Assembly: GCF_010731115.1 (NCBI RefSeq)
Contig: NZ_AP022616.1
Coordinates: 4,030,001-4,094,000, forward strand
Reading direction: 5' to 3'
DNA length: 64,000 nt
Source of the DNA: Mycolicibacterium phocaicum
GTDB taxonomy: Bacteria > Actinomycetota > Actinomycetes > Mycobacteriales > Mycobacteriaceae
Positions 1 through 64,000 of this stretch are shown here, piece after piece (position 1 is the first letter of the stretch; every line of letters begins with the position of its first letter). The translations under genes were made by a program, and so were the position numbers. Below the pieces are notes generated by a model. That model worked only from the letters and a program-made list of their open reading frames with translations, made no database searches and was not told where the DNA came from.

Positions 1-1
1 G

Positions 2-3000
2 GCCGAGCACCCCTACCAGGAGTGGCTCGACAACGGCCTGTTCCACATCGACGACCTGCCCCCGGGCGACTACGTCAAGATGCCGCACCACCGCGTGGTG
101 CTGCGTCAGCAGGCGTTCGGCTACACCAACGAAGAGGTCACCCAGCTGATCGTGCCCATGGCACGCACCGGCGCCGAGGCGCTGGGCTCCATGGGCACCG
201 ACACCCCGATCGCTGTGCTGTCGCAGCGGCCGCGGATGCTCTACTGCTACTTCCAGCAGCTGTTCGCACAGGTCACCAACCCGCCGCTGGACGCCATCCG
301 CGAAGAGGTCGTCACCAGCCTCTCGGGCGTCATCGGCCCCGAGGGCGACCTGCTGAACCCGGACGAGAACTCGTGCCGGCAGATCGTCGTTCCGCAGCCG
401 ATCCTGCGCAACGGCGACCTGTCCAAGCTGATCTGCGTCGACCCCGACCACGAGATCCGGGGCCGCAAGCACGGCATGCGTGCCGCGGTCATCAGCTGCC
501 TGTACCCCGTCGCCGACGGCGGCGAGGGTCTGCGCCGCGCCCTGGAGGACGTGCGCACCAAGGTGTCGCAGGCCATCCGCAACGGTGCCCGCATCATCGT
601 GCTGTCGGACCGCGAGTCCAACGAATGGCTCGCGCCGATCCCGTCGCTGCTGTCGACGGCGGCCGTCCACCACCACCTGGTCCGGGAACGCACCCGTACC
701 CAGGTCGGCCTGGTGGTCGAATCCGGTGACGCCCGCGAGGTGCACCACATGGCCATGCTGGTGGGTGTCGGCGCCGCCGCCATCAACCCGTACATGGCCT
801 TCGAGACCGTCGAGGACATGGTCGACCGCGGTGTCATCACCGGTCTGACCAGCGACCAGGCCAAGGCCAACTACGTCAAGGCCGCCGGCAAGGGTGTGCT
901 GAAGGTGATGTCCAAGATGGGCATCTCGACGCTGGCCTCCTACACCGGTGCCCAGCTGTTCCAGGCCGTCGGCATCAGCCAGCGCGTGCTCGACGAGTAC
1001 TTCACCGGCATCTCCTGTCCGACCGGTGGTATCGACCTCGACGACATCGCGGCCGACGTCGCGGCACGGCACAGCCTCGCCTACCTCGACCGGCCCGACG
1101 AGTGGGCGCACCGCGAGCTCGAGGTCGGCGGCGAGTACCAGTGGCGCCGTGAGGGCGAGTACCACCTGTTCAACCCGGACACGGTGTTCAAGCTGCAGCA
1201 CTCCACCCGCACCGGGCAGTACTCGGTGTTCAAGGAGTACACCAAGCTGGTCGACGACCAGAGCGAGCGCATGGCCTCCCTGCGTGGCCTGTTCACCTTC
1301 AAAGACGGTGTGCGCGAACCGATCTCGATCGACGAGGTCGAGCCTGCCAGCGAGATCGTCAAGCGGTTCTCGACCGGCGCGATGAGCTACGGCTCCATCT
1401 CGGCCGAGGCCCACGAGACGCTGGCCATCGCCATGAACCGCCTCGGCGGACGGTCGAACTCGGGTGAGGGCGGCGAGAACGTCGAGCGCTTCGACCGGGA
1501 TGCCAACGGTGACTGGCGACGCAGCGCCATCAAGCAGGTCGCGTCGGCCCGCTTCGGTGTCACGTCGCACTACCTGACGAACTGCACCGACATCCAGATC
1601 AAGATGGCCCAGGGCGCCAAGCCCGGTGAGGGCGGTCAGCTTCCGGGGCACAAGGTGTACCCGTGGGTGGCCGAGGTACGGCACTCGACCCCGGGTGTCG
1701 GCCTCATCTCGCCGCCGCCGCACCACGACATCTACTCGATCGAGGATCTGGCGCAGCTGATCCACGACCTGAAGAACGCCAACCCCGAGGCCCGCATCCA
1801 CGTGAAGCTGGTGTCCGAAAATGGTGTGGGAACGGTGGCAGCCGGGGTGTCCAAGGCGCACGCCGACGTGGTGCTCATCTCCGGGCACGACGGTGGTACC
1901 GGTGCCACCCCGCTGACCTCGCAGAAGCACGCGGGTGCCCCGTGGGAGCTGGGCCTGGCCGAGACGCAGCAGACCCTGCTGCTGAACGGTCTGCGTGACC
2001 GCATCGTCGTGCAGGTGGACGGTCAGCTCAAGACGGGCCGCGACGTCGTCGTCGCCGCGCTGCTGGGTGCCGAGGAATTCGGTTTCGCCACCGCACCGCT
2101 GGTGGTCTCGGGCTGCATCATGATGCGCGTCTGCCACCTCGACACCTGCCCCGTGGGTGTGGCCACCCAGAACCCGGTGCTGCGCGAACGGTTCACCGGC
2201 AAGCCGGAATTCGTGGAGAACTTCTTCCTGTTCATCGCAGAAGAGGTCCGCGAGCTCATGGCGCAGCTGGGTTTCCGCACCATCAACGAGATGGTCGGCC
2301 AGGTCGGCGCGCTGGACACCAGCAAGGCCGTCGCCCACTGGCGGGCGCAGAAGCTGGACCTGACCCCGGTGCTGTACGAGCCGGAGTCGGCCTTCATGAA
2401 GCAGGATCTGTACTGCACGTCGGGCCAGGACCACGGTCTGGACAAGGCGCTCGACCAGCAGCTGATCGCCGAGTGCCGGGACGCCATCGAGTCCAAGGTG
2501 CCGGTGAGCCTCGCCATGAAGATCACCAACGTGAACCGCACCGTCGGCACCATGCTGGGCCACGAGGTCACCAAGGTTCACGGCGGCCAGGGTCTGCCGG
2601 ACGGCACCATCGACATCACGTTCGACGGCTCGGCGGGCAACAGCTTCGGCGCGTTCCTGCCCAAGGGCATCACCCTCCGGGTGAACGGCGACGCCAACGA
2701 CTATGTCGGCAAGGGCCTTTCGGGCGGACGCATCGTGGTGCGCCCGTCGAAGAACGCGCCGGCCGGCTACGTCGCCGAGGAGAACATCATCGGCGGCAAC
2801 GTGATCCTGTTCGGCGCCACCAGCGGCCAGGCCTTCCTGCGCGGTGTGGTGGGCGAGCGGTTCGCGGTGCGTAACTCGGGCGCCGTGGCGGTCGTCGAGG
2901 GCGTGGGCGACCACGGCTGCGAGTACATGACCGGTGGCAAGGTGGTCATCCTCGGCGAGACCGGCCGTAACTTCGCCGCCGGTATGTCCGGCGGTATGGC

Positions 3001-3292
3001 CTTCGTCTACGACCCGAAGGGCGCCCTGCCGGGCAACATCAACGGCGAGATGGTCGATCTCGATGCGCTGGACGCCACCGACGAACTGTGGCTGCACGAG
3101 ATCATCACCGCCCATGTCGATGGCACCGAATCGGCTGTGGGACAGCGGATTCTGGCCGATTGGCAGAATCAGAAGGAGCAGTTCATCAAGGTGATGCCTC
3201 GCGACTACAAGCGGGTGCTGGAGGCGATCGCCGGGGCCGAGGCCGCCGGCGAGGACGTCAGCGAAGCGATCATGGCGGCCGCTCGTGGCTGA
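2..3292 (+). CDS. gltB: Glutamate synthase large subunit, 5' end outside window
   Basis: This is the large (alpha) subunit of NADPH-dependent glutamate synthase, which makes two glutamates from glutamine and 2-oxoglutarate in the cytoplasm. The reading frame is open from base 2, so the N-terminal amidotransferase domain lies upstream of the window; about 1096 of the usual ~1500 residues are here. The central and FMN-binding synthase domains are present. The 3Fe-4S cysteine cluster is visible as C-x5-C-x4-C at about 2114-2152 ([15 protein letters not shown]). The C-terminal GXGXG beta-helix domain follows (repeated GG-V/I-LG segments, about 2760-3010). The stop overlaps the gltD start by 8 bases, so the two subunits are translationally coupled. 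Identification is secure. Confidence 0.97.
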
Positions 3293-4751
3293 TCCGAACG
3301 GCTTCCTCAAGCACACCCACCGTCAGACCCCGACCCGCCGGCCGGTCGACCTGCGCCTCAAGGACTGGAAAGAGGTCTACGAGGAGTTCTCCAAGGAGAC
3401 CCTGCAGGTCCAGGCCTCGCGCTGCATGGACTGCGGTATCCCGTTCTGCCACAACGGTTGTCCGCTCGGGAACCTGATCCCCGAGTGGAACGACCTGGTG
3501 TACCGGGACCGCTGGCGCGACGGCATCGAGCGTCTGCACGCCACCAACAACTTCCCGGAGTTCACCGGGCGGCTGTGCCCGGCGCCGTGCGAGGCGTCGT
3601 GCGTCCTCGGCATCAACCAGGACCCGGTGACCATCAAGCAGGTCGAGGTCGAGCTGATCGACAACGCCTTCGATCAGGGCTGGGTCAAACCGATGATCCC
3701 GGACGTGAAGACCGGCAAGAAGGTCGCCGTCGTCGGTTCCGGACCCGCCGGCCTGGCCGCTGCCCAGCAGCTCACCCGCGCCGGCCACGACGTGACCGTC
3801 CTCGAGCGGGCCGACCGCATCGGTGGTCTGCTGCGTTACGGTATCCCGGAATTCAAGATGGAGAAGCGGCACATCGACCGTCGTCTCGAGCAGATGGCGG
3901 CCGAGGGCACGCAGTTCCGCACCGGCGTCAACGTCGGCGTCGACATCACCGTCGAGCAGCTGCAGGACGACTTCGATGCGGTGGTCCTGGCCGGTGGCGC
4001 GACCGCATGGCGTGACCTGCCGATCCCCGGGCGCGAGCTCGAGGGCATCCACCAGGCCATGGAGTACCTGCCGTGGGGCAACCGCGTGCAGCTCGGTGAC
4101 GACGTCCTCGGACCCGACGGCCAGCCGCCGATCACGGCCAAGGGCAAGAAGGTCGTCATCATCGGTGGTGGTGACACCGGCGCCGACTGCCTGGGCACCG
4201 CCCACCGGCAGGGTGCCGAGAGCATCCACCAGTTCGAGATCATGCCGCGTCCGCCGGAGGAGCGCGCCGAGTCGACCCCGTGGCCGACCTACCCGCTGAT
4301 GTTCCGGGTGTCGTCGGCACACGAAGAGGGCGGCGAGCGCGTCTTCTCGGTCAACACCGAGGAGTTCCTGGGCACAGACGGCAAGGTCTCGGCACTGAAG
4401 GTGCATGAGGTCGTCATGAAGGCCGGCAAGTTCGAGAAGGTCGAGGGTTCGGACTTCGAACTCGCCGCCGACATCGTCTTCCTGGCCATGGGCTTCGTCG
4501 GCCCGGAGCGTGAAGGCCTGCTGACCGAGCTGGGCGTCGAGCTGACCGACCGCGGAAACGTGGCTCGGGACAACGACTTCCAGACCACCGTGCCCGGCGT
4601 CTTCGTCGCCGGTGACATGGGCCGCGGTCAGTCGCTCATCGTGTGGGCCATCGCCGAGGGCCGCGCCGCGGCTGCCGGCGTGGACCGGTTCCTGATGGGT
4701 GAGTCGGCACTGCCGAAGCCGATCAAGCCGACGGCTGCGCCGCAGCGGTAG
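3285..4751 (+). CDS. gltD: Glutamate synthase small subunit
   Basis: This is the beta subunit (488 residues) of glutamate synthase. It takes electrons from NADPH and passes them through FAD and Fe-S clusters to the large subunit. The N-terminal part carries two cysteine clusters ([13 protein letters not shown] and [10 protein letters not shown]). An FAD-binding GxGxxG ([15 protein letters not shown]) and an NADPH-binding GGGDTGADC follow, and the usual C-terminal [14 protein letters not shown] motif closes the FAD site. The start is a GTG inside the end of gltB. A 498-residue open frame on the opposite strand is a codon-bias shadow. A strong hairpin lies just downstream. Confidence 0.97.
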
Positions 4752-4766
4752 TTTTGTCAGACGCAT

Positions 4767-4803
4767 AGTTCGCCGGTCCCGGGTTTCCTGGGGCCGGCGA
4801 ACT
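4767..4803 (+). terminator. Hairpin after gltD
   Basis: A perfect 10-base-pair stem (AGTTCGCCGG at 4767-4776 with CCGGCGAACT at 4794-4803) encloses a GC-rich loop 15 bases beyond the gltD stop. There is no U tract, as is common in mycobacterial terminators. Confidence 0.65.
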
Positions 4804-4927
4804 GCTATCTGAGCGGCGGATGCAGTTGGTAACGACTCGATACCGCCGGGTGTGTCGCATGGGGCTGCTGTTACTGGAGTTGCACAATGGATCGGTTCGG
4901 GTCCCGATCGACCAGAACTGAATACTT

Positions 4928-5767
4928 ATGGCGAACTTTTCCACTGCACCCGGATCCCTGTTCGCCGGCTCCGAGCTGAGCCGGCGACGTTTTCTCGTGG
5001 GTTTGTCGGCCTCGGTGGTGGCCGGCGTGGGCCTGGCGCGGTGCGCTGTCGACGGACCGTCGGCGACGGTGGCCGCGGCGCCGCCTAAGGCTCCGAAGGA
5101 ACCGGTACAGCGGGGCATGGGATTGGCCTTGCCGGGTGGCGGCGAGCTCAGCAGCCTGCCGGATGTGGCCGGTAACCGCGTGGCGATCACGCTCGACGAC
5201 GGTGTGAGTTCCGAGGTGGTGCGCGCGTACACCAAGCTCGCGCGGGACACCGGGATGCGGCTCACCTATTTCGTCAACGGCCGGTACCAGTCGTGGACCG
5301 AGAATCGGGACCTGATGCTGCCGCTGGTGGAGTCGGGGCAGATTCAGTTGGGCAACCACACCTGGTCGCATCCGGACCTGGCGAAGCTCTCCAAGGACGA
5401 GATCGTCGACCAGCTCGAGCGCAACCACAAGTTCCTGCAGTCGACCTTCGGGGTCGACTCGCGTCCGTACTACCGGCCGCCCTATGGCAGCCACAACGCG
5501 ATCGTCGATCGGATCGCGGCGGAGCTCGGCTACTCGACGCCGACGATGTGGACGGGATCGCTGGGCGACGAGAACATCGTCACCGAGGACTACATCCTCA
5601 AGATGGCGGGCAAGTACTTCACCGAGCAGACGGTCGTCATCGGCCACCTGAACCACCTACCGGTGACGCACGTTTACGGCCAGCTGGTCGACCTGCTGAA
5701 GGAACGCAATCTGCGGACCGTCACGCTCGACGACGTGTTTCGGAAGCCGCGCGAACTTCCCGTCTGA
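4928..5767 (+). CDS. Polysaccharide deacetylase (NodB family), Tat-exported
   Basis: This 279-residue protein of the NodB/carbohydrate esterase 4 family should remove N-acetyl groups from a cell-wall polysaccharide outside the membrane. The twin-arginine signal SRRRFLVGLSASVVAG sits near residues 18-33, so export by the Tat pathway is likely. The NodB motifs are visible: ITLDDGV (TFDDG type), HTWSHPDL (metal-binding HxxxHP) and RPPYGSHN. A cysteine follows the signal (LARC), but Arg at -1 argues against lipoprotein processing. The ATG at 4928 has no clear ribosome-binding site; it is kept because the Tat motif then lies at a normal distance. Substrate is unknown. Confidence 0.88.
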   Translation: MANFSTAPGSLFAGSELSRRRFLVGLSASVVAGVGLARCAVDGPSATVAAAPPKAPKEPVQRGMGLALPGGGELSSLPDVAGNRVAITLDDGVSSEVVRAYTKLARDTGMRLTYFVNGRYQSWTENRDLMLPLVESGQIQLGNHTWSHPDLAKLSKDEIVDQLERNHKFLQSTFGVDSRPYYRPPYGSHNAIVDRIAAELGYSTPTMWTGSLGDENIVTEDYILKMAGKYFTEQTVVIGHLNHLPVTHVYGQLVDLLKERNLRTVTLDDVFRKPRELPV

Positions 5768-5822
5768 TTCGCCCGCGTGACGTAGCTCATATTGTCTCGT
5801 GGGTCACTTGGTCGGCGCCTCA

Positions 5823-5846
5823 CCCTCTTAAATTAAGAGGGTTTTA
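5823..5846 (+). terminator. AT-loop hairpin with T run after the deacetylase gene
   Basis: CCCTCTT (5823-5829) pairs perfectly with AAGAGGG (5835-5841) around an AAATT loop, and TTTT follows. This is the form of an intrinsic terminator, 55 bases after the deacetylase stop. The whole 19 bases are palindromic, so an operator for the downstream small gene is an alternative. Confidence 0.5.
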
Positions 5847-6015
5847 AGGGTTTCTCCTGCACCAGGAATCACACCAGTCACATCCGACGCGCCGCTGTTA
5901 CTTTCGGCGCGCCTCCAAAGGTTTGCCGATGGCCGGCGTTGTAATGAAAACGCGAGGGCCGTGCGATAGTCTGGCCCCACGGTGCAACCAATCGCCGACC
6001 GCAGGAGTGATCACC

Positions 6016-6156
6016 GTGTACAACAACCCGCTTTCACGTTCACGCATGGGACGTATTGCCTGGTCCTTGTTCCGTCACCCGGTCAAGAGCCGCGAGTTCC
6101 CGGCCAAGAACGAGCGCCTGGTCACCGCCGCGGACATGGTCCGCTTCGGCGTCTAG
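6016..6156 (+). CDS. Small basic protein, 46 residues
   Basis: A short gene supported by an excellent ribosome-binding site (GCAGGAG at 6001-6007, eight bases before a GTG start) and a clean TAG stop. The product begins MYNNPLSRSRMGR and is basic, with many Arg/Lys and a FRHPVKSREFP segment. No domain, signal peptide or membrane segment is recognised. A longer frame from 5923 would skip the ribosome-binding site and is not favoured. It stands alone between two hairpins, so it probably has its own promoter. Function unknown. Confidence 0.7.
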   Translation: MYNNPLSRSRMGRIAWSLFRHPVKSREFPAKNERLVTAADMVRFGV

Positions 6157-6258
6157 CGCCTGATCGACTGCCGCAGCCGGCCGTATTCGGCGGTAACGTC
6201 AGCTGATTTGCTGATCGTTATTGATTTGTGACCTCCGCGATAATTAAGAACGCACGCC

Positions 6259-6288
6259 CGCCCGGAACCGAATTCTCGGCTCCGGGCG
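6259..6288. terminator. Bidirectional hairpin between convergent genes
   Basis: CGCCCGGA (6259-6266) pairs with TCCGGGCG (6281-6288), with an inner CCGA/TCGG stem around an ATTC loop. It lies between the 46-residue gene and the convergent oxidoreductase gene and could serve both. Confidence 0.6.
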
Positions 6289-6299
6289 GTTGCCGTATC

Positions 6300-7151
6300 T
6301 CAGGCCGTCAGTAACCCGGAGTCCCGGATGGCTTCGGCCAATGGCTCCAGCACGGCCGGGTCGTGCGGTTGCGGGATGTAGATGATCGCCAGGTCCAGCC
6401 CTTCGGCACCCAGGCCCGCGGCCTCGTCGACGACCTTGCGGTAGTCCCGGTCCTGGCCGAGCCGAACGTGCGCCGACAGGGTGATCCCATTGGGATCGCG
6501 TCCGATGTCGGCACAATGCGCCGCGAGCACGTCGCGCTTGCGGGCAAACTCCTCCGGCGTCCCGCCGACAAAATTCCAGTGATCGGCGTACTTGGCGGTG
6601 ATCTTCAGGGTGCGCTTCTCGCCGCTACCGCCGATGCAGAACGGCGGATGCGGCTGTTGCGGGCCCTTCGGCTCGTTGCGGGCGTCCTTCAACTGATAGA
6701 ACTTGCCGTCGAAGGTCGTGGTGTCCTGGCTGAGTAGGCCTTTGAGCACCTCGCAGGCCTCTTCGAAGCGGTCGAACCGCTCCTTGATGGAGCCCAACTC
6801 GATGCCGTAGGCGCCGGACTCCTCTTCGTTCCAGCCGGCGCCGATACCCAGCTCGAGCCGGCCGTTCGACACGATGTCCAGCGCGGACGCCATGTTGGCC
6901 AGCACTGCCGGGTGCCGATAGTGGATGCCGGTGACCAGAACGCCGACCCGCAGCCGCTTGGTGGCCTGCGCCAGCGCGGTCAGCGTGACCCAGCCCTCCA
7001 GGCATGGGCCGGTCGAGTCGGAGAAGATCGGATAGTAGTGGTCGAAGGTCCAGCCGGACTCGAAAGCGTCGATATCGTCGGCGGCCTGCCAAACGGCGAG
7101 CATGTCCGACCAGGTGGTGTCTTGCGGTGAGGTTTTGAAGGCGAATCGCAC
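6300..7151 (-). CDS. LLM-class (F420-dependent type) oxidoreductase
   Basis: This 283-residue protein has the luciferase-like monooxygenase (LLM) fold, which in mycobacteria usually binds the deazaflavin F420. Family hallmarks are DHYYPIFSDSTGPCLEGW near the N-terminus, LGVLVTG-like and HPAVLANMASALDIVSNGRL segments, and LGIGAGWNEEE. Substrate is not predictable. The GTG start at 7151 has no Shine-Dalgarno sequence, so a leaderless transcript is possible. It is divergent from the PHP gene with 72 bases between them. Confidence 0.88.
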   Translation of the reverse strand: MRFAFKTSPQDTTWSDMLAVWQAADDIDAFESGWTFDHYYPIFSDSTGPCLEGWVTLTALAQATKRLRVGVLVTGIHYRHPAVLANMASALDIVSNGRLELGIGAGWNEEESGAYGIELGSIKERFDRFEEACEVLKGLLSQDTTTFDGKFYQLKDARNEPKGPQQPHPPFCIGGSGEKRTLKITAKYADHWNFVGGTPEEFARKRDVLAAHCADIGRDPNGITLSAHVRLGQDRDYRKVVDEAAGLGAEGLDLAIIYIPQPHDPAVLEPLAEAIRDSGLLTA

Positions 7152-7223
7152 GCTTATTGAAACTAGTCACGACCGGCTCCTAATTCCTGTGAGTTTTCTC
7201 GAAGCATTGGCAGACTGGACGCC

Positions 7224-8228
7224 ATGGACCCGGTGGCCGCGCTGCGGGAGATCGCCTTCTACAAAGACCGCGCGCGTGAGGAGTCCCGTCGCGTCATGGC
7301 CTATCGCAAAGCCGCGGACGTCGTGGAGGCGCTGACACCCGAACACCGCGAGAAGCTGGGCCGGACCAACAGCTGGCAGACACTCGCCGGCGTCGGACCC
7401 AAGACCGCCGCCGTGATCGCCCAGGCCTGGGCCGGTCGTGAGCCCGACGCGCTGGTCCAACTTCGCACGGCGGCAGCCGATTTGGGTGGGAGAGAACTGC
7501 GCGCGGCGCTGAAAGGCGATCTGCACCTGCACTCCAACTGGTCTGACGGCGGGGCACCCATCAGCGAAATGATGGCCACCGCACAGCGTTTGGGCCACGA
7601 GTACTGCGCGCTCACCGACCACTCGCCGCGGTTGACGGTCGCGAACGGCCTCAGCGCGGACCGGCTCCGTCAACAGCTGGACGTCATCGACGAAATCCGT
7701 GACCGGTTCGCGCCGATGCGGATCCTCACCGGTATCGAGGTCGACATCCTCGAAGACGGCTCGCTGGATCAGGAACCCGAACTGTTGGAGCGGCTGGACG
7801 TCGTGGTGGCCAGCGTGCACTCCAAGCTGTCGATGGACGCCGCCGCGATGACCCGGCGCATGGTGCGCGCGGTGTCCGGCGGTCAAGCCAACGTGTTGGG
7901 CCACTGCACGGGCCGCCTGGTCGAAGGCTCCCGCGGCACCCGGCCGGAATCGAAGTTCGACGCGGCGGCGGTGTTCGCGGCATGCGCCGCCAATGATGTT
8001 GCGGTGGAGATCAATTCGCGCCCCGAACGGCGCGACCCCCCGACCCGGCTGCTGAACCTGGCCCTGGACACGGGGTGTCTGTTCTCGATCGACACCGACG
8101 CGCATGCGCCCGGCCAGCTGGACTTCCTCGGCTACGGGGCGCAGCGGGCACTGGATGCCGACGTGCCGCCGGAGCGGATCGTCAACACCTGGCCGGTCGA
8201 GCGACTGCTGTCGTGGGCCGGCGCGTAG
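7224..8228 (+). CDS. PHP-domain phosphoesterase with helix-hairpin-helix (Rv3856c type)
   Basis: A 334-residue protein with an N-terminal helix-hairpin-helix region (LAGVGPKTAAVIAQ, about residues 55-68) like that of bacterial X-family polymerases. A PHP metal-dependent phosphoesterase domain follows. PHP metal ligands are visible as GDLHLHSNWSDG, ALTDHS, TGIEVDIL, SVHSKL, LGHCTGR and DTDAHAP. This resembles the C-terminal half of PolX without the polymerase core, as in M. tuberculosis Rv3856c, whose position next to ethR it shares. A role in DNA repair or phosphate ester hydrolysis is inferred from the domains only. Confidence 0.88.
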   Translation: MDPVAALREIAFYKDRAREESRRVMAYRKAADVVEALTPEHREKLGRTNSWQTLAGVGPKTAAVIAQAWAGREPDALVQLRTAAADLGGRELRAALKGDLHLHSNWSDGGAPISEMMATAQRLGHEYCALTDHSPRLTVANGLSADRLRQQLDVIDEIRDRFAPMRILTGIEVDILEDGSLDQEPELLERLDVVVASVHSKLSMDAAAMTRRMVRAVSGGQANVLGHCTGRLVEGSRGTRPESKFDAAAVFAACAANDVAVEINSRPERRDPPTRLLNLALDTGCLFSIDTDAHAPGQLDFLGYGAQRALDADVPPERIVNTWPVERLLSWAGA

Positions 8229-8238
8229 CGTCGGGCCC

Positions 8239-8661
8239 ATGGTTCTCGGTACGGCGACCGCCGTCACGCTTTTCGCCGCCGGCCTGATCTTCCTGCTGGC
8301 GCTGGTTCTCGGCATCTGGAAGTACCGGCAGATGGCCGTCAATCCGGACCATCTGGCGCATCCCTACGTGGACATCGCGCACCGGGCCGCGCTGATGTAC
8401 TCGTTCGCCACCCTGCTGGTCGCGGTGTTCGTGCAGCTCAGTGCCTGGCCGGCGTGGGTGAACCTCACGGCCGCAATGGTTTTGGTGTTCTTCTTCGTCG
8501 TCGCGATCGCCGCGTACATCCAGCATGGGTTTCGCCAGGACACCACCAACCAGTTCGAGCACCCCAGCGGCAGCCTGCACGCCGGGATGCTGGCGCTGAT
8601 CCTCGGCGAGGTCGGTGGATTTCTCGTGCTGCTGGCGGGTTTCGTGGTTGCGCAACTGTGA
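8239..8661 (+). CDS. Small integral membrane protein, four predicted helices
   Basis: The 140-residue product is almost entirely hydrophobic helices (about residues 5-27, 50-70, 77-97 and 118-138) with short polar loops, and no recognised catalytic motif. The ATG at 8239 is ten bases past the PHP stop, so it is probably co-transcribed with it. The longer frame upstream (from 8104) overlaps the PHP gene and is not favoured. Function unknown. Confidence 0.75.
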   Translation: MVLGTATAVTLFAAGLIFLLALVLGIWKYRQMAVNPDHLAHPYVDIAHRAALMYSFATLLVAVFVQLSAWPAWVNLTAAMVLVFFFVVAIAAYIQHGFRQDTTNQFEHPSGSLHAGMLALILGEVGGFLVLLAGFVVAQL

Positions 8662-8678
8662 GCCGAGGGAGTTTCAGC

Positions 8679-8999
8679 ATGGATGGTCGATCTACGACGC
8701 GTTGGTTCGCCGCACTGGCCGCCGCGGGCCTGCTGACGTCGTGCTCCTTCCACATCGGCACCGGGGCCGCCACCATGCCGAAAGACAAGTTGGAGACGGC
8801 GGTAAAGAGCAAGCTGAGCACCAAGACCACGTCGACCATCGATTCGGTGGTCTGCGACGGTGGCCTCGAGGCGAAGGTGGGAGCAGCTCAGACGTGCACC
8901 GTTGTCACCGGCAAGACGAGCCGTCGTGCGACGGTGAGGGCCGTGGACATCCGCGGGTCCGACATCGCCCTCAGCATCGAACTCATTCCCGGTAAGTGA
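8679..8999 (+). CDS. DUF4333 lipoprotein
   Basis: A 106-residue secreted protein with an N-terminal hydrophobic segment and lipobox LTSC (acylated Cys22), then a DUF4333 domain with its two conserved cysteines (VVCDG and AQTCTV). Such proteins are common lipid-anchored envelope proteins in mycobacteria; function is not known. GAGGGAG at 8665-8671 lies eight bases before the ATG. The stop overlaps the next gene's GTG start by four bases (GTGA), which suggests coupled translation. Confidence 0.85.
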   Translation: MDGRSTTRWFAALAAAGLLTSCSFHIGTGAATMPKDKLETAVKSKLSTKTTSTIDSVVCDGGLEAKVGAAQTCTVVTGKTSRRATVRAVDIRGSDIALSIELIPGK

Positions 9000-9301
9000 C
9001 GCTTCACGACGGCCTGCTGCAGCTGAACAGCCCGGCGCGCCCGTGGCTGATCCGGGACGGCGCTGCCGACGGTGTCGACCTGGTGGCGGAGTGGAAGTCC
9101 GATGACCCGGACTGGCGGCAAGTGCTCGAAGACCTTGCGGTGGTGCTGACTTTCCAGATTCACCTGAGGCTCGATGGCGAGCGGCGGGAGGTGCACGCGG
9201 TGGACCACGTGGTCGAATGGCGGCACGATGCCGAAGGGTCGATCACCATGGCGTCGATGCCCCAAGGCGGATCCGTGCGTCAGGATTCGCCGCGCAAATA
9301 G
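8996..9301 (+). CDS. Conserved-type hypothetical protein, 101 residues
   Basis: Starts at a GTG that overlaps the DUF4333 stop (GTGA). The soluble product has a Trp-rich acidic stretch (RPWLIRDGAADGVDLVAEW, then EVHAVDHVVEWRHD). I recall a similar pattern (DLVAEW, EVRAVD) in other mycobacterial hypothetical proteins but cannot name the family. No signal peptide or membrane segment. The 3' end overlaps the convergent EspH-like gene by 22 bases. This gene marks the left edge of the accessory island. Confidence 0.65.
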   Translation: MTLHDGLLQLNSPARPWLIRDGAADGVDLVAEWKSDDPDWRQVLEDLAVVLTFQIHLRLDGERREVHAVDHVVEWRHDAEGSITMASMPQGGSVRQDSPRK

Positions 9302-9747
9302 CGTGAACGGGCCTGCGCTTCGGCCGCCGCGGCCTGATCTGGCGTCGGTAGGTTCATGTGCTGGTCGACGTAGTCACGGGCGGCCTGTGCATCGACACCC
9401 TGATGCGAAAGCATGCCCTCGATCAAAGTTCGTTGCTGTGCCCGGCCTTTCATACAGACTAGCTTGGCGGTAGCGATAATCTCTTGCGCGAGTTGCCATT
9501 CGGGAATGCGTGGCATCTCCCGCGAGAGTTCGACGCGCCGCAGCCATCCACTGATTGTTGCAGTTGCGCTGACCGTACTTGCAGCGTTGGTCACGGTGAC
9601 GGTGAGTGTCAGTGGTGCGGTTGGTTCGTCATGGACGGCTCGAAAATGGTCGTCGTTATCAGTTGCCGGGAACCAGGGTTCGAAGTCGCCAGAGGTGCCT
9701 GCATCATCGAACTCATCCTCAGGATCGTCCCACGAATCATCGGGCAA
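9280..9747 (-). CDS. EspH-like ESX accessory protein
   Basis: The 155-residue product has an acidic, disordered N-terminus (DDSWDDPEDEFDDAG) and a C-terminal domain that I recognise as the EspH family of the ESX-1 locus. Shared segments recalled from EspH are TVTN...STVSATATISG, RRVELS, QLAQEIIATAKLVCMKGRAQQ and, most tellingly, LPTPDQAAAAEA. EspH lies next to eccA1 in M. tuberculosis and is needed for secretion of certain ESX-1 substrates. The start is TTG at 9747, supported by GAGAGGAG (rc of 9752-9759) and the absence of any earlier ATG. It is divergent from precursor 1, sharing a 145-base intergenic region. The match is from memory of the family and should be checked. Confidence 0.72.
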   Translation of the reverse strand: MPDDSWDDPEDEFDDAGTSGDFEPWFPATDNDDHFRAVHDEPTAPLTLTVTVTNAASTVSATATISGWLRRVELSREMPRIPEWQLAQEIIATAKLVCMKGRAQQRTLIEGMLSHQGVDAQAARDYVDQHMNLPTPDQAAAAEAQARSRYLRGES

Positions 9748-9806
9748 TGCGGCTCCTCTCGCTCGTTCAGACTAGCAGCGTCAAATGGGCGGCAGGGCGT
9801 TGAAAA

Positions 9807-9850
9807 TTGGTGCGGATCGATCAGATCAACGTGGGTTAGGGTGGGTTCAG
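9807..9850 (+). promoter_or_regulatory. Promoter-like element shared by both precursor genes, copy 1
   Basis: TTGGTGC (9807-9813) is followed, 27 bases start to start, by GGTTAGGGTGGGTTCAG (9834-9850). The same arrangement with the same 27-base pitch precedes precursor 2 (14702 and 14729). The block contains a TAnnnT -10-like hexamer (TAGGGT, 9837-9842). Whether it is a promoter or an operator cannot be told from sequence alone. Confidence 0.5.
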
Positions 9851-9892
9851 GGGAGAATGTCGACGCAGGTGAGGACTGTACAGGGGGTGGCG

Positions 9893-10378
9893 ATGGCCGA
9901 GTTGCGAGTTGATTCGGAGGACCTCAACAGGTCAGGTGCTGAGATCGCAAGTATTGCTGCGGAGGTCAGGGCATCGCTTGCGAACAGCGATACCGAGATT
10001 GCATCTGCGCGGTCTGGCTGGGCGGGTACTTCGGCAGAAGCGTTGGCCTCCCTGGCTGCCGAATTTCAAGCGGCGACCAACACGCATTCGCAGGACCTTG
10101 AAGAGCATGGCACGAAATTCACCGGCGCAGCAAAGAGGTACGCGGAGACCGATGAGTCGGGGGCGACGTCGGTGCACAAGGCAGCTGAGGCCATCTCTAG
10201 CGGTAACGATGGTTTTGATCTGGACGTCCAATTCACTCGGGCTAACCTCGCGCCACCAGCGGGGGCGGGCATCGGTGGCCCTACGAATGATGGCATTTGC
10301 CCCATGCCTGTTGTCACAACACCCGCGTGCACGGCCACCTGTACCACCCCCGCCTGCATACCGACGGCCAATTGCTGA
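9893..10378 (+). CDS. WXG100-leader class I lanthipeptide precursor 1
   Basis: A 161-residue protein read as a lanthipeptide precursor. Residues 1-100 form a WXG100-type helical hairpin: WAG at 43-45 is the W-x-G turn, and YAETD at 83-87 fits the YxxxD/E export signal of ESX substrates. FDLDV at 108-112 matches the FNLD/FDLD box that LanB enzymes bind in nisin, subtilin and epidermin leaders. The tail after the PPAG at 121-124 has five Cys (136, 146, 150, 155, 161), eight Thr and no Ser. Four TxxC motifs (143-146, 147-150, 152-155, 158-161) are spaced like the nisin B ring. The start is the ATG at 9893 with AGGGGG five bases upstream; in-frame starts at 9785 and 9857 are weaker. The lanB start is 46 bases downstream. 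Confidence 0.82.
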   Translation: MAELRVDSEDLNRSGAEIASIAAEVRASLANSDTEIASARSGWAGTSAEALASLAAEFQAATNTHSQDLEEHGTKFTGAAKRYAETDESGATSVHKAAEAISSGNDGFDLDVQFTRANLAPPAGAGIGGPTNDGICPMPVVTTPACTATCTTPACIPTANC

Positions 10379-10424
10379 CGTGTGATGACAGGGTCAGAGC
10401 GCCCGCCGTCGATTCGATGACTGA

Positions 10425-13388
10425 ATGATCGACGAAGCTCCGCCTAGAGCATCCTCCTTGGTTCAATGGCCGCTTGGCGACGTGGTGACAATTCGGTGCT
10501 CCATGGGAACAGTCAGCGCGTATCCCGATCACGTTTGTGAGTGGGGAGATATCGAAGCCATCGCGTGGCTGTGGTCGCGCGCAACTATCCGGGAAGCGGT
10601 ACAGCTTGCCAGTCCGTCGCTGGTGGCTCAGATAGAGAAACTATTGGCCACACCGGACGCTGACGCTCCGCTGAAGAGACGGAAGCGTCTGCATAGAGGC
10701 TTGTTGAAGTACGCCCTCCGAATGAGTACTAGGTGCACGCCCTTCGGTGTATTCGCCGGTGTGGCCGTGCTGCCGGTCGGCGACGACGAACTGAAATTCG
10801 GCGATGCTCACGTCCGGCACGTTCGGGCAACCGGTGCGGTTACCAGGCGTCTGGTGGAGCAGACGCGGATGTTGCCGCAGGCTCGGCTGTATCCCAATCC
10901 TTCGTTGAGTGAACGAGCCGGTCGGCTGGTGGTCAGCGTCATGCGCGGCTCTGATGACACCCATACACGGGCTTCGATCAGGGCCACTGGTCCCGCGCGG
11001 TTGGCTGTCGCGACCGCTTCGGGTACAGCGACACGGGAGGACATCGAGCTGCGAGTGTCTGCCGTGTACTCTGCCGCCGATTCGGAGAAAGTGCGTCAGC
11101 TGGTCACTGATCTACTGGACGCCGAGGTGCTGCTCTGTGAGGCTGAGCACTCGGCATTCGACGGTGATCCGCTGGCACGGGTGCCGGACGAGGTCGAGGG
11201 CGTCGCGGAGATCCGTGAGGCCGTCGCTCAGTATGCCGATTCGTCTGATCCGGTTGGGGACGGCAGTCTGAGTGCGCTCCTGCGATTGTGCGCCGCCGGT
11301 GATGTCCAGCGGGACATCCATGTGGACCTGGAGCTCGACGTATCCGGACGCGTGCCGATGTCGGTCATCGATGCGGCGCAGGCCGCCGTTCGGGTTCTGA
11401 CCGCGACGATGGCGCACCTACCGGCGAACCCAGCGCTCGGAGAGTTCAGTGCGACATTCACCGAGCGATACGGGCAGACGCTGGTGCCGTTCCTGACCGC
11501 CATCGATGAGGAACTCGGAATCGGATTCCCCCGTGCATACGAGCCCGAACTGCCACTGGGTCATGTGCCGACCAAGCCCGATGGCGCCGCAGTCGAGCGG
11601 CGTAGGGATTTCATTTCGTCCGTGCTGCTGGCGAGCATGACCGGTGGATTGGATGTCGTCGAGCTCACTGATTCTGACCTGGCGGGCTTCCCAGAACCGG
11701 ACAATCTCCCCAGCAGTTTCGACATCATGCTGCGGCTTCATCGAGACCAGGAGGACCTGCAGGCGACTGTTATCGGGGTTGCAATGCCGGGTGGGTCTGC
11801 CCTCGGGCGCTTCACTGCTGTCATGCCGCAGGCGCGAGATTGTGCCCAGCGGTGGGTGGACTTCGATGGAGACTGGTGGGCGAACAAAACGGGCGGACGA
11901 GGAATTCTCTGCGGTATCGACTACATCGCCGGCGCCGACATGATCAACGAGGTCTCCGCCACTGCACAGCTGTATCCGGTCACATTGGCGCTCAACGCGC
12001 GTCCGCCGAGCCCCGCCGGCCGGTTGCTCACACTGGCTGATATCTACCTCGGCATCGCGGAGGGACAAATGTGCATCGTGCTCGCCGACGGTACGCCGGT
12101 CAGCGTGCGTCAGTTGAACATGGCCACTATCCGTGCCTCGTCGAAAGCAATCCGGTTATTGCGAGAGATATCTGATGCGCAGACCCAGCATCCGTTTTGG
12201 TCCTGGGGTGAGGCCGAGGCGGCCATGAACAAACTCCCCGAGGTCCGGTATCGGGGTGTCACCCTCGTCGAGCAGAAATGGCGCTATCCGTCGACCGAAG
12301 GCCGCTCTGTAGTCGAGTTGAGGGAATGGCTTATCGCTGCTGGAATCAGCCGCTACATCCGGGTGGGGCCGCACGACAACCTGCTTCACCTCGATACCCA
12401 GAACCCGGTGCATGTGGACCTATTGCTGAGTGAGATCACTGCCGGCAACAGGTGGTTGATCCGTGCTCCGAGTCCGGACCAGATGGGCGTCGTTCGCGAT
12501 CAGGCGATGGCGATGCACCCCGCCGAGGTGGTTGTTACCGTTGCCGCGCCGCATTCGAAACATGTTGAACCAAGCCTGGACAGCCACCCGCTGCATAATC
12601 CCGCAGACGACAATTGCCGACTGTTGGTCCCAGGGGGAGCATGGACCGCGTTCGCCATATCGGCTGGGGGTGGTTCCCACGACCGGAGCCTGCGGGATTT
12701 CGCTGATTGCTTTCCCGACCTCGCTGGTGAGTGGTATTTCGTACGGTATCGGCAAGACGGCCGAGACCAGTTGCGGTTGCGCGTGCACCGCCCCGTTGCC
12801 GAAGTCTCCGACGTGTTGGCCTGGCTGGCCGAGGCTCGACTGTCGGGGCGCATCGGTGACTATTCGATACCGACATACCACCGCGAGCTCGAACGTTACG
12901 GCGGGCCGCGCAGCTTTCCCTGCTATGAGCGATTGTTCTGCTGTGAGACAGCGTATCTCGTCAACAGGCTGCCGATCGTTGGCGCAGACTCGGGGATGTC
13001 ACGCTTCAGACCGGGCATTGAGGCGGCGGCCGGGGTTCTGGCCCAATGGTTCGACGCTCTTGATCCGGGCCACGTCAATGTCGACGAGGTGATCGACTTC
13101 GCTGTCGAGGGATACTGCAGTGAGCTGGGTGCGCGCGTGCATGCAGTCAAAGCTGCTCTGCGCCAACAGCACTTGAGTTTGGATGTGGATAGCGACTTCG
13201 TCGCTGTGCTGCGGAAGTTTTGGAGCGACCCTGCCCAGCATTCGGCCGTTGTCACCCCCGCGGTGCTGCAAAGCGCGAGTCACCTCCTGTGTAACCGGTT
13301 GGGGATGAGTCGCCAGGAGGAGTTCGCCGCCCTGTGGATGGTGAGAACCGAACGAAACCGCTGTCGGCGGCGACATGACGAACCCTGA
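10425..13388 (+). CDS. lanB: Class I lanthipeptide dehydratase, full length
   Basis: At 987 residues this is the size of NisB. LanB enzymes glutamylate Ser/Thr of the precursor using glutamyl-tRNA, then eliminate glutamate to give dehydroalanine/dehydrobutyrine. The N-terminal domain carries the family signature RMSTRCTPFGVFAG (residues 99-112). The C-terminal elimination domain (SpaB_C) runs from about residue 745, with WYFVRYRQDGRDQLRLRVH from 770 and YHRELERYGGP further on. Both halves are in one frame, so the enzyme should be complete. An in-frame stop directly precedes the ATG at 10425, so no longer start exists; no strong ribosome-binding site is seen. GC is lower than in flanking genes and rare TTA codons occur (for example in the stretch at 12155). 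Confidence 0.93.
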   Translation: MIDEAPPRASSLVQWPLGDVVTIRCSMGTVSAYPDHVCEWGDIEAIAWLWSRATIREAVQLASPSLVAQIEKLLATPDADAPLKRRKRLHRGLLKYALRMSTRCTPFGVFAGVAVLPVGDDELKFGDAHVRHVRATGAVTRRLVEQTRMLPQARLYPNPSLSERAGRLVVSVMRGSDDTHTRASIRATGPARLAVATASGTATREDIELRVSAVYSAADSEKVRQLVTDLLDAEVLLCEAEHSAFDGDPLARVPDEVEGVAEIREAVAQYADSSDPVGDGSLSALLRLCAAGDVQRDIHVDLELDVSGRVPMSVIDAAQAAVRVLTATMAHLPANPALGEFSATFTERYGQTLVPFLTAIDEELGIGFPRAYEPELPLGHVPTKPDGAAVERRRDFISSVLLASMTGGLDVVELTDSDLAGFPEPDNLPSSFDIMLRLHRDQEDLQATVIGVAMPGGSALGRFTAVMPQARDCAQRWVDFDGDWWANKTGGRGILCGIDYIAGADMINEVSATAQLYPVTLALNARPPSPAGRLLTLADIYLGIAEGQMCIVLADGTPVSVRQLNMATIRASSKAIRLLREISDAQTQHPFWSWGEAEAAMNKLPEVRYRGVTLVEQKWRYPSTEGRSVVELREWLIAAGISRYIRVGPHDNLLHLDTQNPVHVDLLLSEITAGNRWLIRAPSPDQMGVVRDQAMAMHPAEVVVTVAAPHSKHVEPSLDSHPLHNPADDNCRLLVPGGAWTAFAISAGGGSHDRSLRDFADCFPDLAGEWYFVRYRQDGRDQLRLRVHRPVAEVSDVLAWLAEARLSGRIGDYSIPTYHRELERYGGPRSFPCYERLFCCETAYLVNRLPIVGADSGMSRFRPGIEAAAGVLAQWFDALDPGHVNVDEVIDFAVEGYCSELGARVHAVKAALRQQHLSLDVDSDFVAVLRKFWSDPAQHSAVVTPAVLQSASHLLCNRLGMSRQEEFAALWMVRTERNRCRRRHDEP

Positions 13389-14670
13389 TCACCGGGCGTT
13401 GCCTGCGCTTTCGGCTGCAGCTGAGGCTGGCATCGCCTTGGGCTGGGACATCATGGACCGCTGCCGCGCCCATACTGACATTGCTGAAGCAACTAACCTG
13501 CGGCTCGCCTCCGGTCATGCCATTGAATGGGACGCGGCCGCCATCGGGCACGGCGACCTCGGGGTCGCGATGGCATTTTCCGTGGCTGACCAGCTAGATC
13601 CTGACGGCGGATGGGACCAAATCGCTCGTACCCACCTCGCAAAAGCCGCCCACCGCCTGCAACAGAACCCATCGCCAGGTCTCGGTCTCTTCGCTGGCGC
13701 CGGTGGGCTCGCATTCGCTTTGCGTGCACATTCTCGTAAGGGGCAGCGCTATCAAGCAGCGACGACCAACACGGACCTCCTGCTGGTGAAGGCACTCGAT
13801 GACGCGGTCGAGAATATCGATATCGAAAGTGGTTCGGCCACCTCATTTTATGACGTGGTGTCGGGTATCGCGGGCGCCGTTACCTATGCCTTCACTACTG
13901 AGGCGGGGACAGGGGCGCTCGGGCCGAGCGCGTTGCGAGCCATCAACGTGCTTGCTGAACTTGCATTGGCCGACGGACCGGGCGGGTTGTGGACGCCCGG
14001 GGACAAGCTGAACGAGTACGAGCGTGAATGGTCCGCGCAGTCGCGGAGCGGTCAGCTCAACTGCGGCTTCGCCCACGGTATTGCCGGCGTGCTGAACGTG
14101 CTGAGTCAGGCGTGTGATCGTGGTTGGGGATCGTCCGCGGTTGCGGACGCGACTGAGCATCTGGCCGAAATATTGCTGAACGCATCGGACCGCGACGGAG
14201 AACTGCGCGTTCCGCGTGTTCTTCCCTCGAGTGCAACTGCGCCGACGGTGCCACAACGCTATGCATGGTGCTATGGCAACCTCGGTGCCGCCCTTCCGTT
14301 CTACAACAGCACAACCCTGCGTAGGAAATATCCCGGTGTGGTTCCGCGATTGCTGGACACAACTACCTGTGGTGGTAAGGATCTCCACGACGGAGATTCG
14401 TCGTTATGTCATGGACAAGCCGGCCAGCTGGTGCTCGAACGAATTGTGCTGGGCGAGAACACGCTTGACCGAAATGTTGCTGCGATGCTCCGACTGAAGA
14501 ACCCGCGACGCGCATTCCTGCTCGACTGTGGCCCGACAAGCGCGCATCTGGACTCGCCGGGTTTTCTGATTGGCTCGGGTGGCGCGGCCGCGGCCTTGCT
14601 TTCGCTGCTGATGCCTGCCGACAGCATGGACTTCACCCGGATGCTGACCGGCTCCTGGATTCATTGGTGA
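13375..14670 (+). CDS. lanC: Lanthionine synthetase C (cyclase)
   Basis: A 431-residue zinc protein that adds Cys thiols to dehydrated residues to close (methyl)lanthionine rings. The zinc ligands are in place: Cys299 in WCYGNLG, and Cys345-His346 in SLCHGQAG. The GFAHGIAG motif lies at about 231-238. Length and motif order agree with NisC-type cyclases. The ATG lies inside the end of lanB (14-base overlap), so the two enzymes are translationally coupled. Rare TTA Leu codon at 14404. With lanB it forms the minimal modification set; no transporter or protease gene follows. Confidence 0.94.
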   Translation: MTNPDHRALPALSAAAEAGIALGWDIMDRCRAHTDIAEATNLRLASGHAIEWDAAAIGHGDLGVAMAFSVADQLDPDGGWDQIARTHLAKAAHRLQQNPSPGLGLFAGAGGLAFALRAHSRKGQRYQAATTNTDLLLVKALDDAVENIDIESGSATSFYDVVSGIAGAVTYAFTTEAGTGALGPSALRAINVLAELALADGPGGLWTPGDKLNEYEREWSAQSRSGQLNCGFAHGIAGVLNVLSQACDRGWGSSAVADATEHLAEILLNASDRDGELRVPRVLPSSATAPTVPQRYAWCYGNLGAALPFYNSTTLRRKYPGVVPRLLDTTTCGGKDLHDGDSSLCHGQAGQLVLERIVLGENTLDRNVAAMLRLKNPRRAFLLDCGPTSAHLDSPGFLIGSGGAAAALLSLLMPADSMDFTRMLTGSWIHW

Positions 14671-14701
14671 TCGAGTGCGTCAGGTGGTAGATGGCCTGAA
14701 T

Positions 14702-14745
14702 TTGGTGCCTGGCGAGTGGACATGGTGCGGTTATGCTGAGTTGAT
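14702..14745 (+). promoter_or_regulatory. Promoter-like element shared by both precursor genes, copy 2
   Basis: TTGGTGC (14702-14708) and, 27 bases on, GGTTATGCTGAGTTGAT (14729-14745). Twelve of the 17 bases of the second block match copy 1 (consensus GGTTAnGnTGnGTTnA), including a -10-like TATGCT at 14732-14737. Its presence suggests precursor 2 has its own start site rather than relying only on read-through from lanC. Confidence 0.5.
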
Positions 14746-14805
14746 CGCAGGTCTGACGGTTTGGCGGCGATCGGCGTGGCATGCAATATCTGGGGGTGGT
14801 ATTCG

Positions 14806-15471
14806 ATGAGTTTATCGATAGCGGATATCGACAGGTGGAGTCCTGAGGCGATCACAGCGGTCGGCGCTGCGGCTACGGCCAGAGCGAAGGTGGCGTCACA
14901 GGCAGGTTCGCGATTGAAGAACCTGCCAGTATTTGACAGTTGGCAGGGCGAGGGCGCCAAAGCGGCACAAGCGCGGACGTATGCGCTCGCGGCTGGATTG
15001 GAACGGCACGGTCAGGCCGCGTCAGCTGTGGCGGTAGCCACCGCTATCGCTGCGAACGAGGTCAGGCAGGTGAAAACCCAGCTAGTTGAGCTGAGGTCGG
15101 TTCTTGGGCAGTACGGCATCACAGTTGATGCGAATGGTAGCCGTGCGGTTCCACCAACAAACTTGTCATCGCTGCCTGCTGCGACTCGCCGGATGGTGCA
15201 AGACACGACCACAACGGGCCAGCAGAGTCTGGATCGGCTTCGACAGGCGGCGGATACGGCAGACTCGCACCTCGCCGCCGCCCTGAAGACCAAGAGCGCC
15301 GATTTTGATCTGGATACCCAGTATTCACGCGCCCAGGGTCTTCGAGAACCGGTACCTGCCGGCTTTACGACCACTGATTGCATAAACGCTACCTTGACTG
15401 TTATTCAGATCACGATTGCGACCTACACAATACACGGTGGCGGAGGTTCCAATGGGAAGCATTGCAAGTAA
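14806..15471 (+). CDS. WXG100-like-leader class I lanthipeptide precursor 2
   Basis: A 221-residue protein, probably a second precursor for the same LanB/LanC. The N-terminal ~150 residues match a helical ESX-substrate-like domain common at the N-terminus of mycobacterial proteins (start MSLSIADIDRWSPEAI; W-x-G turn WQG at 46-48). It differs from the domain of precursor 1 and lacks YxxxD/E. FDLDTQYSRA at 167-176 lines up with FDLDVQFTRA of precursor 1, and both are followed by a P-x-A-G motif (here PVPAG, 182-186). The tail from 187 begins FTTTDC, is rich in Thr and beta-branched residues, contains four Gly (211-214), and ends with Cys220; only two Cys (192, 220) are available for rings. ATG 14806 has GGGGGTGG six bases upstream, like precursor 1. 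Confidence 0.75.
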   Translation: MSLSIADIDRWSPEAITAVGAAATARAKVASQAGSRLKNLPVFDSWQGEGAKAAQARTYALAAGLERHGQAASAVAVATAIAANEVRQVKTQLVELRSVLGQYGITVDANGSRAVPPTNLSSLPAATRRMVQDTTTTGQQSLDRLRQAADTADSHLAAALKTKSADFDLDTQYSRAQGLREPVPAGFTTTDCINATLTVIQITIATYTIHGGGGSNGKHCK

Positions 15472-15522
15472 GACGCGAGTCGCAGATATGCCCATCGCGA
15501 CAATGATCGATGGCATGTGATC

Positions 15523-15771
15523 ATGCTCGAATATTGGTGGATGTTGCCGGTCCTGCTATCGACACTTCTGGTTGCGCTTCTAATTCGACGATTGAATACC
15601 GAAACGAGTCAAAAGCTTCTATTGGCGACAATATGTGCGACCATCCTGGTCCTGCCGGCCGCGCATTTGCCTTTTGCATATGCCGTAGCGGCAATAACGG
15701 TGGTCAATCTGTTGATACTGTTCCGGAGATCCGGCAAGTTTGGCGCCTCGTCAAGGCAAATGAACCCGTGA
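15523..15771 (+). CDS. Small membrane protein, candidate immunity factor
   Basis: An 82-residue hydrophobic protein with one N-terminal helix (YWWMLPVLLSTLLVALLI), a short basic loop, and a long hydrophobic stretch that could form one or two more helices. It begins 51 bases after precursor 2; a GTG at 15517 is an alternative start and no clear ribosome-binding site is seen. Low-GC, like the rest of the island (one 60-base line here counts 32 G+C). Small membrane proteins beside lanthipeptide genes are often immunity factors; that role is inferred from position only. Confidence 0.55.
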   Translation: MLEYWWMLPVLLSTLLVALLIRRLNTETSQKLLLATICATILVLPAAHLPFAYAVAAITVVNLLILFRRSGKFGASSRQMNP

Positions 15772-15873
15772 ATCGGGCGGATATGCGGACACCGACCTGA
15801 CCGCGACGAAAAAGGGCTCTGCATTCTGGTTTGGTTCATGCCGTGATCATGCACTTGGGCCATGACATCGACG

Positions 15874-17088
15874 TCAGTCCGGCAGCATCGGCATCTCCCA
15901 GCCAGGATCGGTGCCGACAAGCACCCCGCGCGTCAGGCAGGCATTGCCGAACTTCTGACGCACCAGGTCGACGGCGCAGTCCACCGCGGCGGTGTCCGGC
16001 TCACCGTCGAACGGCAGCTCGAGTTGCTCGGTGCCGGCATTGTCGACGTTCGACACCGAGAAACCCACCAGGGTCAACCCGCGCTCGGCGATCATCGGCC
16101 CTGCCTCGGCCACCAATCCACGTGCGGCCGTGAGGATTTCCTCGGTCGACGCGGTGGCGCGGCGCATGGTGTGCGAGCGCGTGGCGCGACTGTAGTCGTC
16201 GAATCGTAGCCGCAGGATCACCGTACGGCCGGTCCGTCCGCTGCTGCGCATGCGGCGGGTGATGCGGTCGACCAGGTTGATCACCATGGCGTCGATGTCG
16301 TTGTCGGACATCGAGTTTCCGCGCCTGCCGACAGCGCGCTGGGCGCCGACCGATCGCCGCCGGACGCCCGTAGTCACCCGCCTGCGGTCGATGTTGTGCG
16401 ACAGTGCGAACAGTTGACGCCCCATGGCCGCGCCCACCATGGCGCCCAGTTCGGACTCGGTCAGGGCCGCGACATCGGCTACGGTCTCGACGCCGTGTGT
16501 GCGGAGTTTGTCCGCGGTCTTGGCGCCGACGCCCCAAAGGTGTTGCACCGGAAGTGGATGCAGAAATGCCAGCTCGCGGTCCGGCGGGACCAGCAGGAGC
16601 CCGTCGGGCTTGGCTTCGCGGCTCGCCACCTTGGCCAGGAATTTGGTGCGGGCGATACCGACCGTGATGGGCAAGCCGACGCGCTCGCGCACCGCGTCCC
16701 GAAGCGCCGCGCCGATCTCTACCGGGGTGCCCGACACCCGGCCGAGGCCGCTGACGTCGAGGAAGGCTTCGTCGACCGACAGTGGCTCGACAAGCGGCGT
16801 GGTGTCATGAAAGACCTCGAACACCGCCTTGCTGGCTGCCGAGTACGCGGACATCCGCGGCGGTACGACGATGGCCTGCGGGCACAGGTTGCGGGCCTGG
16901 TGTCCACCCATCGCGGTGCGCACGCCGAAGGCCTTGGCCTCATAGCTGGCGGCGAGCACCACGCCGGCGCCGACGATCACGGGCCGGCGGCGCAACGAGG
17001 GATCGTCACGCTGCTCGACCGAGGCATAGAACGAGTCGAGGTCGGCATGCAGGATGGCTGCCCCGGTGTGCGCTTGGACGTCCGACAC
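15874..17088 (-). CDS. dinB: Y-family DNA polymerase IV (DinB3-like)
   Basis: A 404-residue translesion polymerase. Catalytic acidic residues are Asp16 (HADLDSFYAS) and Asp106-Glu107 (LSVDEAFLDV). Tyr21 sits at the steric-gate position, so strong exclusion of ribonucleotides is expected. A helix-hairpin-helix (LWGVGAKTADKL) and the little-finger domain follow. The C-terminal QLELPF fits the beta-clamp-binding consensus. Position next to ethR agrees with what I recall of M. smegmatis dinB3, which M. tuberculosis lacks at this place. It ends the island on the right. Confidence 0.92.
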   Translation of the reverse strand: MSDVQAHTGAAILHADLDSFYASVEQRDDPSLRRRPVIVGAGVVLAASYEAKAFGVRTAMGGHQARNLCPQAIVVPPRMSAYSAASKAVFEVFHDTTPLVEPLSVDEAFLDVSGLGRVSGTPVEIGAALRDAVRERVGLPITVGIARTKFLAKVASREAKPDGLLLVPPDRELAFLHPLPVQHLWGVGAKTADKLRTHGVETVADVAALTESELGAMVGAAMGRQLFALSHNIDRRRVTTGVRRRSVGAQRAVGRRGNSMSDNDIDAMVINLVDRITRRMRSSGRTGRTVILRLRFDDYSRATRSHTMRRATASTEEILTAARGLVAEAGPMIAERGLTLVGFSVSNVDNAGTEQLELPFDGEPDTAAVDCAVDLVRQKFGNACLTRGVLVGTDPGWEMPMLPD

Positions 17089-17125
17089 GATCCAAGTTTC
17101 GCACAGACGTTCGATGCGCGAAAGG

Positions 17126-17761
17126 TCAGGCGCCGTAGATGCTGGTCAGCCAGATGTGGGTGAGGGTGTCCACGACGTCGTCGTGGGCGACGGCCCCGGG
17201 CTCGCCGGCCAGCGTCGCCATGATCATGCGCTCGTTCATCAGGTTCAGCGAAGTTGCCAGGTCCCGGGCGGGCAGCGTCTGAGGCGCGGCGCCGCGCGAG
17301 CGTTCCGCGGTGATCAGGGCGGCGGTCAGGTTGATCCACTTCTGCATGAGGCCGGCCCAGACCTCGTGGAACTCGGGAACTGTTCTGACGGCCTCGACGC
17401 CGGCTCGGGCGGTGGCCGGGTGGGAGCCGAACGAGCTGAAGAAGATCTCGATGCCGTGCCGGATGGCCTCTTTGGGGTCGGCCGGCATGTCTTCGAGTGC
17501 GCCGTCGAAGCCGGTGTCGGCGCGCTTGATCAGCGGATCGAGCAGCGACAGCAGGACTGCTTCCTTCGATGCGAAGTAGAAGTAGAACGTCGGTCGCGAG
17601 ATGCCGGCCCCTTTGGCCAGGTCATCGACGGAAATCGCGGAGAAGGAGCGCTGCTGCAGCAGGGTGGTCGCGGTGGCCAGGATCGCCGCTTCGCGGTCGT
17701 CGCCGGAGGGTCGAGTCGCGCGTCGGCCCCGGGGTGTCCGGGTCTGTGCGGCGGTACTCAC
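17126..17761 (-). CDS. ethR: TetR-family repressor EthR
   Basis: A 211-residue TetR repressor that controls the divergent ethA. The N-terminal helix-turn-helix is at about residues 40-65 (SVDDLAKGAGISRPTFYFYF); the C-terminal domain is the all-helical ligand pocket that in M. tuberculosis binds ethionamide boosters. GTG start at 17761. The 78-base gap to ethA holds two inverted repeats that are the likely operator. Confidence 0.92.
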   Translation of the reverse strand: MSTAAQTRTPRGRRATRPSGDDREAAILATATTLLQQRSFSAISVDDLAKGAGISRPTFYFYFASKEAVLLSLLDPLIKRADTGFDGALEDMPADPKEAIRHGIEIFFSSFGSHPATARAGVEAVRTVPEFHEVWAGLMQKWINLTAALITAERSRGAAPQTLPARDLATSLNLMNERMIMATLAGEPGAVAHDDVVDTLTHIWLTSIYGA

Positions 17762-17791
17762 GCAGCTGAGCCTAACAGTTCGTCGAGTTTT

Positions 17792-17826
17792 TCAACACAC
17801 CGTTGACCGACTCAACACTGTGTTGA
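17792..17826. promoter_or_regulatory. EthR operator: two inverted repeats
   Basis: TCAAC (17792-17796) faces GTTGA (17802-17806), and TCAACAC (17812-17818) faces GTGTTGA (17820-17826). The two palindromes have centres 20 bases apart, about two helical turns, on one DNA face. This suits the cooperative binding of several EthR dimers known in M. tuberculosis. Confidence 0.8.
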
Positions 17827-17839
17827 TACCGTCGGTACC

Positions 17840-19309
17840 ATGATCGAACACTTCGATGTTGTCATCGTCGGTGCCGGCATCTCCGGCATCAGCACCGCCT
17901 GGCACCTCCAGGACCGCTGCCCCACCAAGAGCTACGTGATCCTCGAGCGCCGGGAGAACATCGGTGGCACCTGGGACCTGTTCAAGTACCCGGGCATCCG
18001 CTCGGACTCCGACATGTTCACCCTCGGCTTCCGGTTCAAGCCGTGGGCGTCGGCGAAGTCGATCGCCGACGGCCAGCACATCTGGGACTACATCAACGAG
18101 GCGGCCGACGAGAACGGCATCCGCCAGCACATCCGGACCGGCCAGCGCGTCACCTCGGTGGACTGGTCCGACGCCGACAACCGCTGGACCATCGACATCG
18201 AGGTCGCCGGTGAAGCGAAGCAGATCACCGCATCGTTCCTGTCGGTGTGTAGCGGCTACTACAACTACGACGAGGGCTACTCGCCCGAGTTCCCGGGTGC
18301 GGCCGACTTCAAGGGCCAGATCATCCACCCGCAGCACTGGCCCGAGGACCTGGATTACACCGGCAAGAACGTCGTCGTGATCGGTTCCGGCGCAACGGCC
18401 GTCACACTGATCCCGTCGCTGGTGAACGGCGGCGCCGGCCACGTGACCATGCTGCAGCGCTCGCCCACCTACATCGGCGCGCTGCCGCTGGAGGACCCGA
18501 TTGCCAAACAGACCAACAAGTACCTGCCGAAGCACCTGGCGCACTTCACGAACCGCTGGAAGCAGATCGGCTACAGCACCGTGCAGTATCAACTCGCCCG
18601 CAAGTTCCCGGCGGTGTTCAAGAAGGCGCTGCGCCAGATGGCCGAGCGTCGACTGCCGGAAGGCTTCGACTACGACAAGCACTTCAGCCCGCGCTACAAC
18701 CCGTGGGACGAGCGAGTTTGCTTGGCGCCCAATGGCGATCTGTTCAAGGCCATCCGTTCGGGCAAGGCGGGCGTCGTCACCGACACCATCGAGACCTTCA
18801 CCGAGGACGGCATCAAGCTGAGCTCCGGCGAGGTCCTGCAGGCCGACATCATCGTCACCGCAACGGGTTTGAACATGCAGCTGTTCGGTGGCGCCGTCGC
18901 CCACCGCAACGGTGAGCCCATCGACCTGCCCTCGAGCATGACCTACAAGGGCCTCATGCTCTCGGGTGTGCCGAACATGGCGATCACCTTCGGGTACACC
19001 AACGCGTCCTGGACGCTCAAGGCCGACCTGGTTTCCGAGTTCATCTGCCGCGTGCTGAACTACATGGACGCCAACGGTTTTGACCGCGTCGAGCCGCAGC
19101 ACCCGGGTGGCAGCGTGGACGAGCTGCCGTTCATGGACTTCACCCCCGGCTACTTCAAGCGGGCCATGGACAGCCTGCCCAAGTCGGGTTCGGAAGCGCC
19201 GTGGAAGCTCAAGCAGAACTACTTCTTCGACATGCGGACCATCCGGTACGGCAAGGTCGACGAGCAGGCTCTGCAGTTCACGAAACACCGGGTTGCCGTG
19301 AACGCCTAG
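17840..19309 (+). CDS. ethA: Baeyer-Villiger monooxygenase EthA
   Basis: A 489-residue FAD/NADPH monooxygenase, the same length as M. tuberculosis EthA, which activates ethionamide and oxidises ketones to esters. FAD site: VIVGAGISGIS at residues 8-18. Baeyer-Villiger fingerprint FKGQIIHPQHW (FxGxxxHxxxW). NADPH site: VVIGSGATAV. Divergent from ethR and presumably repressed by it. A perfect 18-base-pair terminator stem follows. The large frame on the opposite strand is a shadow. Confidence 0.95.
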   Translation: MIEHFDVVIVGAGISGISTAWHLQDRCPTKSYVILERRENIGGTWDLFKYPGIRSDSDMFTLGFRFKPWASAKSIADGQHIWDYINEAADENGIRQHIRTGQRVTSVDWSDADNRWTIDIEVAGEAKQITASFLSVCSGYYNYDEGYSPEFPGAADFKGQIIHPQHWPEDLDYTGKNVVVIGSGATAVTLIPSLVNGGAGHVTMLQRSPTYIGALPLEDPIAKQTNKYLPKHLAHFTNRWKQIGYSTVQYQLARKFPAVFKKALRQMAERRLPEGFDYDKHFSPRYNPWDERVCLAPNGDLFKAIRSGKAGVVTDTIETFTEDGIKLSSGEVLQADIIVTATGLNMQLFGGAVAHRNGEPIDLPSSMTYKGLMLSGVPNMAITFGYTNASWTLKADLVSEFICRVLNYMDANGFDRVEPQHPGGSVDELPFMDFTPGYFKRAMDSLPKSGSEAPWKLKQNYFFDMRTIRYGKVDEQALQFTKHRVAVNA

Positions 19310-19325
19310 TTCTCTGTCCGATAAT

Positions 19326-19367
19326 CGCGAAAACCCCCAAAATCAAAGGATTTTGGGGGTTTTCGCG
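19326..19367. terminator. 18-bp perfect hairpin between ethA and the convergent rraA-like gene
   Basis: The arms 19326-19343 and 19350-19367 are exact reverse complements around a CAAAGG loop. The right arm contains GGGGGTTTT, so it can act as an intrinsic terminator for ethA, and the mirror CCCCCAAAA serves the other strand. Confidence 0.85.
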
Positions 19368-19597
19368 TGCGCTCGCCGGGCGATACCGGTCGGAATGTCC
19401 GCGTTGCAGGCAGTTTGGTGTCGAGGGTGCGCGCAGATCGTCAGATCCGCGATTGAGACGCGCTGACGGCACAGTCGCGAGCCGCCTGCTGAGCGCTTGG
19501 CGAGCAAAGTCGGCGGGGTGGTGATCCTGCGCTGACGCCCACAAAATGCAACTAGCGAAGACCCTGGACGCCGGACCAATGTGAGGTCAGTAGCGCG

Positions 19598-20077
19598 TCA
19601 CGGTGTAACGACGACGATGCCGTCCTCGTCGCAATAGGCGATGTCGCCGGGGACGAAGGTGACGCCGCCGAAGGTCACCTCGACGTCGCGCTCACCCGCG
19701 CCGGTCTTGGTGCCCTTGCGGGGGTTGGTGCCCAGCGCCTTGATACCGACGTCGATGGTGCGCAGCGTCGACGCGTCGCGCACCGGTCCGTTGACGATGA
19801 CGCCCGACCAGCCGTTGTCGTGGGCGAGGCCGGCGATGATGTCGCCGACGAGTGCGGTGTGCATCGAGCCGTCGCCGTCGACCACCAGGACGCCGCCGTC
19901 GCCCGGCGTCGACAGGATCGACTTGAGCAGCGCGTTGTCCTGGAAGCACTTCACCGTGGTGATCGGGCCGGCGAACATGGTCCGACCGCCGTAGTTCTGC
20001 AACTGCAGATCGCAGCTACGGACGTCGGGATAGATCTCGTCGACGAGGTCGGCGGTGGCGCGGGGTTCGATGGTCAC
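19598..20077 (-). CDS. rraA: RraA-like protein (Rv3853 type)
   Basis: A 159-residue protein of the RraA/DlpA fold, annotated in M. tuberculosis as MenG or RraA (Rv3853). RraA binds RNase E and lowers its activity; relatives are 4-hydroxy-4-methyl-2-oxoglutarate aldolases. Visible family segments are [36 protein letters not shown] and [17 protein letters not shown] start. The old menaquinone methyltransferase name is not supported by the fold. Confidence 0.9.
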
Positions 20078-20101
20078 CCGCCGATTATCTCAGGGGCGAT
20101 G

Positions 20102-20536
20102 TCAGTCCGTGGCGCGGCGTCGGGCCAGCAGTACGACGAGCAGGGCCAGGACGCCCGCAGCGATCACCGCGGCCACCGGCACCGGCGAGCGTTGCGGAAC
20201 GGGCGGAGCCAGGTTGAGCACGGGCAGCGGTGCGGGCGCCGGGGCCTCAGGAGTCGAGGGTGGGGGAGCGGGGGTCTCGGGAGCCGGGGCCGCTGGTGGG
20301 GCGACCTTCGGCGGCGCCTTCTTCGCGGGCGCCTTCTTGGCCGGGGCGGTGGTGGCGGCCTTCTTGGCGGGCGTCTTCTTCGCGGGCGCCTTTTTCACTG
20401 CGGCCTTCTTGGCCGGAGCCTTTTTCGCCGGAGCCTTTTTGGCGGGCGCCTTTTTGGCAGGTGCCTTCTCGGCCGGCGTCTCTTTCGCGGGTACGCCGGG
20501 TAGCGACTCGTCCGGGGAATTCTGCTCGTCTGCCAT
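20102..20536 (-). CDS. hns: H-NS-like nucleoid/membrane protein with PAKKA repeats (Rv3852 type)
   Basis: A 144-residue protein: a short acidic start, then about ten lysine-rich PAKKA-type pentapeptides (residues ~16-75) like histone H1 tails, a Pro/Ala linker, and a C-terminal membrane helix (VAAVIAAGVLALLVVLLA) ending in Arg residues. This is the layout of M. tuberculosis Rv3852, named Hns, in which the repeats bind DNA and the helix anchors it to the membrane. The repeats make the DNA look repetitive; they are coding. Next to the Rv3850-like gene as expected. Confidence 0.9.
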   Translation of the reverse strand: MADEQNSPDESLPGVPAKETPAEKAPAKKAPAKKAPAKKAPAKKAAVKKAPAKKTPAKKAATTAPAKKAPAKKAPPKVAPPAAPAPETPAPPPSTPEAPAPAPLPVLNLAPPVPQRSPVPVAAVIAAGVLALLVVLLARRRATD

Positions 20537-20556
20537 GCGAATGCTCCTCCGGGCGG

Positions 20557-21213
20557 TTATGCCACTCCGAGGCGGGCCAGAACGTCTGCGTCGATGCCGT
20601 CGAGCTGGCTCTCGATCGCTGCGTGCGCGGTCCGCCGCTGCGGGGCGGGCATGTTCTCCGCTGCCGTCACTGCCGCGGACAGGTCGGCCAGCTTGCCCGA
20701 CAGTGTCGTCACGAACTGCTTGGTCTCGGCATCCTTGGGCTTGTTCTCGGCCACCTGGCGCAGCGAGCGCTCGGCGCCCGCGATGCGGGCGGACAACACG
20801 CCGCCGGCGCCGGAGAACTGCCCGATCTGGCTCAGCGGCACACCCAGCTGGTCCGCGCGGCGTTGGTCGATGACGCCGCGCGCGGCAATCGCGGCCCGGT
20901 ACGCCACCGGAACGACAACAGGGGCGAGGATTCGCGACACCATCAACAGCCGGCGAATCTTGGTCGGCGACAGCAGCTTGCCCTCACGGACCGCCTGCAG
21001 CTGGGTCTCAGCAACCTTGAGTGCCATCTTGTCGCCGTCCCGCTGGGCTTTGACGCCGGCCCGGTCCCGCTTCGTTTGCCGACGGCCGTCCGCTTTGATG
21101 CGCCGGGCCTCGTTCTTGGCGGACAGCCGTGCCTCGAGTTTTGCCTTCGCCTTGATCGCTTTCGCCTCGGCGCGACGGGTTGCCCGGCTCTTGCGTCGCT
21201 TGAACAGGCCCAT
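20557..21213 (-). CDS. Rv3850-like conserved protein
   Basis: A 218-residue protein with a very basic N-terminal coiled region (repeated KAKAKLEARL, RRQTKRDRAG) and a more hydrophobic middle (ILAPVVVPVAYRAAIAARG). No catalytic motif is seen. Length and place between the hns-like and espR genes agree with M. tuberculosis Rv3850. The hns-like gene starts 20 bases past its stop, so the pair is probably one transcript. Function unknown. Confidence 0.8.
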   Translation of the reverse strand: MGLFKRRKSRATRRAEAKAIKAKAKLEARLSAKNEARRIKADGRRQTKRDRAGVKAQRDGDKMALKVAETQLQAVREGKLLSPTKIRRLLMVSRILAPVVVPVAYRAAIAARGVIDQRRADQLGVPLSQIGQFSGAGGVLSARIAGAERSLRQVAENKPKDAETKQFVTTLSGKLADLSAAVTAAENMPAPQRRTAHAAIESQLDGIDADVLARLGVA

Positions 21214-21454
21214 TCCGGCTGACCTCCCGGTCGTCTCGACACGTGTGCACGATCTTGCTGCGATGGTGACGTCACCCTATCGTCCGTGAGCCGGAATCGG
21301 GCACCGGGTCTTGGGTCGAATTGCGCCGCAATTCGGGGGTGGAATTTCCCACATTTCTCGCTACTTTATCCAGCAAACAAAGTCCGGCGGCTGTGCGACA
21401 ATTATTCGGAATTCATCGGAGCGGGTTTTTGATGCCATGAAAGCAGAGGGACCG

Positions 21455-22981
21455 ATGGCGCCACGCCAACGAATAGCTACAGCTGCCGCTCTGATGGCAT
21501 CTGGGCTGTTGATCGCTGGCATGGGCGGCGCGAACGCCTTCGCTGATACGGCAGCTTCCGGGAGCGGATCGAGCGGCCACGGCGGCGGGGCTTCCCACGA
21601 GGGTACGAAGTCCGGCGGCAACTCAACCGCTGGTGGCGGGCCCAAGGCCCCGACGCGGCCGGCCAAGCCGACGGATGGCCAGTCGCAGACGCCGTCGACC
21701 GGTGGTACCGGTTCGGGCGGGAAAAAGGATAAGCGCGGCGGCTCCGGCGGCGTTGCTCACAGTGGCTCTGAAGCCGGTGTTCACGACCCCGGCAAAACCG
21801 GCGATTCCGGCAAGAATGCGTCGGAAAGTAATGCCCCCAGCAAACAAAACAATGCCACTTCTCCGGCGCGATCAGAGGATTCTGGAACCCCGAAGCCGGC
21901 CGCTGGCGAACATCAGCCGTCGGCCGGCTCGTCGACTCAGCAGAGCGAAGCCGGTACGGCGACCGGTACTACCGCCCCCGCGACGACGGGCGGCACGAGC
22001 CAGCCGGAACCGGCTGCCGCTACCGGTCCGACGCCCGCGGCCGCAGCCGCGGCCAGCCTCCCCGGGATCCGGCTTCCCAGCCTGACCAGCCTTCCCAACC
22101 TGTTGGGTCTGCCCGCCCTCTCCGGCCTGCCCAAGCTGCCCGGCCTGCCGACGGTTCCCACACCGGGGGGCGTCAAGCCGGGAAGCGGTTCGGACAGCCC
22201 TGCCGCGCCGGCCACCTCGCCCACCAAGACGCCGGTCAAGGCGACCCCGGCCGGGGCGACCACCAGCATCAACTTGATGGGGCTGACGTTCTCCCTGCCG
22301 ACCGCGGCCGTCCACACGACGTCGACCGGCGCCGTGCAGAGCATCGATCTGACGAAGATCCCCCTGGCGTCGCTGGTACCGCGACTGCCTCGGTGGGACC
22401 AGCTCCCGCAGCTGCCCGACATGTCGAACATCCCGGTGCTGGCGCAGCTCGCCGCGATTCCGGTGTTCGTCCTCGCCCACATCGAGCCGGTCTATGACTT
22501 CGTCGCAGGACTCACCAACGCGACGCTCGACGCCGCGACATCACTGCCGTTCATGCAGACGTCGCTTTCGATGCTGAGCGAGCAGGTCGTTCCGACCATG
22601 AACCTGAACGTCGGGCGTCCGAACCGCATGCCCACGGTCATGGCGAGCCTGCCGACAGCGCCGGTGCTGGAACCTCCGGCGTTCCCCGCGCTGAAACTGG
22701 ACAACCCGGTCGTGGTCAGCGCGCCGGCGGAAGTGCCTGCGGTGCGGTCACCGCAGCCGACCACATTCGGCACCAAGAACGAGATCATCGCCGAACCCGC
22801 TTTCCGCGCCGGATATCCTGACTACCTGCGTGCGGCCGGTCTCAGTGAGGTGGCGGCGGTGGCCGTCCCCGGCTTCACCGGCATCCTCATCCTGACCGGC
22901 GCTGGTGGGTTGGTCGGGTACCGGCAGGCGCGCGCTGGTCACGTGGTCCGCCGCAGCGGCACTGCACGATTTATGACCTGA
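21455..22981 (+). CDS. Secreted low-complexity envelope protein with C-terminal membrane anchor
   Basis: About 508 residues. A Sec signal peptide (ATAAALMASGLLIAGMGG then ANAFA) is followed by a Gly/Ser/Thr/Pro/Lys-rich disordered stretch of roughly 200 residues. A short LPxL repeat block (SLPGIRLPSLTSLPNLLGLP and onward) and a more ordered Pro/Val-rich part come next. A C-terminal hydrophobic helix (VPGFTGILILTGAGGLVGY) with Arg-rich end acts as stop-transfer. AGAGGG lies six bases before the ATG at 21455; the frame opens at 21311 but upstream residues do not look like protein. No enzyme domain. Probably wall-spanning and membrane-anchored. Confidence 0.72.
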   Translation: MAPRQRIATAAALMASGLLIAGMGGANAFADTAASGSGSSGHGGGASHEGTKSGGNSTAGGGPKAPTRPAKPTDGQSQTPSTGGTGSGGKKDKRGGSGGVAHSGSEAGVHDPGKTGDSGKNASESNAPSKQNNATSPARSEDSGTPKPAAGEHQPSAGSSTQQSEAGTATGTTAPATTGGTSQPEPAAATGPTPAAAAAASLPGIRLPSLTSLPNLLGLPALSGLPKLPGLPTVPTPGGVKPGSGSDSPAAPATSPTKTPVKATPAGATTSINLMGLTFSLPTAAVHTTSTGAVQSIDLTKIPLASLVPRLPRWDQLPQLPDMSNIPVLAQLAAIPVFVLAHIEPVYDFVAGLTNATLDAATSLPFMQTSLSMLSEQVVPTMNLNVGRPNRMPTVMASLPTAPVLEPPAFPALKLDNPVVVSAPAEVPAVRSPQPTTFGTKNEIIAEPAFRAGYPDYLRAAGLSEVAAVAVPGFTGILILTGAGGLVGYRQARAGHVVRRSGTARFMT

Positions 22982-23043
22982 CGGAATGGGTCTGCGGCAC
23001 AATTGATGGCAACCGTGCCAATCGCAGTGAAAGGGGGTTCGGC

Positions 23044-23535
23044 ATGCCCGCGAGCCGCCGTGTCACACGCGCAGTCAATTCGGTGCTGGATCTTGCCCCG
23101 CGACGTGGTGAAGTCTCACTTGCCCGTCTCGTCGAAGCGGTCAGTGAGGATCGTGGTCGCCCGATCGAGGTGACCATGGCCGACCTGCCGCCAGGGGTTT
23201 GTGGTCAGTGGCGCCAGTACAACGACCGCGATGTGTTCCTCTTGCAAAAGGGACTCCCGGCCGGGGACCGGACGCTCGCCCACGAGCTCGGCCACCTGGT
23301 TCTCGGTCATGAGGGTGTCTCCGTCGTCGAGGCCGCCCGGGACTCCATGGAACTGGCGAGTTCCGATCTCATCGGCTACATGCTGAATCAGCGGACCGGC
23401 TGTATGGGCCCGGCCGGCGAGGAAGCCGAACAGGAAGCCGAGGATTTCGCCGCGCTGCTGATCCATCGGCTCGGCCGGCTGCCTTCTGACCGCTCCTCGA
23501 TCGTTCAGATCCGTCTCGGCGAGGCGTTTGGTTGA
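23044..23535 (+). CDS. ImmA/IrrE-type metallopeptidase
   Basis: A 163-residue zinc peptidase of the ImmA/IrrE family. The HELGH motif is at residues 80-84 and a downstream acidic helix (EEAEQEAEDFAALL) supplies the third ligand, as in the family. Relatives cleave XRE-type repressors. AAAGGGGG precedes the ATG at 23044. The next gene starts inside its stop (TTGA), a coupled pair also seen in other actinobacteria. The nearby XRE-like gene is espR, but there is no evidence that it is a substrate. Confidence 0.85.
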   Translation: MPASRRVTRAVNSVLDLAPRRGEVSLARLVEAVSEDRGRPIEVTMADLPPGVCGQWRQYNDRDVFLLQKGLPAGDRTLAHELGHLVLGHEGVSVVEAARDSMELASSDLIGYMLNQRTGCMGPAGEEAEQEAEDFAALLIHRLGRLPSDRSSIVQIRLGEAFG

Positions 23536-24695
23536 TCATCTGGGTAATCGCCGGCCTGCTCGGCCTGGCGACCGGCCTTCGTATCGGTTGGGCACTGGTC
23601 AACAAGCAGTCGCTCGTCAGCGCGGCGATGATCGTCGCACTCGGCAGTCTGGGCTTGGTCGCGGCACTGAACTGGGAGCCGCTCACGCTGCTGCTCGACA
23701 CGATCCTGCATTGGCCGAACGTGTCCAGCATGCTCAGCCAGGTCGCGCTGATCGCCTGCGCCGCCGGCAGCTGCGTCATGATCACGTCGGCGTCGTCGAG
23801 TCGTAAGCCGCTGGCGATCCGCCGAATTGCCCTGGCGCAGTACAGCGTTGCCGCGGCGATCGCGGCACTGACGCTGGTGCTGTTCTTCTTGACGCCGCGC
23901 CAGCCCGAGATGGCGCCCGAGGAGTACCTGCGCCGCAATCTCGGGTCGGGCGGCAACTCGCTGTCCTGGCTGCTGCCGTTGCTGTACGTGCTGCTGGCGC
24001 TGACGCTGGTCGCGTGGGCCGGCGTGCGTAACTCGAACCGCACCCGGCGGGGCCGGGCCCTGTTCGTCTTCAGCGTCGGCATCGTGCTGATCGTGTTGGC
24101 CAGCGCCTTCATCTTGTTGCGGGCCGTGGGCAGCACCCAGCTGGTCGGCGTCGGCGCGGCGGCGACCATCCTCGGCTGCGCGATGCTCGTAGTGGCCAGC
24201 GGCTCGCTGCTGCCCAGCGTCGAAGACTGGTTCGGGGCGCGGCGCGAACTGCGGACCATCGCCCCGCTCCTGGCCGAATTGAGCCGTCGTCATCCGAACA
24301 TCGGGATCGGCGTGCGGCCCCGCGGGCCGCTGCTCTTCCGGGTGGCCGAACAGATGTCACTGATCTCCGACGCGCTGTACCTGGAGGCCACCGCGGTTCT
24401 GGACGGTGGCGCGACCGGGGACGGTCAGCACGTCGACGTGGCGCCTGATGTGCAGGCGCGGCGGGTGGCCAGCTGGATTTACGACGGCCGCAGCGGCCGG
24501 CCGAAGGGCGGATCGCGAACGAAGTTCCCCGGGCCGAGCTGGCTCAGACAGCCCGCGACCTATTCGGACCGAGAGTGGATTCTGGCGATTGCCGCGCAGT
24601 ACCGCGAACTGGATCGGCAGGGCAAGGCTGAGGCGACCGGAACCGCCGCCAAGGCGTCCGTCGGTCGGGTGAAAGCAGTACGACCAGCGGATTAA
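23532..24695 (+). CDS. MAB_1171c-type multi-pass membrane protein
   Basis: A 387-residue protein whose first ~240 residues form about seven membrane helices, followed by a soluble C-terminal domain (from about DWFGARREL). This matches what I know as the MAB_1171c family of putative transporters, often paired with ImmA/IrrE peptidases. The TTG start overlaps the peptidase stop by four bases. An operon of the two genes is likely; substrate or signal is unknown. It is convergent with espR. Confidence 0.75.
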   Translation: MIIWVIAGLLGLATGLRIGWALVNKQSLVSAAMIVALGSLGLVAALNWEPLTLLLDTILHWPNVSSMLSQVALIACAAGSCVMITSASSSRKPLAIRRIALAQYSVAAAIAALTLVLFFLTPRQPEMAPEEYLRRNLGSGGNSLSWLLPLLYVLLALTLVAWAGVRNSNRTRRGRALFVFSVGIVLIVLASAFILLRAVGSTQLVGVGAAATILGCAMLVVASGSLLPSVEDWFGARRELRTIAPLLAELSRRHPNIGIGVRPRGPLLFRVAEQMSLISDALYLEATAVLDGGATGDGQHVDVAPDVQARRVASWIYDGRSGRPKGGSRTKFPGPSWLRQPATYSDREWILAIAAQYRELDRQGKAEATGTAAKASVGRVKAVRPAD

Positions 24696-24743
24696 CGGAA
24701 TCCGCTGGTCGTAATGTGGTCGAGCCCGGTCGGGCTAACCGGG

Positions 24744-25142
24744 TCAGCTGTCGAGGTTCTCCTGGCGACGCAGCTCGTCAACCTTGTCAGCGAGGTCCTT
24801 CTTGGCTTCAGGGGACAGGCCGACGGTACGAGCGGCAATGCGGCGGATGCCCTCATCGCGCATGTTGGCCAGCCAGGTCAGTTCCTTGTCGAGCTTCTCG
24901 TAGTACTCGTCGTCGGTGAAGTAGGCCGGCTTGATCCGGAAGAAGTTGGCAAGCGCCGCCATGGTCGCGACGGACGGGTTGGTCCGGTTGCCCGAACGCA
25001 GCTGCGACAGGTAGGGGGCCGACATGGTCACACCCTCGGCCTTGAGTGCGGCGATGACCTCGGCAGATGTGTGAGCACCGCGTCCTGGCGGGTAGACGGT
25101 GTCAAACAGCCGGTTCAGCCGAGCGGCGAACGTCATGCTCAT
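24744..25142 (-). CDS. espR: Nucleoid-associated ESX-1 regulator EspR
   Basis: A 132-residue protein, the same length as M. tuberculosis EspR (Rv3849), and close to it throughout (FAARLNRLFDTVYPPGRG, then MSAPYLSQLRSGNRTNPS). The N-terminal helix-turn-helix binds DNA; the C-terminal helices dimerise. EspR activates the espACD operon for ESX-1 and acts broadly as a nucleoid protein. ATG at 25142; an ATG two codons later is also possible. Upstream lies a long gene-free region where autoregulation would act. Confidence 0.95.
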   Translation of the reverse strand: MSMTFAARLNRLFDTVYPPGRGAHTSAEVIAALKAEGVTMSAPYLSQLRSGNRTNPSVATMAALANFFRIKPAYFTDDEYYEKLDKELTWLANMRDEGIRRIAARTVGLSPEAKKDLADKVDELRRQENLDS

Positions 25143-25589
25143 CGGTTATTCCTCCACTTAGCGATATCTGCAGGCGTCAGTGTCACTATTTGCTGACTAT
25201 CGTAGCGAGAGTTGCGCCGAGAGCCAAGTGCAAACCACGGAAAACTCGATCCAGCTACCAAATTTGTCGGTTCAAAAGGCTGCGAGCTGCGGTTCTAAGG
25301 GTGGATCCCGGCGCCCGCCCACGGCCTGATGAGGCAAATTTTGACGCGTATGCTATTTTGCCCGGACCTCGGCTGCAAGTCGCGTCACAGTCTCTGTCGG
25401 GCGGTGGACGATTCAGCAATCCGGGTGCGGGGCGGTCGGTGTCGTCCAAGGTGTTTGCCGTTAGCGTACCGGCCATTAACCGGAGCGGCAGGACACGGCA
25501 ACCGCCCACGCTGCATGTGGAGCGCCCCGGCCCGCCGCCCGGTGACCTGGCGAAATCGCCGACTTCTTTGCTGTTAACCCACTGTTGGG
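25143..25589. other. 447-base gene-free region upstream of espR
   Basis: No convincing gene on either strand; frames that cross it are shadows without ribosome-binding sites. It should hold the espR promoter and 5' leader. AT-richer patches (such as GGCAAATTTTGACGCG near 25332) stand out from the surrounding GC. In M. tuberculosis a gene (Rv3848) lies here; it is absent. Confidence 0.6.
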
Positions 25590-26120
25590 TCAGGCGGCAA
25601 GCAGCATCGCCAGAATGGCGGTATCGGGGTGGCTGATGGGATCGACGCCGACCCTGCTGACCATCGAGGTGATGGTGCCGTCCGCCTCGGCTTCGACCCA
25701 GGCGGCCCGGTGATCGAGGCCAAGGTAAGGCAGCCCCGGTAAGAGGAGGCAGCCCGACGCGCGACCCCGGCACTCCGGGAGCGACGGGGTCGTCTCGGCG
25801 GGCGGATGGAGCATCAACAGCGCCGTCGGCTGGTGGTCGGCGAAGTATCCGGGTGTCACCGCCTCTTCGCCAACAACGGGCCCTTCGGCGAGAACGAGAC
25901 CGACCGTGCCGGGCTGTGGATGTTCTGGCAGTTCCTCGCGCGTACCGAAGACGGTGGTTGTTGCCAGCAACCCGGGCAGTGACGCGACCCGGACGGCGAC
26001 CATCAGTAGCTGAGCCCATTCCTTGGTGGAATCCGGCCACCGGCCCGACACCACGAACCCCTTCAATGCGCCGCCGGAATGAAACGGTGCAATCTCGACT
26101 GCTTGCCCAGACCTCTCCAT
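25590..26120 (-). CDS. Rv3847-like conserved protein
   Basis: A 176-residue soluble protein with no recognised catalytic motif, signal or membrane helix. Segments such as FVVSGRWPDSTKEWAQLLM and GYFADHQPTALLMLHPP are unplaced. Length and position between sodA and espR agree with M. tuberculosis Rv3847 (about 177 residues). ATG start at 26120. Function unknown. Confidence 0.75.
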   Translation of the reverse strand: MERSGQAVEIAPFHSGGALKGFVVSGRWPDSTKEWAQLLMVAVRVASLPGLLATTTVFGTREELPEHPQPGTVGLVLAEGPVVGEEAVTPGYFADHQPTALLMLHPPAETTPSLPECRGRASGCLLLPGLPYLGLDHRAAWVEAEADGTITSMVSRVGVDPISHPDTAILAMLLAA

Positions 26121-26287
26121 GGCTGCCCTCCGGTACCTCGATCAGCAATCTGTCGATACGGCAGTGGATCGCTGATTCCAGGGTGCGGCAGTGGCGCGTT
26201 AGCACGCAAGATGGCCCGAGTGCCAGAAGTGTCACGTGAGCTGAATGTGGCTTCCGGCTCGCGCGGTGGGCGCATCGGTGATACGAG

Positions 26288-26321
26288 AACGGGGCGCCGC
26301 GCAGAAGCGCGACGCCCCGTT
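26288..26321 (-). terminator. Strong hairpin after sodA
   Basis: AACGGGGCG-c-CGCGC pairs with GCGCG-a-CGCCCCGTT around an AGAA loop, 14 paired bases with one mismatch, just beyond the sodA stop. Confidence 0.8.
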
Positions 26322-26338
26322 ACCCGGAAAGCGCGAGA

Positions 26339-26962
26339 TCAGCCGAAGATCAGACCGTTGGTCTTGGTGGTCGCCGCGGCGAAGCGCTCCTGGACGTCGG
26401 CCCAGTTGACGACGTTCCAGAAAGCCTTGACGTAGTCCGCCTTGACGTTCTTGTACTGCAGGTAGAAGGCGTGCTCCCACATGTCGACCTGCAGCAGCGG
26501 GATGATGCCGAGCGGCACGTTGGCCTGCTGGTCGTACAGCTGGAAGGTCAGCAGCCGGCCGCCGAGGCTGTCGTAGCCCAGCACCGCCCAACCCGAGCCC
26601 TGCAGGCCGTTGGCGGCGGCGGTGAACTGCGCGCGGAACTTGTCGAACGAGCCGAACTGGTCGTCGATGGCCTGCGCCAGCTCGCCGGTCGGCTTGTCGC
26701 CACCGTTGGGGGACAGGTTCTTCCACCAGATCGAGTGGTTGACGTGGCCGCCGAGGTGGAAGGCCAGGTTCTTCTCGTTCAGGAAGATCGCGGCGTGGTC
26801 GTCGCCGGCCCGCGCCTCTTCAAGCTTGGCCACCGCATCGTTGACGCCCTTGACGTAGGCCGCGTGGTGCTTGCTGTGGTGGATTTCGTTGATCTGACCG
26901 GAGATGTGCGGCTCCAGGGCGCCGTAGTCGTAGTCCAGTTCCGGCAGGGTGTACTCAGCCAC
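26339..26962 (-). CDS. sodA: Superoxide dismutase (Mn/Fe family)
   Basis: A 207-residue tetrameric dismutase. Metal ligands are His28, His76, Asp160 and His164. Residue 145 is Gln, where the M. tuberculosis iron enzyme has His; Gln here is associated with manganese use, as in M. smegmatis, so a Mn enzyme is expected. No signal peptide, although mycobacterial SodA is found outside the cell. ATG start; a strong terminator follows. Confidence 0.96.
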
Positions 26963-27106
26963 AGGATTCCTTCCTTAGATGATCGCGTGCGGGATCAACG
27001 ACCCTAGTTGGGGTTCGTCCACAGATCCGAGACCACATTGCTCCATCCCTGCGCGCACCGCAAGGACACCCCGTCAACGGCGGTGTGATCTGTGCCTGTT
27101 GGGCCT

Positions 27107-27262
27107 TTAGACCAGAACGATCAGAACGAGCACGACGAGCAGGAACAACGCGATGATGCCGGCGCGGACGCACGCGACGAGTTGGCTGTGGGTGCGCGAC
27201 GGGAACGCGGAATGCCACTCCGGCGATGCGCCCGATCCCGGACGCAACGGATGTGCCGCCAT
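27107..27262 (-). CDS. Small single-helix membrane protein, 51 residues
   Basis: A short gene with a good ribosome-binding site (AGGGAG about seven bases before the ATG, on the minus strand). The product is MAAHPLRPGSG... with a polar N-terminal half and one C-terminal helix (GIIALFLLVVLVLIVLV), so a tail-anchored protein. The longer frame to 27328 lacks such a site. Function unknown. Confidence 0.65.
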   Translation of the reverse strand: MAAHPLRPGSGASPEWHSAFPSRTHSQLVACVRAGIIALFLLVVLVLIVLV

Positions 27263-27657
27263 TGCATACTCCCTGACCTGCCAGAACAATCCTGAGTTCC
27301 CGATTTCGAGCGGAGTGAGGATTGTCACAACCGGATGTTGTGACGCCGATCATAACCGTTTGCCAGCGAGACGGGGAAATCGGGCCCCATCGGCCGCGGG
27401 TCCGATCCGCGGTCCCAGAACTACTTAGCTCGGCAAGCTTTTTCGCTCACGCCGCGTGTCGCCCTGTTGATCAACGGGGACCAATGGCCCCTTGTTTATC
27501 CCCAGTCAATTATGCGTAAGGCGCGCTGTGGCCGGTACGGCCGTCATCGGCCTGCGCCTGGCCCTGTGGATGAACCTGTGGAAACTGTGGATAGTTCTCC
27601 GATTGCTGTCATGGCGTGCTGTGGTCGCGCGCACGCCGCCCGTGCCAGCATGTACGC
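27263..27657. other. 395-base intergenic region with DnaA-box-like cluster
   Basis: No gene is convincing here. It contains four DnaA-box-like 9-mers (listed separately) within 99 bases and an AT-rich patch near 27425-27440. It separates the divergent 51-residue gene from the rhodanese gene, so promoters for both should lie here. Confidence 0.5.
27496..27594. promoter_or_regulatory. Cluster of DnaA-box-like sequences
   Basis: TTATCCCCA (27496-27504), then on the other strand sense TGTGGATGA (27565-27573), TGTGGAAAC (27577-27585) and TGTGGATAG (27586-27594). Against TTATCCACA/TGTGGATAA three have one mismatch and one has two. Binding by DnaA is not shown; the last three are tightly spaced. 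Confidence 0.4.
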
Positions 27658-27999
27658 ATGGACGATGTGCACGTGCCACAGATTGACGTCGATCAGTTGC
27701 CCGCCGAGTTCGACTCGACGGCGGTCCTGCTCGACGTGCGAGAAGACGACGAGTGGGCCCGCGGCCACGCCGCGGGCGCGCAGCACATTCCGATGAGCGA
27801 GGTGCCCGCCCGGCTGGGGGAGATCGACGGTGATGCCGCGCTGTACGTCATCTGCCATGCCGGCGGCCGGTCGCTGAAGGTCTCGCACTACCTGGCGCGC
27901 AACGGGTTCGAGCCGATCAACGTCAACGGCGGCATGCTGGCCTGGTCCGGGGCCGGCCGCGCGATCGTCACCGACGACGGCGCCCCCGGCGCCGTCTGA
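27658..27999 (+). CDS. Single-domain rhodanese-like protein
   Basis: A 113-residue rhodanese domain. The active-site loop CHAGGRS keeps the persulfide-forming Cys and the Arg, so sulfurtransferase activity is plausible. LLDVREDDEWARGHAAGA and NVNGGMLAW are typical family segments. The ATG at 27658 gives a complete domain; an upstream in-frame ATG at 27616 adds residues that do not fit the fold. Cytoplasmic; sulfur donor and acceptor unknown. Confidence 0.85.
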   Translation: MDDVHVPQIDVDQLPAEFDSTAVLLDVREDDEWARGHAAGAQHIPMSEVPARLGEIDGDAALYVICHAGGRSLKVSHYLARNGFEPINVNGGMLAWSGAGRAIVTDDGAPGAV

Positions 28000-28019
28000 C
28001 GGGCCCGTAGGCTGGTTCC

Positions 28020-29009
28020 GTGATCCAGGTCTGTTCCCGGTGCTCGACGCGTTGGAACGTACGTGATCGCCAGCGCCAGTGGTGCCCGCGCTGCCGCGGT
28101 CCGCTGCTCGCGCCCGTCGCGCAGACGTCGGCCGCCGGGCAGACGAAATCGTCGCGCGGCTATCGCTGGATAGCCGTCCGGCCGGGTCCGGCACCGAAGC
28201 CGCGTCGGCACCAGCCGCCGTTGGGGCCGACCCCGCATTACGACCACATCCCGCGCTGGGGCCTGACCGAAGAGTTCGCCCAGGCGCCCGGGCAGCCCGC
28301 CGAGTCGGAGCAGACGCATCGCGGACCGTCGACCGCGGTGGTGCAGACGGTCGTGGCCATCACGATGATCGCGCTCGGCGCCGCGGCGCTGATGCACGTC
28401 GTGCGCTACATCCTGCTGCTGATCAACCGCACCGTGCTGCTCAACCCGTGGGTGGCGATCGGAGGCAGCTGGCTCGGCGTCGCGTCCAGCGTCGTCGCAT
28501 TGTTCGCGGTGCTGGCGACGGCGATCGTGTTCACCAACTGGCTGATCGCCCGCCGCGCGGCGGCCTATCACCGTGCCGGCACCACCGAGCCGCGCCGCCG
28601 CTGGGTGCTGTGGGTCGGCTGCCTCGTCCCGGTGGTCAACATGTTCCTCGCGCCGGTGTTCGTCACCGAGATGGCCACGGTCGAGAACCGCATGAGCACG
28701 TTGCGCCGCCCGATCGGCATCTGGTGGGCGATCTGGGCCGTTTCGGGTCTGGTGGTCGTCTGGTCCATCGTGGGCATGTTCGCGACCGACCCGCAGGGCA
28801 TCGCCGACAGCACCGAGATCACGATCATCGGGTACCTGATGGGCATGCTGTCGCTGGCGATGGTCCTGCGCGTCTACCACGCCTTCGAACGGACGCAGGC
28901 CGACGCACCCGCGCAGCGCTGGGTCGTCGTGGACGCCGAACAAGCCGAAGAATCAGGCGCCCAATCGGCGGTTCCGGTTGGGCCCACGCCGGAGGAACCG
29001 GCAGCATAG
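28020..29009 (+). CDS. Zinc-ribbon plus DUF4328 membrane protein (Rv3843c type)
   Basis: A 329-residue protein. CSRC and CPRC (residues 5-8 and 22-25) form an N-terminal zinc ribbon; a Pro-rich linker follows; then a DUF4328 domain with about five membrane helices, including RRWVLWVGCLVPVVNMFLAP and the IWWAIWA segment. Order next to glpQ1 agrees with Rv3843c. GTG start at 28020. glpQ1 follows after four bases. Function unknown. Confidence 0.8.
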   Translation: MIQVCSRCSTRWNVRDRQRQWCPRCRGPLLAPVAQTSAAGQTKSSRGYRWIAVRPGPAPKPRRHQPPLGPTPHYDHIPRWGLTEEFAQAPGQPAESEQTHRGPSTAVVQTVVAITMIALGAAALMHVVRYILLLINRTVLLNPWVAIGGSWLGVASSVVALFAVLATAIVFTNWLIARRAAAYHRAGTTEPRRRWVLWVGCLVPVVNMFLAPVFVTEMATVENRMSTLRRPIGIWWAIWAVSGLVVVWSIVGMFATDPQGIADSTEITIIGYLMGMLSLAMVLRVYHAFERTQADAPAQRWVVVDAEQAEESGAQSAVPVGPTPEEPAA

Positions 29010-29013
29010 GACC

Positions 29014-29868
29014 ATGGGCGTGGACGGCACTGGCGGGACGGACGGCACACGCAACAACTCTTTCGTGGTCGCACATCGTGGCGCATCGGCCGAGCGGCCC
29101 GAGCACACGCTGGGAGCCTATGAGCTGGCCCTGAGCCAGGGGGCGGACGGCCTCGAATGTGACGTCCGGCTGACGCGGGACGGACACCTCGTGTGTGTGC
29201 ACGACCGCAAGGTGGACCGCACGTCGAACGGCACCGGGCTGGTCAGTGAGATGAGCCTGGCGCAGCTGCGCGAATTGGATTACGGCGCATGGCATCCCAG
29301 CCGGGCCGACGGCGGCCAGAGTTCGGCGGGCCTACTCACCCTCGACGACCTTATCCGGCTGGCGCTCGATTGGGGCCGGCCGGTGAAGCTGTTCATCGAG
29401 ACCAAGCATCCGGTGCGGTACGGCGCACTCGTCGAGAGCAAGGTGCTCGCACTGCTGCACCGGTACGGCATCGCGGCGCCGGCGTCCGCCGATCTCGCCC
29501 GCGCCGTGGTGATGTCGTTCTCGGCGGCCGCGGTGTGGCGCATCCGCCGGGCCGCACCGATGCTGCCGACGGTGCTGCTCGGCGAGACGTCGAGGTACCT
29601 GGGTGGCAGCGCGGCGACGACGGTCGGTGCGACGGCGGTGGGCCCGTCCATCACCACGCTGCGTGAGCACCCCGAACTGGTCGACCATGCTGCCGCGCAC
29701 GGGCGTGCGCTGTACTGCTGGACCGTCGACCATTACGAGGACGTGCGCTACTGCGCCGATCTCGGTGTCGGATGGGTCGCCACCAATCACCCGGGCCGGA
29801 CCAAGGACTGGTTGCAGAACGGGTTGACCGGCGCGGGCCGGGACTCCGGCCAGGACGCGGAGGCCTGA
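29014..29868 (+). CDS. glpQ1: Glycerophosphodiester phosphodiesterase
   Basis: A 284-residue GDPD TIM-barrel enzyme that hydrolyses glycerophosphodiesters to glycerol 3-phosphate and an alcohol. Catalytic segments: VAHRGASAERPEHT, GLECDVRLTRDGHLVCVHD and LFIETKHP. No signal peptide. The ATG at 29014 is chosen over 28978, which lies inside the previous gene. Its stop is six bases from the convergent bfrB stop. Confidence 0.9.
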   Translation: MGVDGTGGTDGTRNNSFVVAHRGASAERPEHTLGAYELALSQGADGLECDVRLTRDGHLVCVHDRKVDRTSNGTGLVSEMSLAQLRELDYGAWHPSRADGGQSSAGLLTLDDLIRLALDWGRPVKLFIETKHPVRYGALVESKVLALLHRYGIAAPASADLARAVVMSFSAAAVWRIRRAAPMLPTVLLGETSRYLGGSAATTVGATAVGPSITTLREHPELVDHAAAHGRALYCWTVDHYEDVRYCADLGVGWVATNHPGRTKDWLQNGLTGAGRDSGQDAEA

Positions 29869-29871
29869 CGG

Positions 29872-30420
29872 CTAGAGGTTGCCGCCGGCGGCCTCGGGCG
29901 CGGTCGGGTCGGCGGCACCCGTGCCGGCCAGTTCGCGGGCGACGAAATCCTCGAGATTGAACAGGTTTTCGCGGGCGCGGTCGGCGATCTTCACGAGCGT
30001 GGTGATGGTTGCGACCTCTTCGACCTGTTCCTTGAGGAACCACTGCATGAACTGCTCGCCGAGGTAGTCGCCCTCCTCGCGGGCGACGCTGGCCAGGCGG
30101 CTGATCTGTTCGGTGACCACGCGTTCCTGGGTGAGCGCGAGCTTGAGGGCCTCGGTCGGGGAGGCGAAGCTGTTGCGCACCGGGTCGACGCCCGGGATCT
30201 CGACGTCGATGTCCCGGTCGAGCAGATACTTCACCAGCATCATGGCGTGATTGCGTTCTTCGACGGCCTGCGCATAGAAGTGCTTGGCGAGCTGTGGGAG
30301 GTCTTCTCCATCGAAGTAGACGGCGACGGCAATGTATTGCTGAGACGCGCCGAATTCGCTCCGAATCTGTTCTTGGAGCAGTTGGTGGAATTTCGTCTCG
30401 AGGCGCGTCACGTCGGTCAT
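29872..30420 (-). CDS. bfrB: Ferritin BfrB
   Basis: A 182-residue 24-mer ferritin that oxidises and stores iron. The ferroxidase ligands are seen in EFGASQQYIA and AVEERNHAMML (Glu, Glu, His) and further in ERVVTEQI. A C-terminal acidic/Ala tail (TGAADPTAPEAAGG) is as in M. tuberculosis BfrB. The frame opens nine residues upstream, but the ATG at 30420 (MTDVTRL) fits the family start. An IdeR-box-like sequence lies about 34 bases upstream. Confidence 0.93.
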   Translation of the reverse strand: MTDVTRLETKFHQLLQEQIRSEFGASQQYIAVAVYFDGEDLPQLAKHFYAQAVEERNHAMMLVKYLLDRDIDVEIPGVDPVRNSFASPTEALKLALTQERVVTEQISRLASVAREEGDYLGEQFMQWFLKEQVEEVATITTLVKIADRARENLFNLEDFVARELAGTGAADPTAPEAAGGNL

Positions 30421-30453
30421 GAAAATGACGATAGTGCAGGTCAAATGGCCTTG

Positions 30454-30472
30454 TCATGCAAGGTCAACCTAA
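30454..30472 (-). promoter_or_regulatory. Possible IdeR box upstream of bfrB
   Basis: Read on the plus strand, TCATGCAAGGTCAACCTAA matches the 19-base IdeR consensus TTAGGTTAGGCTAACCTAA at 13 positions, with a perfect AACCTAA half. IdeR activates bfrB in M. tuberculosis when iron is high. Confidence 0.45.
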
Positions 30473-30573
30473 TTCAGGAAAGCATATCCTTACCCGCTGT
30501 GACGTATGCAATATCCATTAATTCGAATTGCTGAATACGAATAGAGGTAAGGCTTGGCTGCCGTCCGGCGGAA

Positions 30574-31341
30574 TTACGCGGGATGCAGCCAGCCCAAATG
30601 GCGGGCGGCCAAGGCATAGCCAACGAACGCCACGGCATCGATCACGCCGTGCCCGATGATCAGCGGCCACAGCCGGCCGGTGCGCCGCCAGGTGTACCCG
30701 AACACCAGGCCCATCGCGATGTTGCCCAGTCCGGCGCCGAACCCCTGATACAGGTGATAGGTGCCGCGCAGCAGAGCCGACAGGATGAGTGACTTGGTCG
30801 CGGAGACGTCCAGCTGGCGCAGGCGCGTCAGCAGGAACCCGACGACGATGATCTCTTCGGCCCAGGCGTTCGCGAACGCCATCAGCAGCAGGACCGGAAT
30901 GCGCCACCAGGTGTCGCCCAGCGTGCTCGGGACGACGTCGACGCCGACGCCCAGCGCGCGGCTGGCGACGTAGAGACCGAGACCGGGCAGGCCGATCAGC
31001 GCAGCCAGGCCCAGACCGCCCAGCAGGTCGGGCCGCCACCGGAAGCGCCCCAGCCCGATCGCCGCGGGCCGGAAGCCACTGCGCCACAACAGGTACAGCG
31101 CCAGGAAGCCCCATCCGACGAGGGTGATGACGGGGCTGAGATTGAGCAGGAAGTCGATGAAGTCGATCGGCGAGCGGCGGCGGTTGAGCGCGACCTTCTG
31201 CCCCGACAACCCGAGGATGACGGCCTCGGCCAGGCTGACGACGGCCGTATAGGCCGACAGGCCGAACGTCACCGCCAGCACCACGGCGATCTCGAGGCGC
31301 AGCGCGCGACGTTCGGTGTGCTCCTGCTGCGGCCCGGTCAT
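30574..31341 (-). CDS. CPBP-family intramembrane protease-like protein
   Basis: A 255-residue protein with about seven membrane helices and the CPBP/Abi motifs: WAEEIIVVGFL (motif 1), YHLYQGFGAG (motif 2) and IIGHGVID (motif 3). Family motif 1 is normally EExxxR; here the Glu pair is kept but the Arg is not, so catalysis needs checking. Relatives process prenylated proteins or act in bacteriocin self-protection. It stands alone between bfrB and the DUF2470 gene. Confidence 0.8.
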   Translation of the reverse strand: MTGPQQEHTERRALRLEIAVVLAVTFGLSAYTAVVSLAEAVILGLSGQKVALNRRRSPIDFIDFLLNLSPVITLVGWGFLALYLLWRSGFRPAAIGLGRFRWRPDLLGGLGLAALIGLPGLGLYVASRALGVGVDVVPSTLGDTWWRIPVLLLMAFANAWAEEIIVVGFLLTRLRQLDVSATKSLILSALLRGTYHLYQGFGAGLGNIAMGLVFGYTWRRTGRLWPLIIGHGVIDAVAFVGYALAARHLGWLHPA

Positions 31342-31401
31342 CGCAGCTACGGTAACCGGCGCTCGTCTAATGCTGTTCGCGCAAACGGCTCATCGGCGCG
31401 C

Positions 31402-32196
31402 TCAGATCTTGCGCGCGCGGAGCCCGTTGAGGAACGGGCAGCCCATCAGGGTGCGGATGGCGCGGCTCAGGCTGGTGACGTCGTCGACGGGCTTGGTGAA
31501 CGGCAGCCGGATGTCATGGTCGCCGTCTTCGCGTTCGATGCGCAGCTGCACGCCGTAGCGGTCCAGGCCCAGCGGCCGGACGTGGCCGTGGCGCAGGTTC
31601 ACCGGCAGCCGGCTGGCGAGCCGGTCGACCATGTCGCGGTGCGCGCTCTCCATGTGCTGCACCCAGTGCGACTCCATGGCGCAGAACGGGTCGGGCCGGG
31701 CTTCCAGGAGCGCGCCGACGGGCACCGACTCGGCGCCGGTGGCGTCGGCCACCACGACGGACTCGATCTCGAGCCGGACCAGCGTGTGTGGGTCTTCGTG
31801 GTCAGCTCCGGCATTCACCTGGAGCAGTGCCGGGTGCGGACTCTCCGACGCGACGAGGTCGAGCATGGCCGGGACGCGTGCCGCGGGCACATCGTGCAGG
31901 CGGCCGCGGAACCAGACCAGTGAGCGCACCCGTTCGCGCAGCGGTAGGGCGGCCAGGTCGGTCAGCTCCAGCATGGCGGCGACGCCGCGCGCCCCGGCGG
32001 CCGTGACGGTGGCGGCGAGCAGGCCGGACGCCGGCACGGTCAGGACGACGGAGCCGTCGGCCAGCAGGTGGTGGACCGGCGTGGTGGTCGGCGTGACGCC
32101 GTCGGCGGCCAGCGTCGCGTCGGCGGCCCGGGCGCATGCGCTGCGGACGCGTTCTGCCGTGGTCGGTGCTGCGATTGTCGTCGTGAGGTCGCGCAT
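31402..32196 (-). CDS. DUF2470 protein (Rv3839 type)
   Basis: A 264-residue protein with a C-terminal DUF2470 domain (HWVQHMESAHRDMVDRLASR), which in plants and bacteria is linked to haem-related flavin-type folds. M. tuberculosis Rv3839 has this length and place and is known as an IdeR-repressed iron gene. ATG at 32196. A good IdeR box starts 21 bases upstream, so iron repression is likely conserved. Confidence 0.82.
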   Translation of the reverse strand: MRDLTTTIAAPTTAERVRSACARAADATLAADGVTPTTTPVHHLLADGSVVLTVPASGLLAATVTAAGARGVAAMLELTDLAALPLRERVRSLVWFRGRLHDVPAARVPAMLDLVASESPHPALLQVNAGADHEDPHTLVRLEIESVVVADATGAESVPVGALLEARPDPFCAMESHWVQHMESAHRDMVDRLASRLPVNLRHGHVRPLGLDRYGVQLRIEREDGDHDIRLPFTKPVDDVTSLSRAIRTLMGCPFLNGLRARKI

Positions 32197-32216
32197 GTCC
32201 CGCCTTCGCTAGTAAG

Positions 32217-32235
32217 TGAGGTAAGCCTAAGTTAA
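32217..32235 (-). promoter_or_regulatory. IdeR box upstream of the DUF2470 gene
   Basis: TGAGGTAAGCCTAAGTTAA matches the IdeR consensus TTAGGTTAGGCTAACCTAA at 14 of 19 positions, keeping both inner half-sites. Placement over the promoter suits repression. Confidence 0.65.
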
Positions 32236-32317
32236 CTAGTGGATGGTGTTGGCGCAAGGCCTCTCGAAAGGCCCGCGTCGCGGGCCTCGCCGGACCGGCA
32301 GCCAGTAGGGTTGCGAC

Positions 32318-33223
32318 GTGGCACGCATCGCCTACCTCGGGCCGCAGGGAACCTTCACCGAAGCGGCCATGCTGCAGTTGGTCGCCGGCGACCCGGATTT
32401 CGAACCGGTCGCCTGTGACAGCTCGAGCGCGGCTGTGGAAGCCGTCCGGGTGGGGTCCGCGGACTACGCGTGCGTGCCGATCGAGAACTCCATCGAGGGC
32501 TCGGTGCTGCCGACCATGGACAGCTTGTCGTCCGGCAGCGGGGTGCAGATTTTCGCCGAGCACACGCTCGACGTCGCGTTCAGCATCGTCGTCCGGCCGG
32601 GCGTCACCGCCGATGCGGTGTCGACCATCGCGGCGTTCCCGGTGGCCGCGGCCCAGGTGCGCCGCTGGCTGGCCGTACAGCTGCCCCACGCCACCCTCGT
32701 GCCCGCGATCTCCAATGCCGGTGCGGCGCAGCAGGTTTCCGAAGGTCTGGTGGACGCCGGCGTCAGTACCGCGCTCGCGGCGGTACGGTGGGAACTGGAC
32801 TCATTGGCCGACGGTGTGGTCGACGAGCCCAACGCCAGAACACGTTTCGTGCTCGTCGGCCGTCCCGGCCCGCCGCCGCCGCGCACCGGCGCCGACCGGA
32901 CGTCCGTCGTGCTGCGGTTGCGCAACGAACCGGGTGCCCTGGTGTCTGCGATGACGGAGTTCTCGATTCGGGACATCGACCTGACCCGTATCGAATCTCG
33001 GCCCACGAGAACGGAATTGGGTACCTACATCTTCTTCTTGGATTGTGTCGGGCACATCGACGACGCGCCGGTCGCCGAGGCGCTGAAGGCGTTGCACCGG
33101 CGGGTGGCCGACGTGCGGTACCTGGGGTCATGGCCGACCGGGGTGGCTGCCGGTGCGGCGCCGCCGGTCACCGATGAGGCGACGCAGTGGTTGGCGGGGT
33201 TGAGAGAGGGGCAACGCGGATGA
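32318..33223 (+). CDS. pheA: Prephenate dehydratase
   Basis: A 301-residue enzyme converting prephenate to phenylpyruvate for phenylalanine synthesis. The catalytic domain keeps the TRF motif (NARTRFVLVG). A C-terminal ACT domain (GALVSAMTEF, ESRPTRTELGTYIFFLD) gives feedback control by phenylalanine. GTG start at 32318. The stop overlaps the next start (ATGA), so it is coupled to the phosphatase-like gene. Confidence 0.94.
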   Translation: MARIAYLGPQGTFTEAAMLQLVAGDPDFEPVACDSSSAAVEAVRVGSADYACVPIENSIEGSVLPTMDSLSSGSGVQIFAEHTLDVAFSIVVRPGVTADAVSTIAAFPVAAAQVRRWLAVQLPHATLVPAISNAGAAQQVSEGLVDAGVSTALAAVRWELDSLADGVVDEPNARTRFVLVGRPGPPPPRTGADRTSVVLRLRNEPGALVSAMTEFSIRDIDLTRIESRPTRTELGTYIFFLDCVGHIDDAPVAEALKALHRRVADVRYLGSWPTGVAAGAAPPVTDEATQWLAGLREGQRG

Positions 33224-33894
33224 GTGGCCGTTTGGTTCTGGTGCGGCACGGGCAGTCGGAGGCGAACGTCGCCAAACGGCTGGACACCCGGCCGCCGGGG
33301 GCGTCGCTGACCCAACTCGGTCGCCAGCAGGCCCGCGACTTCGGAATCGACTGGGCGCATCCCATCGGCCTGGTGGTCCATTCGGTCGCGACGCGCGCAC
33401 AGCAGACCGCCGCCGAGATCGCCGACGGGCTGGGCCTCGATCCGGTCGAGGCACACGGTATCCACGAGGTGCAGGTCGGCGACCTGGAAGACCGTAGCGA
33501 CACCGACGCCATCGAGCAGTTCGACGCCATCTACGAGGACTGGCAGCGGGGCAAGCTGGATGTCGCGATGCCGGGCGGCGAGACCGGCCGCGAGGTGCTG
33601 GACCGGTATGTGCCGGTGCTGACGAACCTGCGGGTGCGCAGCCTCGACGATCACGACTGGTCCGGCGACATCTTCGTGGTGAGTCATGGTGCGGCGATCC
33701 GGCTCGTCGCGGTCCAATTGGCCGGTGTGGACGCCGATTTCGCGTTGGAACACCATCTGCTCAACGCCGAATGCGTCGTGCTCAGCCCGATCACCGACGG
33801 GCGGTGGAGTTGCGTGCAGTGGGGCGCGAAGACGCCGCCGTTCTACCCGGGCCACGACCCACTGGCGCCGCCGGCGCCCGACCCGATGGCCTGA
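33220..33894 (+). CDS. Histidine phosphatase / phosphoglycerate mutase family (Rv3837c type)
   Basis: A 224-residue histidine phosphatase. The nucleophile is in VRHGQSEAN near residue 10 and the second His in VVSHGAAIR. Actual substrate may not be phosphoglycerate; many relatives are general phosphatases. Starts at an ATG overlapping the pheA stop, as in M. tuberculosis Rv3837c next to pheA. Confidence 0.88.
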   Translation: MSGRLVLVRHGQSEANVAKRLDTRPPGASLTQLGRQQARDFGIDWAHPIGLVVHSVATRAQQTAAEIADGLGLDPVEAHGIHEVQVGDLEDRSDTDAIEQFDAIYEDWQRGKLDVAMPGGETGREVLDRYVPVLTNLRVRSLDDHDWSGDIFVVSHGAAIRLVAVQLAGVDADFALEHHLLNAECVVLSPITDGRWSCVQWGAKTPPFYPGHDPLAPPAPDPMA

Positions 33895-34092
33895 CTATCC
33901 CGCGGCGCGCAGACCCATCGCGGGTTCTGCGCAGCCACAACCGACCACGTCGCAGTCGATGCGCAGGGTGTGTTCGGATTCGGGCAGCGCGCACGTCTCG
34001 TCGGTGCATTCGGCCGGCAGGCCGACGTGCACGATGACCGTGCCGTGGCAGTGCGCCAGCCCATCCACGCAATTGCGGCAGGTGGTGCTCAT
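33895..34092 (-). CDS. Small cysteine-rich protein, probably metal binding
   Basis: A 65-residue protein with CRNC, HCHGTVIVH, ECTDETC and DCDVVGCGC. The Cys/His spacing suggests one or two bound metals, probably zinc. I recall similar small actinobacterial proteins with a CHGT-V/L-V-H core but no name. ATG at 34092. It shares its stop boundary with the convergent phosphatase-like gene. Confidence 0.7.
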   Translation of the reverse strand: MSTTCRNCVDGLAHCHGTVIVHVGLPAECTDETCALPESEHTLRIDCDVVGCGCAEPAMGLRAAG

Positions 34093-34141
34093 GAACTCTG
34101 TTGTAGCACCGCGGTCCGACAATGCCGCGGTGCCGCGCGGC

Positions 34142-34480
34142 TCAGCCCCAGCCCAACTCGTGCAGCCGCTCGTCGTCGATGCCGAAGTGGTGGGCGATCT
34201 CGTGGATCACGGTGATGGCGACCTCGTCGACAACCTGCTCTTCGGAGTCGCACATGTCGAGCAGCGCGTCACGGTAGATCGTGATGGTGTCGGGCAGCGC
34301 GCCCGCGTAGAAGGAATCGCGCTCGGTCAGCGCGACGCCCTCGTACAGCCCCAGGATGTCGGGATCGTCCGGGTTCCGCGGCTGCACCAGCACCACGACG
34401 TTGTCGAGCGCCGCGGCGAGCCGGGGCGGGATCAGGTCGAGCGCGTCGGACACCAGTTCCTCGAACCGCTGCCGGCCCAT
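34142..34480 (-). CDS. Zincin-like metallopeptidase (Rv3836 type)
   Basis: A 112-residue minimal metallopeptidase with HEIAHHFGIDDERLHELGW near its C-terminus, the extended HExxHxxGxxD motif of the metallopeptidase family 1 (DUF under Zincin). The start is taken as the ATG at 34480; a GTG at 34490-34492 in the same frame is possible and would begin three bases after the preceding gene's stop. No signal. Substrate unknown. It follows the septum-formation gene in the same transcript. Confidence 0.82.
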   Translation of the reverse strand: MGRQRFEELVSDALDLIPPRLAAALDNVVVLVQPRNPDDPDILGLYEGVALTERDSFYAGALPDTITIYRDALLDMCDSEEQVVDEVAITVIHEIAHHFGIDDERLHELGWG

Positions 34481-34494
34481 GCGTACCGGCACGG

Positions 34495-35970
34495 CTACGG
34501 CGCGGGCGCCGGCACCACCGGTCCGGGCGGCGCACCCCCACCCACGGGCCCGGCCGGCGGCGGCGCGGGCGCCTCCTCGAGCGGCGGGCCGTCGAGCGGC
34601 GCACCCGCCCCGGGCGGCGGTGCGGGAGCCGGCGGCGGGCCGTTGAGGAACGTGTTGCCCTGCTGCTGTTGCGGAGTGCCGGGCGTGCTGCCGTTGGCGT
34701 TCTGGTTCGACGTGTCGGTCTGCCCCGGCATGTGCTGGTTGCCCTGTGGCGACTGCGAGGTCTGCTGGCTCCGCTGGTTCTGTCCCGACTGGCTCGACTG
34801 ACCGGACTGCGAACCCTGCGACGACGACGATGACGACGAAGACGAGCCCTGTGACGACGTGTCCACCGGCGGCTCGACGACCGGGATGGGCGGCAGATTC
34901 AGCCGTTCCTCCGGGATGGCCGGCGGCGCGACGGGCGACTGCCCGTTGATCAGCAGCGGGCCCTTGGCGCTGTTGACCAGCGTCGACCAGCCGCCGTTGC
35001 CGAGCGAGGAACCGATGCTGCACGACACCTGCCGGCTGCCGGCGGTCCAGCTGGGCAGCGCGATGGAGCTGTAGATCAGCGTCAGCGTGGTGGCGCGCAG
35101 CTGCACCGGGGCCAGGTACTCGTCGGTGGCCCTGGTGCAGTTGTCCTTGATGTACGCCAGCTGGTCGGGTTCGGCAGGCATGACGTCGTGGTACTTGTCG
35201 GCCAGGTTCACCGCGCCGGTGACCTCCATGGCGTGCGGCGCCGAGCAGTCGACCGGGATGTCGATGGGCTGGTTGGTCGCCGGGTCGATGCCGAGGCAGG
35301 TGCCGGCCGGCCACACCTTGGACTGGTCGACGTCCGCGACCTTTCCCTTGTAGGCCAGCTGCTGGCTGTTCGGGCCGAGCAGCTGCAGGCCACACAGCAT
35401 GCGGCGCTGCCCCTTGGTCTTCCAGGCCTTGTCGCCCGACCAGACCAGGCTCACCGCGAACTTGCCGTTCGGATCGAAGCGCGGGCCGAGGTAGTCGCGC
35501 GCCGCGTTCTGGCACTGCTCCTGGCTGATCTGCTTGATCCGGGCGTCCGACGGCGGCGCGGCGTCGGGGCCGTATTCACTGCCCGGGAACGTCCGCATGT
35601 CCAGCGACTCGGCGACCTCGAAGCGGTGTTCGTTCTTGCAGTCGACGATCTCGACGGCGTCCGGCGAGCGATCCGGCCAGTTGAGGCACTCGCCGGGCTT
35701 GGCGTGGTCGAGGGTGTCACTCACGCGGCCCGCGTTGACGCGGCCGGTGTTGAAGCCGAGCCCGGTCGGGCCCAGCGAGCCGTCCGGGATGACGGTGAGG
35801 ACACCGGCGATGAGCAGTCCGCCGAGCGCGGTGAGGACGAGCGCGCGCTGCGTCCCGGTGGCATGCATGCCGTGCATGCGCTGCCGCCAGGTGGTCGTCG
35901 TCTTCGGCGCGTCTGCGGGCGTGTCCAGGCCCTGTTCGACTGCCGGGGGTGCGTCCAACATCGGTTCCAT
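34495..35970 (-). CDS. Septum-formation-family membrane protein (Rv3835 type)
   Basis: About 491 residues: a short cytoplasmic N-terminus, one membrane helix (GTQRALVLTALGGLLIAGVL), then an extracellular part with paired cysteines (GECLNWPD, IVDCKNEH, GTCLGID, PVDCSAPHA) typical of the Septum_form domain. A long low-complexity tail follows: Ser/Gln stretch, then Pro/Ala/Gly. The ATG at 35970 is chosen; the frame opens further up inside the divergent serS leader. In M. tuberculosis Rv3835 lies next to serS as here. Confidence 0.82.
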   Translation of the reverse strand: MEPMLDAPPAVEQGLDTPADAPKTTTTWRQRMHGMHATGTQRALVLTALGGLLIAGVLTVIPDGSLGPTGLGFNTGRVNAGRVSDTLDHAKPGECLNWPDRSPDAVEIVDCKNEHRFEVAESLDMRTFPGSEYGPDAAPPSDARIKQISQEQCQNAARDYLGPRFDPNGKFAVSLVWSGDKAWKTKGQRRMLCGLQLLGPNSQQLAYKGKVADVDQSKVWPAGTCLGIDPATNQPIDIPVDCSAPHAMEVTGAVNLADKYHDVMPAEPDQLAYIKDNCTRATDEYLAPVQLRATTLTLIYSSIALPSWTAGSRQVSCSIGSSLGNGGWSTLVNSAKGPLLINGQSPVAPPAIPEERLNLPPIPVVEPPVDTSSQGSSSSSSSSSQGSQSGQSSQSGQNQRSQQTSQSPQGNQHMPGQTDTSNQNANGSTPGTPQQQQGNTFLNGPPPAPAPPPGAGAPLDGPPLEEAPAPPPAGPVGGGAPPGPVVPAPAP

Positions 35971-36092
35971 TGTGACAGCCGCCGTAGGAGCTGTGACAAG
36001 AGTTGCAGTTGTACCGTTATGTGGTTGTGGCCGGGCCCCGCTACGGGCCCTCGACATTCCACGGTCCCGGCGAGAAAAGTAGTCTGACGCCC

Positions 36093-37349
36093 GTGATCGA
36101 CCTCAAGTTGCTCCGCGAAGATCCGGACCGGGTACGGGCATCGCAACGGTCCCGTGGCGAAGACCCGGCCCTTGTCGATGCGTTGCTCGACGCTGACGCG
36201 GCCCGGCGGGCCGCCATCGCCGAGGCCGACACCGCCCGGGCCAACCAGAAGGCGGCGAGCAAGCTCGTCGGCGCGGCCTCGCCGGAGGAGCGGCCCGCAC
36301 TGCTGGAGAAGGCCAAGGAACTGTCCGAGGCGGTCAAGTCCGCCGAAGCTCGTGCGGGCACGGCCGAAGAGAGGTTCACCGCCGCGCACATGGCGATCGG
36401 CAACGTCATCATCGACGGCGTGCCCGCCGGTGGCGAGAGTGATTTCGAGGTGCTCGATGTGATCGGCACACCGACCACCATCGAGGCTCCGAAGGACCAC
36501 CTGGAACTCGGCGAGGCGCTGGGCCTGCTCGACATGGAGCGCGGCGCCAAGGTGTCGGGCTCGCGGTTCTACTTCCTGACGGGCCAGGGCGCCCTGCTGC
36601 AGCTCGGCCTGCTCCAGCTGGCCGTACGGCTGGCCACCGAGAACGGGTTCACGCTGATGATCCCGCCGGTGCTCGTGCGCCCGGAAGTCATGCGCGGCAC
36701 CGGATTCCTGGGTGCGCACGCCGACGAGATCTACCGCCTCGAGGCCGATGATCTGTACCTCGTCGGAACGTCGGAGGTGCCGCTGGCCGGCTACCACTCC
36801 GACGAAATCCTGGACCTGTCCGAAGGCCCGCTGCGGTACGCCGGCTGGTCGTCGTGCTTCCGCCGCGAAGCCGGCAGCTACGGCAAGGACACCCGCGGCA
36901 TCATCCGGGTGCACCAGTTCGACAAGGTCGAGGCCTTCATCTACTGCAAGCCCGAGGACGCCGAGGTCGAGCACCAGAAGCTGCTCTCCTGGCAGCGTCA
37001 GATGCTCGCCATGATCGAGGTGCCCTACCGCGTGATCGACGTCGCCGCAGGCGATCTCGGTTCGTCGGCGGCCCGCAAGTACGACTGCGAGGCCTGGGTG
37101 CCGACGCAGCAGGCGTACCGCGAGCTGACGTCGACCTCCAACTGCACGACGTTCCAGGCCCGGCGCCTCTCGACCCGCTACCGCGACGAGAACGGCAAGC
37201 CGCAGACGGCGGCGACCCTCAACGGCACGCTCGCCACGACCCGCTGGCTGGTCGCGATCCTGGAGAACCACCAGCAGCCCGACGGCAGCGTCCGGGTACC
37301 CGACGCACTCGTGCCGTACGTCGGCACCTCGGTGTTACAGCCCAAGTAG
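36093..37349 (+). CDS. serS: Seryl-tRNA synthetase
   Basis: A 418-residue class II synthetase. The N-terminal coiled-coil arm that contacts tRNA runs from about residue 30 to 100 ([16 protein letters not shown] onward). Motif 2 is [17 protein letters not shown] and motif 3 [18 protein letters not shown]. The GTG at 36093 gives the normal length and [11 protein letters not shown] start; the frame is open for 30 codons upstream. Essential. Confidence 0.97.
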
Positions 37350-37368
37350 GAACCACGTCGGCGGGGGC

Positions 37369-40300
37369 ATGACGGTGGCACAACCGGTGCGGGTGACGGT
37401 GCTCGGTCCGGTGCGCGCATGGGTCGGTGACGATCCGGTGGACCTGGGCGCGCGCATGCAGCGGGCGCTGCTGGCCCGGTTGGTGGCCGCGCGCGGGCAC
37501 ACGGTGTCCGTCGACCGGCTCATCCACGATCTGTGGGAAGGCGAACCGCCGCCCAAGGCGCTGTCCGCGCTGCAGGTCTACGTCTCGCATCTGCGCCGCG
37601 TGCTCGAACCCGGCCGGCAGCGCCGGGCGCCGGCCCGCATCCTGGTCAGCGCCGCGCCCGGATACTGCCTGCGGCTGCCGGACGACGCCGTCGACTCCTG
37701 GTACTTCGAAGCGAAAGTGGCTGCGGCGCAGGATGAATCAGATCCGTTGCGGCGTGCGCAGTTGCTCGACGGCGCGCTCGCCGGCTGGGCCGGCGAGCCG
37801 TTCGCGGGAGCCGGTGACGCCTTGTGGGCGGTGCCGGAGGTCTCGCGGCTGACCGAACTCCGGTTGGCCGCGGTGGAAAGTCACGCCGCCGCGCACGTCG
37901 AGCTCGGGCGCTACGGCACCGCCGTCGCGGCGCTGGAAGGACACGTCGCCGCGCATCCGGGGCGGGAAGGCGCGGCCGCGGTCCTGGCGACCGCGCTCTA
38001 CCGCACGGGCCGGCAGGCCGACGCGCTCGAGGTGCTCCGCCGCACTCGCGAGCACCTGATCGACGAGTTGGGGCTGGAGCCGGGCCGCGCCCTGCGCGAT
38101 CTCGAGCGCGACATCCTGCGTCAGGCCGACCATCTGGAACCGTCACGGCCCGTGCCGCTCCCGTCGACCGCGGTCCCGGACGCCGCGCCGCGCGAGCGCA
38201 CCGGGCAGGCGGCATACGGCCGCGCCGAGGAGCTCGCGACCATCGACGCCGTGGCGCGCCGCGTCGCCGCCGGCGCCAGTGCGGTGCTGTGGGTCGGCGG
38301 TGAGGCGGGCTCCGGCAAGACCACACTGGCGGCGACCGCCGCGGCCCGGCTGCGCGCGGCCGGCTGGCGGACCGTGCACGGCCGGTGCCAGGAAGTCCAC
38401 GGCGCGCCGGCGGGGTGGGCGTGGACCGAGGTGCTCCGCGAGCTGGTCGATGCGACGGATCAGGACCGGCAGGCGCTGGCCCCGCTGCTGCACGACGACG
38501 CCGCCACCGACCAGGGCACGTTCTGGCTGGGGCAGGCGGTCGCCGATGCGTTGAACGCCGTCGCCGACCGGCAGCCCCTTGCGGTCATCCTCGACGACCT
38601 GCACCGCACCGACGGCCTCACGCTGGAGCTGCTGCGCCTCGTCGCCGACCGGATTCAGGACCGTCGCGTGCTGGTCATCGCGACTTACCGCCCGTCGGAG
38701 GATCGCGGCGAACTCGAGGTGGCGCGGGCCGCGCTGACGGTCCACACGTCAGCGCACCTGATCCTGGGCGGCCTGGACGCGGCGGCCACCGCCGCCGTCG
38801 CCGCCGACTGCGGCCTGACGACCAGCGGCGAGGCGCTGCGCCTGCTGCGCGAACGGACCGGCGGCAACCCGCTGTTCGTGCGGGAACTGGCCCGGCTGAT
38901 GGCCGCCGAGGGGCCCGACGCGGTGTGGGCTTCGGTGCCGGTGGGCGTGCGTGACGTGCTGCGGCGCCGGCTGGCCCGGTTGCCCGGTCCCACGGTGACC
39001 GCGCTGCGCCAGGCCGCGGTGCTGGGCCGCGACATCGACGTCGACCTGCTGGCCGAGCTGGGCCGCAGTGACCCCGACGATCTGCTCGACGCCCTGGAAC
39101 CGGCCGTGCTGCTGGGCCTGCTCGACGAGCCGACGCCCGGCCGGCTGCAGTTCGCGCACGGTCTGGTCCGCGACACCCTGTACGAGGACACCTCGAAACT
39201 GCGCCGGTCCCGGTTGCATGCCGCGGCGCTGGAGCTGCTGCGCGCACCGGGCCGCTCGGTCGACCCGGCTGCGCTGGCCCACCACGCCGTCGCCTCCGCG
39301 ACCGCGGAAACCGCTTCGGCGGCAGCCGATTTCGCCACCACCGCGGCTCGCGACGCGAGTTCGGTCGGGGCCCATGCCGAAGCCGCCCGGCAGTGGCGGG
39401 CCGCGGTCCAGATGCTCGAACTGGCCGCCAGCCGGCAGCTGGCGCCGAGCGTGGCGATGCTGGATCAGGACATCGAGGTTCGCTGCGGCCTGATCGCCGC
39501 GCTCGCGCAGTCCGGCGACGCCGTCACCGCGCGCAGTGAGATGAAATGCGCGCTGCAGCTGGTGTCGGGCCGGTCGCGCGATGACCTGGTGGTGCGCATC
39601 CTCACCGCGTGGGACACCCCGCTGGTGTGGCGTGACCGCGAGTACGACGAATCCGACGGCCAGATGATCGGGCTGCTGCGGCACGTGCTGGCCGGCGACG
39701 TTTCCGCGGCGGACCGGATCCGGCTGCTCAAGGCGCTCTACGTGGAACTCGAGGGCAACGACCCGGACGGCGCGCTGGCTGCCAGCACCGAGATGCTCGC
39801 GCTGGCGCGTCAGGTGTACGCCGACGATCCCGGGGCGGGCCGCCTGTTGTGCACCGCGCTCAACGTGCACGCGTTCTGCGCCCTCGGACCGGACCTCGAC
39901 GCCGAGCGCGACGCGCTCGCCGCCGAACTGCTGCAGGCCGCCGAAGCCGCCGAACAGGCCGACTATCAGGCGGTGGCGCACTGGTTGCTGTCGCTGGCCG
40001 CCGGCAACCGCTCCGACCTGGCGACGGCGAAGCGCCACGTCGATCTCGCGGTGGCGCGCGCGAGCACGGGCCAGCTGGTCCACCTGCTCGGCGTGCTCGG
40101 CCTGTTCCAGGCCCGGATGTACCTGCTCGCCGGCCGGCTCGACGAGGCGGTGAGCGCATACACCGACCTGGCCGCGCGGATGGCCGAGAACGGCGCCGCC
40201 AATGGCGCGAAGCTGGCGATGGTCGGCCGGGTGACGGGTGAGTTCTGCCTCGGCGACCTGGGCACGCTGGCCGACGAGCTGGTGTTCTTCTACCGCGAGA

Positions 40301-40677
40301 TTTCGGTCGCCGCGTTGGACGCGGCGGTGCTGGCTCTGTTCGCCCGGGGCCGCGAGGCCGAGGCCCGGGCGCTGTGGCCGGACCGCAAACCGATCGAGCG
40401 GGCCTATTTCTGGGTGCCGTTCACGGTGTTGCGGGTCAATGCCGCCGTGGCGATGGGTGACCTCGACGAGGTGCGGGCCCGCGCTGCCGAACTCGAGCGC
40501 TACTCCGGCAGCATCGCCGGGCTCGGGGTCGACGGGCTGATGGTCGGCCCCGTCGACGACGCGCTGGCCGCGGCCGCCGAGGCGCTGGACCGTCCTGACG
40601 ACGCCCGCCGGTACCGCAAGGCCGCCGAGACGCTGCGGGCGCGGCTCGCGGCCGAGGCCCGCAGCTTCATCGATTAG
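37369..40677 (+). CDS. AfsR/SARP-type transcriptional regulator with BTAD and ATPase domains
   Basis: A 1102-residue regulator. An OmpR-type winged helix (residues ~8-95) and a BTAD domain (~100-250) form the SARP module. An AAA-type ATPase follows, with Walker A GEAGSGKT at 311-318 and Walker B LAVILDDLH. The C-terminal ~450 residues are helical repeats like TPRs. In Streptomyces such proteins switch on secondary metabolism. The start is 19 bases after serS, so it could be partly co-transcribed. It has no visible link to the lanthipeptide island 22 kb away. I cannot name its targets. Confidence 0.85.
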   Translation: MTVAQPVRVTVLGPVRAWVGDDPVDLGARMQRALLARLVAARGHTVSVDRLIHDLWEGEPPPKALSALQVYVSHLRRVLEPGRQRRAPARILVSAAPGYCLRLPDDAVDSWYFEAKVAAAQDESDPLRRAQLLDGALAGWAGEPFAGAGDALWAVPEVSRLTELRLAAVESHAAAHVELGRYGTAVAALEGHVAAHPGREGAAAVLATALYRTGRQADALEVLRRTREHLIDELGLEPGRALRDLERDILRQADHLEPSRPVPLPSTAVPDAAPRERTGQAAYGRAEELATIDAVARRVAAGASAVLWVGGEAGSGKTTLAATAAARLRAAGWRTVHGRCQEVHGAPAGWAWTEVLRELVDATDQDRQALAPLLHDDAATDQGTFWLGQAVADALNAVADRQPLAVILDDLHRTDGLTLELLRLVADRIQDRRVLVIATYRPSEDRGELEVARAALTVHTSAHLILGGLDAAATAAVAADCGLTTSGEALRLLRERTGGNPLFVRELARLMAAEGPDAVWASVPVGVRDVLRRRLARLPGPTVTALRQAAVLGRDIDVDLLAELGRSDPDDLLDALEPAVLLGLLDEPTPGRLQFAHGLVRDTLYEDTSKLRRSRLHAAALELLRAPGRSVDPAALAHHAVASATAETASAAADFATTAARDASSVGAHAEAARQWRAAVQMLELAASRQLAPSVAMLDQDIEVRCGLIAALAQSGDAVTARSEMKCALQLVSGRSRDDLVVRILTAWDTPLVWRDREYDESDGQMIGLLRHVLAGDVSAADRIRLLKALYVELEGNDPDGALAASTEMLALARQVYADDPGAGRLLCTALNVHAFCALGPDLDAERDALAAELLQAAEAAEQADYQAVAHWLLSLAAGNRSDLATAKRHVDLAVARASTGQLVHLLGVLGLFQARMYLLAGRLDEAVSAYTDLAARMAENGAANGAKLAMVGRVTGEFCLGDLGTLADELVFFYREISVAALDAAVLALFARGREAEARALWPDRKPIERAYFWVPFTVLRVNAAVAMGDLDEVRARAAELERYSGSIAGLGVDGLMVGPVDDALAAAAEALDRPDDARRYRKAAETLRARLAAEARSFID

Positions 40678-41399
40678 CCGGCCAGGGCCTCGAGCCGGCT
40701 CTCCGCGAGGTCGCCGAAGACGGTGCGCATCACGCGCCGATGCCGGAACATCAGCACCGCGAGGAACGCGCGCAGCCCGATGCTCAACTTGCCCGCCATC
40801 GAGGCGCGCTCGTCGTCCGTCATCACCGCGAGCGAGCGCGGGCCGTCGAACGACATCCGGCTGCCGGCGCGGGCGGCCGCCTCCACGTCCTCCCAGTCGT
40901 CAACCGACACGTGCTCGGTGATCAGGGGGAACAGATCGAGTTCCTCGTCGTTGATGTGCTCGGTCAGCAGCGCGGTGAGTTCGGCCAGTTCGAACGCCAT
41001 CAGGAACGCGACCTTGCGGTCGCCGTTGGACAGCCGGAACGCCGCGGCGCGGGCCCGCAGCTGATCCAGGCGCGGGTCGAGCGCCGCGTGGTCGTCGGTG
41101 AGTTCGCTCAGATCGAGGTGAGCGCCGACGCTGGCCTGGATGACCGGCCACAGCACGGTGTCCTCGGTGCTGTGGTGGTGATGGATCGAGTCGCACAGCA
41201 GCTCGATGTACTGCGAGATGGCGCGCGCCCGGGCGGGCGTGCAGATGACGTCGCGGTCGCGCACGGCCTTGGCGAGCTCGGTGAGCCGGACCAGGTCGAC
41301 GAGCATGGCGCGGTGCGCCAGCGTGATGCCCAGGAGGTCGGGCTCGGGTTCGCCAGGCCGGCGGGGTGCGACGGTGACGGGGTGGACGGAGGTGGGCAC
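40674..41399 (-). CDS. Hemerythrin-like protein
   Basis: A 241-residue protein with a hemerythrin HHE four-helix domain: LAHRAML, HHHHSTEDTVLWP, DDHAALD and EHINDEELDLFP supply His/Glu/Asp ligands for a di-iron site. Relatives sense or handle oxygen, NO or iron. The C-terminal part (RAFLAVLMFRHRRVMRTVFG) is extra. GTG start. Convergent with the regulator; their stops overlap by four bases. Confidence 0.85.
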   Translation of the reverse strand: MPTSVHPVTVAPRRPGEPEPDLLGITLAHRAMLVDLVRLTELAKAVRDRDVICTPARARAISQYIELLCDSIHHHHSTEDTVLWPVIQASVGAHLDLSELTDDHAALDPRLDQLRARAAAFRLSNGDRKVAFLMAFELAELTALLTEHINDEELDLFPLITEHVSVDDWEDVEAAARAGSRMSFDGPRSLAVMTDDERASMAGKLSIGLRAFLAVLMFRHRRVMRTVFGDLAESRLEALAG

Positions 41400-41504
41400 G
41401 GCAGACTCCTCGTGATCGGTTGTGCACAGCCTGGTGCCCGTGACTTAAGCGCGACTTGGTTGTGGCTTGTCGGTGCTGGTCACGACCGCAGTAGGGTGGC
41501 AGCC

Positions 41505-42314
41505 ATGATCGATCTCGACCTCGACGACATGCGTGGCTGGTTCGGCTTCGGAGTGGCGGGCAACTTCGCCGGGCACCTCGAACAGGCCGGGGAGGCAGTC
41601 GATTTCGTCAACGTCCGGTCCGAGGGCGGGGCGCCGAAGGGCATCTTTCCCTGGTACGCGCCGGGCAGCGACACGTTCCTCGGCGAGTTCCCGCTGTCGA
41701 CCGACGCGGTGATCCTGCCGGTGAGTGACACCCCGCTGAACCTGCAGATCGAGCCCGAGGTCGGGCTGGCGTGCGAGGTGTCGTGGTTGGGCGACCGGGT
41801 TGTCGGGCTGCGGCCGTTCGCGCTGGGCGCGTTCAACGACTGCTCGATCCGCCGGCCGAACGCACCGAAGATCAGCCACAAGAAGAACTGGGGTCCGGCC
41901 TCCAAGGGGGTGGCCCCGCGGTTCTTCGCGATCGACGACCTGAGCCCCGACGGACCGACGTCGTCGCTGCGGCTGGCGAGCTTCCTCGACGATGGCAGCG
42001 GTGTCGAGCAGGCGTACGGCCAGGACAGCCCGCTGCTGGGCTACTCGTACTACGGGACGCAGCTGCTGGACTGGATCGTCGACCGGCTGGCGAACCAGAA
42101 GGGTTCGGACGACACACCTTTGGAGGATGTCGGCGCCCTGATGGTGGCCGCGGGGCACCCGGCGCACCTGCTCGTCGGCATCGGCGCGACGCGCTACACC
42201 GAGCTGGGGGAGTCCACCTACCTCAAGCCGGGCGACCGGGCCATCGTGCGCGTGTACGACACCGCGTCCGACGATGTCTCGGAGCTGCGGCAGACGGTGC
42301 GCGCGGCGGGTTAG
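41505..42314 (+). CDS. DUF5718-type (FAH-related) hypothetical protein
   Basis: A 269-residue soluble protein. Start MIDLDLDDMRGWFGFGVAGN, a central GACEVSWLG-like beta segment and GIGATRYTELGESTYLKPGD resemble the fumarylacetoacetate-hydrolase-related DUF5718 family. I do not see a complete hydrolase metal site, so no reaction is assigned. ATG at 41505. It is convergent with the next gene by a four-base overlap. Confidence 0.65.
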   Translation: MIDLDLDDMRGWFGFGVAGNFAGHLEQAGEAVDFVNVRSEGGAPKGIFPWYAPGSDTFLGEFPLSTDAVILPVSDTPLNLQIEPEVGLACEVSWLGDRVVGLRPFALGAFNDCSIRRPNAPKISHKKNWGPASKGVAPRFFAIDDLSPDGPTSSLRLASFLDDGSGVEQAYGQDSPLLGYSYYGTQLLDWIVDRLANQKGSDDTPLEDVGALMVAAGHPAHLLVGIGATRYTELGESTYLKPGDRAIVRVYDTASDDVSELRQTVRAAG

Positions 42315-42670
42315 CGCCGCTCGCTCAGCAGCTGTTCGAGGGTGGCCAGAAACTCCTTGGGCCGCAACGGGGTACATGCCGGCGCCGGCGTGGTGCCGAC
42401 GACGTCGAGCGTCACCAGCGTCGACTTGATGGGCCGCCAGATGTCCAGTGGCAGCCAGCGGCGCGGGTCGGTGCCACCCCAGATCAGGAACCGGTCCATG
42501 ATGAAGCCGAGCGACTCGGCCTTGTAGCCGCGGACCGCGCCGAGCGGGATGATCTTCGACGTGCCCGACGGAAAGTGATAGCGGCGCAACGTGATCGCCT
42601 GCCGGTCCAGGAAGATCTGGCCGTCGTCGTAGTGCGCGTCCGAGCGAGCGCCGGACTGGGCGCTCGTCAC
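42311..42670 (-). CDS. Conserved hypothetical protein coupled to the Rieske gene
   Basis: A 119-residue basic soluble protein beginning at a GTG that overlaps the Rieske-gene stop (GTGA). Segments DGQIFLDRQAITLRRYHFPSG and IWGGTDPRRWLPLDIWRP look like a beta-rich PH-like fold but I do not place it. Tight coupling suggests it works with the Rieske/MBL protein. The longer frame up to 43537 runs antisense-free over that gene in another phase and is a shadow. Confidence 0.68.
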   Translation of the reverse strand: MTSAQSGARSDAHYDDGQIFLDRQAITLRRYHFPSGTSKIIPLGAVRGYKAESLGFIMDRFLIWGGTDPRRWLPLDIWRPIKSTLVTLDVVGTTPAPACTPLRPKEFLATLEQLLSERR

Positions 42671-44217
42671 CGCTTGGCGCTCCGCAGCTCGTGACCCTTG
42701 GAGGTCAGGCAGCGGCCGTTGTCCAGGTTCCACTGCCAGCCGTGCAGGTTGCACGTCAGCGTGTTGCCCTCGACGATCCCGAACTTCGACAGGTCGGCCT
42801 TCAGGTGCGGGCACCGGCGCTGAATCTCGTAGCCGCCCAACTCGATCGACGCCGAGGTGTCGTGCGCCTCGGCGAACCAGCCGTCGGCGTACGCGATGCG
42901 CTCGTCGGTCAGGCACTTGAAGAACGTGTACAGGTACTCGTTGTAGCCCCCGACCCGCCAGGCCTGGAAGCGGGTGGACAGGAAGATGGTGTTGACCCAG
43001 TCCGGCTCGTCGTCGCGTAGTACGGTGCGCACCAGTTCGGGTGCGATCCCGAAGCCGTAGCGGAATTTCTCGTCCGGAATGGCCTCCCGCACAGCGCGTT
43101 TCGGGAAGTCCAGCACCACGGTCTCGGTACCGATGCGGAGCTCCACGGGATAACCGATGCCGTCGCAGATCTGGTCGCTCTGCACCATGATCGGCTCGAA
43201 CTTGGCGCGCAGCGGCTCCAGCAGCGAATCGCCGGAAGCCGGTGCCCACGAGGCCTTTTCGGCGGCGAGCACGGACGCCATGCGCTGGGCGTAGGCCTCG
43301 ATGTAGGCGGCCTTGCCGGTGGTGAAGATCGCCTCGGCCTCGGCGTCGGGAATCGGATGCACCAGCGAGTCCAGTGCAGGCCCGGTGAACGAGGCCACCG
43401 TGCCGGGGATCATCAGCAGCCCGCCGTCGTGGCCGTGGCTGCGCAGCTGGTCCAGGAACACTGCCTGGTCGGGGAAGATGTTGGCCGGATCGTCGTGATC
43501 GTCGTTGAGCCAACGTAATTCGGCGTCCAGGAAGCATGGCGGGCCGGCCGACGGCACCACCCAGGTCGCACCGACCTGCGCGATGTACTGGCGACAGCGG
43601 TCCATCTGCCGCTGACGTTTCTGGGTGCCGAAGGCCTCCTTGGCCCGGGCCGGCATGTCGTAGACCATGGGGTACCAGATGGCGCCCGAGTACTGCAGCA
43701 TGTGGACGTCGACGTCGCCGAACTCGGTGGCCACCATGTCGAGGTCGATCGGGCGGGCGTCGTTCATGTTGAACGCGACGGTCTCGCCGTCGGACACCAC
43801 GAGGCCCGAGTCGCCGATCGGACCGTCGGCCGGGGCGCGCAGCGCGATGATCATGACGTCGAGGTCGCCCTTGGGCCCGCTGACGCGGTGCTTCACCGAA
43901 TCGGTGGTCTCGAAGAACGTGTGGAAGCCGAGGGCCTCGAGCTCACGACGCAGGTCCGGCACCGGGTAGTCGGGCAGCAGCACCGTCGCGTCCTTGTTGA
44001 CGTGGGCGCGCAGGTGCTCCGGGTCGAAGTGATCCTTGTGCAGGTGGCTGACGTACAGGTAGTCGCAGTCGCCGAGCGCGTCCCAGTCCAATTGGCTGTT
44101 GTCGGGGAACGGGAACCATGACGCGAAGTAGGCAGGGTTCACCCACGGGTCGCACAGAATGCTGCCCGCGGCGGTATCGATCCGGAATCCGGCGTGTCCA
44201 ACGCTTGTGACCTGCAC
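42667..44217 (-). CDS. Metallo-beta-lactamase fold plus Rieske 2Fe-2S protein (Rv3818 type)
   Basis: At 516 residues this matches M. tuberculosis Rv3818. The N-terminal metallo-beta-lactamase-like domain keeps the metal motif HLHKDH (His58, His60, Asp62, His63). The C-terminal Rieske domain has CPH and CNLHGW for a 2Fe-2S cluster. The pairing suggests a redox or sugar-nucleotide hydroxylase such as CMP-Neu5Ac hydroxylase-like proteins, but the substrate is unknown. GTG at 44217 with AAGGGG six bases upstream on the minus strand; the frame opens earlier. Confidence 0.88.
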   Translation of the reverse strand: MQVTSVGHAGFRIDTAAGSILCDPWVNPAYFASWFPFPDNSQLDWDALGDCDYLYVSHLHKDHFDPEHLRAHVNKDATVLLPDYPVPDLRRELEALGFHTFFETTDSVKHRVSGPKGDLDVMIIALRAPADGPIGDSGLVVSDGETVAFNMNDARPIDLDMVATEFGDVDVHMLQYSGAIWYPMVYDMPARAKEAFGTQKRQRQMDRCRQYIAQVGATWVVPSAGPPCFLDAELRWLNDDHDDPANIFPDQAVFLDQLRSHGHDGGLLMIPGTVASFTGPALDSLVHPIPDAEAEAIFTTGKAAYIEAYAQRMASVLAAEKASWAPASGDSLLEPLRAKFEPIMVQSDQICDGIGYPVELRIGTETVVLDFPKRAVREAIPDEKFRYGFGIAPELVRTVLRDDEPDWVNTIFLSTRFQAWRVGGYNEYLYTFFKCLTDERIAYADGWFAEAHDTSASIELGGYEIQRRCPHLKADLSKFGIVEGNTLTCNLHGWQWNLDNGRCLTSKGHELRSAKR

Positions 44218-44255
44218 AAATGCCCCTTTTGGCGGTGGAGAGTTCGCCAGCGAGT

Positions 44256-44933
44256 CTAGCCGGATTCCGGAGCGTCCCAGAGCGAGCGGTAGTAGGCGAT
44301 GCGTTCGTCGTCGCGCACCACCCCATAGGCGTCCAGCAGGGCGGCCTCGTAGTTGCCGGGGTAGTTCCAGTCCAGGGACATGGTGGCGATGGCCAGGTCG
44401 GCCCACCGGTCGGCCACCCCGAGGTCCCCGATGTCGACGTGCCCGACGAACGCGCCGTCGTCGCTCATCAGGGTGTTCGGCGAGCACGCGTCGCCGTGGC
44501 AGACCACGAGCCGGTCCGGGTCGGGGACCACCCCGACCCAGGAGGGCCGCCCGAACGGGCAGTCCGCGACGGGCAGCGCGTCGTGCATGGCCCGCAGTCC
44601 GGCCCCGATCGCGCGGGCTGCGGTCTCGGGATCGTCGGCCCAGCGCGGGTCGACGGCGGAGCGGCCGGGCAGGCCGACGGTGTGCAGCCAGCCCGCGCCC
44701 TCGCCGAGCACGGGCGGGACGGCGATGTACCGGCCGGCCCAGCGCAGCCGGACGGCCTCGTCGGTCAGCAACGGCGCGTGCTCGGCGGGATAGGTCTTGA
44801 CGTACTCGTCGCCGGCGCCGATGGCGAACGTCACGCCGCCGAGTTCGTTCTCCCAGACCGCGGTCACGGGACGGCCGGTGGCCAGCGCGTGGACGACGTC
44901 GGGAACGGGAACAGGTCCGCTGGGGAAGGTCAC
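44256..44933 (-). CDS. Aminoglycoside phosphotransferase-fold kinase (Rv3817 type)
   Basis: About 225 residues with the APH kinase motifs: CHGDACSPN (catalytic HGDxxxxN) and VDIGDLGVADRWADLA (metal-binding Asp). This is the fold of aminoglycoside phosphotransferases, but at this locus it is a conserved mycobacterial gene (Rv3817) and need not give resistance. The GTG at 44933 is the best start; the frame continues upstream and the M. tuberculosis protein is a little longer, so the N-terminus is uncertain. Confidence 0.82.
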   Translation of the reverse strand: MTFPSGPVPVPDVVHALATGRPVTAVWENELGGVTFAIGAGDEYVKTYPAEHAPLLTDEAVRLRWAGRYIAVPPVLGEGAGWLHTVGLPGRSAVDPRWADDPETAARAIGAGLRAMHDALPVADCPFGRPSWVGVVPDPDRLVVCHGDACSPNTLMSDDGAFVGHVDIGDLGVADRWADLAIATMSLDWNYPGNYEAALLDAYGVVRDDERIAYYRSLWDAPESG

Positions 44934-44994
44934 CTGACTAGCCTTGCCTACCTTTCTGGGCGTAGTACCGGCGGTCCGCACTAGGCTGATCCCC

Positions 44995-45768
44995 GTGGAA
45001 CCGGTATATGGCACCGTGATCAAACTGGCGCGCACGGTGTGGCGGGCACAGGGTCTGAAATTCACCGTGACCGGCGCGGAGAACCTGCCGGTCAGCGGCG
45101 GCGCGGTGGTCGCGATCAACCACACCAGCTACTTCGACTTCACGTTCGCCGGGTTGCCCGCCGTCATGCAGAAGCGGGGCCGCAAGGTGCGGTTCATGGC
45201 GAAGAAGGAAGTCTTCGACAACAAGTACGGCGGCTGGCTGATGCGCAAGATGCGCCACATCGCCGTCGACCGCGGCAGCGGCGCGGACTCGTACGCCGAG
45301 GCGGTCAAGCAACTCAAGGCGGGCGAGCTCGTCGGCGTCTACCCCGAGGCCACCATCAGCCGCAGTTTCGAGATCAAGGCGTTCAAGTCGGGCGCGGCCC
45401 GCATGGCCATCGAGGCCGACGTGCCGATCGTCCCGCACATCATCTGGGGCGCCCAGCGGATCTGGACCAAGGGCCATCCGCGCAACATGCGCCGCCCCAA
45501 GGTGCCGATCTTCATCCACGTCGGTGAGCCCATCTACCCGACGCTGCCCGCCGCCGAGCTGACGGCGCTGTTGCACGCCCGCATGCAGCACCTGCTGTCG
45601 GAGGTCCAGGACCGCTATCCCGAACATCCCGCCGGCGAGTTCTGGGTGCCGCATCGGTTGGGCGGCGGGGCGCCGACGCTGGCCGAGGCCGACCAGATGG
45701 ACCTCGACGAAGCGCGCGAGAAGGCGGCACGCCGCGCGGCGCGGCAGGCGGAAGGTGCGCCGGAGTAG
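44995..45768 (+). CDS. PlsC-type acyltransferase 1
   Basis: A 257-residue 1-acylglycerol-3-phosphate acyltransferase-family protein (Rv3816c/Rv3815c/Rv3814c group). The catalytic HxxxxD is HTSYFD, and the phosphate-binding PEATISRS motif is kept. GTG at 44995. Followed within four bases by a paralog with the same layout, so they arose by tandem duplication. Lipid acceptor unknown; membrane-associated. Confidence 0.88.
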   Translation: MEPVYGTVIKLARTVWRAQGLKFTVTGAENLPVSGGAVVAINHTSYFDFTFAGLPAVMQKRGRKVRFMAKKEVFDNKYGGWLMRKMRHIAVDRGSGADSYAEAVKQLKAGELVGVYPEATISRSFEIKAFKSGAARMAIEADVPIVPHIIWGAQRIWTKGHPRNMRRPKVPIFIHVGEPIYPTLPAAELTALLHARMQHLLSEVQDRYPEHPAGEFWVPHRLGGGAPTLAEADQMDLDEAREKAARRAARQAEGAPE

Positions 45769-45772
45769 CGCC

Positions 45773-46510
45773 ATGGAGCCAGTTTTCCGCGGCATCGAGA
45801 TTGCCGCAAAGGCGGCGGTCGCCGCCACGGGAACCCGCATCACTTACCAAGGGCTGGAACATATTCCGGATACCGGCGGTGCGGTGATCGCGATCAACCA
45901 CACCGCTTACGTCGACTTCCTGCCGGCCGGTCTGGCCGCCACCCATCGCCGCCGCCGGGTGCGCTTCATGCTCAAGGCCGAGGTGCAGCAGGTGCCGATG
46001 GGCAACTTCCTGGTCAAGCGGGCCGGGCTCATCCCCGTCGACCGCAGTTCCGGTGGCGACGCGTATCCCGTCGCCGTCGAGCGGCTGCGCGCCGGGGAAC
46101 TGGTCGGGGTGTACCCGGAGGCCACGATCAGCCGCAGTTTCGAGCTCAAGGAGTTCAAGACCGGCGTGGCGCGGATGGCACTCGACGCGCAGGTGCCGAT
46201 CATCCCGGTGATCGTCTGGGGTGTGCACCGGATGTGGACCAAGGACCACCCGAAGCGGTTGGGGCGCAAGAAGATTCCGGTCATCGTCCGGGTCGGTGCG
46301 CCGATCACGGCGAACGGTCCGGTGGCCCAGGTGATGGCGATGCTGCAGCAGACGATGACCGATCAGCTCCATGCGGTGCAGGAGGAATACCCGCACCCGG
46401 CGGGTGAGTACTGGGTGCCGCGCCGGCTGGGTGGCGGCGCCCCGACGCCTGAGGAGGCCGAAGTGCTGGAGAAGGCCGAGCGGGCCCGTCGGGAAGCCGG
46501 GGGCCGGTGA
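45773..46510 (+). CDS. PlsC-type acyltransferase 2
   Basis: A 245-residue paralog of the upstream gene: HTAYVD is the catalytic motif and PEATISRSFELKEFKTG the glycerophosphate-binding motif. ATG at 45773, five bases after the upstream stop. M. tuberculosis has three such genes in a row here; only two are present. The stop overlaps the HAD gene start. Confidence 0.88.
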   Translation: MEPVFRGIEIAAKAAVAATGTRITYQGLEHIPDTGGAVIAINHTAYVDFLPAGLAATHRRRRVRFMLKAEVQQVPMGNFLVKRAGLIPVDRSSGGDAYPVAVERLRAGELVGVYPEATISRSFELKEFKTGVARMALDAQVPIIPVIVWGVHRMWTKDHPKRLGRKKIPVIVRVGAPITANGPVAQVMAMLQQTMTDQLHAVQEEYPHPAGEYWVPRRLGGGAPTPEEAEVLEKAERARREAGGR

Positions 46511-47322
46511 TGCTGCCCGCGCTGATCGCCACCGACGTCGACGGCACGCTGCTCGACACCCATGAGCGGGTGACGCCGCGGACCCGCGCCGCCGTGCAGG
46601 CCGCCGTCGCGAACGGCGCGAAGTTCGTGCTCGCCACCGGCCGGCCGCCGCGCTGGATACCGCCGGTGGTGGACGCCCTGGGACTGTCGCCGCTTGCGGT
46701 GTGCGCCAACGGTGCGGTGCTCTATGACTCCGCGACGGACCGCATCGTCTCGGCCCACACCTTGAGCCCGGATGCGTTGGGCGAGTTGGCCGAGATCGCC
46801 ACTCGGGTGATCCCGGGCGTCGGGCTGGCGGTCGAACGCGTGGGCCGTACCGCGTTCGACGAGTCCATGCCGCAGTTCGCGAGCTCGCCGGGCTACGAGC
46901 ATGCCTGGCACAACCCCGACAACACCGAGGTGTCGGTGGAGGACATGCTCAGCGTGCCGGCGGTGAAGCTGTTGATCCGCAAGGCGGGCGCGCACAGTGC
47001 CGATCTGGCCGCGGCGCTGGCCCCGCATGTCGGCGTCACGGGCGACCTGACCTATTCGACCAACAACGGGCTCATCGAGGTGGTGCCGCTGGGCATCAGC
47101 AAGGCCACGGGAGTCGCCGAGATCATCCGCCCGCTGGGTCTGACCGCCGACGACGTCGTCACCTTCGGTGACATGCCCAACGACATCCCGATGCTGACCT
47201 GGGCCGGCCTGGGAGTGGCGATGGGCAATGCGCATCCGGAGGCCCTCGAGGCTGCCGACGAGGTCACCACGACCAACAGCGACGACGGGGTGGCCCGGGT
47301 GCTCGAACGCTGGTGGCTCTAG
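46507..47322 (+). CDS. HAD-superfamily (Cof-type) phosphatase (Rv3813c type)
   Basis: A 271-residue HAD hydrolase. Motif I is DVDGTLLD near residues 10-17; motif III is Lys-containing SKATGV; motif IV is FGDMPNDIPML. The Cof-type C2 cap places it with sugar-phosphate or nucleotide phosphatases. Start is GTG 46507 or the next codon ATG 46510; both overlap the upstream stop. Same transcript as the acyltransferases. Confidence 0.88.
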   Translation: MMLPALIATDVDGTLLDTHERVTPRTRAAVQAAVANGAKFVLATGRPPRWIPPVVDALGLSPLAVCANGAVLYDSATDRIVSAHTLSPDALGELAEIATRVIPGVGLAVERVGRTAFDESMPQFASSPGYEHAWHNPDNTEVSVEDMLSVPAVKLLIRKAGAHSADLAAALAPHVGVTGDLTYSTNNGLIEVVPLGISKATGVAEIIRPLGLTADDVVTFGDMPNDIPMLTWAGLGVAMGNAHPEALEAADEVTTTNSDDGVARVLERWWL

Positions 47323-47326
47323 CGGG

Positions 47327-48943
47327 TCAGCTCTGCATCTCGATGCGGCTGAACCGCTCGAGCTGCACCGGCTCCTGCTTCGGCGGCGGCGGAAGTTCTT
47401 GCGGCACACCGTCGATGACGCGCGTGACGGTCCCGTTCTCGCGGTCGAAGTTGAGAGTGCCGTGCTGGAAGTTCTGCACGATCCACTGCGGTTCGGCGAT
47501 TTCGCCGCTGGTCGGCAGTCCGAGTGCGCCGCGTTCGAAACCCAGTGCGCCCCAGGCGTCGTAGAGGGCACCGGTGAGCGGCTGGGCGCCGGTGGCCGGT
47601 GACCAGTACATGGCGCCGTGGTCGAACGTGGCGTAGCGGGTGTGCCCGTCGGCCGCGGCCTCCGGTGACGTGGCGACGCCGAGCGGGCCGGACGCCCCGC
47701 CCATCGCCTGCCACTTGTCGAAGATGGCACCGCCGCGCAGCATGTCCATCGCACTGAGGGCGCCCGGTGGGGCCGTGAAAGATGCTGCGATATCCCGCAA
47801 TTCGCCCATGGCTGCGTAGGCGGCGTTACCCGGGCAGTCGGTGTTGCCGACGTCGCGGTGGGTGAAGATCGTCGGCAGCGTCGGCGTCGCGCCGGCGGGG
47901 AAGTGGGTGAACGAGCCGCCGCCCGACGTCAGCACCACGCTGCCGAGCGGGTTGACGTGGTCCAGGCTCAGCCGCCAGCCGATCAGCCGGCCGGTCATCT
48001 TCAGCTGCAGCGGGGTCGGGGGCACGGCGTCGAAGTCGCCGAGCATCGCCACACCCCAGGTGTCGACGTTGAATCCGCCGGTGTGCGAGCCTTCGACGGG
48101 GCGCGTCATGCCGCCGAACCGGCCCTCGAAAACCTGGCCGTACTTGTCGACCAGGGCGTTGTAAGCGATGTCGCACCAACCCAATTCGCGGGTGTGGTAC
48201 TCGTAGATCGACCGGACGATGCCCGCGGAATCCTCGGGCGCGTAGTCGTTGCTGCCGGCGGTGTGGTGCACGATGGCGGCGCGCACGCCCGGGTCATAGA
48301 CCGGTTGTCCGCAGCGCACGCTCTCGTTGGCGCCCCACTGGGCCCGGCTGATGATGTTGGGTGGCTGGTTCGGCGCCGACACCGCGGTCGGCTGGAACTG
48401 CACATCGGCCGGAGCCTCCGGCGGACTGATGAGCACTGCTTTCATGCTGGCGCCCAACGGTTTCTCGACGTCGACGGGGCGGTACCCCAGGCCGGGACCC
48501 TGCGGCCGGTCGCCGGCGGGTGGCGTGGCAGCGGCTTCGGCGGGCCGGGTCACCGCGATCTGGACGGTTTTGGTGCGGCCGACGAACACGGGTTCGGTGC
48601 CGCGCGTCGTGGCGCGCGCCTCGCCGACACCATCTGGCGCCTCGACCTCGTACCAGGGGCCCCAGGATCCGTCGGCCTTCTGGGCGCGCACCCGGGCCGA
48701 GGTTCCGGTGAAGTCCGACGCCGTGAGCGCGACCAGGGAGAAAGGAGTGTCCTGGTGGATTTCCCGGACGGTCTGCCCGCCACCGACGCCGGCCAGCGGC
48801 TGCGTGTGGAGCTCCGGCGCCGACGGCTTGTCGTCCGTCAGGCCGGGGATGTTCGGGATGCCGCTGACGGCCAGCGGCACCATCACGACGGTCGCCGCCA
48901 GAGCGGACAACAGTATTGACGGTGCGGGACGACGGCGCGGCAC
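47327..48943 (-). CDS. Secreted PGRP-type N-acetylmuramoyl-L-alanine amidase with LGFP repeats (Rv3811 type)
   Basis: A 538-residue secreted protein. An N-terminal signal (SILLSALAATVVMVPLAVSG) precedes a beta-rich region, then a peptidoglycan-recognition/amidase-2 domain (IVHHTAGSNDY, TWGVAMLGDFD, FTHRDVGNTDCPG) with His and Cys zinc ligands. The C-terminus has LGFP-type repeats (GGASGPLGVATSPE, GFERGALGLPTSGE) that attach proteins to the mycobacterial envelope. Same length as Rv3811. GTG start. Acts on wall peptidoglycan. Confidence 0.9.
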   Translation of the reverse strand: MPRRRPAPSILLSALAATVVMVPLAVSGIPNIPGLTDDKPSAPELHTQPLAGVGGGQTVREIHQDTPFSLVALTASDFTGTSARVRAQKADGSWGPWYEVEAPDGVGEARATTRGTEPVFVGRTKTVQIAVTRPAEAAATPPAGDRPQGPGLGYRPVDVEKPLGASMKAVLISPPEAPADVQFQPTAVSAPNQPPNIISRAQWGANESVRCGQPVYDPGVRAAIVHHTAGSNDYAPEDSAGIVRSIYEYHTRELGWCDIAYNALVDKYGQVFEGRFGGMTRPVEGSHTGGFNVDTWGVAMLGDFDAVPPTPLQLKMTGRLIGWRLSLDHVNPLGSVVLTSGGGSFTHFPAGATPTLPTIFTHRDVGNTDCPGNAAYAAMGELRDIAASFTAPPGALSAMDMLRGGAIFDKWQAMGGASGPLGVATSPEAAADGHTRYATFDHGAMYWSPATGAQPLTGALYDAWGALGFERGALGLPTSGEIAEPQWIVQNFQHGTLNFDRENGTVTRVIDGVPQELPPPPKQEPVQLERFSRIEMQS

Positions 48944-49026
48944 AGCGCGAATGTTACGTATGTGTCAGGTGTTACCCGTGTTTCGACACGGATTACTGGG
49001 CTGTCAATTCTCTGCAAGACGCCGCA

Positions 49027-49063
49027 ACGGCACCGCAGAGCCTTGGGGCTTCTGCGGTGCCGT
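49027..49063 (-). terminator. Hairpin after erp
   Basis: ACGGCACCGCAGA (49027-49039) and TCTGCGGTGCCGT (49051-49063) form a perfect 13-base-pair stem, extended by GCC/GGC around TTGG, just past the erp stop. Confidence 0.8.
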
Positions 49064-49098
49064 CTCGGTTACAGGTCTTCAGTTGTGTGTGACGGATG

Positions 49099-50100
49099 TC
49101 AGACCGCGGGAGCGGCCACTGCCGGTGCGGCCGCGGCGGCTGCCGCCGGGGCGGCCTGAGCGGACTTGACCGCCGACGTGATGGCCGGCACGACCATGCC
49201 CTTCAGCAGGTCGATGGCCTGGGTCGCGCCCAGCTGGTTGGCGGCGCTGGTCAGGTCGCTGATCAGTCCGCCGCCGCCGCTGCTCGGGGCCGCGCCGAGG
49301 CCGAGGCCGTCGCCGCCGCCCAGTCCGACCGACGGGTCGCCGAGGATCGGGTAGCTGCCACCGAGGCCCTGGCCGGGGCCGAGGCCCAGGCTGGCGTTGG
49401 GATCGGTCATCGGCATGCCGGCGGCACCGAGCCCGGCCGGGCTCGCGCTGATCGACGGCGTGGTCAGGCCCGTGGCGTTCAGGCCGGGAGCGGTCAGTCC
49501 GGGCGTGCTCACGCTCGGGAGGGTCGCGCCCTGGGTCGTGAGACCGGCGCTGGGCAGGCCGGCGCCGGGCAGGCCCGGCGTCAGTGCCGACGGGCTGGTG
49601 CCGGTGAGGCCGGTGGGCGGGGTCAGGCCGGGTGCGGTCGCGCCCGTCGGCGGGGTCAGGCCGGGTGCGGTCAGACCGGTCGCCGGGGTGGTGCCCAGGC
49701 CCGGGGTCAGGCCGGCCGGCGGCGTGAGGCCACCCGCCGGGGTGAGGCCGGCCGGCGGGGTCAGGCCTGGGGTGGCGCCCAGGCTGGGGCTGGTGCCCAG
49801 GCCCGGGGTCAGGCCGGTCTGCGGGGACAGGCCGCCGGTCAGGGGGCTGGGGGAGCTCGCGGCTCCGCCCATGAGGTTCGGCAGGTTGACGCCGAACTGG
49901 GACAGGCCCTGCGACAGCGCGGACATGACCTCGTTGGGGAGGTCGGTCACGAGCGCGGCCTGGACGAATTCCCGGTGCTGCGGAGTCGGGTTTGCCGGGG
50001 TCATCTCGGCGACCGCCACGAGTGCGATCGGACTTGCGACGGCCACGGCGGCGACTGCGCTCATGGCTGTCGAGAGCTTGCGTCGACGTCGGTTAGGCAC
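49099..50100 (-). CDS. erp: Exported repetitive protein Erp
   Basis: A 333-residue secreted envelope protein needed for virulence and wall integrity in mycobacteria. A Sec signal peptide (TAMSAVAAVAVASPIALVAVA) is followed by the ordered N-domain (PQHREFVQAALVTDLPNEVM), then a species-variable block of PGLTPP-type pentapeptide repeats (about residues 75-190). A C-terminal Ala-rich hydrophobic part closes it. GTG at 50100, eight bases after AGGAGA. It is divergent from glf. Also called pirG (Rv3810). Confidence 0.93.
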   Translation of the reverse strand: MPNRRRRKLSTAMSAVAAVAVASPIALVAVAEMTPANPTPQHREFVQAALVTDLPNEVMSALSQGLSQFGVNLPNLMGGAASSPSPLTGGLSPQTGLTPGLGTSPSLGATPGLTPPAGLTPAGGLTPPAGLTPGLGTTPATGLTAPGLTPPTGATAPGLTPPTGLTGTSPSALTPGLPGAGLPSAGLTTQGATLPSVSTPGLTAPGLNATGLTTPSISASPAGLGAAGMPMTDPNASLGLGPGQGLGGSYPILGDPSVGLGGGDGLGLGAAPSSGGGGLISDLTSAANQLGATQAIDLLKGMVVPAITSAVKSAQAAPAAAAAAAPAVAAPAV

Positions 50101-50295
50101 GGAAGTCTCCTCAATCTGTGGGGTACGGCTCGAGCTGGCTTGCTGAGTCGTCGGTACTGACGTCATCGATGTTAAAGCTGTGATTAGTGGGATTAGAGTG
50201 ACGATGCGGAATCGTGAGCGAATTGCGACCGGCCCGCGCACTGCCCGACCCGACCGGGTGTTTTCGGGCCGAACGGCCTCTGTCGGATACCCTGA

Positions 50296-51537
<1,242 letters not shown>

Positions 51538-51542
51538 AGACC

Positions 51543-53492
51543 ATGAGCGACATCCCGTCCGGCGCATTGGCGTCGGGAGAGTCCCGTGCGGTGAGCCTGC
51601 TGTCGCGGGTCATCCTGCCCCGTCCGGGTGAGCCCCTCGACGTCCGCAAGCTGTACATCGAGGAGTCGTCCACCAACGCCCGGCGCGCGCATGCCCCGAC
51701 CCGCACCACGCTGGAAATCGGTGGGGAGTCCGAGGTTTCGTTCGCCACCTACTTCAACGCGTTCCCGGCCAGCTACTGGCGCCGCTGGTCGATCCTGACC
51801 TCGGTGGTGCTGCGCGTCGAGCTGACCGGCGGCGCGCGTGTCGACGTCTACCGCTCGAAGGCGACCGGCGCCCGAATCACCGTGGGCGGCAGCGAGATTG
51901 CCAGCGGCGACGACGGCCTGCCGGCAGTGGTCGAGTTCGAGATCGGGCTGGAGCCGTTCGAGGACGGCGGCTGGATCTGGTTCGACATCACCACCGACAC
52001 TGCGGTGACGGTGCTGGGCGCCGGCTGGTACGCGCCCGTGGAGGCGCCCGGGCGGGCGAACATCACGATCGGTATCCCGACCTTCAACCGGCCGGCGGAC
52101 GCCGTCAACGCGCTCGCGGCGCTGACGTCGGATCCGTTGGTGGACCAGGTGATCGGCGCGGTCATCGTGTCTGATCAGGGTGCGAACAAGGTGAAGGACC
52201 ACCCCGACTTCGCGGCCGCGGCGGCCCCGCTGGCCGACCGGCTGGCCATCCACAACCAGCCGAACCTCGGTGGCTCCGGCGGCTACAGCCGCGTGATGTA
52301 CGAAGCGCTGAAACACACTGACTGCGAACAGATTCTGTTCATGGACGACGACATCCGCGTCGAGCCCGACTCGATCCTGCGGGCGCTGGCGTTCAACCGG
52401 TTCGCCAAGACGCCGACCCTGGTCGGTGGCCAGATGCTCAACCTGCAGGAGCCCTCGCACCTGCACGTCATGGGCGAGATGGTCGACTCGGCCAACTTCA
52501 TGTGGACGCACGCCATCAACGCCGAGTACGACCACAACTTCGCGAAGTACCCCCTCGCCGACGAGGAGGAGTACCGCAGCCGAATCCTGCACCGCCGCAT
52601 CGACGTCGACTACAACGGCTGGTGGATGTGCATGATCCCGCGCGCCGTCGCCGAGGAGCTGGGGCAGCCGCTGCCGCTGTTCATCAAGTGGGACGACGCC
52701 GACTACGGCCTGCGTGCGGGCGAACACGGCTACCCGACGGTGACGCTGCCCGGCGCGGCGATCTGGCACATGGCGTGGAGCGACAAAGACGACGCCATCG
52801 ACTGGCAGGCGTACTTCCACCTGCGCAACCGCCTCGTCGTGGCGGCGCTGCACTGGGACGGCAACATCCGTGGCCTGGTTGCGAGCCACTTCAAGGCGAC
52901 CATGAAACACCTGCTGTGCCTTGAGTATTCGACGGTGGCCATCCAGAACCGGGCGATGGACGACTTCCTCGCCGGGCCGGACAACCTGTTCACCATCCTC
53001 GAGTCCGCACTGCCCGACGTGCGCGCCATGCGTAACGAGTACCCCGACGCCGTTGTGCTGGAAAGCGCCACCTCGCTGCCCGCGCCATCGGACAAGAAGT
53101 GGCGCCGGAAGGTCAAGATTCCCACCAGCCCGCCGGCGATCGCGATCCGGCTCACTCGTGGCGTCGTCAACCAGCTCAAGCCGCACGACCCGGAACACCA
53201 TGTGCGGCCGCAGATCAACGTCGCGACGCAGGACGCCCGCTGGTTCTCGCTGTGCATGGTCGACGGTGTCACCGTCACCACTGCCGACGGCCGCGGTGTC
53301 GTCTACCGCCAGCGCGACCGCGAGAAGATGTTCGAGTTGCTGCGGGAATCGCTCAAGCGTCAGGCGCTGCTGGCCCGCAGGTTCAACCGCCTGCGGAAGG
53401 TTTACCGCAACGCGCTGCCGGAGCTGACGAGCAAGGAGAGGTGGGAGACCGTGCTGTTGGCCTCCCAGCCGGAATCGGCCGGTGCCCGGTGA
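51543..53492 (+). CDS. glfT2: Galactofuranosyltransferase 2
   Basis: A 649-residue GT2-family enzyme that polymerises the galactan with alternating beta-1,5 and beta-1,6 links, using UDP-galactofuranose. The metal-binding acidic motif is FMDDDIRVEP (Asp268-270) and the acceptor-site acidic pair is WDDADYGLRAGEHGYP. A C-terminal region for tetramer contacts is present. The stop overlaps the next GTG start (GTGA). Confidence 0.95.
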   Translation: MSDIPSGALASGESRAVSLLSRVILPRPGEPLDVRKLYIEESSTNARRAHAPTRTTLEIGGESEVSFATYFNAFPASYWRRWSILTSVVLRVELTGGARVDVYRSKATGARITVGGSEIASGDDGLPAVVEFEIGLEPFEDGGWIWFDITTDTAVTVLGAGWYAPVEAPGRANITIGIPTFNRPADAVNALAALTSDPLVDQVIGAVIVSDQGANKVKDHPDFAAAAAPLADRLAIHNQPNLGGSGGYSRVMYEALKHTDCEQILFMDDDIRVEPDSILRALAFNRFAKTPTLVGGQMLNLQEPSHLHVMGEMVDSANFMWTHAINAEYDHNFAKYPLADEEEYRSRILHRRIDVDYNGWWMCMIPRAVAEELGQPLPLFIKWDDADYGLRAGEHGYPTVTLPGAAIWHMAWSDKDDAIDWQAYFHLRNRLVVAALHWDGNIRGLVASHFKATMKHLLCLEYSTVAIQNRAMDDFLAGPDNLFTILESALPDVRAMRNEYPDAVVLESATSLPAPSDKKWRRKVKIPTSPPAIAIRLTRGVVNQLKPHDPEHHVRPQINVATQDARWFSLCMVDGVTVTTADGRGVVYRQRDREKMFELLRESLKRQALLARRFNRLRKVYRNALPELTSKERWETVLLASQPESAGAR

Positions 53493-54067
53493 GCCTCGAA
53501 GGCGCTGGAGGCATCGAGGGTGACGTCATTGCCGACGTCCCGCGCGGTGAGGACGCCATCCTGGTCGGCGTCCAGTCCGCACTGACCGGCCGTCCCGGCG
53601 TCCTCGCCGGCGCCCGGGTGCTGTCGTACTTCGGTGAGCACAGCCTGGGCTGGTTCGCCGTCTGTGGTCTGGGCGCGCTGCTGCAACCGCAGCGTCGCCG
53701 GGCCTGGGTGACGGCCGGTGTCGGCACCTTCTTCGCGCATGCGGCGGCCGTGCTGATCAAGCGGGTCGTGAAACGTGAACGCCCGCAACACCCGGCCATC
53801 GCCGTCAACGTCGGCACCCCGAGCCGGCTGAGCTTCCCGTCGGCGCATGCGACGTCGACCGCCGCCGCCGCGATCCTCATCGGCCGGGCCACGGGCCTGC
53901 CGCTGCCGTGGTTCCTGGTGCCGCCGATGGCGTTGTCGCGCTTGGTTCTCGGCGTGCACTATCCCACTGACGTCCTGACCGGTGTCGTGGTGGGAACCGC
54001 GGTCGCCGAATCAGTCGGCGCGATTTCCGAGCGAACTGCAAAGCGCGAACCGAAGGCTGGGGCATGA
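53489..54067 (+). CDS. PAP2-family phosphatase (Rv3807c type)
   Basis: A 192-residue membrane phosphatase with the three PAP2 motifs: KRVVKRERP, PSAHA and SRLVLGVHYPTDV. It sits between glfT2 and ubiA and is thought in mycobacteria to be the decaprenyl-phosphoribose phosphatase that acts after UbiA in making the arabinose donor. About four membrane helices. GTG start, coupled on both sides (GTGA and ATGA overlaps). Confidence 0.9.
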   Translation: MSLEGAGGIEGDVIADVPRGEDAILVGVQSALTGRPGVLAGARVLSYFGEHSLGWFAVCGLGALLQPQRRRAWVTAGVGTFFAHAAAVLIKRVVKRERPQHPAIAVNVGTPSRLSFPSAHATSTAAAAILIGRATGLPLPWFLVPPMALSRLVLGVHYPTDVLTGVVVGTAVAESVGAISERTAKREPKAGA

Positions 54068-54978
54068 CCGAAGTGACGCAGGAGCTGGGGCCACCGAAGA
54101 ACCTGGCCGCCGGCATCGTCAAGGCGCTGCGGCCGCGGCAGTGGGTGAAGAACGTCCTGGTGTTGGTCGCGCCGCTGGCAGCCCTCGGCGTGCAGGCGCA
54201 CTACAGCTACACCGAGGTGCTCAAAGCCGTCGGCGTCGCGTTCGTGGTGTTCTGCATGGCTGCGTCGTGTATCTACCTGATCAACGATGCCCGCGACGTG
54301 GAAGCAGACCGCCTGCACCCGACAAAGCAGTACCGCCCGATCGCCGCCGGCGTCGTCTCGGTACAGCTGGCCTACTCGCTGGCCGTCGTGCTCGGTGTCG
54401 GCTCGCTCGCCATCTCGTGGTGGCTCACGCCCAGCCTGGCGATCGTCATGGCGGTCTATATCGCGTCCCAGCTGGCCTACTGCTTCGGTCTGAAACATCA
54501 AGCGGTGCTGGATATCTGCATCAACGCCTCGGGTTTCCCGCTGCGCGGTATCGCCGGCGGTGTGGCCGCCGGGATTCCGCTGTCCAAATGGTTCCTGCTG
54601 GTGTTCGCGTTCGGCTCGCTGTTCATGTCGGCCGGAAAGCGTTACGCCGAACTGCAGCTCGCCGAACGCACGGGCGCCAAGATCCGCAAGGCACTGGAGT
54701 CCTACACCAGCAGCTACCTGCGGTTCGTCTGGACGCTGTCGGCGACTGCCGTGGTGCTCTGCTACGGCCTGTGGGCCTTCGAGGGCAACAAGGGCACGTG
54801 GTTCGCGGTGTCGTTGGTGCCGTTCACCATCGCGATCCTGCGTTACGCCGTCGACGTCGACAGTGGCGCGGCGGGTGAGCCCGAGGAGATCGTGCTGAAC
54901 GACCGGGTGTTGCAGCTGCTGGGCGTGGCCCTGGTCGCGACGCTCGTTGCCGCGATTCTGCCCGGACTGATCCGGTGA
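54064..54978 (+). CDS. ubiA: Decaprenyl-phosphate phosphoribosyltransferase
   Basis: A 304-residue UbiA-superfamily membrane enzyme that joins phosphoribose from PRPP to decaprenyl phosphate, the first step to decaprenylphosphoryl arabinose. The metal-binding motif NDARDVEADRLHP is kept. About nine helices. ATG overlaps the PAP2 stop; its stop overlaps the aftB GTG. Confidence 0.94.
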   Translation: MTEVTQELGPPKNLAAGIVKALRPRQWVKNVLVLVAPLAALGVQAHYSYTEVLKAVGVAFVVFCMAASCIYLINDARDVEADRLHPTKQYRPIAAGVVSVQLAYSLAVVLGVGSLAISWWLTPSLAIVMAVYIASQLAYCFGLKHQAVLDICINASGFPLRGIAGGVAAGIPLSKWFLLVFAFGSLFMSAGKRYAELQLAERTGAKIRKALESYTSSYLRFVWTLSATAVVLCYGLWAFEGNKGTWFAVSLVPFTIAILRYAVDVDSGAAGEPEEIVLNDRVLQLLGVALVATLVAAILPGLIR

Positions 54979-56993
54979 CCGATTCGCCCGCTCGGCAATT
55001 GCTGCGCGGGCCGGTCTTCCCGTATGGCCGGGCCGCGCGGATCAGCCTGTGGTTGAGCGTCGTGGTGTCCGCCGCACTGTTTGGCTGGGGCGCCTGGCAG
55101 CGCCGGTGGATCGCGGACGACGGCCTCATCGTGCTGCGCACGGTGCGAAACCTGTTGGCCGGCAACGGCCCCGTCTTCAACGTCGGTGAGCGCGTCGAGT
55201 CCAATACCTCGACGCTGTGGACCTATCTGGTCACCGTCGGTGCCTGGATCGGCGGCTCGGTGCAGCTCGAGTACGTGGCGCTGGTCTTGGCGCTGACCCT
55301 GAGTGTGGCGGGCCTGGTCTTCGCGATGCTCGGCACCGGCCGGCTGTACGCCCCCGGGCTGCGGGGCCGCCGCGCGCTGTTGGTGCCGGCCGGCGCCCTC
55401 GTCTACATGGCTGTGCCGCCGGCGCGCGACTTCGCGACCTCGGGCCTGGAGAACGGCCTGATCATGGCCTACCTGGGGCTGCTCTGGTGGATGATGGTGT
55501 GTTGGTGTCAGAGCTCGATCGCTCCTCCCGGCCGTGGTGCCCTGCGCGCGCCCGCCGAGGGCCGCGACGGCGACGCGAATCTCACCAGCGCCCGGTTCGA
55601 CGGCGCCCTGGCCTGTCTGGCCGGTCTGTCGGTCCTGGTGCGGCCCGAGTTGGCGTTGATCGGCGGGGTGGCCCTGGTCATGCTGCTGGTCGCGGCCCGG
55701 GGCCGGCGCCGCCGCGTCGTCATCCTGGTGGCCGGTGGTCTGCTCCCGATCGCCTACGAGATCTTCCGGATGGGCTACTACGGCCTGTTGGTGCCGATCA
55801 CCGCGCTGGCCAAGGACGCCACCGGATCCAAGTGGCAGCAGGGCTTCGTCTACCTCGGCAACTTCAACCGGCCCTATCTGTTGTGGGTGCCCGCGGTGCT
55901 GACCGTGGCACTGGCGATTGTGTTGTTCGTCACTCACAGCCGGCCGTGGTGGGGCCAGTCGGCGCCGCGCGGCTACAGCACTCTGGCCCGCCGGATTCAA
56001 AGTCCCACTGCCGTAGTGATCTTCATGGCCGGCAGCGGCCTGGTGCAGGGCCTGTACTGGCTGCGCCAGGGTGGTGACTTCATGCACGGCCGGGTGTTGC
56101 TGGTTCCGCTGTTCTGCCTGGTCATCCCGGTTGCGGTGATTCCGATCGTCCTTCCCGACGGCAAGAACATCGCCCGCGAGGTCGGCTACGCGCTCGCCGG
56201 TACGACGACCGCCCTGTGGCTGGCGGTGGTCGGCTGGTCGCTGTGGGCGGCCAACTCGCCGGGGCTCGGATATGACGCCACCCGCGTGACCTACTCCGGC
56301 ATCGTCGACGAACGGCGCTTCTATTCGCAGGCCACCGGGCACGCGCATCCGCTCACGGCCGCGGACTACCTGGACTATCCGCGCATGCGGGCGGTGCTGG
56401 CGGCCATCGACAACACCCCGGTCGGGGCGCTGCTGCTGCCGTCGGGCAACTACGACCAGTGGGACGTGGTTCCGGCCATGCCGCCGCCGGTCCCGGACCC
56501 GACGTCGCCGCCCCCGCCCAACTGGTTCGAAAAAGGTCCGCACACAGTCTTTTTCACCAACCTGGGCATGATGGGCATGAACCTGCCGCTCGAGGTCCGG
56601 GTGATCGACCAGATCGGGCTCGCCAACCCGCTGGCCGCCCACACCGCGCGGCTGGACGACGCGCGCATCGGCCACGACAAGGACCTGTTCCCGGACTGGG
56701 CGGTCGCCGAGGGGCCGTACCTGCGCAAGCGCCCGTGGATACCGACGTACCTGGACGAGGACTGGGTGGCGCAGGCGGCGGTCGCGCTGACATGCCCGGA
56801 GACCGAGACGATGCTCAGTTCGGTACGCGCGCCGATGGGCTTCCACCGGTTCATGTCAAATCTGGTACACGCGTTCACATTTACCCGTTACCGGATCGAT
56901 CGCGTGCCGTTATACGAGCTGCACCGGTGTGGGCTCGATGTGCCTCCGAGGCTGTCGACCCCTTACACTGGCTTACCGGCTACCGGTCCGTAG
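54975..56993 (+). CDS. aftB: Arabinofuranosyltransferase AftB
   Basis: A 672-residue GT-C membrane glycosyltransferase that adds the terminal beta-1,2-arabinofuranose residues of arabinogalactan, where mycolates attach. About ten membrane helices in the first 440 residues, with an early periplasmic acidic motif (WRRWIADDGLIVLRTVR), then a C-terminal periplasmic domain. Slightly longer than the M. tuberculosis protein. GTG start coupled to ubiA. Confidence 0.93.
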   Translation: MTDSPARQLLRGPVFPYGRAARISLWLSVVVSAALFGWGAWQRRWIADDGLIVLRTVRNLLAGNGPVFNVGERVESNTSTLWTYLVTVGAWIGGSVQLEYVALVLALTLSVAGLVFAMLGTGRLYAPGLRGRRALLVPAGALVYMAVPPARDFATSGLENGLIMAYLGLLWWMMVCWCQSSIAPPGRGALRAPAEGRDGDANLTSARFDGALACLAGLSVLVRPELALIGGVALVMLLVAARGRRRRVVILVAGGLLPIAYEIFRMGYYGLLVPITALAKDATGSKWQQGFVYLGNFNRPYLLWVPAVLTVALAIVLFVTHSRPWWGQSAPRGYSTLARRIQSPTAVVIFMAGSGLVQGLYWLRQGGDFMHGRVLLVPLFCLVIPVAVIPIVLPDGKNIAREVGYALAGTTTALWLAVVGWSLWAANSPGLGYDATRVTYSGIVDERRFYSQATGHAHPLTAADYLDYPRMRAVLAAIDNTPVGALLLPSGNYDQWDVVPAMPPPVPDPTSPPPPNWFEKGPHTVFFTNLGMMGMNLPLEVRVIDQIGLANPLAAHTARLDDARIGHDKDLFPDWAVAEGPYLRKRPWIPTYLDEDWVAQAAVALTCPETETMLSSVRAPMGFHRFMSNLVHAFTFTRYRIDRVPLYELHRCGLDVPPRLSTPYTGLPATGP

Positions 56994-57138
56994 TTTCAGC
57001 GCACGAGCGCTGGCACGGTCTGAAGCGTAGGTAACGCCGGTGAACCATGCGGCGATAACCACTCGGGCGTGTGCGCCCGGCCTGATCGTCACCTCAACGG
57101 CAGAGGCGGGGATGAGGGTTGTCCGTACGCCGTCATAG

Positions 57139-58158
<1,020 letters not shown>

Positions 58159-58200
58159 CAACCTGATCCCGAGGTAGAGCCTCTGGCAACAACTCGCACT

Positions 58201-58232
58201 GGCGGCGGCGACCTTCACGGGTCGTCGCCGTC
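58201..58232 (+). terminator. Hairpin after fbpA
   Basis: GGCGGCGGCGACC faces GGTCGTCGCCGTC around TTCACG, a GC-rich stem with two mismatches, about 43 bases past the fbpA stop. Confidence 0.55.
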
Positions 58233-58375
58233 AGTCGTTTATGGCGGTGTCGGCGAAAATCACCCCATCCGCTGGCAACGTTCCCTCCTGTTGTCCGGGA
58301 CATCTGTCGAGGTGATGTGGTTCACTACAACGCGGGTTCAGGACGCTCGACGATCACGAACAGGTGAGGTTGGTT

Positions 58376-59281
58376 ATGGGGCTGCAGGCAATGCGGGGGA
58401 TGTTCCGGACGATGGCTGGGACGGCGGCGGCGGTAGTGCTCGCCGGCGGCCTGCTGACGGGTACCGGAACGGCCCGGGCCGCGGGCGTCGAGACGCTGAT
58501 GGTGCCCTCGGCCGCGATGGGCCGCGACATCCCGGTGACGTTCCAGGCCGGTGGTCCGCACGCGGTCTATCTCCTCGATGCCTTCAACGCCGGCCCCGAC
58601 GTGAGCAACTGGGTCACCGCCGGCAATGCCATGGGCACGCTGGCCGGTAAGGGCATCTCGGTGGTCGCCCCGGCGGGCGGCGCGTTCAGCTTCTACACCA
58701 ACTGGGAGCAGGACGGCAGCAAGCAGTGGGAGACGTTCCTGAGCCAGGAGCTCCCGGACTATCTGGCCGCCACCAAGGGCCTGGCCCCGAACGGCCACGG
58801 CGTCGTCGGCGCGGCCCAGGGCGGCACCGCCGCGTTGGCGCTGGCCGAGTTCCACCCGGACCGGTTCCGCTTCGCGGGCTCGCTGTCGGGATTCCTGACG
58901 CCGTCGTCGACGACGTTCAACGGCGCCATCACCGCCGGGATGCGCGAGTTCGGCGGCGTGGACACCTACGGTATGTGGGGCGCCCCGCAGCTGGGCCGCT
59001 GGAAGTGGCACGACCCGGACGTGCACGTGAGCCTGCTGAACCAGAACAACACCCGGATCTGGGTCTTCAGCCCGTCGACGGTCACGTGCAGCGACCCGGC
59101 CGCGATGATCGGTTACTGCGACCAGGCGCAGGGCAGCAACCGCGCCTTCTACGCGCACTACCGCAGCGTCGGCGGCCACAACGGGCACTTCGACTTCCCC
59201 GACGGCCCGCAGCACGACTGGGGCAGCTGGAGCGGTCAGCTCGGTGCCATGTCGGGCGAATTGGTGAGCGTAATCCGCTAG
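58376..59281 (+). CDS. fbpD: MPT51/FbpD, non-catalytic antigen 85 relative
   Basis: A 301-residue secreted alpha/beta-hydrolase fold close to antigen 85. The nucleophile position has AAQGG instead of the G-x-S-x-x-G Ser, as is known for MPT51, so no mycolyltransferase activity is expected; it binds fibronectin. Signal MAGTAAAVVLAGGLLTGTGTARA. The ATG at 58376 is preferred to a GTG four codons earlier, which would overlap its own ribosome-binding site. Confidence 0.9.
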   Translation: MGLQAMRGMFRTMAGTAAAVVLAGGLLTGTGTARAAGVETLMVPSAAMGRDIPVTFQAGGPHAVYLLDAFNAGPDVSNWVTAGNAMGTLAGKGISVVAPAGGAFSFYTNWEQDGSKQWETFLSQELPDYLAATKGLAPNGHGVVGAAQGGTAALALAEFHPDRFRFAGSLSGFLTPSSTTFNGAITAGMREFGGVDTYGMWGAPQLGRWKWHDPDVHVSLLNQNNTRIWVFSPSTVTCSDPAAMIGYCDQAQGSNRAFYAHYRSVGGHNGHFDFPDGPQHDWGSWSGQLGAMSGELVSVIR

Positions 59282-59395
59282 CTCAACCGGAGTGATATTG
59301 CCGACGGAACCCGCCGGCGTGACCAGTCCGTGATGCCTGCTGACTAGATTCGGATGACAACCGTTTGATTCAGCCCGCAGGAGACCGCACACCAC

Positions 59396-60409
59396 ATGGC
59401 CACCAATAATCGACGCCGCCGCCATCGCATCCTCGCCATTGCCGCGGCGGGTGCGGTGGCACTGCTGGTCATCGTGGTCGCCTTCGCGATCGTGGTGTGG
59501 CTGCGGCAGCCCGGTGAGATCCCGGGGCCGACGCCGCCGTCGGCGCAGCCGCCGACGTCCGGTCCCACCGCGAAGCCGTCGAAGCCGCGGCCGGCCTACC
59601 AGTCGGCCGACTGCCCCGATGTGCAGCTGATCTCGATCCCGGGCACCTGGGAGTCCTCCCGGGCGCTCGACCCGCTGAACCCGACGCCGTCGTTCCCGAT
59701 CGCGCTGCTGCTGAACGTGAGCAATCCGCTCGGCCAGCAGTTCGGCGCCGACCGGTTGGCGCAGTACACGGTGCCCTACACCGCGCAGTTCCATAACCCG
59801 CTCGCCGCGGACAACCAGATGTCGTACAACGACAGCCGCGAAGAGGGCAAGAAGAAGGCTGTCGAAGCCATCACGGACATCAACAACCGGTGCCCGCTGA
59901 CGAGCTTCGTGATCATCGGCTTCTCGCAGGGCGCGGTGATCGCCGGTGACATCGCCAGCGACATCGGCAACGGCCGTGGTCCCATCGACCAGGATCTGGT
60001 GCTCGGCGTGACGTTGATCGCCGACGGTCGCCGCCAGCCCGACGTGGGCAAGGACATCGGTCCGAACCCGCCCGGACAGGGCGCCGAGATCACGCTGCAC
60101 GAACTGCCGCTCGGCATGCTCGGACTGAACATGACGGGACCGCGCGTCGGCGGCTTCGGTGCACTCAACGACCGGGTCAACGAGATCTGCGGAAAGGGCG
60201 ACCTGATCTGCGCCGCGCCGACCGAGGCGTTCAACGTCGTCAACCTGCCCAGCACGCTCGCGACGCTGTCCGGCAGCGCCGCGGGACCGGTGCACGCGCT
60301 GTACAACACGCCGCAGTTCTGGACCCTTGACGGGCAGACCTCCACGCAGTGGACACTGAACTGGGCCAAGCAACTCGTCGACGATGCGCCGCACCCCAAA
60401 CACGGCTGA
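59396..60409 (+). CDS. Cutinase-like membrane-anchored lipase/thioesterase (Rv3802c type)
   Basis: A 337-residue protein with an N-terminal helix ([19 protein letters not shown]), a Pro-rich stalk and an extracytoplasmic cutinase-fold domain with nucleophile GFSQGA and paired cysteines. The M. tuberculosis ortholog Rv3802c is an essential phospholipase/thioesterase of the mycolate locus. ATG at 59396 preceded by AGGAGA at 59379-59384. Separate from fadD32 by 219 bases. Confidence 0.9.
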
Positions 60410-60628
60410 CATCACTGGTTGGCTACTGACGAGTACAAAACCGGTGGGGCGATTTGGCCTGCGAATTCGCGTCACCTAACATTAAGAGATAGCTAAGAGC
60501 ACGGTCTTATCATCGACCGGACAATCTTGGGGTGGCATATCGCTACTGCCCGGTACCATTTGCCGGGATTTGGCGTGACTGGCTGCACACGACGTAGCCG
60601 GCGCGGCAGGCTGTGACAGGAGAGTTTG
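60410..60628. other. 219-base leader upstream of fadD32
   Basis: No gene. It should contain the fadD32-pks13 promoter; an AT-richer stretch (CATTAAGAGATAGCTAAG, about 60480-60497) is the likely -10 region, but I cannot fix a start site. Confidence 0.4.
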
Positions 60629-62512
60629 ATGGCGTTCCACAACCCGTTCGTCAAGAACGGGAAGATCACCTTCCCGGACGGTGCCGGCATCGTGAAGCAC
60701 GTCGAACGCTGGGCGAAGGTCCGCGGCGACCGGCTGGCCTTCCGGTTCCTGGACTACTCCACGGAACGTGACGGCGAGGCCAAGGACCTGTCCTGGGCGC
60801 AGTTCAGCGCCCGCAACAAGGCGGTGGCCGCGCGGCTGCAGCAGGTCACCCAGGTCGGCGACCGCGTCGCGATCCTGTGCCCGCAGAACCTCGAGTACCT
60901 CGTGGCGTTCTACGGCGTCCTGTACTCCGGCCGCATCGCCGTGCCGCTGTTCGACCCGTCCGAGCCGGGCCACGTCGGCCGCCTGCACGCCGTGCTCGAC
61001 GACTGCAAGCCGTCGGCCATCCTGACCACCACCGCCGCCGCAGAGGGCGTGCGCAAGTTCTTCCGCAGCCGTCCGGCCAATGAGCGTCCGCGCGTCATCG
61101 CCGTCGACGCCGTCCCGGACGAGGTCGCGGCCACCTGGATCCCCTTCGACGAGGTCGACGAGCACACCGTCGCCTACCTGCAATACACCTCGGGCTCGAC
61201 CCGCATCCCGACGGGCGTGCAGATCACCCACCTCAACCTGGCCACCAACGTGGTGCAGGTCGTCGAGGCGCTCGAGGGCGAAGAGGGCGACCGCGGTCTG
61301 TCCTGGCTGCCGTTCTTCCACGACATGGGTCTGATCACCGCCCTGCTGGCGCCGATGATCGGCCACAGCTTCACCTTCATGACCCCGGCGGCCTTCGTCC
61401 GTCGCCCGGAGCGCTGGATTCGTGAGATGGCGCGCAAGGAAGGCGACACCGGCGGTGTCATCTCGGTGGCCCCGAACTTCGCGTTCGACCACGCCGCCGC
61501 CCGTGGCGTGCCGAAGGAACCGATCGACCTGTCGAACGTCAAGGCCGTCCTGAACGGCAGCGAGCCGATCTCGGCCGCCACCGTGCGCCGGTTCAACGAG
61601 GCGTTCGGCCCGTTCGGCTTCCCGTCCAAGGCCATCAAGCCGTCGTACGGTCTGGCCGAGGCCACGCTCTTCGTGTCGACCACGCCGTCCTCCGACGAGC
61701 CGACCATCGTGTCGGTGGACCGCGACGCCCTCAACACCGGCACCTTCGTGGTGGTTCCGGACGATTCGCCGAAGGCCGTCGCCCAGGCCGGCGCCGGAAA
61801 GATCGGTGTCGACGAGTGGGCCGTCATCGTGGACGCCGAGACCGCCACCGAGCTGCCCGACGGCCAGATCGGTGAAATCTGGATCAGCGGCGCCAACATG
61901 GGCACCGGCTACTGGGGCAAGCCCGAGGAAACCATCGAGACGTTCCAGAACACCCTCAAGTCGCGCACCAGCCCGTCGCACGCCGAAGGCGCCGCCGACG
62001 ACGCCACCTGGGTGCGTACCGGTGACTTCGGCGCGTACCACGACGGCGAGCTGTACATCACCGGTCGCGTCAAGGACCTGGTGATCATCGACGGTCGCAA
62101 CCACTACCCGCAGGACCTCGAATACTCGGCGCAGGAGGCCAGCAAGGCACTGCGCGTCGGCTACGTGGCGGCGTTCTCGGTGCCGGCCAACCAGCTGCCC
62201 GACTCGGTCTTCGACGACGTCCACGTCGGCCTCAAGCGCGATGCCGACGACAGCTCCGAGCAGCTGGTCATCGTCGCCGAGCGTGCCCCGGGTGCGCACA
62301 AGCTCGAGCCCCAGCCGATCGTCGACGACATCCGCGCCGCCATCGCGGTCCGCCACGGCGTCACCGTCCGCGACGTGCTGCTGACCGCGGCCGGCGCCAT
62401 CCCGCGTACCTCCAGCGGCAAGATCGGCCGCCGGGCCACGCGTGCGGCGTACCTGGACGGCACGCTGCGCAGCGGCAAGGTGGCCAACGCCTTCCCCGAC
62501 GATCTGAACTGA
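60629..62512 (+). CDS. fadD32: Long-chain fatty acyl-AMP ligase FadD32
   Basis: A 627-residue FAAL that activates meromycolic acid as the adenylate and loads it on Pks13. ATP-binding A-motif [17 protein letters not shown] and [18 protein letters not shown] in the hinge; catalytic Lys near the end in SSGKIGRR. The ATG at 60629 with AGGAGA upstream fits MAFHNPF; a TTG directly before it is not needed. Partner pks13 follows 45 bases later. Confidence 0.97.
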
Positions 62513-62557
62513 CCCCACACCCGGCTCCCTGTCCGGCGGCGAAAGTGAACAGTGAAA

Positions 62558-64000
62558 ATGACTGACACCGAAGACAATTCGAACGAAATCGACACTTCGC
62601 CGCAGGAGGGGCAGGAAACCGCTCGGGCCAACGGCATGTCCGTGCCGGAGATGCGTGAGTGGCTGCGCAACTGGGTGGCCAACGCCACGGGCCAGCCGGC
62701 CGACCGGATCGACGAGTCGACGGCGATGGTCGAGCTCGGCCTGTCGTCGCGTGACGCGGTTGCCATGGCGTCCGACATCGAGGACCTCACCGGTGTCACG
62801 CTGACCGCCACGGTGGCGTTCCGGCACCCGACCATCGAGTCGCTGGCGCAGGTCATCATCGAGGGTGAGCCCGAGGAAGACACCGAGGCCGCGAACGCCG
62901 AGGACTGGTCCCGCGACGCCGACGACGACGCGATGAACATCGCGGTCGTCGGTCTGGCCACCCGCTTCCCGGGTGACATGAACACGCCCGACGAGATGTG
63001 GCAGGCGCTGGTCGAAGGCCGCGACGCCATCACCGATCTGCCCGAGGGCCGCTGGGAAGAATTCCTGTCGGAGCCCCGCATCGCGGAGCGGGTGGCCAAG
63101 GCCCGCACCCGCGGCGGCTACCTGTCGGACATCAAGGGCTTCGACGCCGAATTCTTCGCGCTGGCCAAGATGGAAGCCGACAACATCGATCCGCAGCAGC
63201 GGATGGCGCTCGAATTGACCTGGGAGGCACTGGAGTTCGCCCGCATCCCGGCGTCGTCGCTGCGCGGCGAGTCGGTCGGTGTGTTCGTCGGCAGCTCGAC
63301 CAACGACTACAGCTTCCTGTCGGTCTCCGATCCGTCGATCACGCACCCGTACGCCATCACCGGCACCGCGAGTTCCATCATCGCCAACCGGGTGTCGTAC
63401 TTCTTCGACTTCCGCGGGCCGTCGATGGCCATCGACACCGCATGTTCGTCGTCGCTCGTCGCGATCCACGAGGGCGTCAAGGCACTGCGCTCGGGTGAGG
63501 CCAGCGTCGTCGTCGCCGGTGGCGTCAACGCCCTGGTGACCCCGATGGTGACGGTCGGCTTCGACATGGTCGGCGGCGTCCTGGCGCCGGACGGCCGCAT
63601 CAAGTCGTTCAGCTCCGACGCCGACGGTTACGCCCGCTCCGAGGGTGGCGGCATGGTCGTGCTCAAGCGTGTCGCCGACGCACGACGCGACGGTGACGAG
63701 ATTCTCGCCGTGATCGCCGGTTCGGCCATCAACCACGACGGTCGCTCCAACGGCATGTTGGCCCCCAACCCCGACGCTCAGGAAGCGGTGCTGCGCAAGG
63801 CCTACAAGGACGCCGGCATCGACCCCAAGACCGTCGACTACATCGAGGCGCACGGCACCGGCACCATCCTGGGTGACCCGATCGAGGCCGACGCGCTCGG
63901 CCGCGTCGTCGGCCGCGGCCGTGCCGCCGACAAGCCGGCACTGCTGGGTGCCGTGAAATCCAATGTGGGACACCTGGAGTCGGCCGCCGGTGCGGCCAGC
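62558..64000 (+). CDS. pks13: Polyketide synthase Pks13, 3' end outside window
   Basis: The first 481 codons of the condensase that joins meromycolyl and C26 chains to make mycolic acids. The N-terminal acyl-carrier domain has LGLSSRD with the phosphopantetheine Ser at about residue 64. The ketosynthase begins near residue 125 ([13 protein letters not shown]) and has its active Cys at residue 296 ([14 protein letters not shown]). [15 protein letters not shown] with a catalytic His follows. ATG at 62558; a GTG two codons earlier is possible. The frame runs off the window; acyltransferase, second carrier and thioesterase domains lie beyond. Confidence 0.96.

Follow-up and report, generated by a model that had tools for sequence, protein, structure and literature searches.

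Exchangeable heads, several of them related to ESX substrates, on predicted LanB-modified peptides in Mycolicibacterium phocaicum and its relatives

Class I lanthipeptides such as nisin are produced with a full-length two-domain LanB and a LanC (NisB/NisC), and their precursors carry an FNLD-like box and a Thr/Cys core behind a leader that is usually, if not by strict definition, short; a LanT and a LanP are usual companions but not obligatory ones. In Nif11 RiPPs, nitrile-hydratase-leader RiPPs and proteusins a protein fold serves as the leader, and the lanthipeptide cases among these protein-derived leaders have class II LanM partners and ABC export. To our knowledge, none of the protein-derived RiPP leaders is itself a substrate for secretion. 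On the secretion side, EspC and EspA form a substrate pair, and the polymorphic toxins of the WXG/LXG kind join a T7SS-directing N-terminal domain to an exchangeable C-terminal payload. The role of the FNLD box in the class I leader is treated in PMC7296275, while PMC9765416 and PMC9811218 describe ESX substrates as an N-terminal export module with a variable C-terminal part, moving in folded, heterodimeric form and marked by a conserved YxxxD motif for secretion.

The locus described here, in M. phocaicum (RefSeq assembly GCF_010731115.1), shares with the class I lanthipeptides the two-domain LanB, the LanC, the FNLD-like box and the Thr/Cys core, and differs from them in what precedes the box: 107 residues in its first precursor and 166 in its second, predicted to be helical and folded in both, against a few elsewhere. 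This bears out the contrast with the usually short class I leaders that had been drawn in an earlier reading of the same DNA, made from its letters and open reading frames (hereafter the sequence-only reading). The short leader itself is absent, no LanT or LanP was found among the scanned neighbours, lanC was not found in most of the close relatives, and heads are exchanged between family members. Like the ESX substrate pairs (EsxB/EsxA, PE/PPE, EspC/EspA, EspF/EspE), the system has a WxG turn, a YxxxD on the small partner and, in some relatives, a small gene followed by a large one; unlike those pairs, it ends in a LanB-tagged core and has lanB (here lanC too) in its operon. The leader folds of Nif11, nitrile-hydratase and proteusin RiPPs differ from the heads found here, and, in contrast to the WXG/LXG toxins, the payload is a peptide for post-translational modification, and it is the payload that is kept and the head that is exchanged. 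The sequence-only reading had known of no described lanthipeptide with an ESX-substrate leader. Agreeing with this, neither a precedent nor any fusion of a lanthipeptide or other RiPP with ESX or WXG100 appeared in the titles and abstract openings listed from the literature searched, a collection that most subscription journals and bioRxiv lie outside. In the accessible parts of four papers, lantibiotic and ESAT-6 secretion are separate features of S. epidermidis genomes (PMC4770681), lantibiotic-type and type VII terms are likewise separate genome features (PMC8401907, PMC11004387), and type VII secretion is mentioned merely in passing (PMC8406302).

The window, by which we mean the whole stretch of 64,000 nucleotides analysed, covers positions 4,030,001-4,094,000 of a 5,853,197-base single-contig genome (NZ_AP022616.1). 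The features of its cluster, in window positions, are:

8662..15873, no strand: stretch absent in the relative G012, where the flanking genes abut; G+C 0.57-0.64 against 0.62-0.70 around it
9893..10378, + strand: precursor 1 (P0001), 161 aa by translation; WXG100 head, FDLD box and Cys-rich core
9893..10195, + strand: WXG100 head, residues 1-101 (PF06013 over residues 4-88; alignment); three relatives stop here
10019..10027, + strand: W-A-G, residues 43-45; W43 and G45 invariant in 5/5 homologues
10139..10153, + strand: YAETD (residues 83-87), a YxxxD motif for ESX export; no variation at Y83 and D87 in 5/5
10214..10239, + strand: FDLDVQFTR, predicted LanB-recognition box (FNLD-like), from a pattern search of the genome
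10226..10375, + strand: tail and predicted core of P0001; 5 Cys and four TxxC (TPAC, TATC, TPAC, TANC)
10425..13388, + strand: lanB, 987 aa, for a class I lanthipeptide dehydratase that has both the glutamylation and the elimination domain; PF04738 307.5 bits, PF14028 85.1 bits
13375..14670, + strand: lanC, cyclase, 431 aa; PF05147 115.6 bits; aligns with NisC
14806..15471, + strand: precursor 2 (P0003), 221 aa; helical head 1-166, FDLDTQYSR and a second core; ends GGGGSNGKHCK
15304..15329, + strand: FDLDTQYSR box of precursor 2, one of two pattern matches in the genome
15523..15771, + strand: hydrophobic small protein (about three membrane stretches), kept next to the precursor in relatives

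In the relative G012 (locus L101) the match of the window gene at 8239-8661 ends 5 bases before the dinB match, where the window has a gap of 7.2 kb. Further along the window, an EthR-type TetR regulator (17126-17761, - strand; EthR_C 163 bits) lies divergent from a flavin monooxygenase (17840-19309, + strand) as an ethR/ethA-like pair, followed by a Lys/Ala/Pro-rich repeat protein (20102-20536, - strand; KKAPAKKAPA...) with a C-terminal hydrophobic stretch and by a predicted surface protein that is long, rich in Gly/Ser/Thr/Pro and unmatched in Pfam (21311-22981, + strand).

The sequence-only reading had proposed a single 161-residue protein with a WXG100 domain, a YxxxD motif, an FDLD box and a Cys/Thr tail in this order, and both the translation and the Pfam WXG100 model (PF06013, E 2e-12, 47.7 bits, cut-off 27.3) confirm it, the FDLD occupying residues 108-111 rather than 108-112 and the tail holding eight Thr along with its five Cys and four TxxC. 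The search with WXG100 models that it had suggested thus succeeded with Pfam, while NCBIfam TIGR03930 fell slightly below its cut-off (42.1 vs 44.85 bits); the EspC model was also below cut-off (18.9 vs 23.5 bits). M. tuberculosis EsxB (3fav) is the best match of a profile built from the five-member WXG100 family (E 2e-8). The suggested structure prediction returned a WXG100 hairpin (helices 8-40 and 46-102, with YAETD inside the second) and a disordered tail in an AF2 model of low confidence (mean pLDDT 56). Foldseek placed EsxB chains on top for this model with a probability of 1.00, yet the best E was 0.015, and by VIA-align ESCRT-III and chemoreceptor chains reached a similar Z. We place the start at 9893 and not at 9785, because three free homologues align from the same ATG (M[SG]EL[RK]V); the database copies P0002 and P0016 have an annotated start further upstream. 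A degenerate FDLDxQ[FY]xR pattern, allowing Ser in the last place, gave two matches in the 5.85-Mb genome, both in this cluster, and the reversed pattern gave none. Pfam showed no match to Nif11 or nitrile-hydratase leaders in P0001 (up to E 0.1) or in P0003, P0006, P0009, P0012, P0014, P0016 and P0023 (up to E 10).

Precursor 2 lies downstream of lanC; its head has WQG at residues 46-48 and leads into FDLDTQYSRAQ and a core ending HGGGGSNGKHCK. Neither this second precursor at 14806-15471 nor the wider family was part of the sequence-only reading. The head (residues 1-166) is PPE-like by prediction; nothing in Pfam matches it significantly (WXG100 7.7 bits, E 5.8), BAR domains and designed bundles match its predicted helical bundle with equal Z in VIA-align, and its profile found nothing relevant among PDB sequences. 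Foldseek gave no match with an E of 0.001 or better for either precursor model, so for neither model is a T7SS fold proven by fold comparison alone. The small membrane protein encoded next (15523-15771) is probably an immunity protein candidate.

LanB exceeds the cut-offs of both Lant_dehydr_N (PF04738) and Lant_dehydr_C (PF14028) and aligns with NisB, MibB and another solved LanB-type protein. Its TPFG, RLR and ERYGG stretches align with NisB and MibB, HLLCNRL being aligned only in a weak second stretch with MibB, and TPFG, RxR, ERYGG and HLLC[NV]RL are common to this LanB and three relatives, with V in place of N in G277; we take these four stretches to have a catalytic role. LanC, whose gene start overlaps the lanB end by 14 bases, has NCGFAHG, WCYG and CHG motifs, which presumably provide zinc ligands and the active site.

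A lanB search of the genus returned 22 of 396 genomes at E 1e-20. Eight belong to a close clade (55-100% identity; G008, G269 and G002 have only pieces), and in the other 14 (L011-L021, L023-L025) lanB is 28-33% identical to that of the window. A scan for FxLD up to 1.5 kb on each side of these 14 lanB loci listed nothing, and the long flanks of three of them (L052-L054) contained neither F[DNE]LD nor a good WXG100 match. The family-level search found lanB in 10 of 401 genomes, and a second draw of 365 genomes added no clade member at E 1e-45. By a whole-genome LANC search lanC is present in 4 of 10 genomes, namely this one, G063, G477 and G438; in G063 it is on a different contig from lanB. 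The same search did not find it in G277, G149, G145, G008 (only 70% complete), G269 and G002. In four relatives (G063, G277, G149, G145) lanB has its full length or is broken by nothing but contig ends, and lanC adjoins it in none of them. The locus in the window is the sole close-clade locus seen with lanC beside lanB and also the sole one seen with a five-Cys core, and because the two coincide there, lanC and the Cys-rich core appear to belong together. As six of seven close relatives have no detected lanC, the predicted label 'lanthipeptide' would suit the window locus better than the whole family.

These distributions bear on the alternative that survives best, that the LanB family makes dehydrated, ring-free peptides or introduces some other LanB-type modification, so that lanthionine is not the product. 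The six genomes in which lanC was not found and the one or two Cys of the second-type tails speak for it, and for the relatives it may well be right; the overlapping window lanC with its usual motifs and the five Cys of the window core speak against it, and on balance we hold it to be unlikely, though the most serious of the competing accounts. What stands of the lanthipeptide precursor with an ESX-substrate leader proposed in the sequence-only reading is the fusion of head, box and core beside lanB and lanC; its chemical class is a prediction, and one for this locus.

The window precursors belong to a wider set of proteins. Among 5.8 billion proteins, the tail of precursor 2 retrieved 6 and the related tail of G277 retrieved 16, while the whole of P0001 as a query retrieved only its near-copy P0002. 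All 24 proteins considered (P0001-P0024) have an F[DN]LD box, and inspection of their heads sorted them into five types:

Type A, WXG100: P0001, P0002, P0016
Type B, the head of precursor 2: 15 proteins
Type C, EspA/EspE: P0006, P0023 (88-89 bits, EspA_EspE cut-off 27)
Type D: P0009, P0010 (P0009 without a significant Pfam match; its source record is named Mycobacterium lentiflavum)
Type E: P0012, P0014 (no significant Pfam match, no WxG, no YxxxD)

Pairwise comparison of nine representatives, with z calculated against shuffles, showed conserved tails on dissimilar heads: P0003 and P0006 (B/C) are 84% identical in the tail and 17% in the head (z 0.2), P0011 and P0012 (B/E) 90% and 22% (z 1.0), and P0016 and P0011 (A/B) 87% and 23% (z 1.3). 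Between types, z was below 3 in 23 of 32 head pairs and at least 3 in 9, the highest values being 7.9 (B/D) and 7.0 (C/E); such pairs may reflect distant common descent or composition, and the number of truly unrelated heads may therefore be lower than five. The P0001 tail is 28-35% identical to those of the other representatives (z 2.6-6.4), largely via the box. P0016 is a second fusion of a WXG100 head, box and core, in which a head 48% identical to that of P0001 and above the EspC cut-off (30.4 vs 23.5) is joined to the other of the two cores. W-x-G occurs in 22 of the 24 heads, and YxxxD in 3/3 of type A, 1/15 of B, 1/2 of C, 2/2 of D and 0/2 of E, a spread that, at the level of sequence, broadly fits the published rule of heterodimers with a conserved YxxxD (PMC9765416, PMC9811218).

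In the genus, the 57-residue core matched 6 of 396 genomes at E 0.001, including G000, G063, G145, G149 and G277; the sixth, G186 (L065), was dropped, being a weak 25-residue match (E 9e-4) with no precursor found. FxLDxQ[FY]xR gave 11 matches in 10 of 396 genomes, 7 of them in six clade genomes (G000 twice, G002, G063, G145, G149, G277) and none in the clade relics G008 and G269; those in G161, G217, G287 and G331 are probably due to chance, since the frames lack a precursor-like context. We conclude that this is, as judged from sequence, a small mycobacterial family of putatively LanB-tagged peptides on exchangeable heads, several of which fall into ESX-substrate families.

Among the 18 proteins scanned with Pfam between 4928 and 22981 (a scan that left out the frame at 20102-20536 and the upstream glutamate synthase genes), no ABC exporter, S8 protease, LanT or LanP was found. 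The genome has three EccB loci (EccB genes at 5,102,944, 3,384,862 and 3,699,039), where eight proteins scanned with Pfam include WXG100, PE, PPE, FtsK-type and S8 members and which, by gene order and sequence features, we take to resemble ESX-3, ESX-1 and ESX-4; the precursor cluster is not adjacent to any of them. All three S8 protease matches of the genome are at or near these loci: those at 5,107,065 and 3,374,747 are within ~10 kb of the EccB genes at 5,102,944 and 3,384,862, and the one at 3,670,498 is ~28 kb from that at 3,699,039. NisP and ElxP, peptidases of class I leaders, belong to the S8 proteases (PMC10885120), and the mycosin MycP1 cleaves EspB (PMC9811218). In one relative, the type E precursor P0014 is named ICEMyc226_00221 and its locus (L029) is on a 389,088-base contig. 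The contig of this cluster (G149:C15, Mycolicibacterium sp. CBMA 226) is about the same size as ICEMyc226. The paper on that element (388,440 bases) reports two T7SSs on it, and the portion of its main text seen has no lanti-, lanthi- or bacteriocin words. As P0014 bears the name of an element with two ESX systems, ESX and precursor may travel together.

Outside the clade, the nearest lanB genes (33-35% identity) are those of G477 and G438, from two other genera of the family, and adjoin lanC. Loci L046 and L047 are of the ordinary class I kind, each with one short precursor whose FDLD follows two residues after the presumed start Met (MSDFDLD) and whose core (ITSKSLCTPGC... or ITSISLCTPGC..., that is ITSxSLCTPGC) we take to be nisin-like. 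As read from sequence, both have ABC-2-type permeases and L046 also an ABC ATPase. The long flanks of L048-L050 have no short FDLD precursor, and across the long flanks of L046-L051 nothing matched WXG100 better than E 0.25 (positive control L034, 192 bits). Near the lanB of L051 (28% identity) are four short frames with FDLD, each having a tail that contains Cys. Within the same enzyme lineage, then, there are short leaders with a transporter, and large heads for which no transporter was found.

These loci also weigh on the idea of the heads as folded scaffolds by which the peptide is held or kept silent, in the manner of long leaders in other RiPPs, with an export that bypasses ESX. Long structured leaders are indeed known (proteusins, PMC10858898) and two of the head types match no T7SS family; against this, the families that were matched (WXG100, EspC, EspA/EspE) all consist of ESX substrates, the WXG100 set shows no variation in YxxxD and WxG, and the scanned neighbours include no ABC exporter, whereas L046 and L047 pair short leaders with ABC-2-type permeases. 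We consider this account rather improbable, and take ESX to be the likely exit route, because tails with the same box occur on several heads, some of which fall into further families of ESX substrates.

The pairing of heads is best seen in relatives with a free WXG100 gene. L034 (G145) has the order WXG100 gene (101 residues), type B precursor, small membrane protein and lanB; L038 (G002) has the first three in the same order plus lanB pieces, and L036 (G008) a WXG100 gene and lanB pieces with no precursor found. The three free proteins are 51-57% identical to the P0001 head and stop at residue 101, where in the alignment P0001 and P0016 continue into FDLD; W and G of WxG and Y and D of YxxxD are invariant in all five homologues, and the L034 partner exceeds the EspC cut-off (33.5 vs 23.5). 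The small frame that overlaps the precursor start by 4 bases in L032 (G277, type D) is a different one, containing YANED; ahead of the precursors of L028 (type C) and L029 (type E), no gene for a small partner was observed. The window has both presumed members of the pair, with lanBC between them. Because three relatives have a separate, core-less gene for 101 residues, we favour the view that P0001 is the small member of a substrate pair and would have gained a core of its own. The WXG100 head noted in the sequence-only reading stands for P0001; in the wider family it is one of about five exchanged head types, and in those relatives it exists as a free, core-less gene. In G002 the relic precursor (L038, 9277-10050) keeps the head and FDLDTQYARPQG, directly followed by SKGKHCK, without most of the core seen in P0020, and lanB is broken into pieces; this joint loss fits a functional link between core and enzyme.

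One may also suppose that the WXG100 protein P0001 is a mere carrier partner of precursor 2, its own tail a recent extension unprocessed by LanB/LanC, since the partner is tail-less in three relatives and only the near-copy P0002 was found as a relative of the P0001 tail. Against this, that tail carries FDLDxQFxR, the box of the family, and four TxxC, a related head is fused to a conserved core in P0016, and lanC is present just where, within the close clade, a five-Cys core was seen; these points make the supposition doubtful to much the same degree as the scaffold account. That P0001 is a chance or mis-called frame is ruled out by the Pfam score, the same-ATG homologues and the motif count, and accidental read-through from an unrelated WXG100 neighbour by the second fusion, P0016.

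We suggest, then, that the cluster encodes two FDLD-tagged precursors with tails predicted to be modified by LanB/LanC, and that their heads probably carry the peptides out via ESX. The fusions, motifs, enzymes, head exchange over a conserved tail and lack of a transporter or leader protease among the scanned neighbours are read directly from the sequence. The EsxB/EspC-like WXG100 head with its YxxxD and the larger partner without one are likely to pair as ESX substrates, because their genes are paired in relatives. The FDLDxQ[FY]xR box directly after each folded head would recruit LanB, which, as the enzymes suggest, would use glutamyl-tRNA to dehydrate Thr/Ser of the flexible tail, and LanC would close thioether rings, mainly in the five-Cys core. 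An ESX system would then export the pair, with ESX-1 as the leading candidate, given that the EspC and EspA/EspE models match related heads. Speculatively, a subtilisin-type mycosin could free the core outside, since the only three S8 proteases of the genome are in or near ESX loci, or the core could remain attached; the small membrane protein would probably confer immunity.

On this reading, paired ESX substrates, folded and exchangeable, may provide LanB-modified peptides with both their leaders and their export heads. We are inclined, somewhat more cautiously, to see here ribosomal natural products exported by type VII secretion, in which the head would be LanB leader and ESX ticket in one, with a mycosin in place of LanP and ESX in place of LanT. 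The outgroup with short leaders and ABC transporters makes such a switch of leader testable. If true, this would explain why genome mining for short leaders may miss such precursors, and RiPPs would gain an export route without a dedicated transporter. For ESX systems, a chemically modified peptide would in turn be cargo of a new kind, and RiPP biosynthesis and type VII secretion, two fields not connected in any of the papers listed from the literature searched, would be joined.
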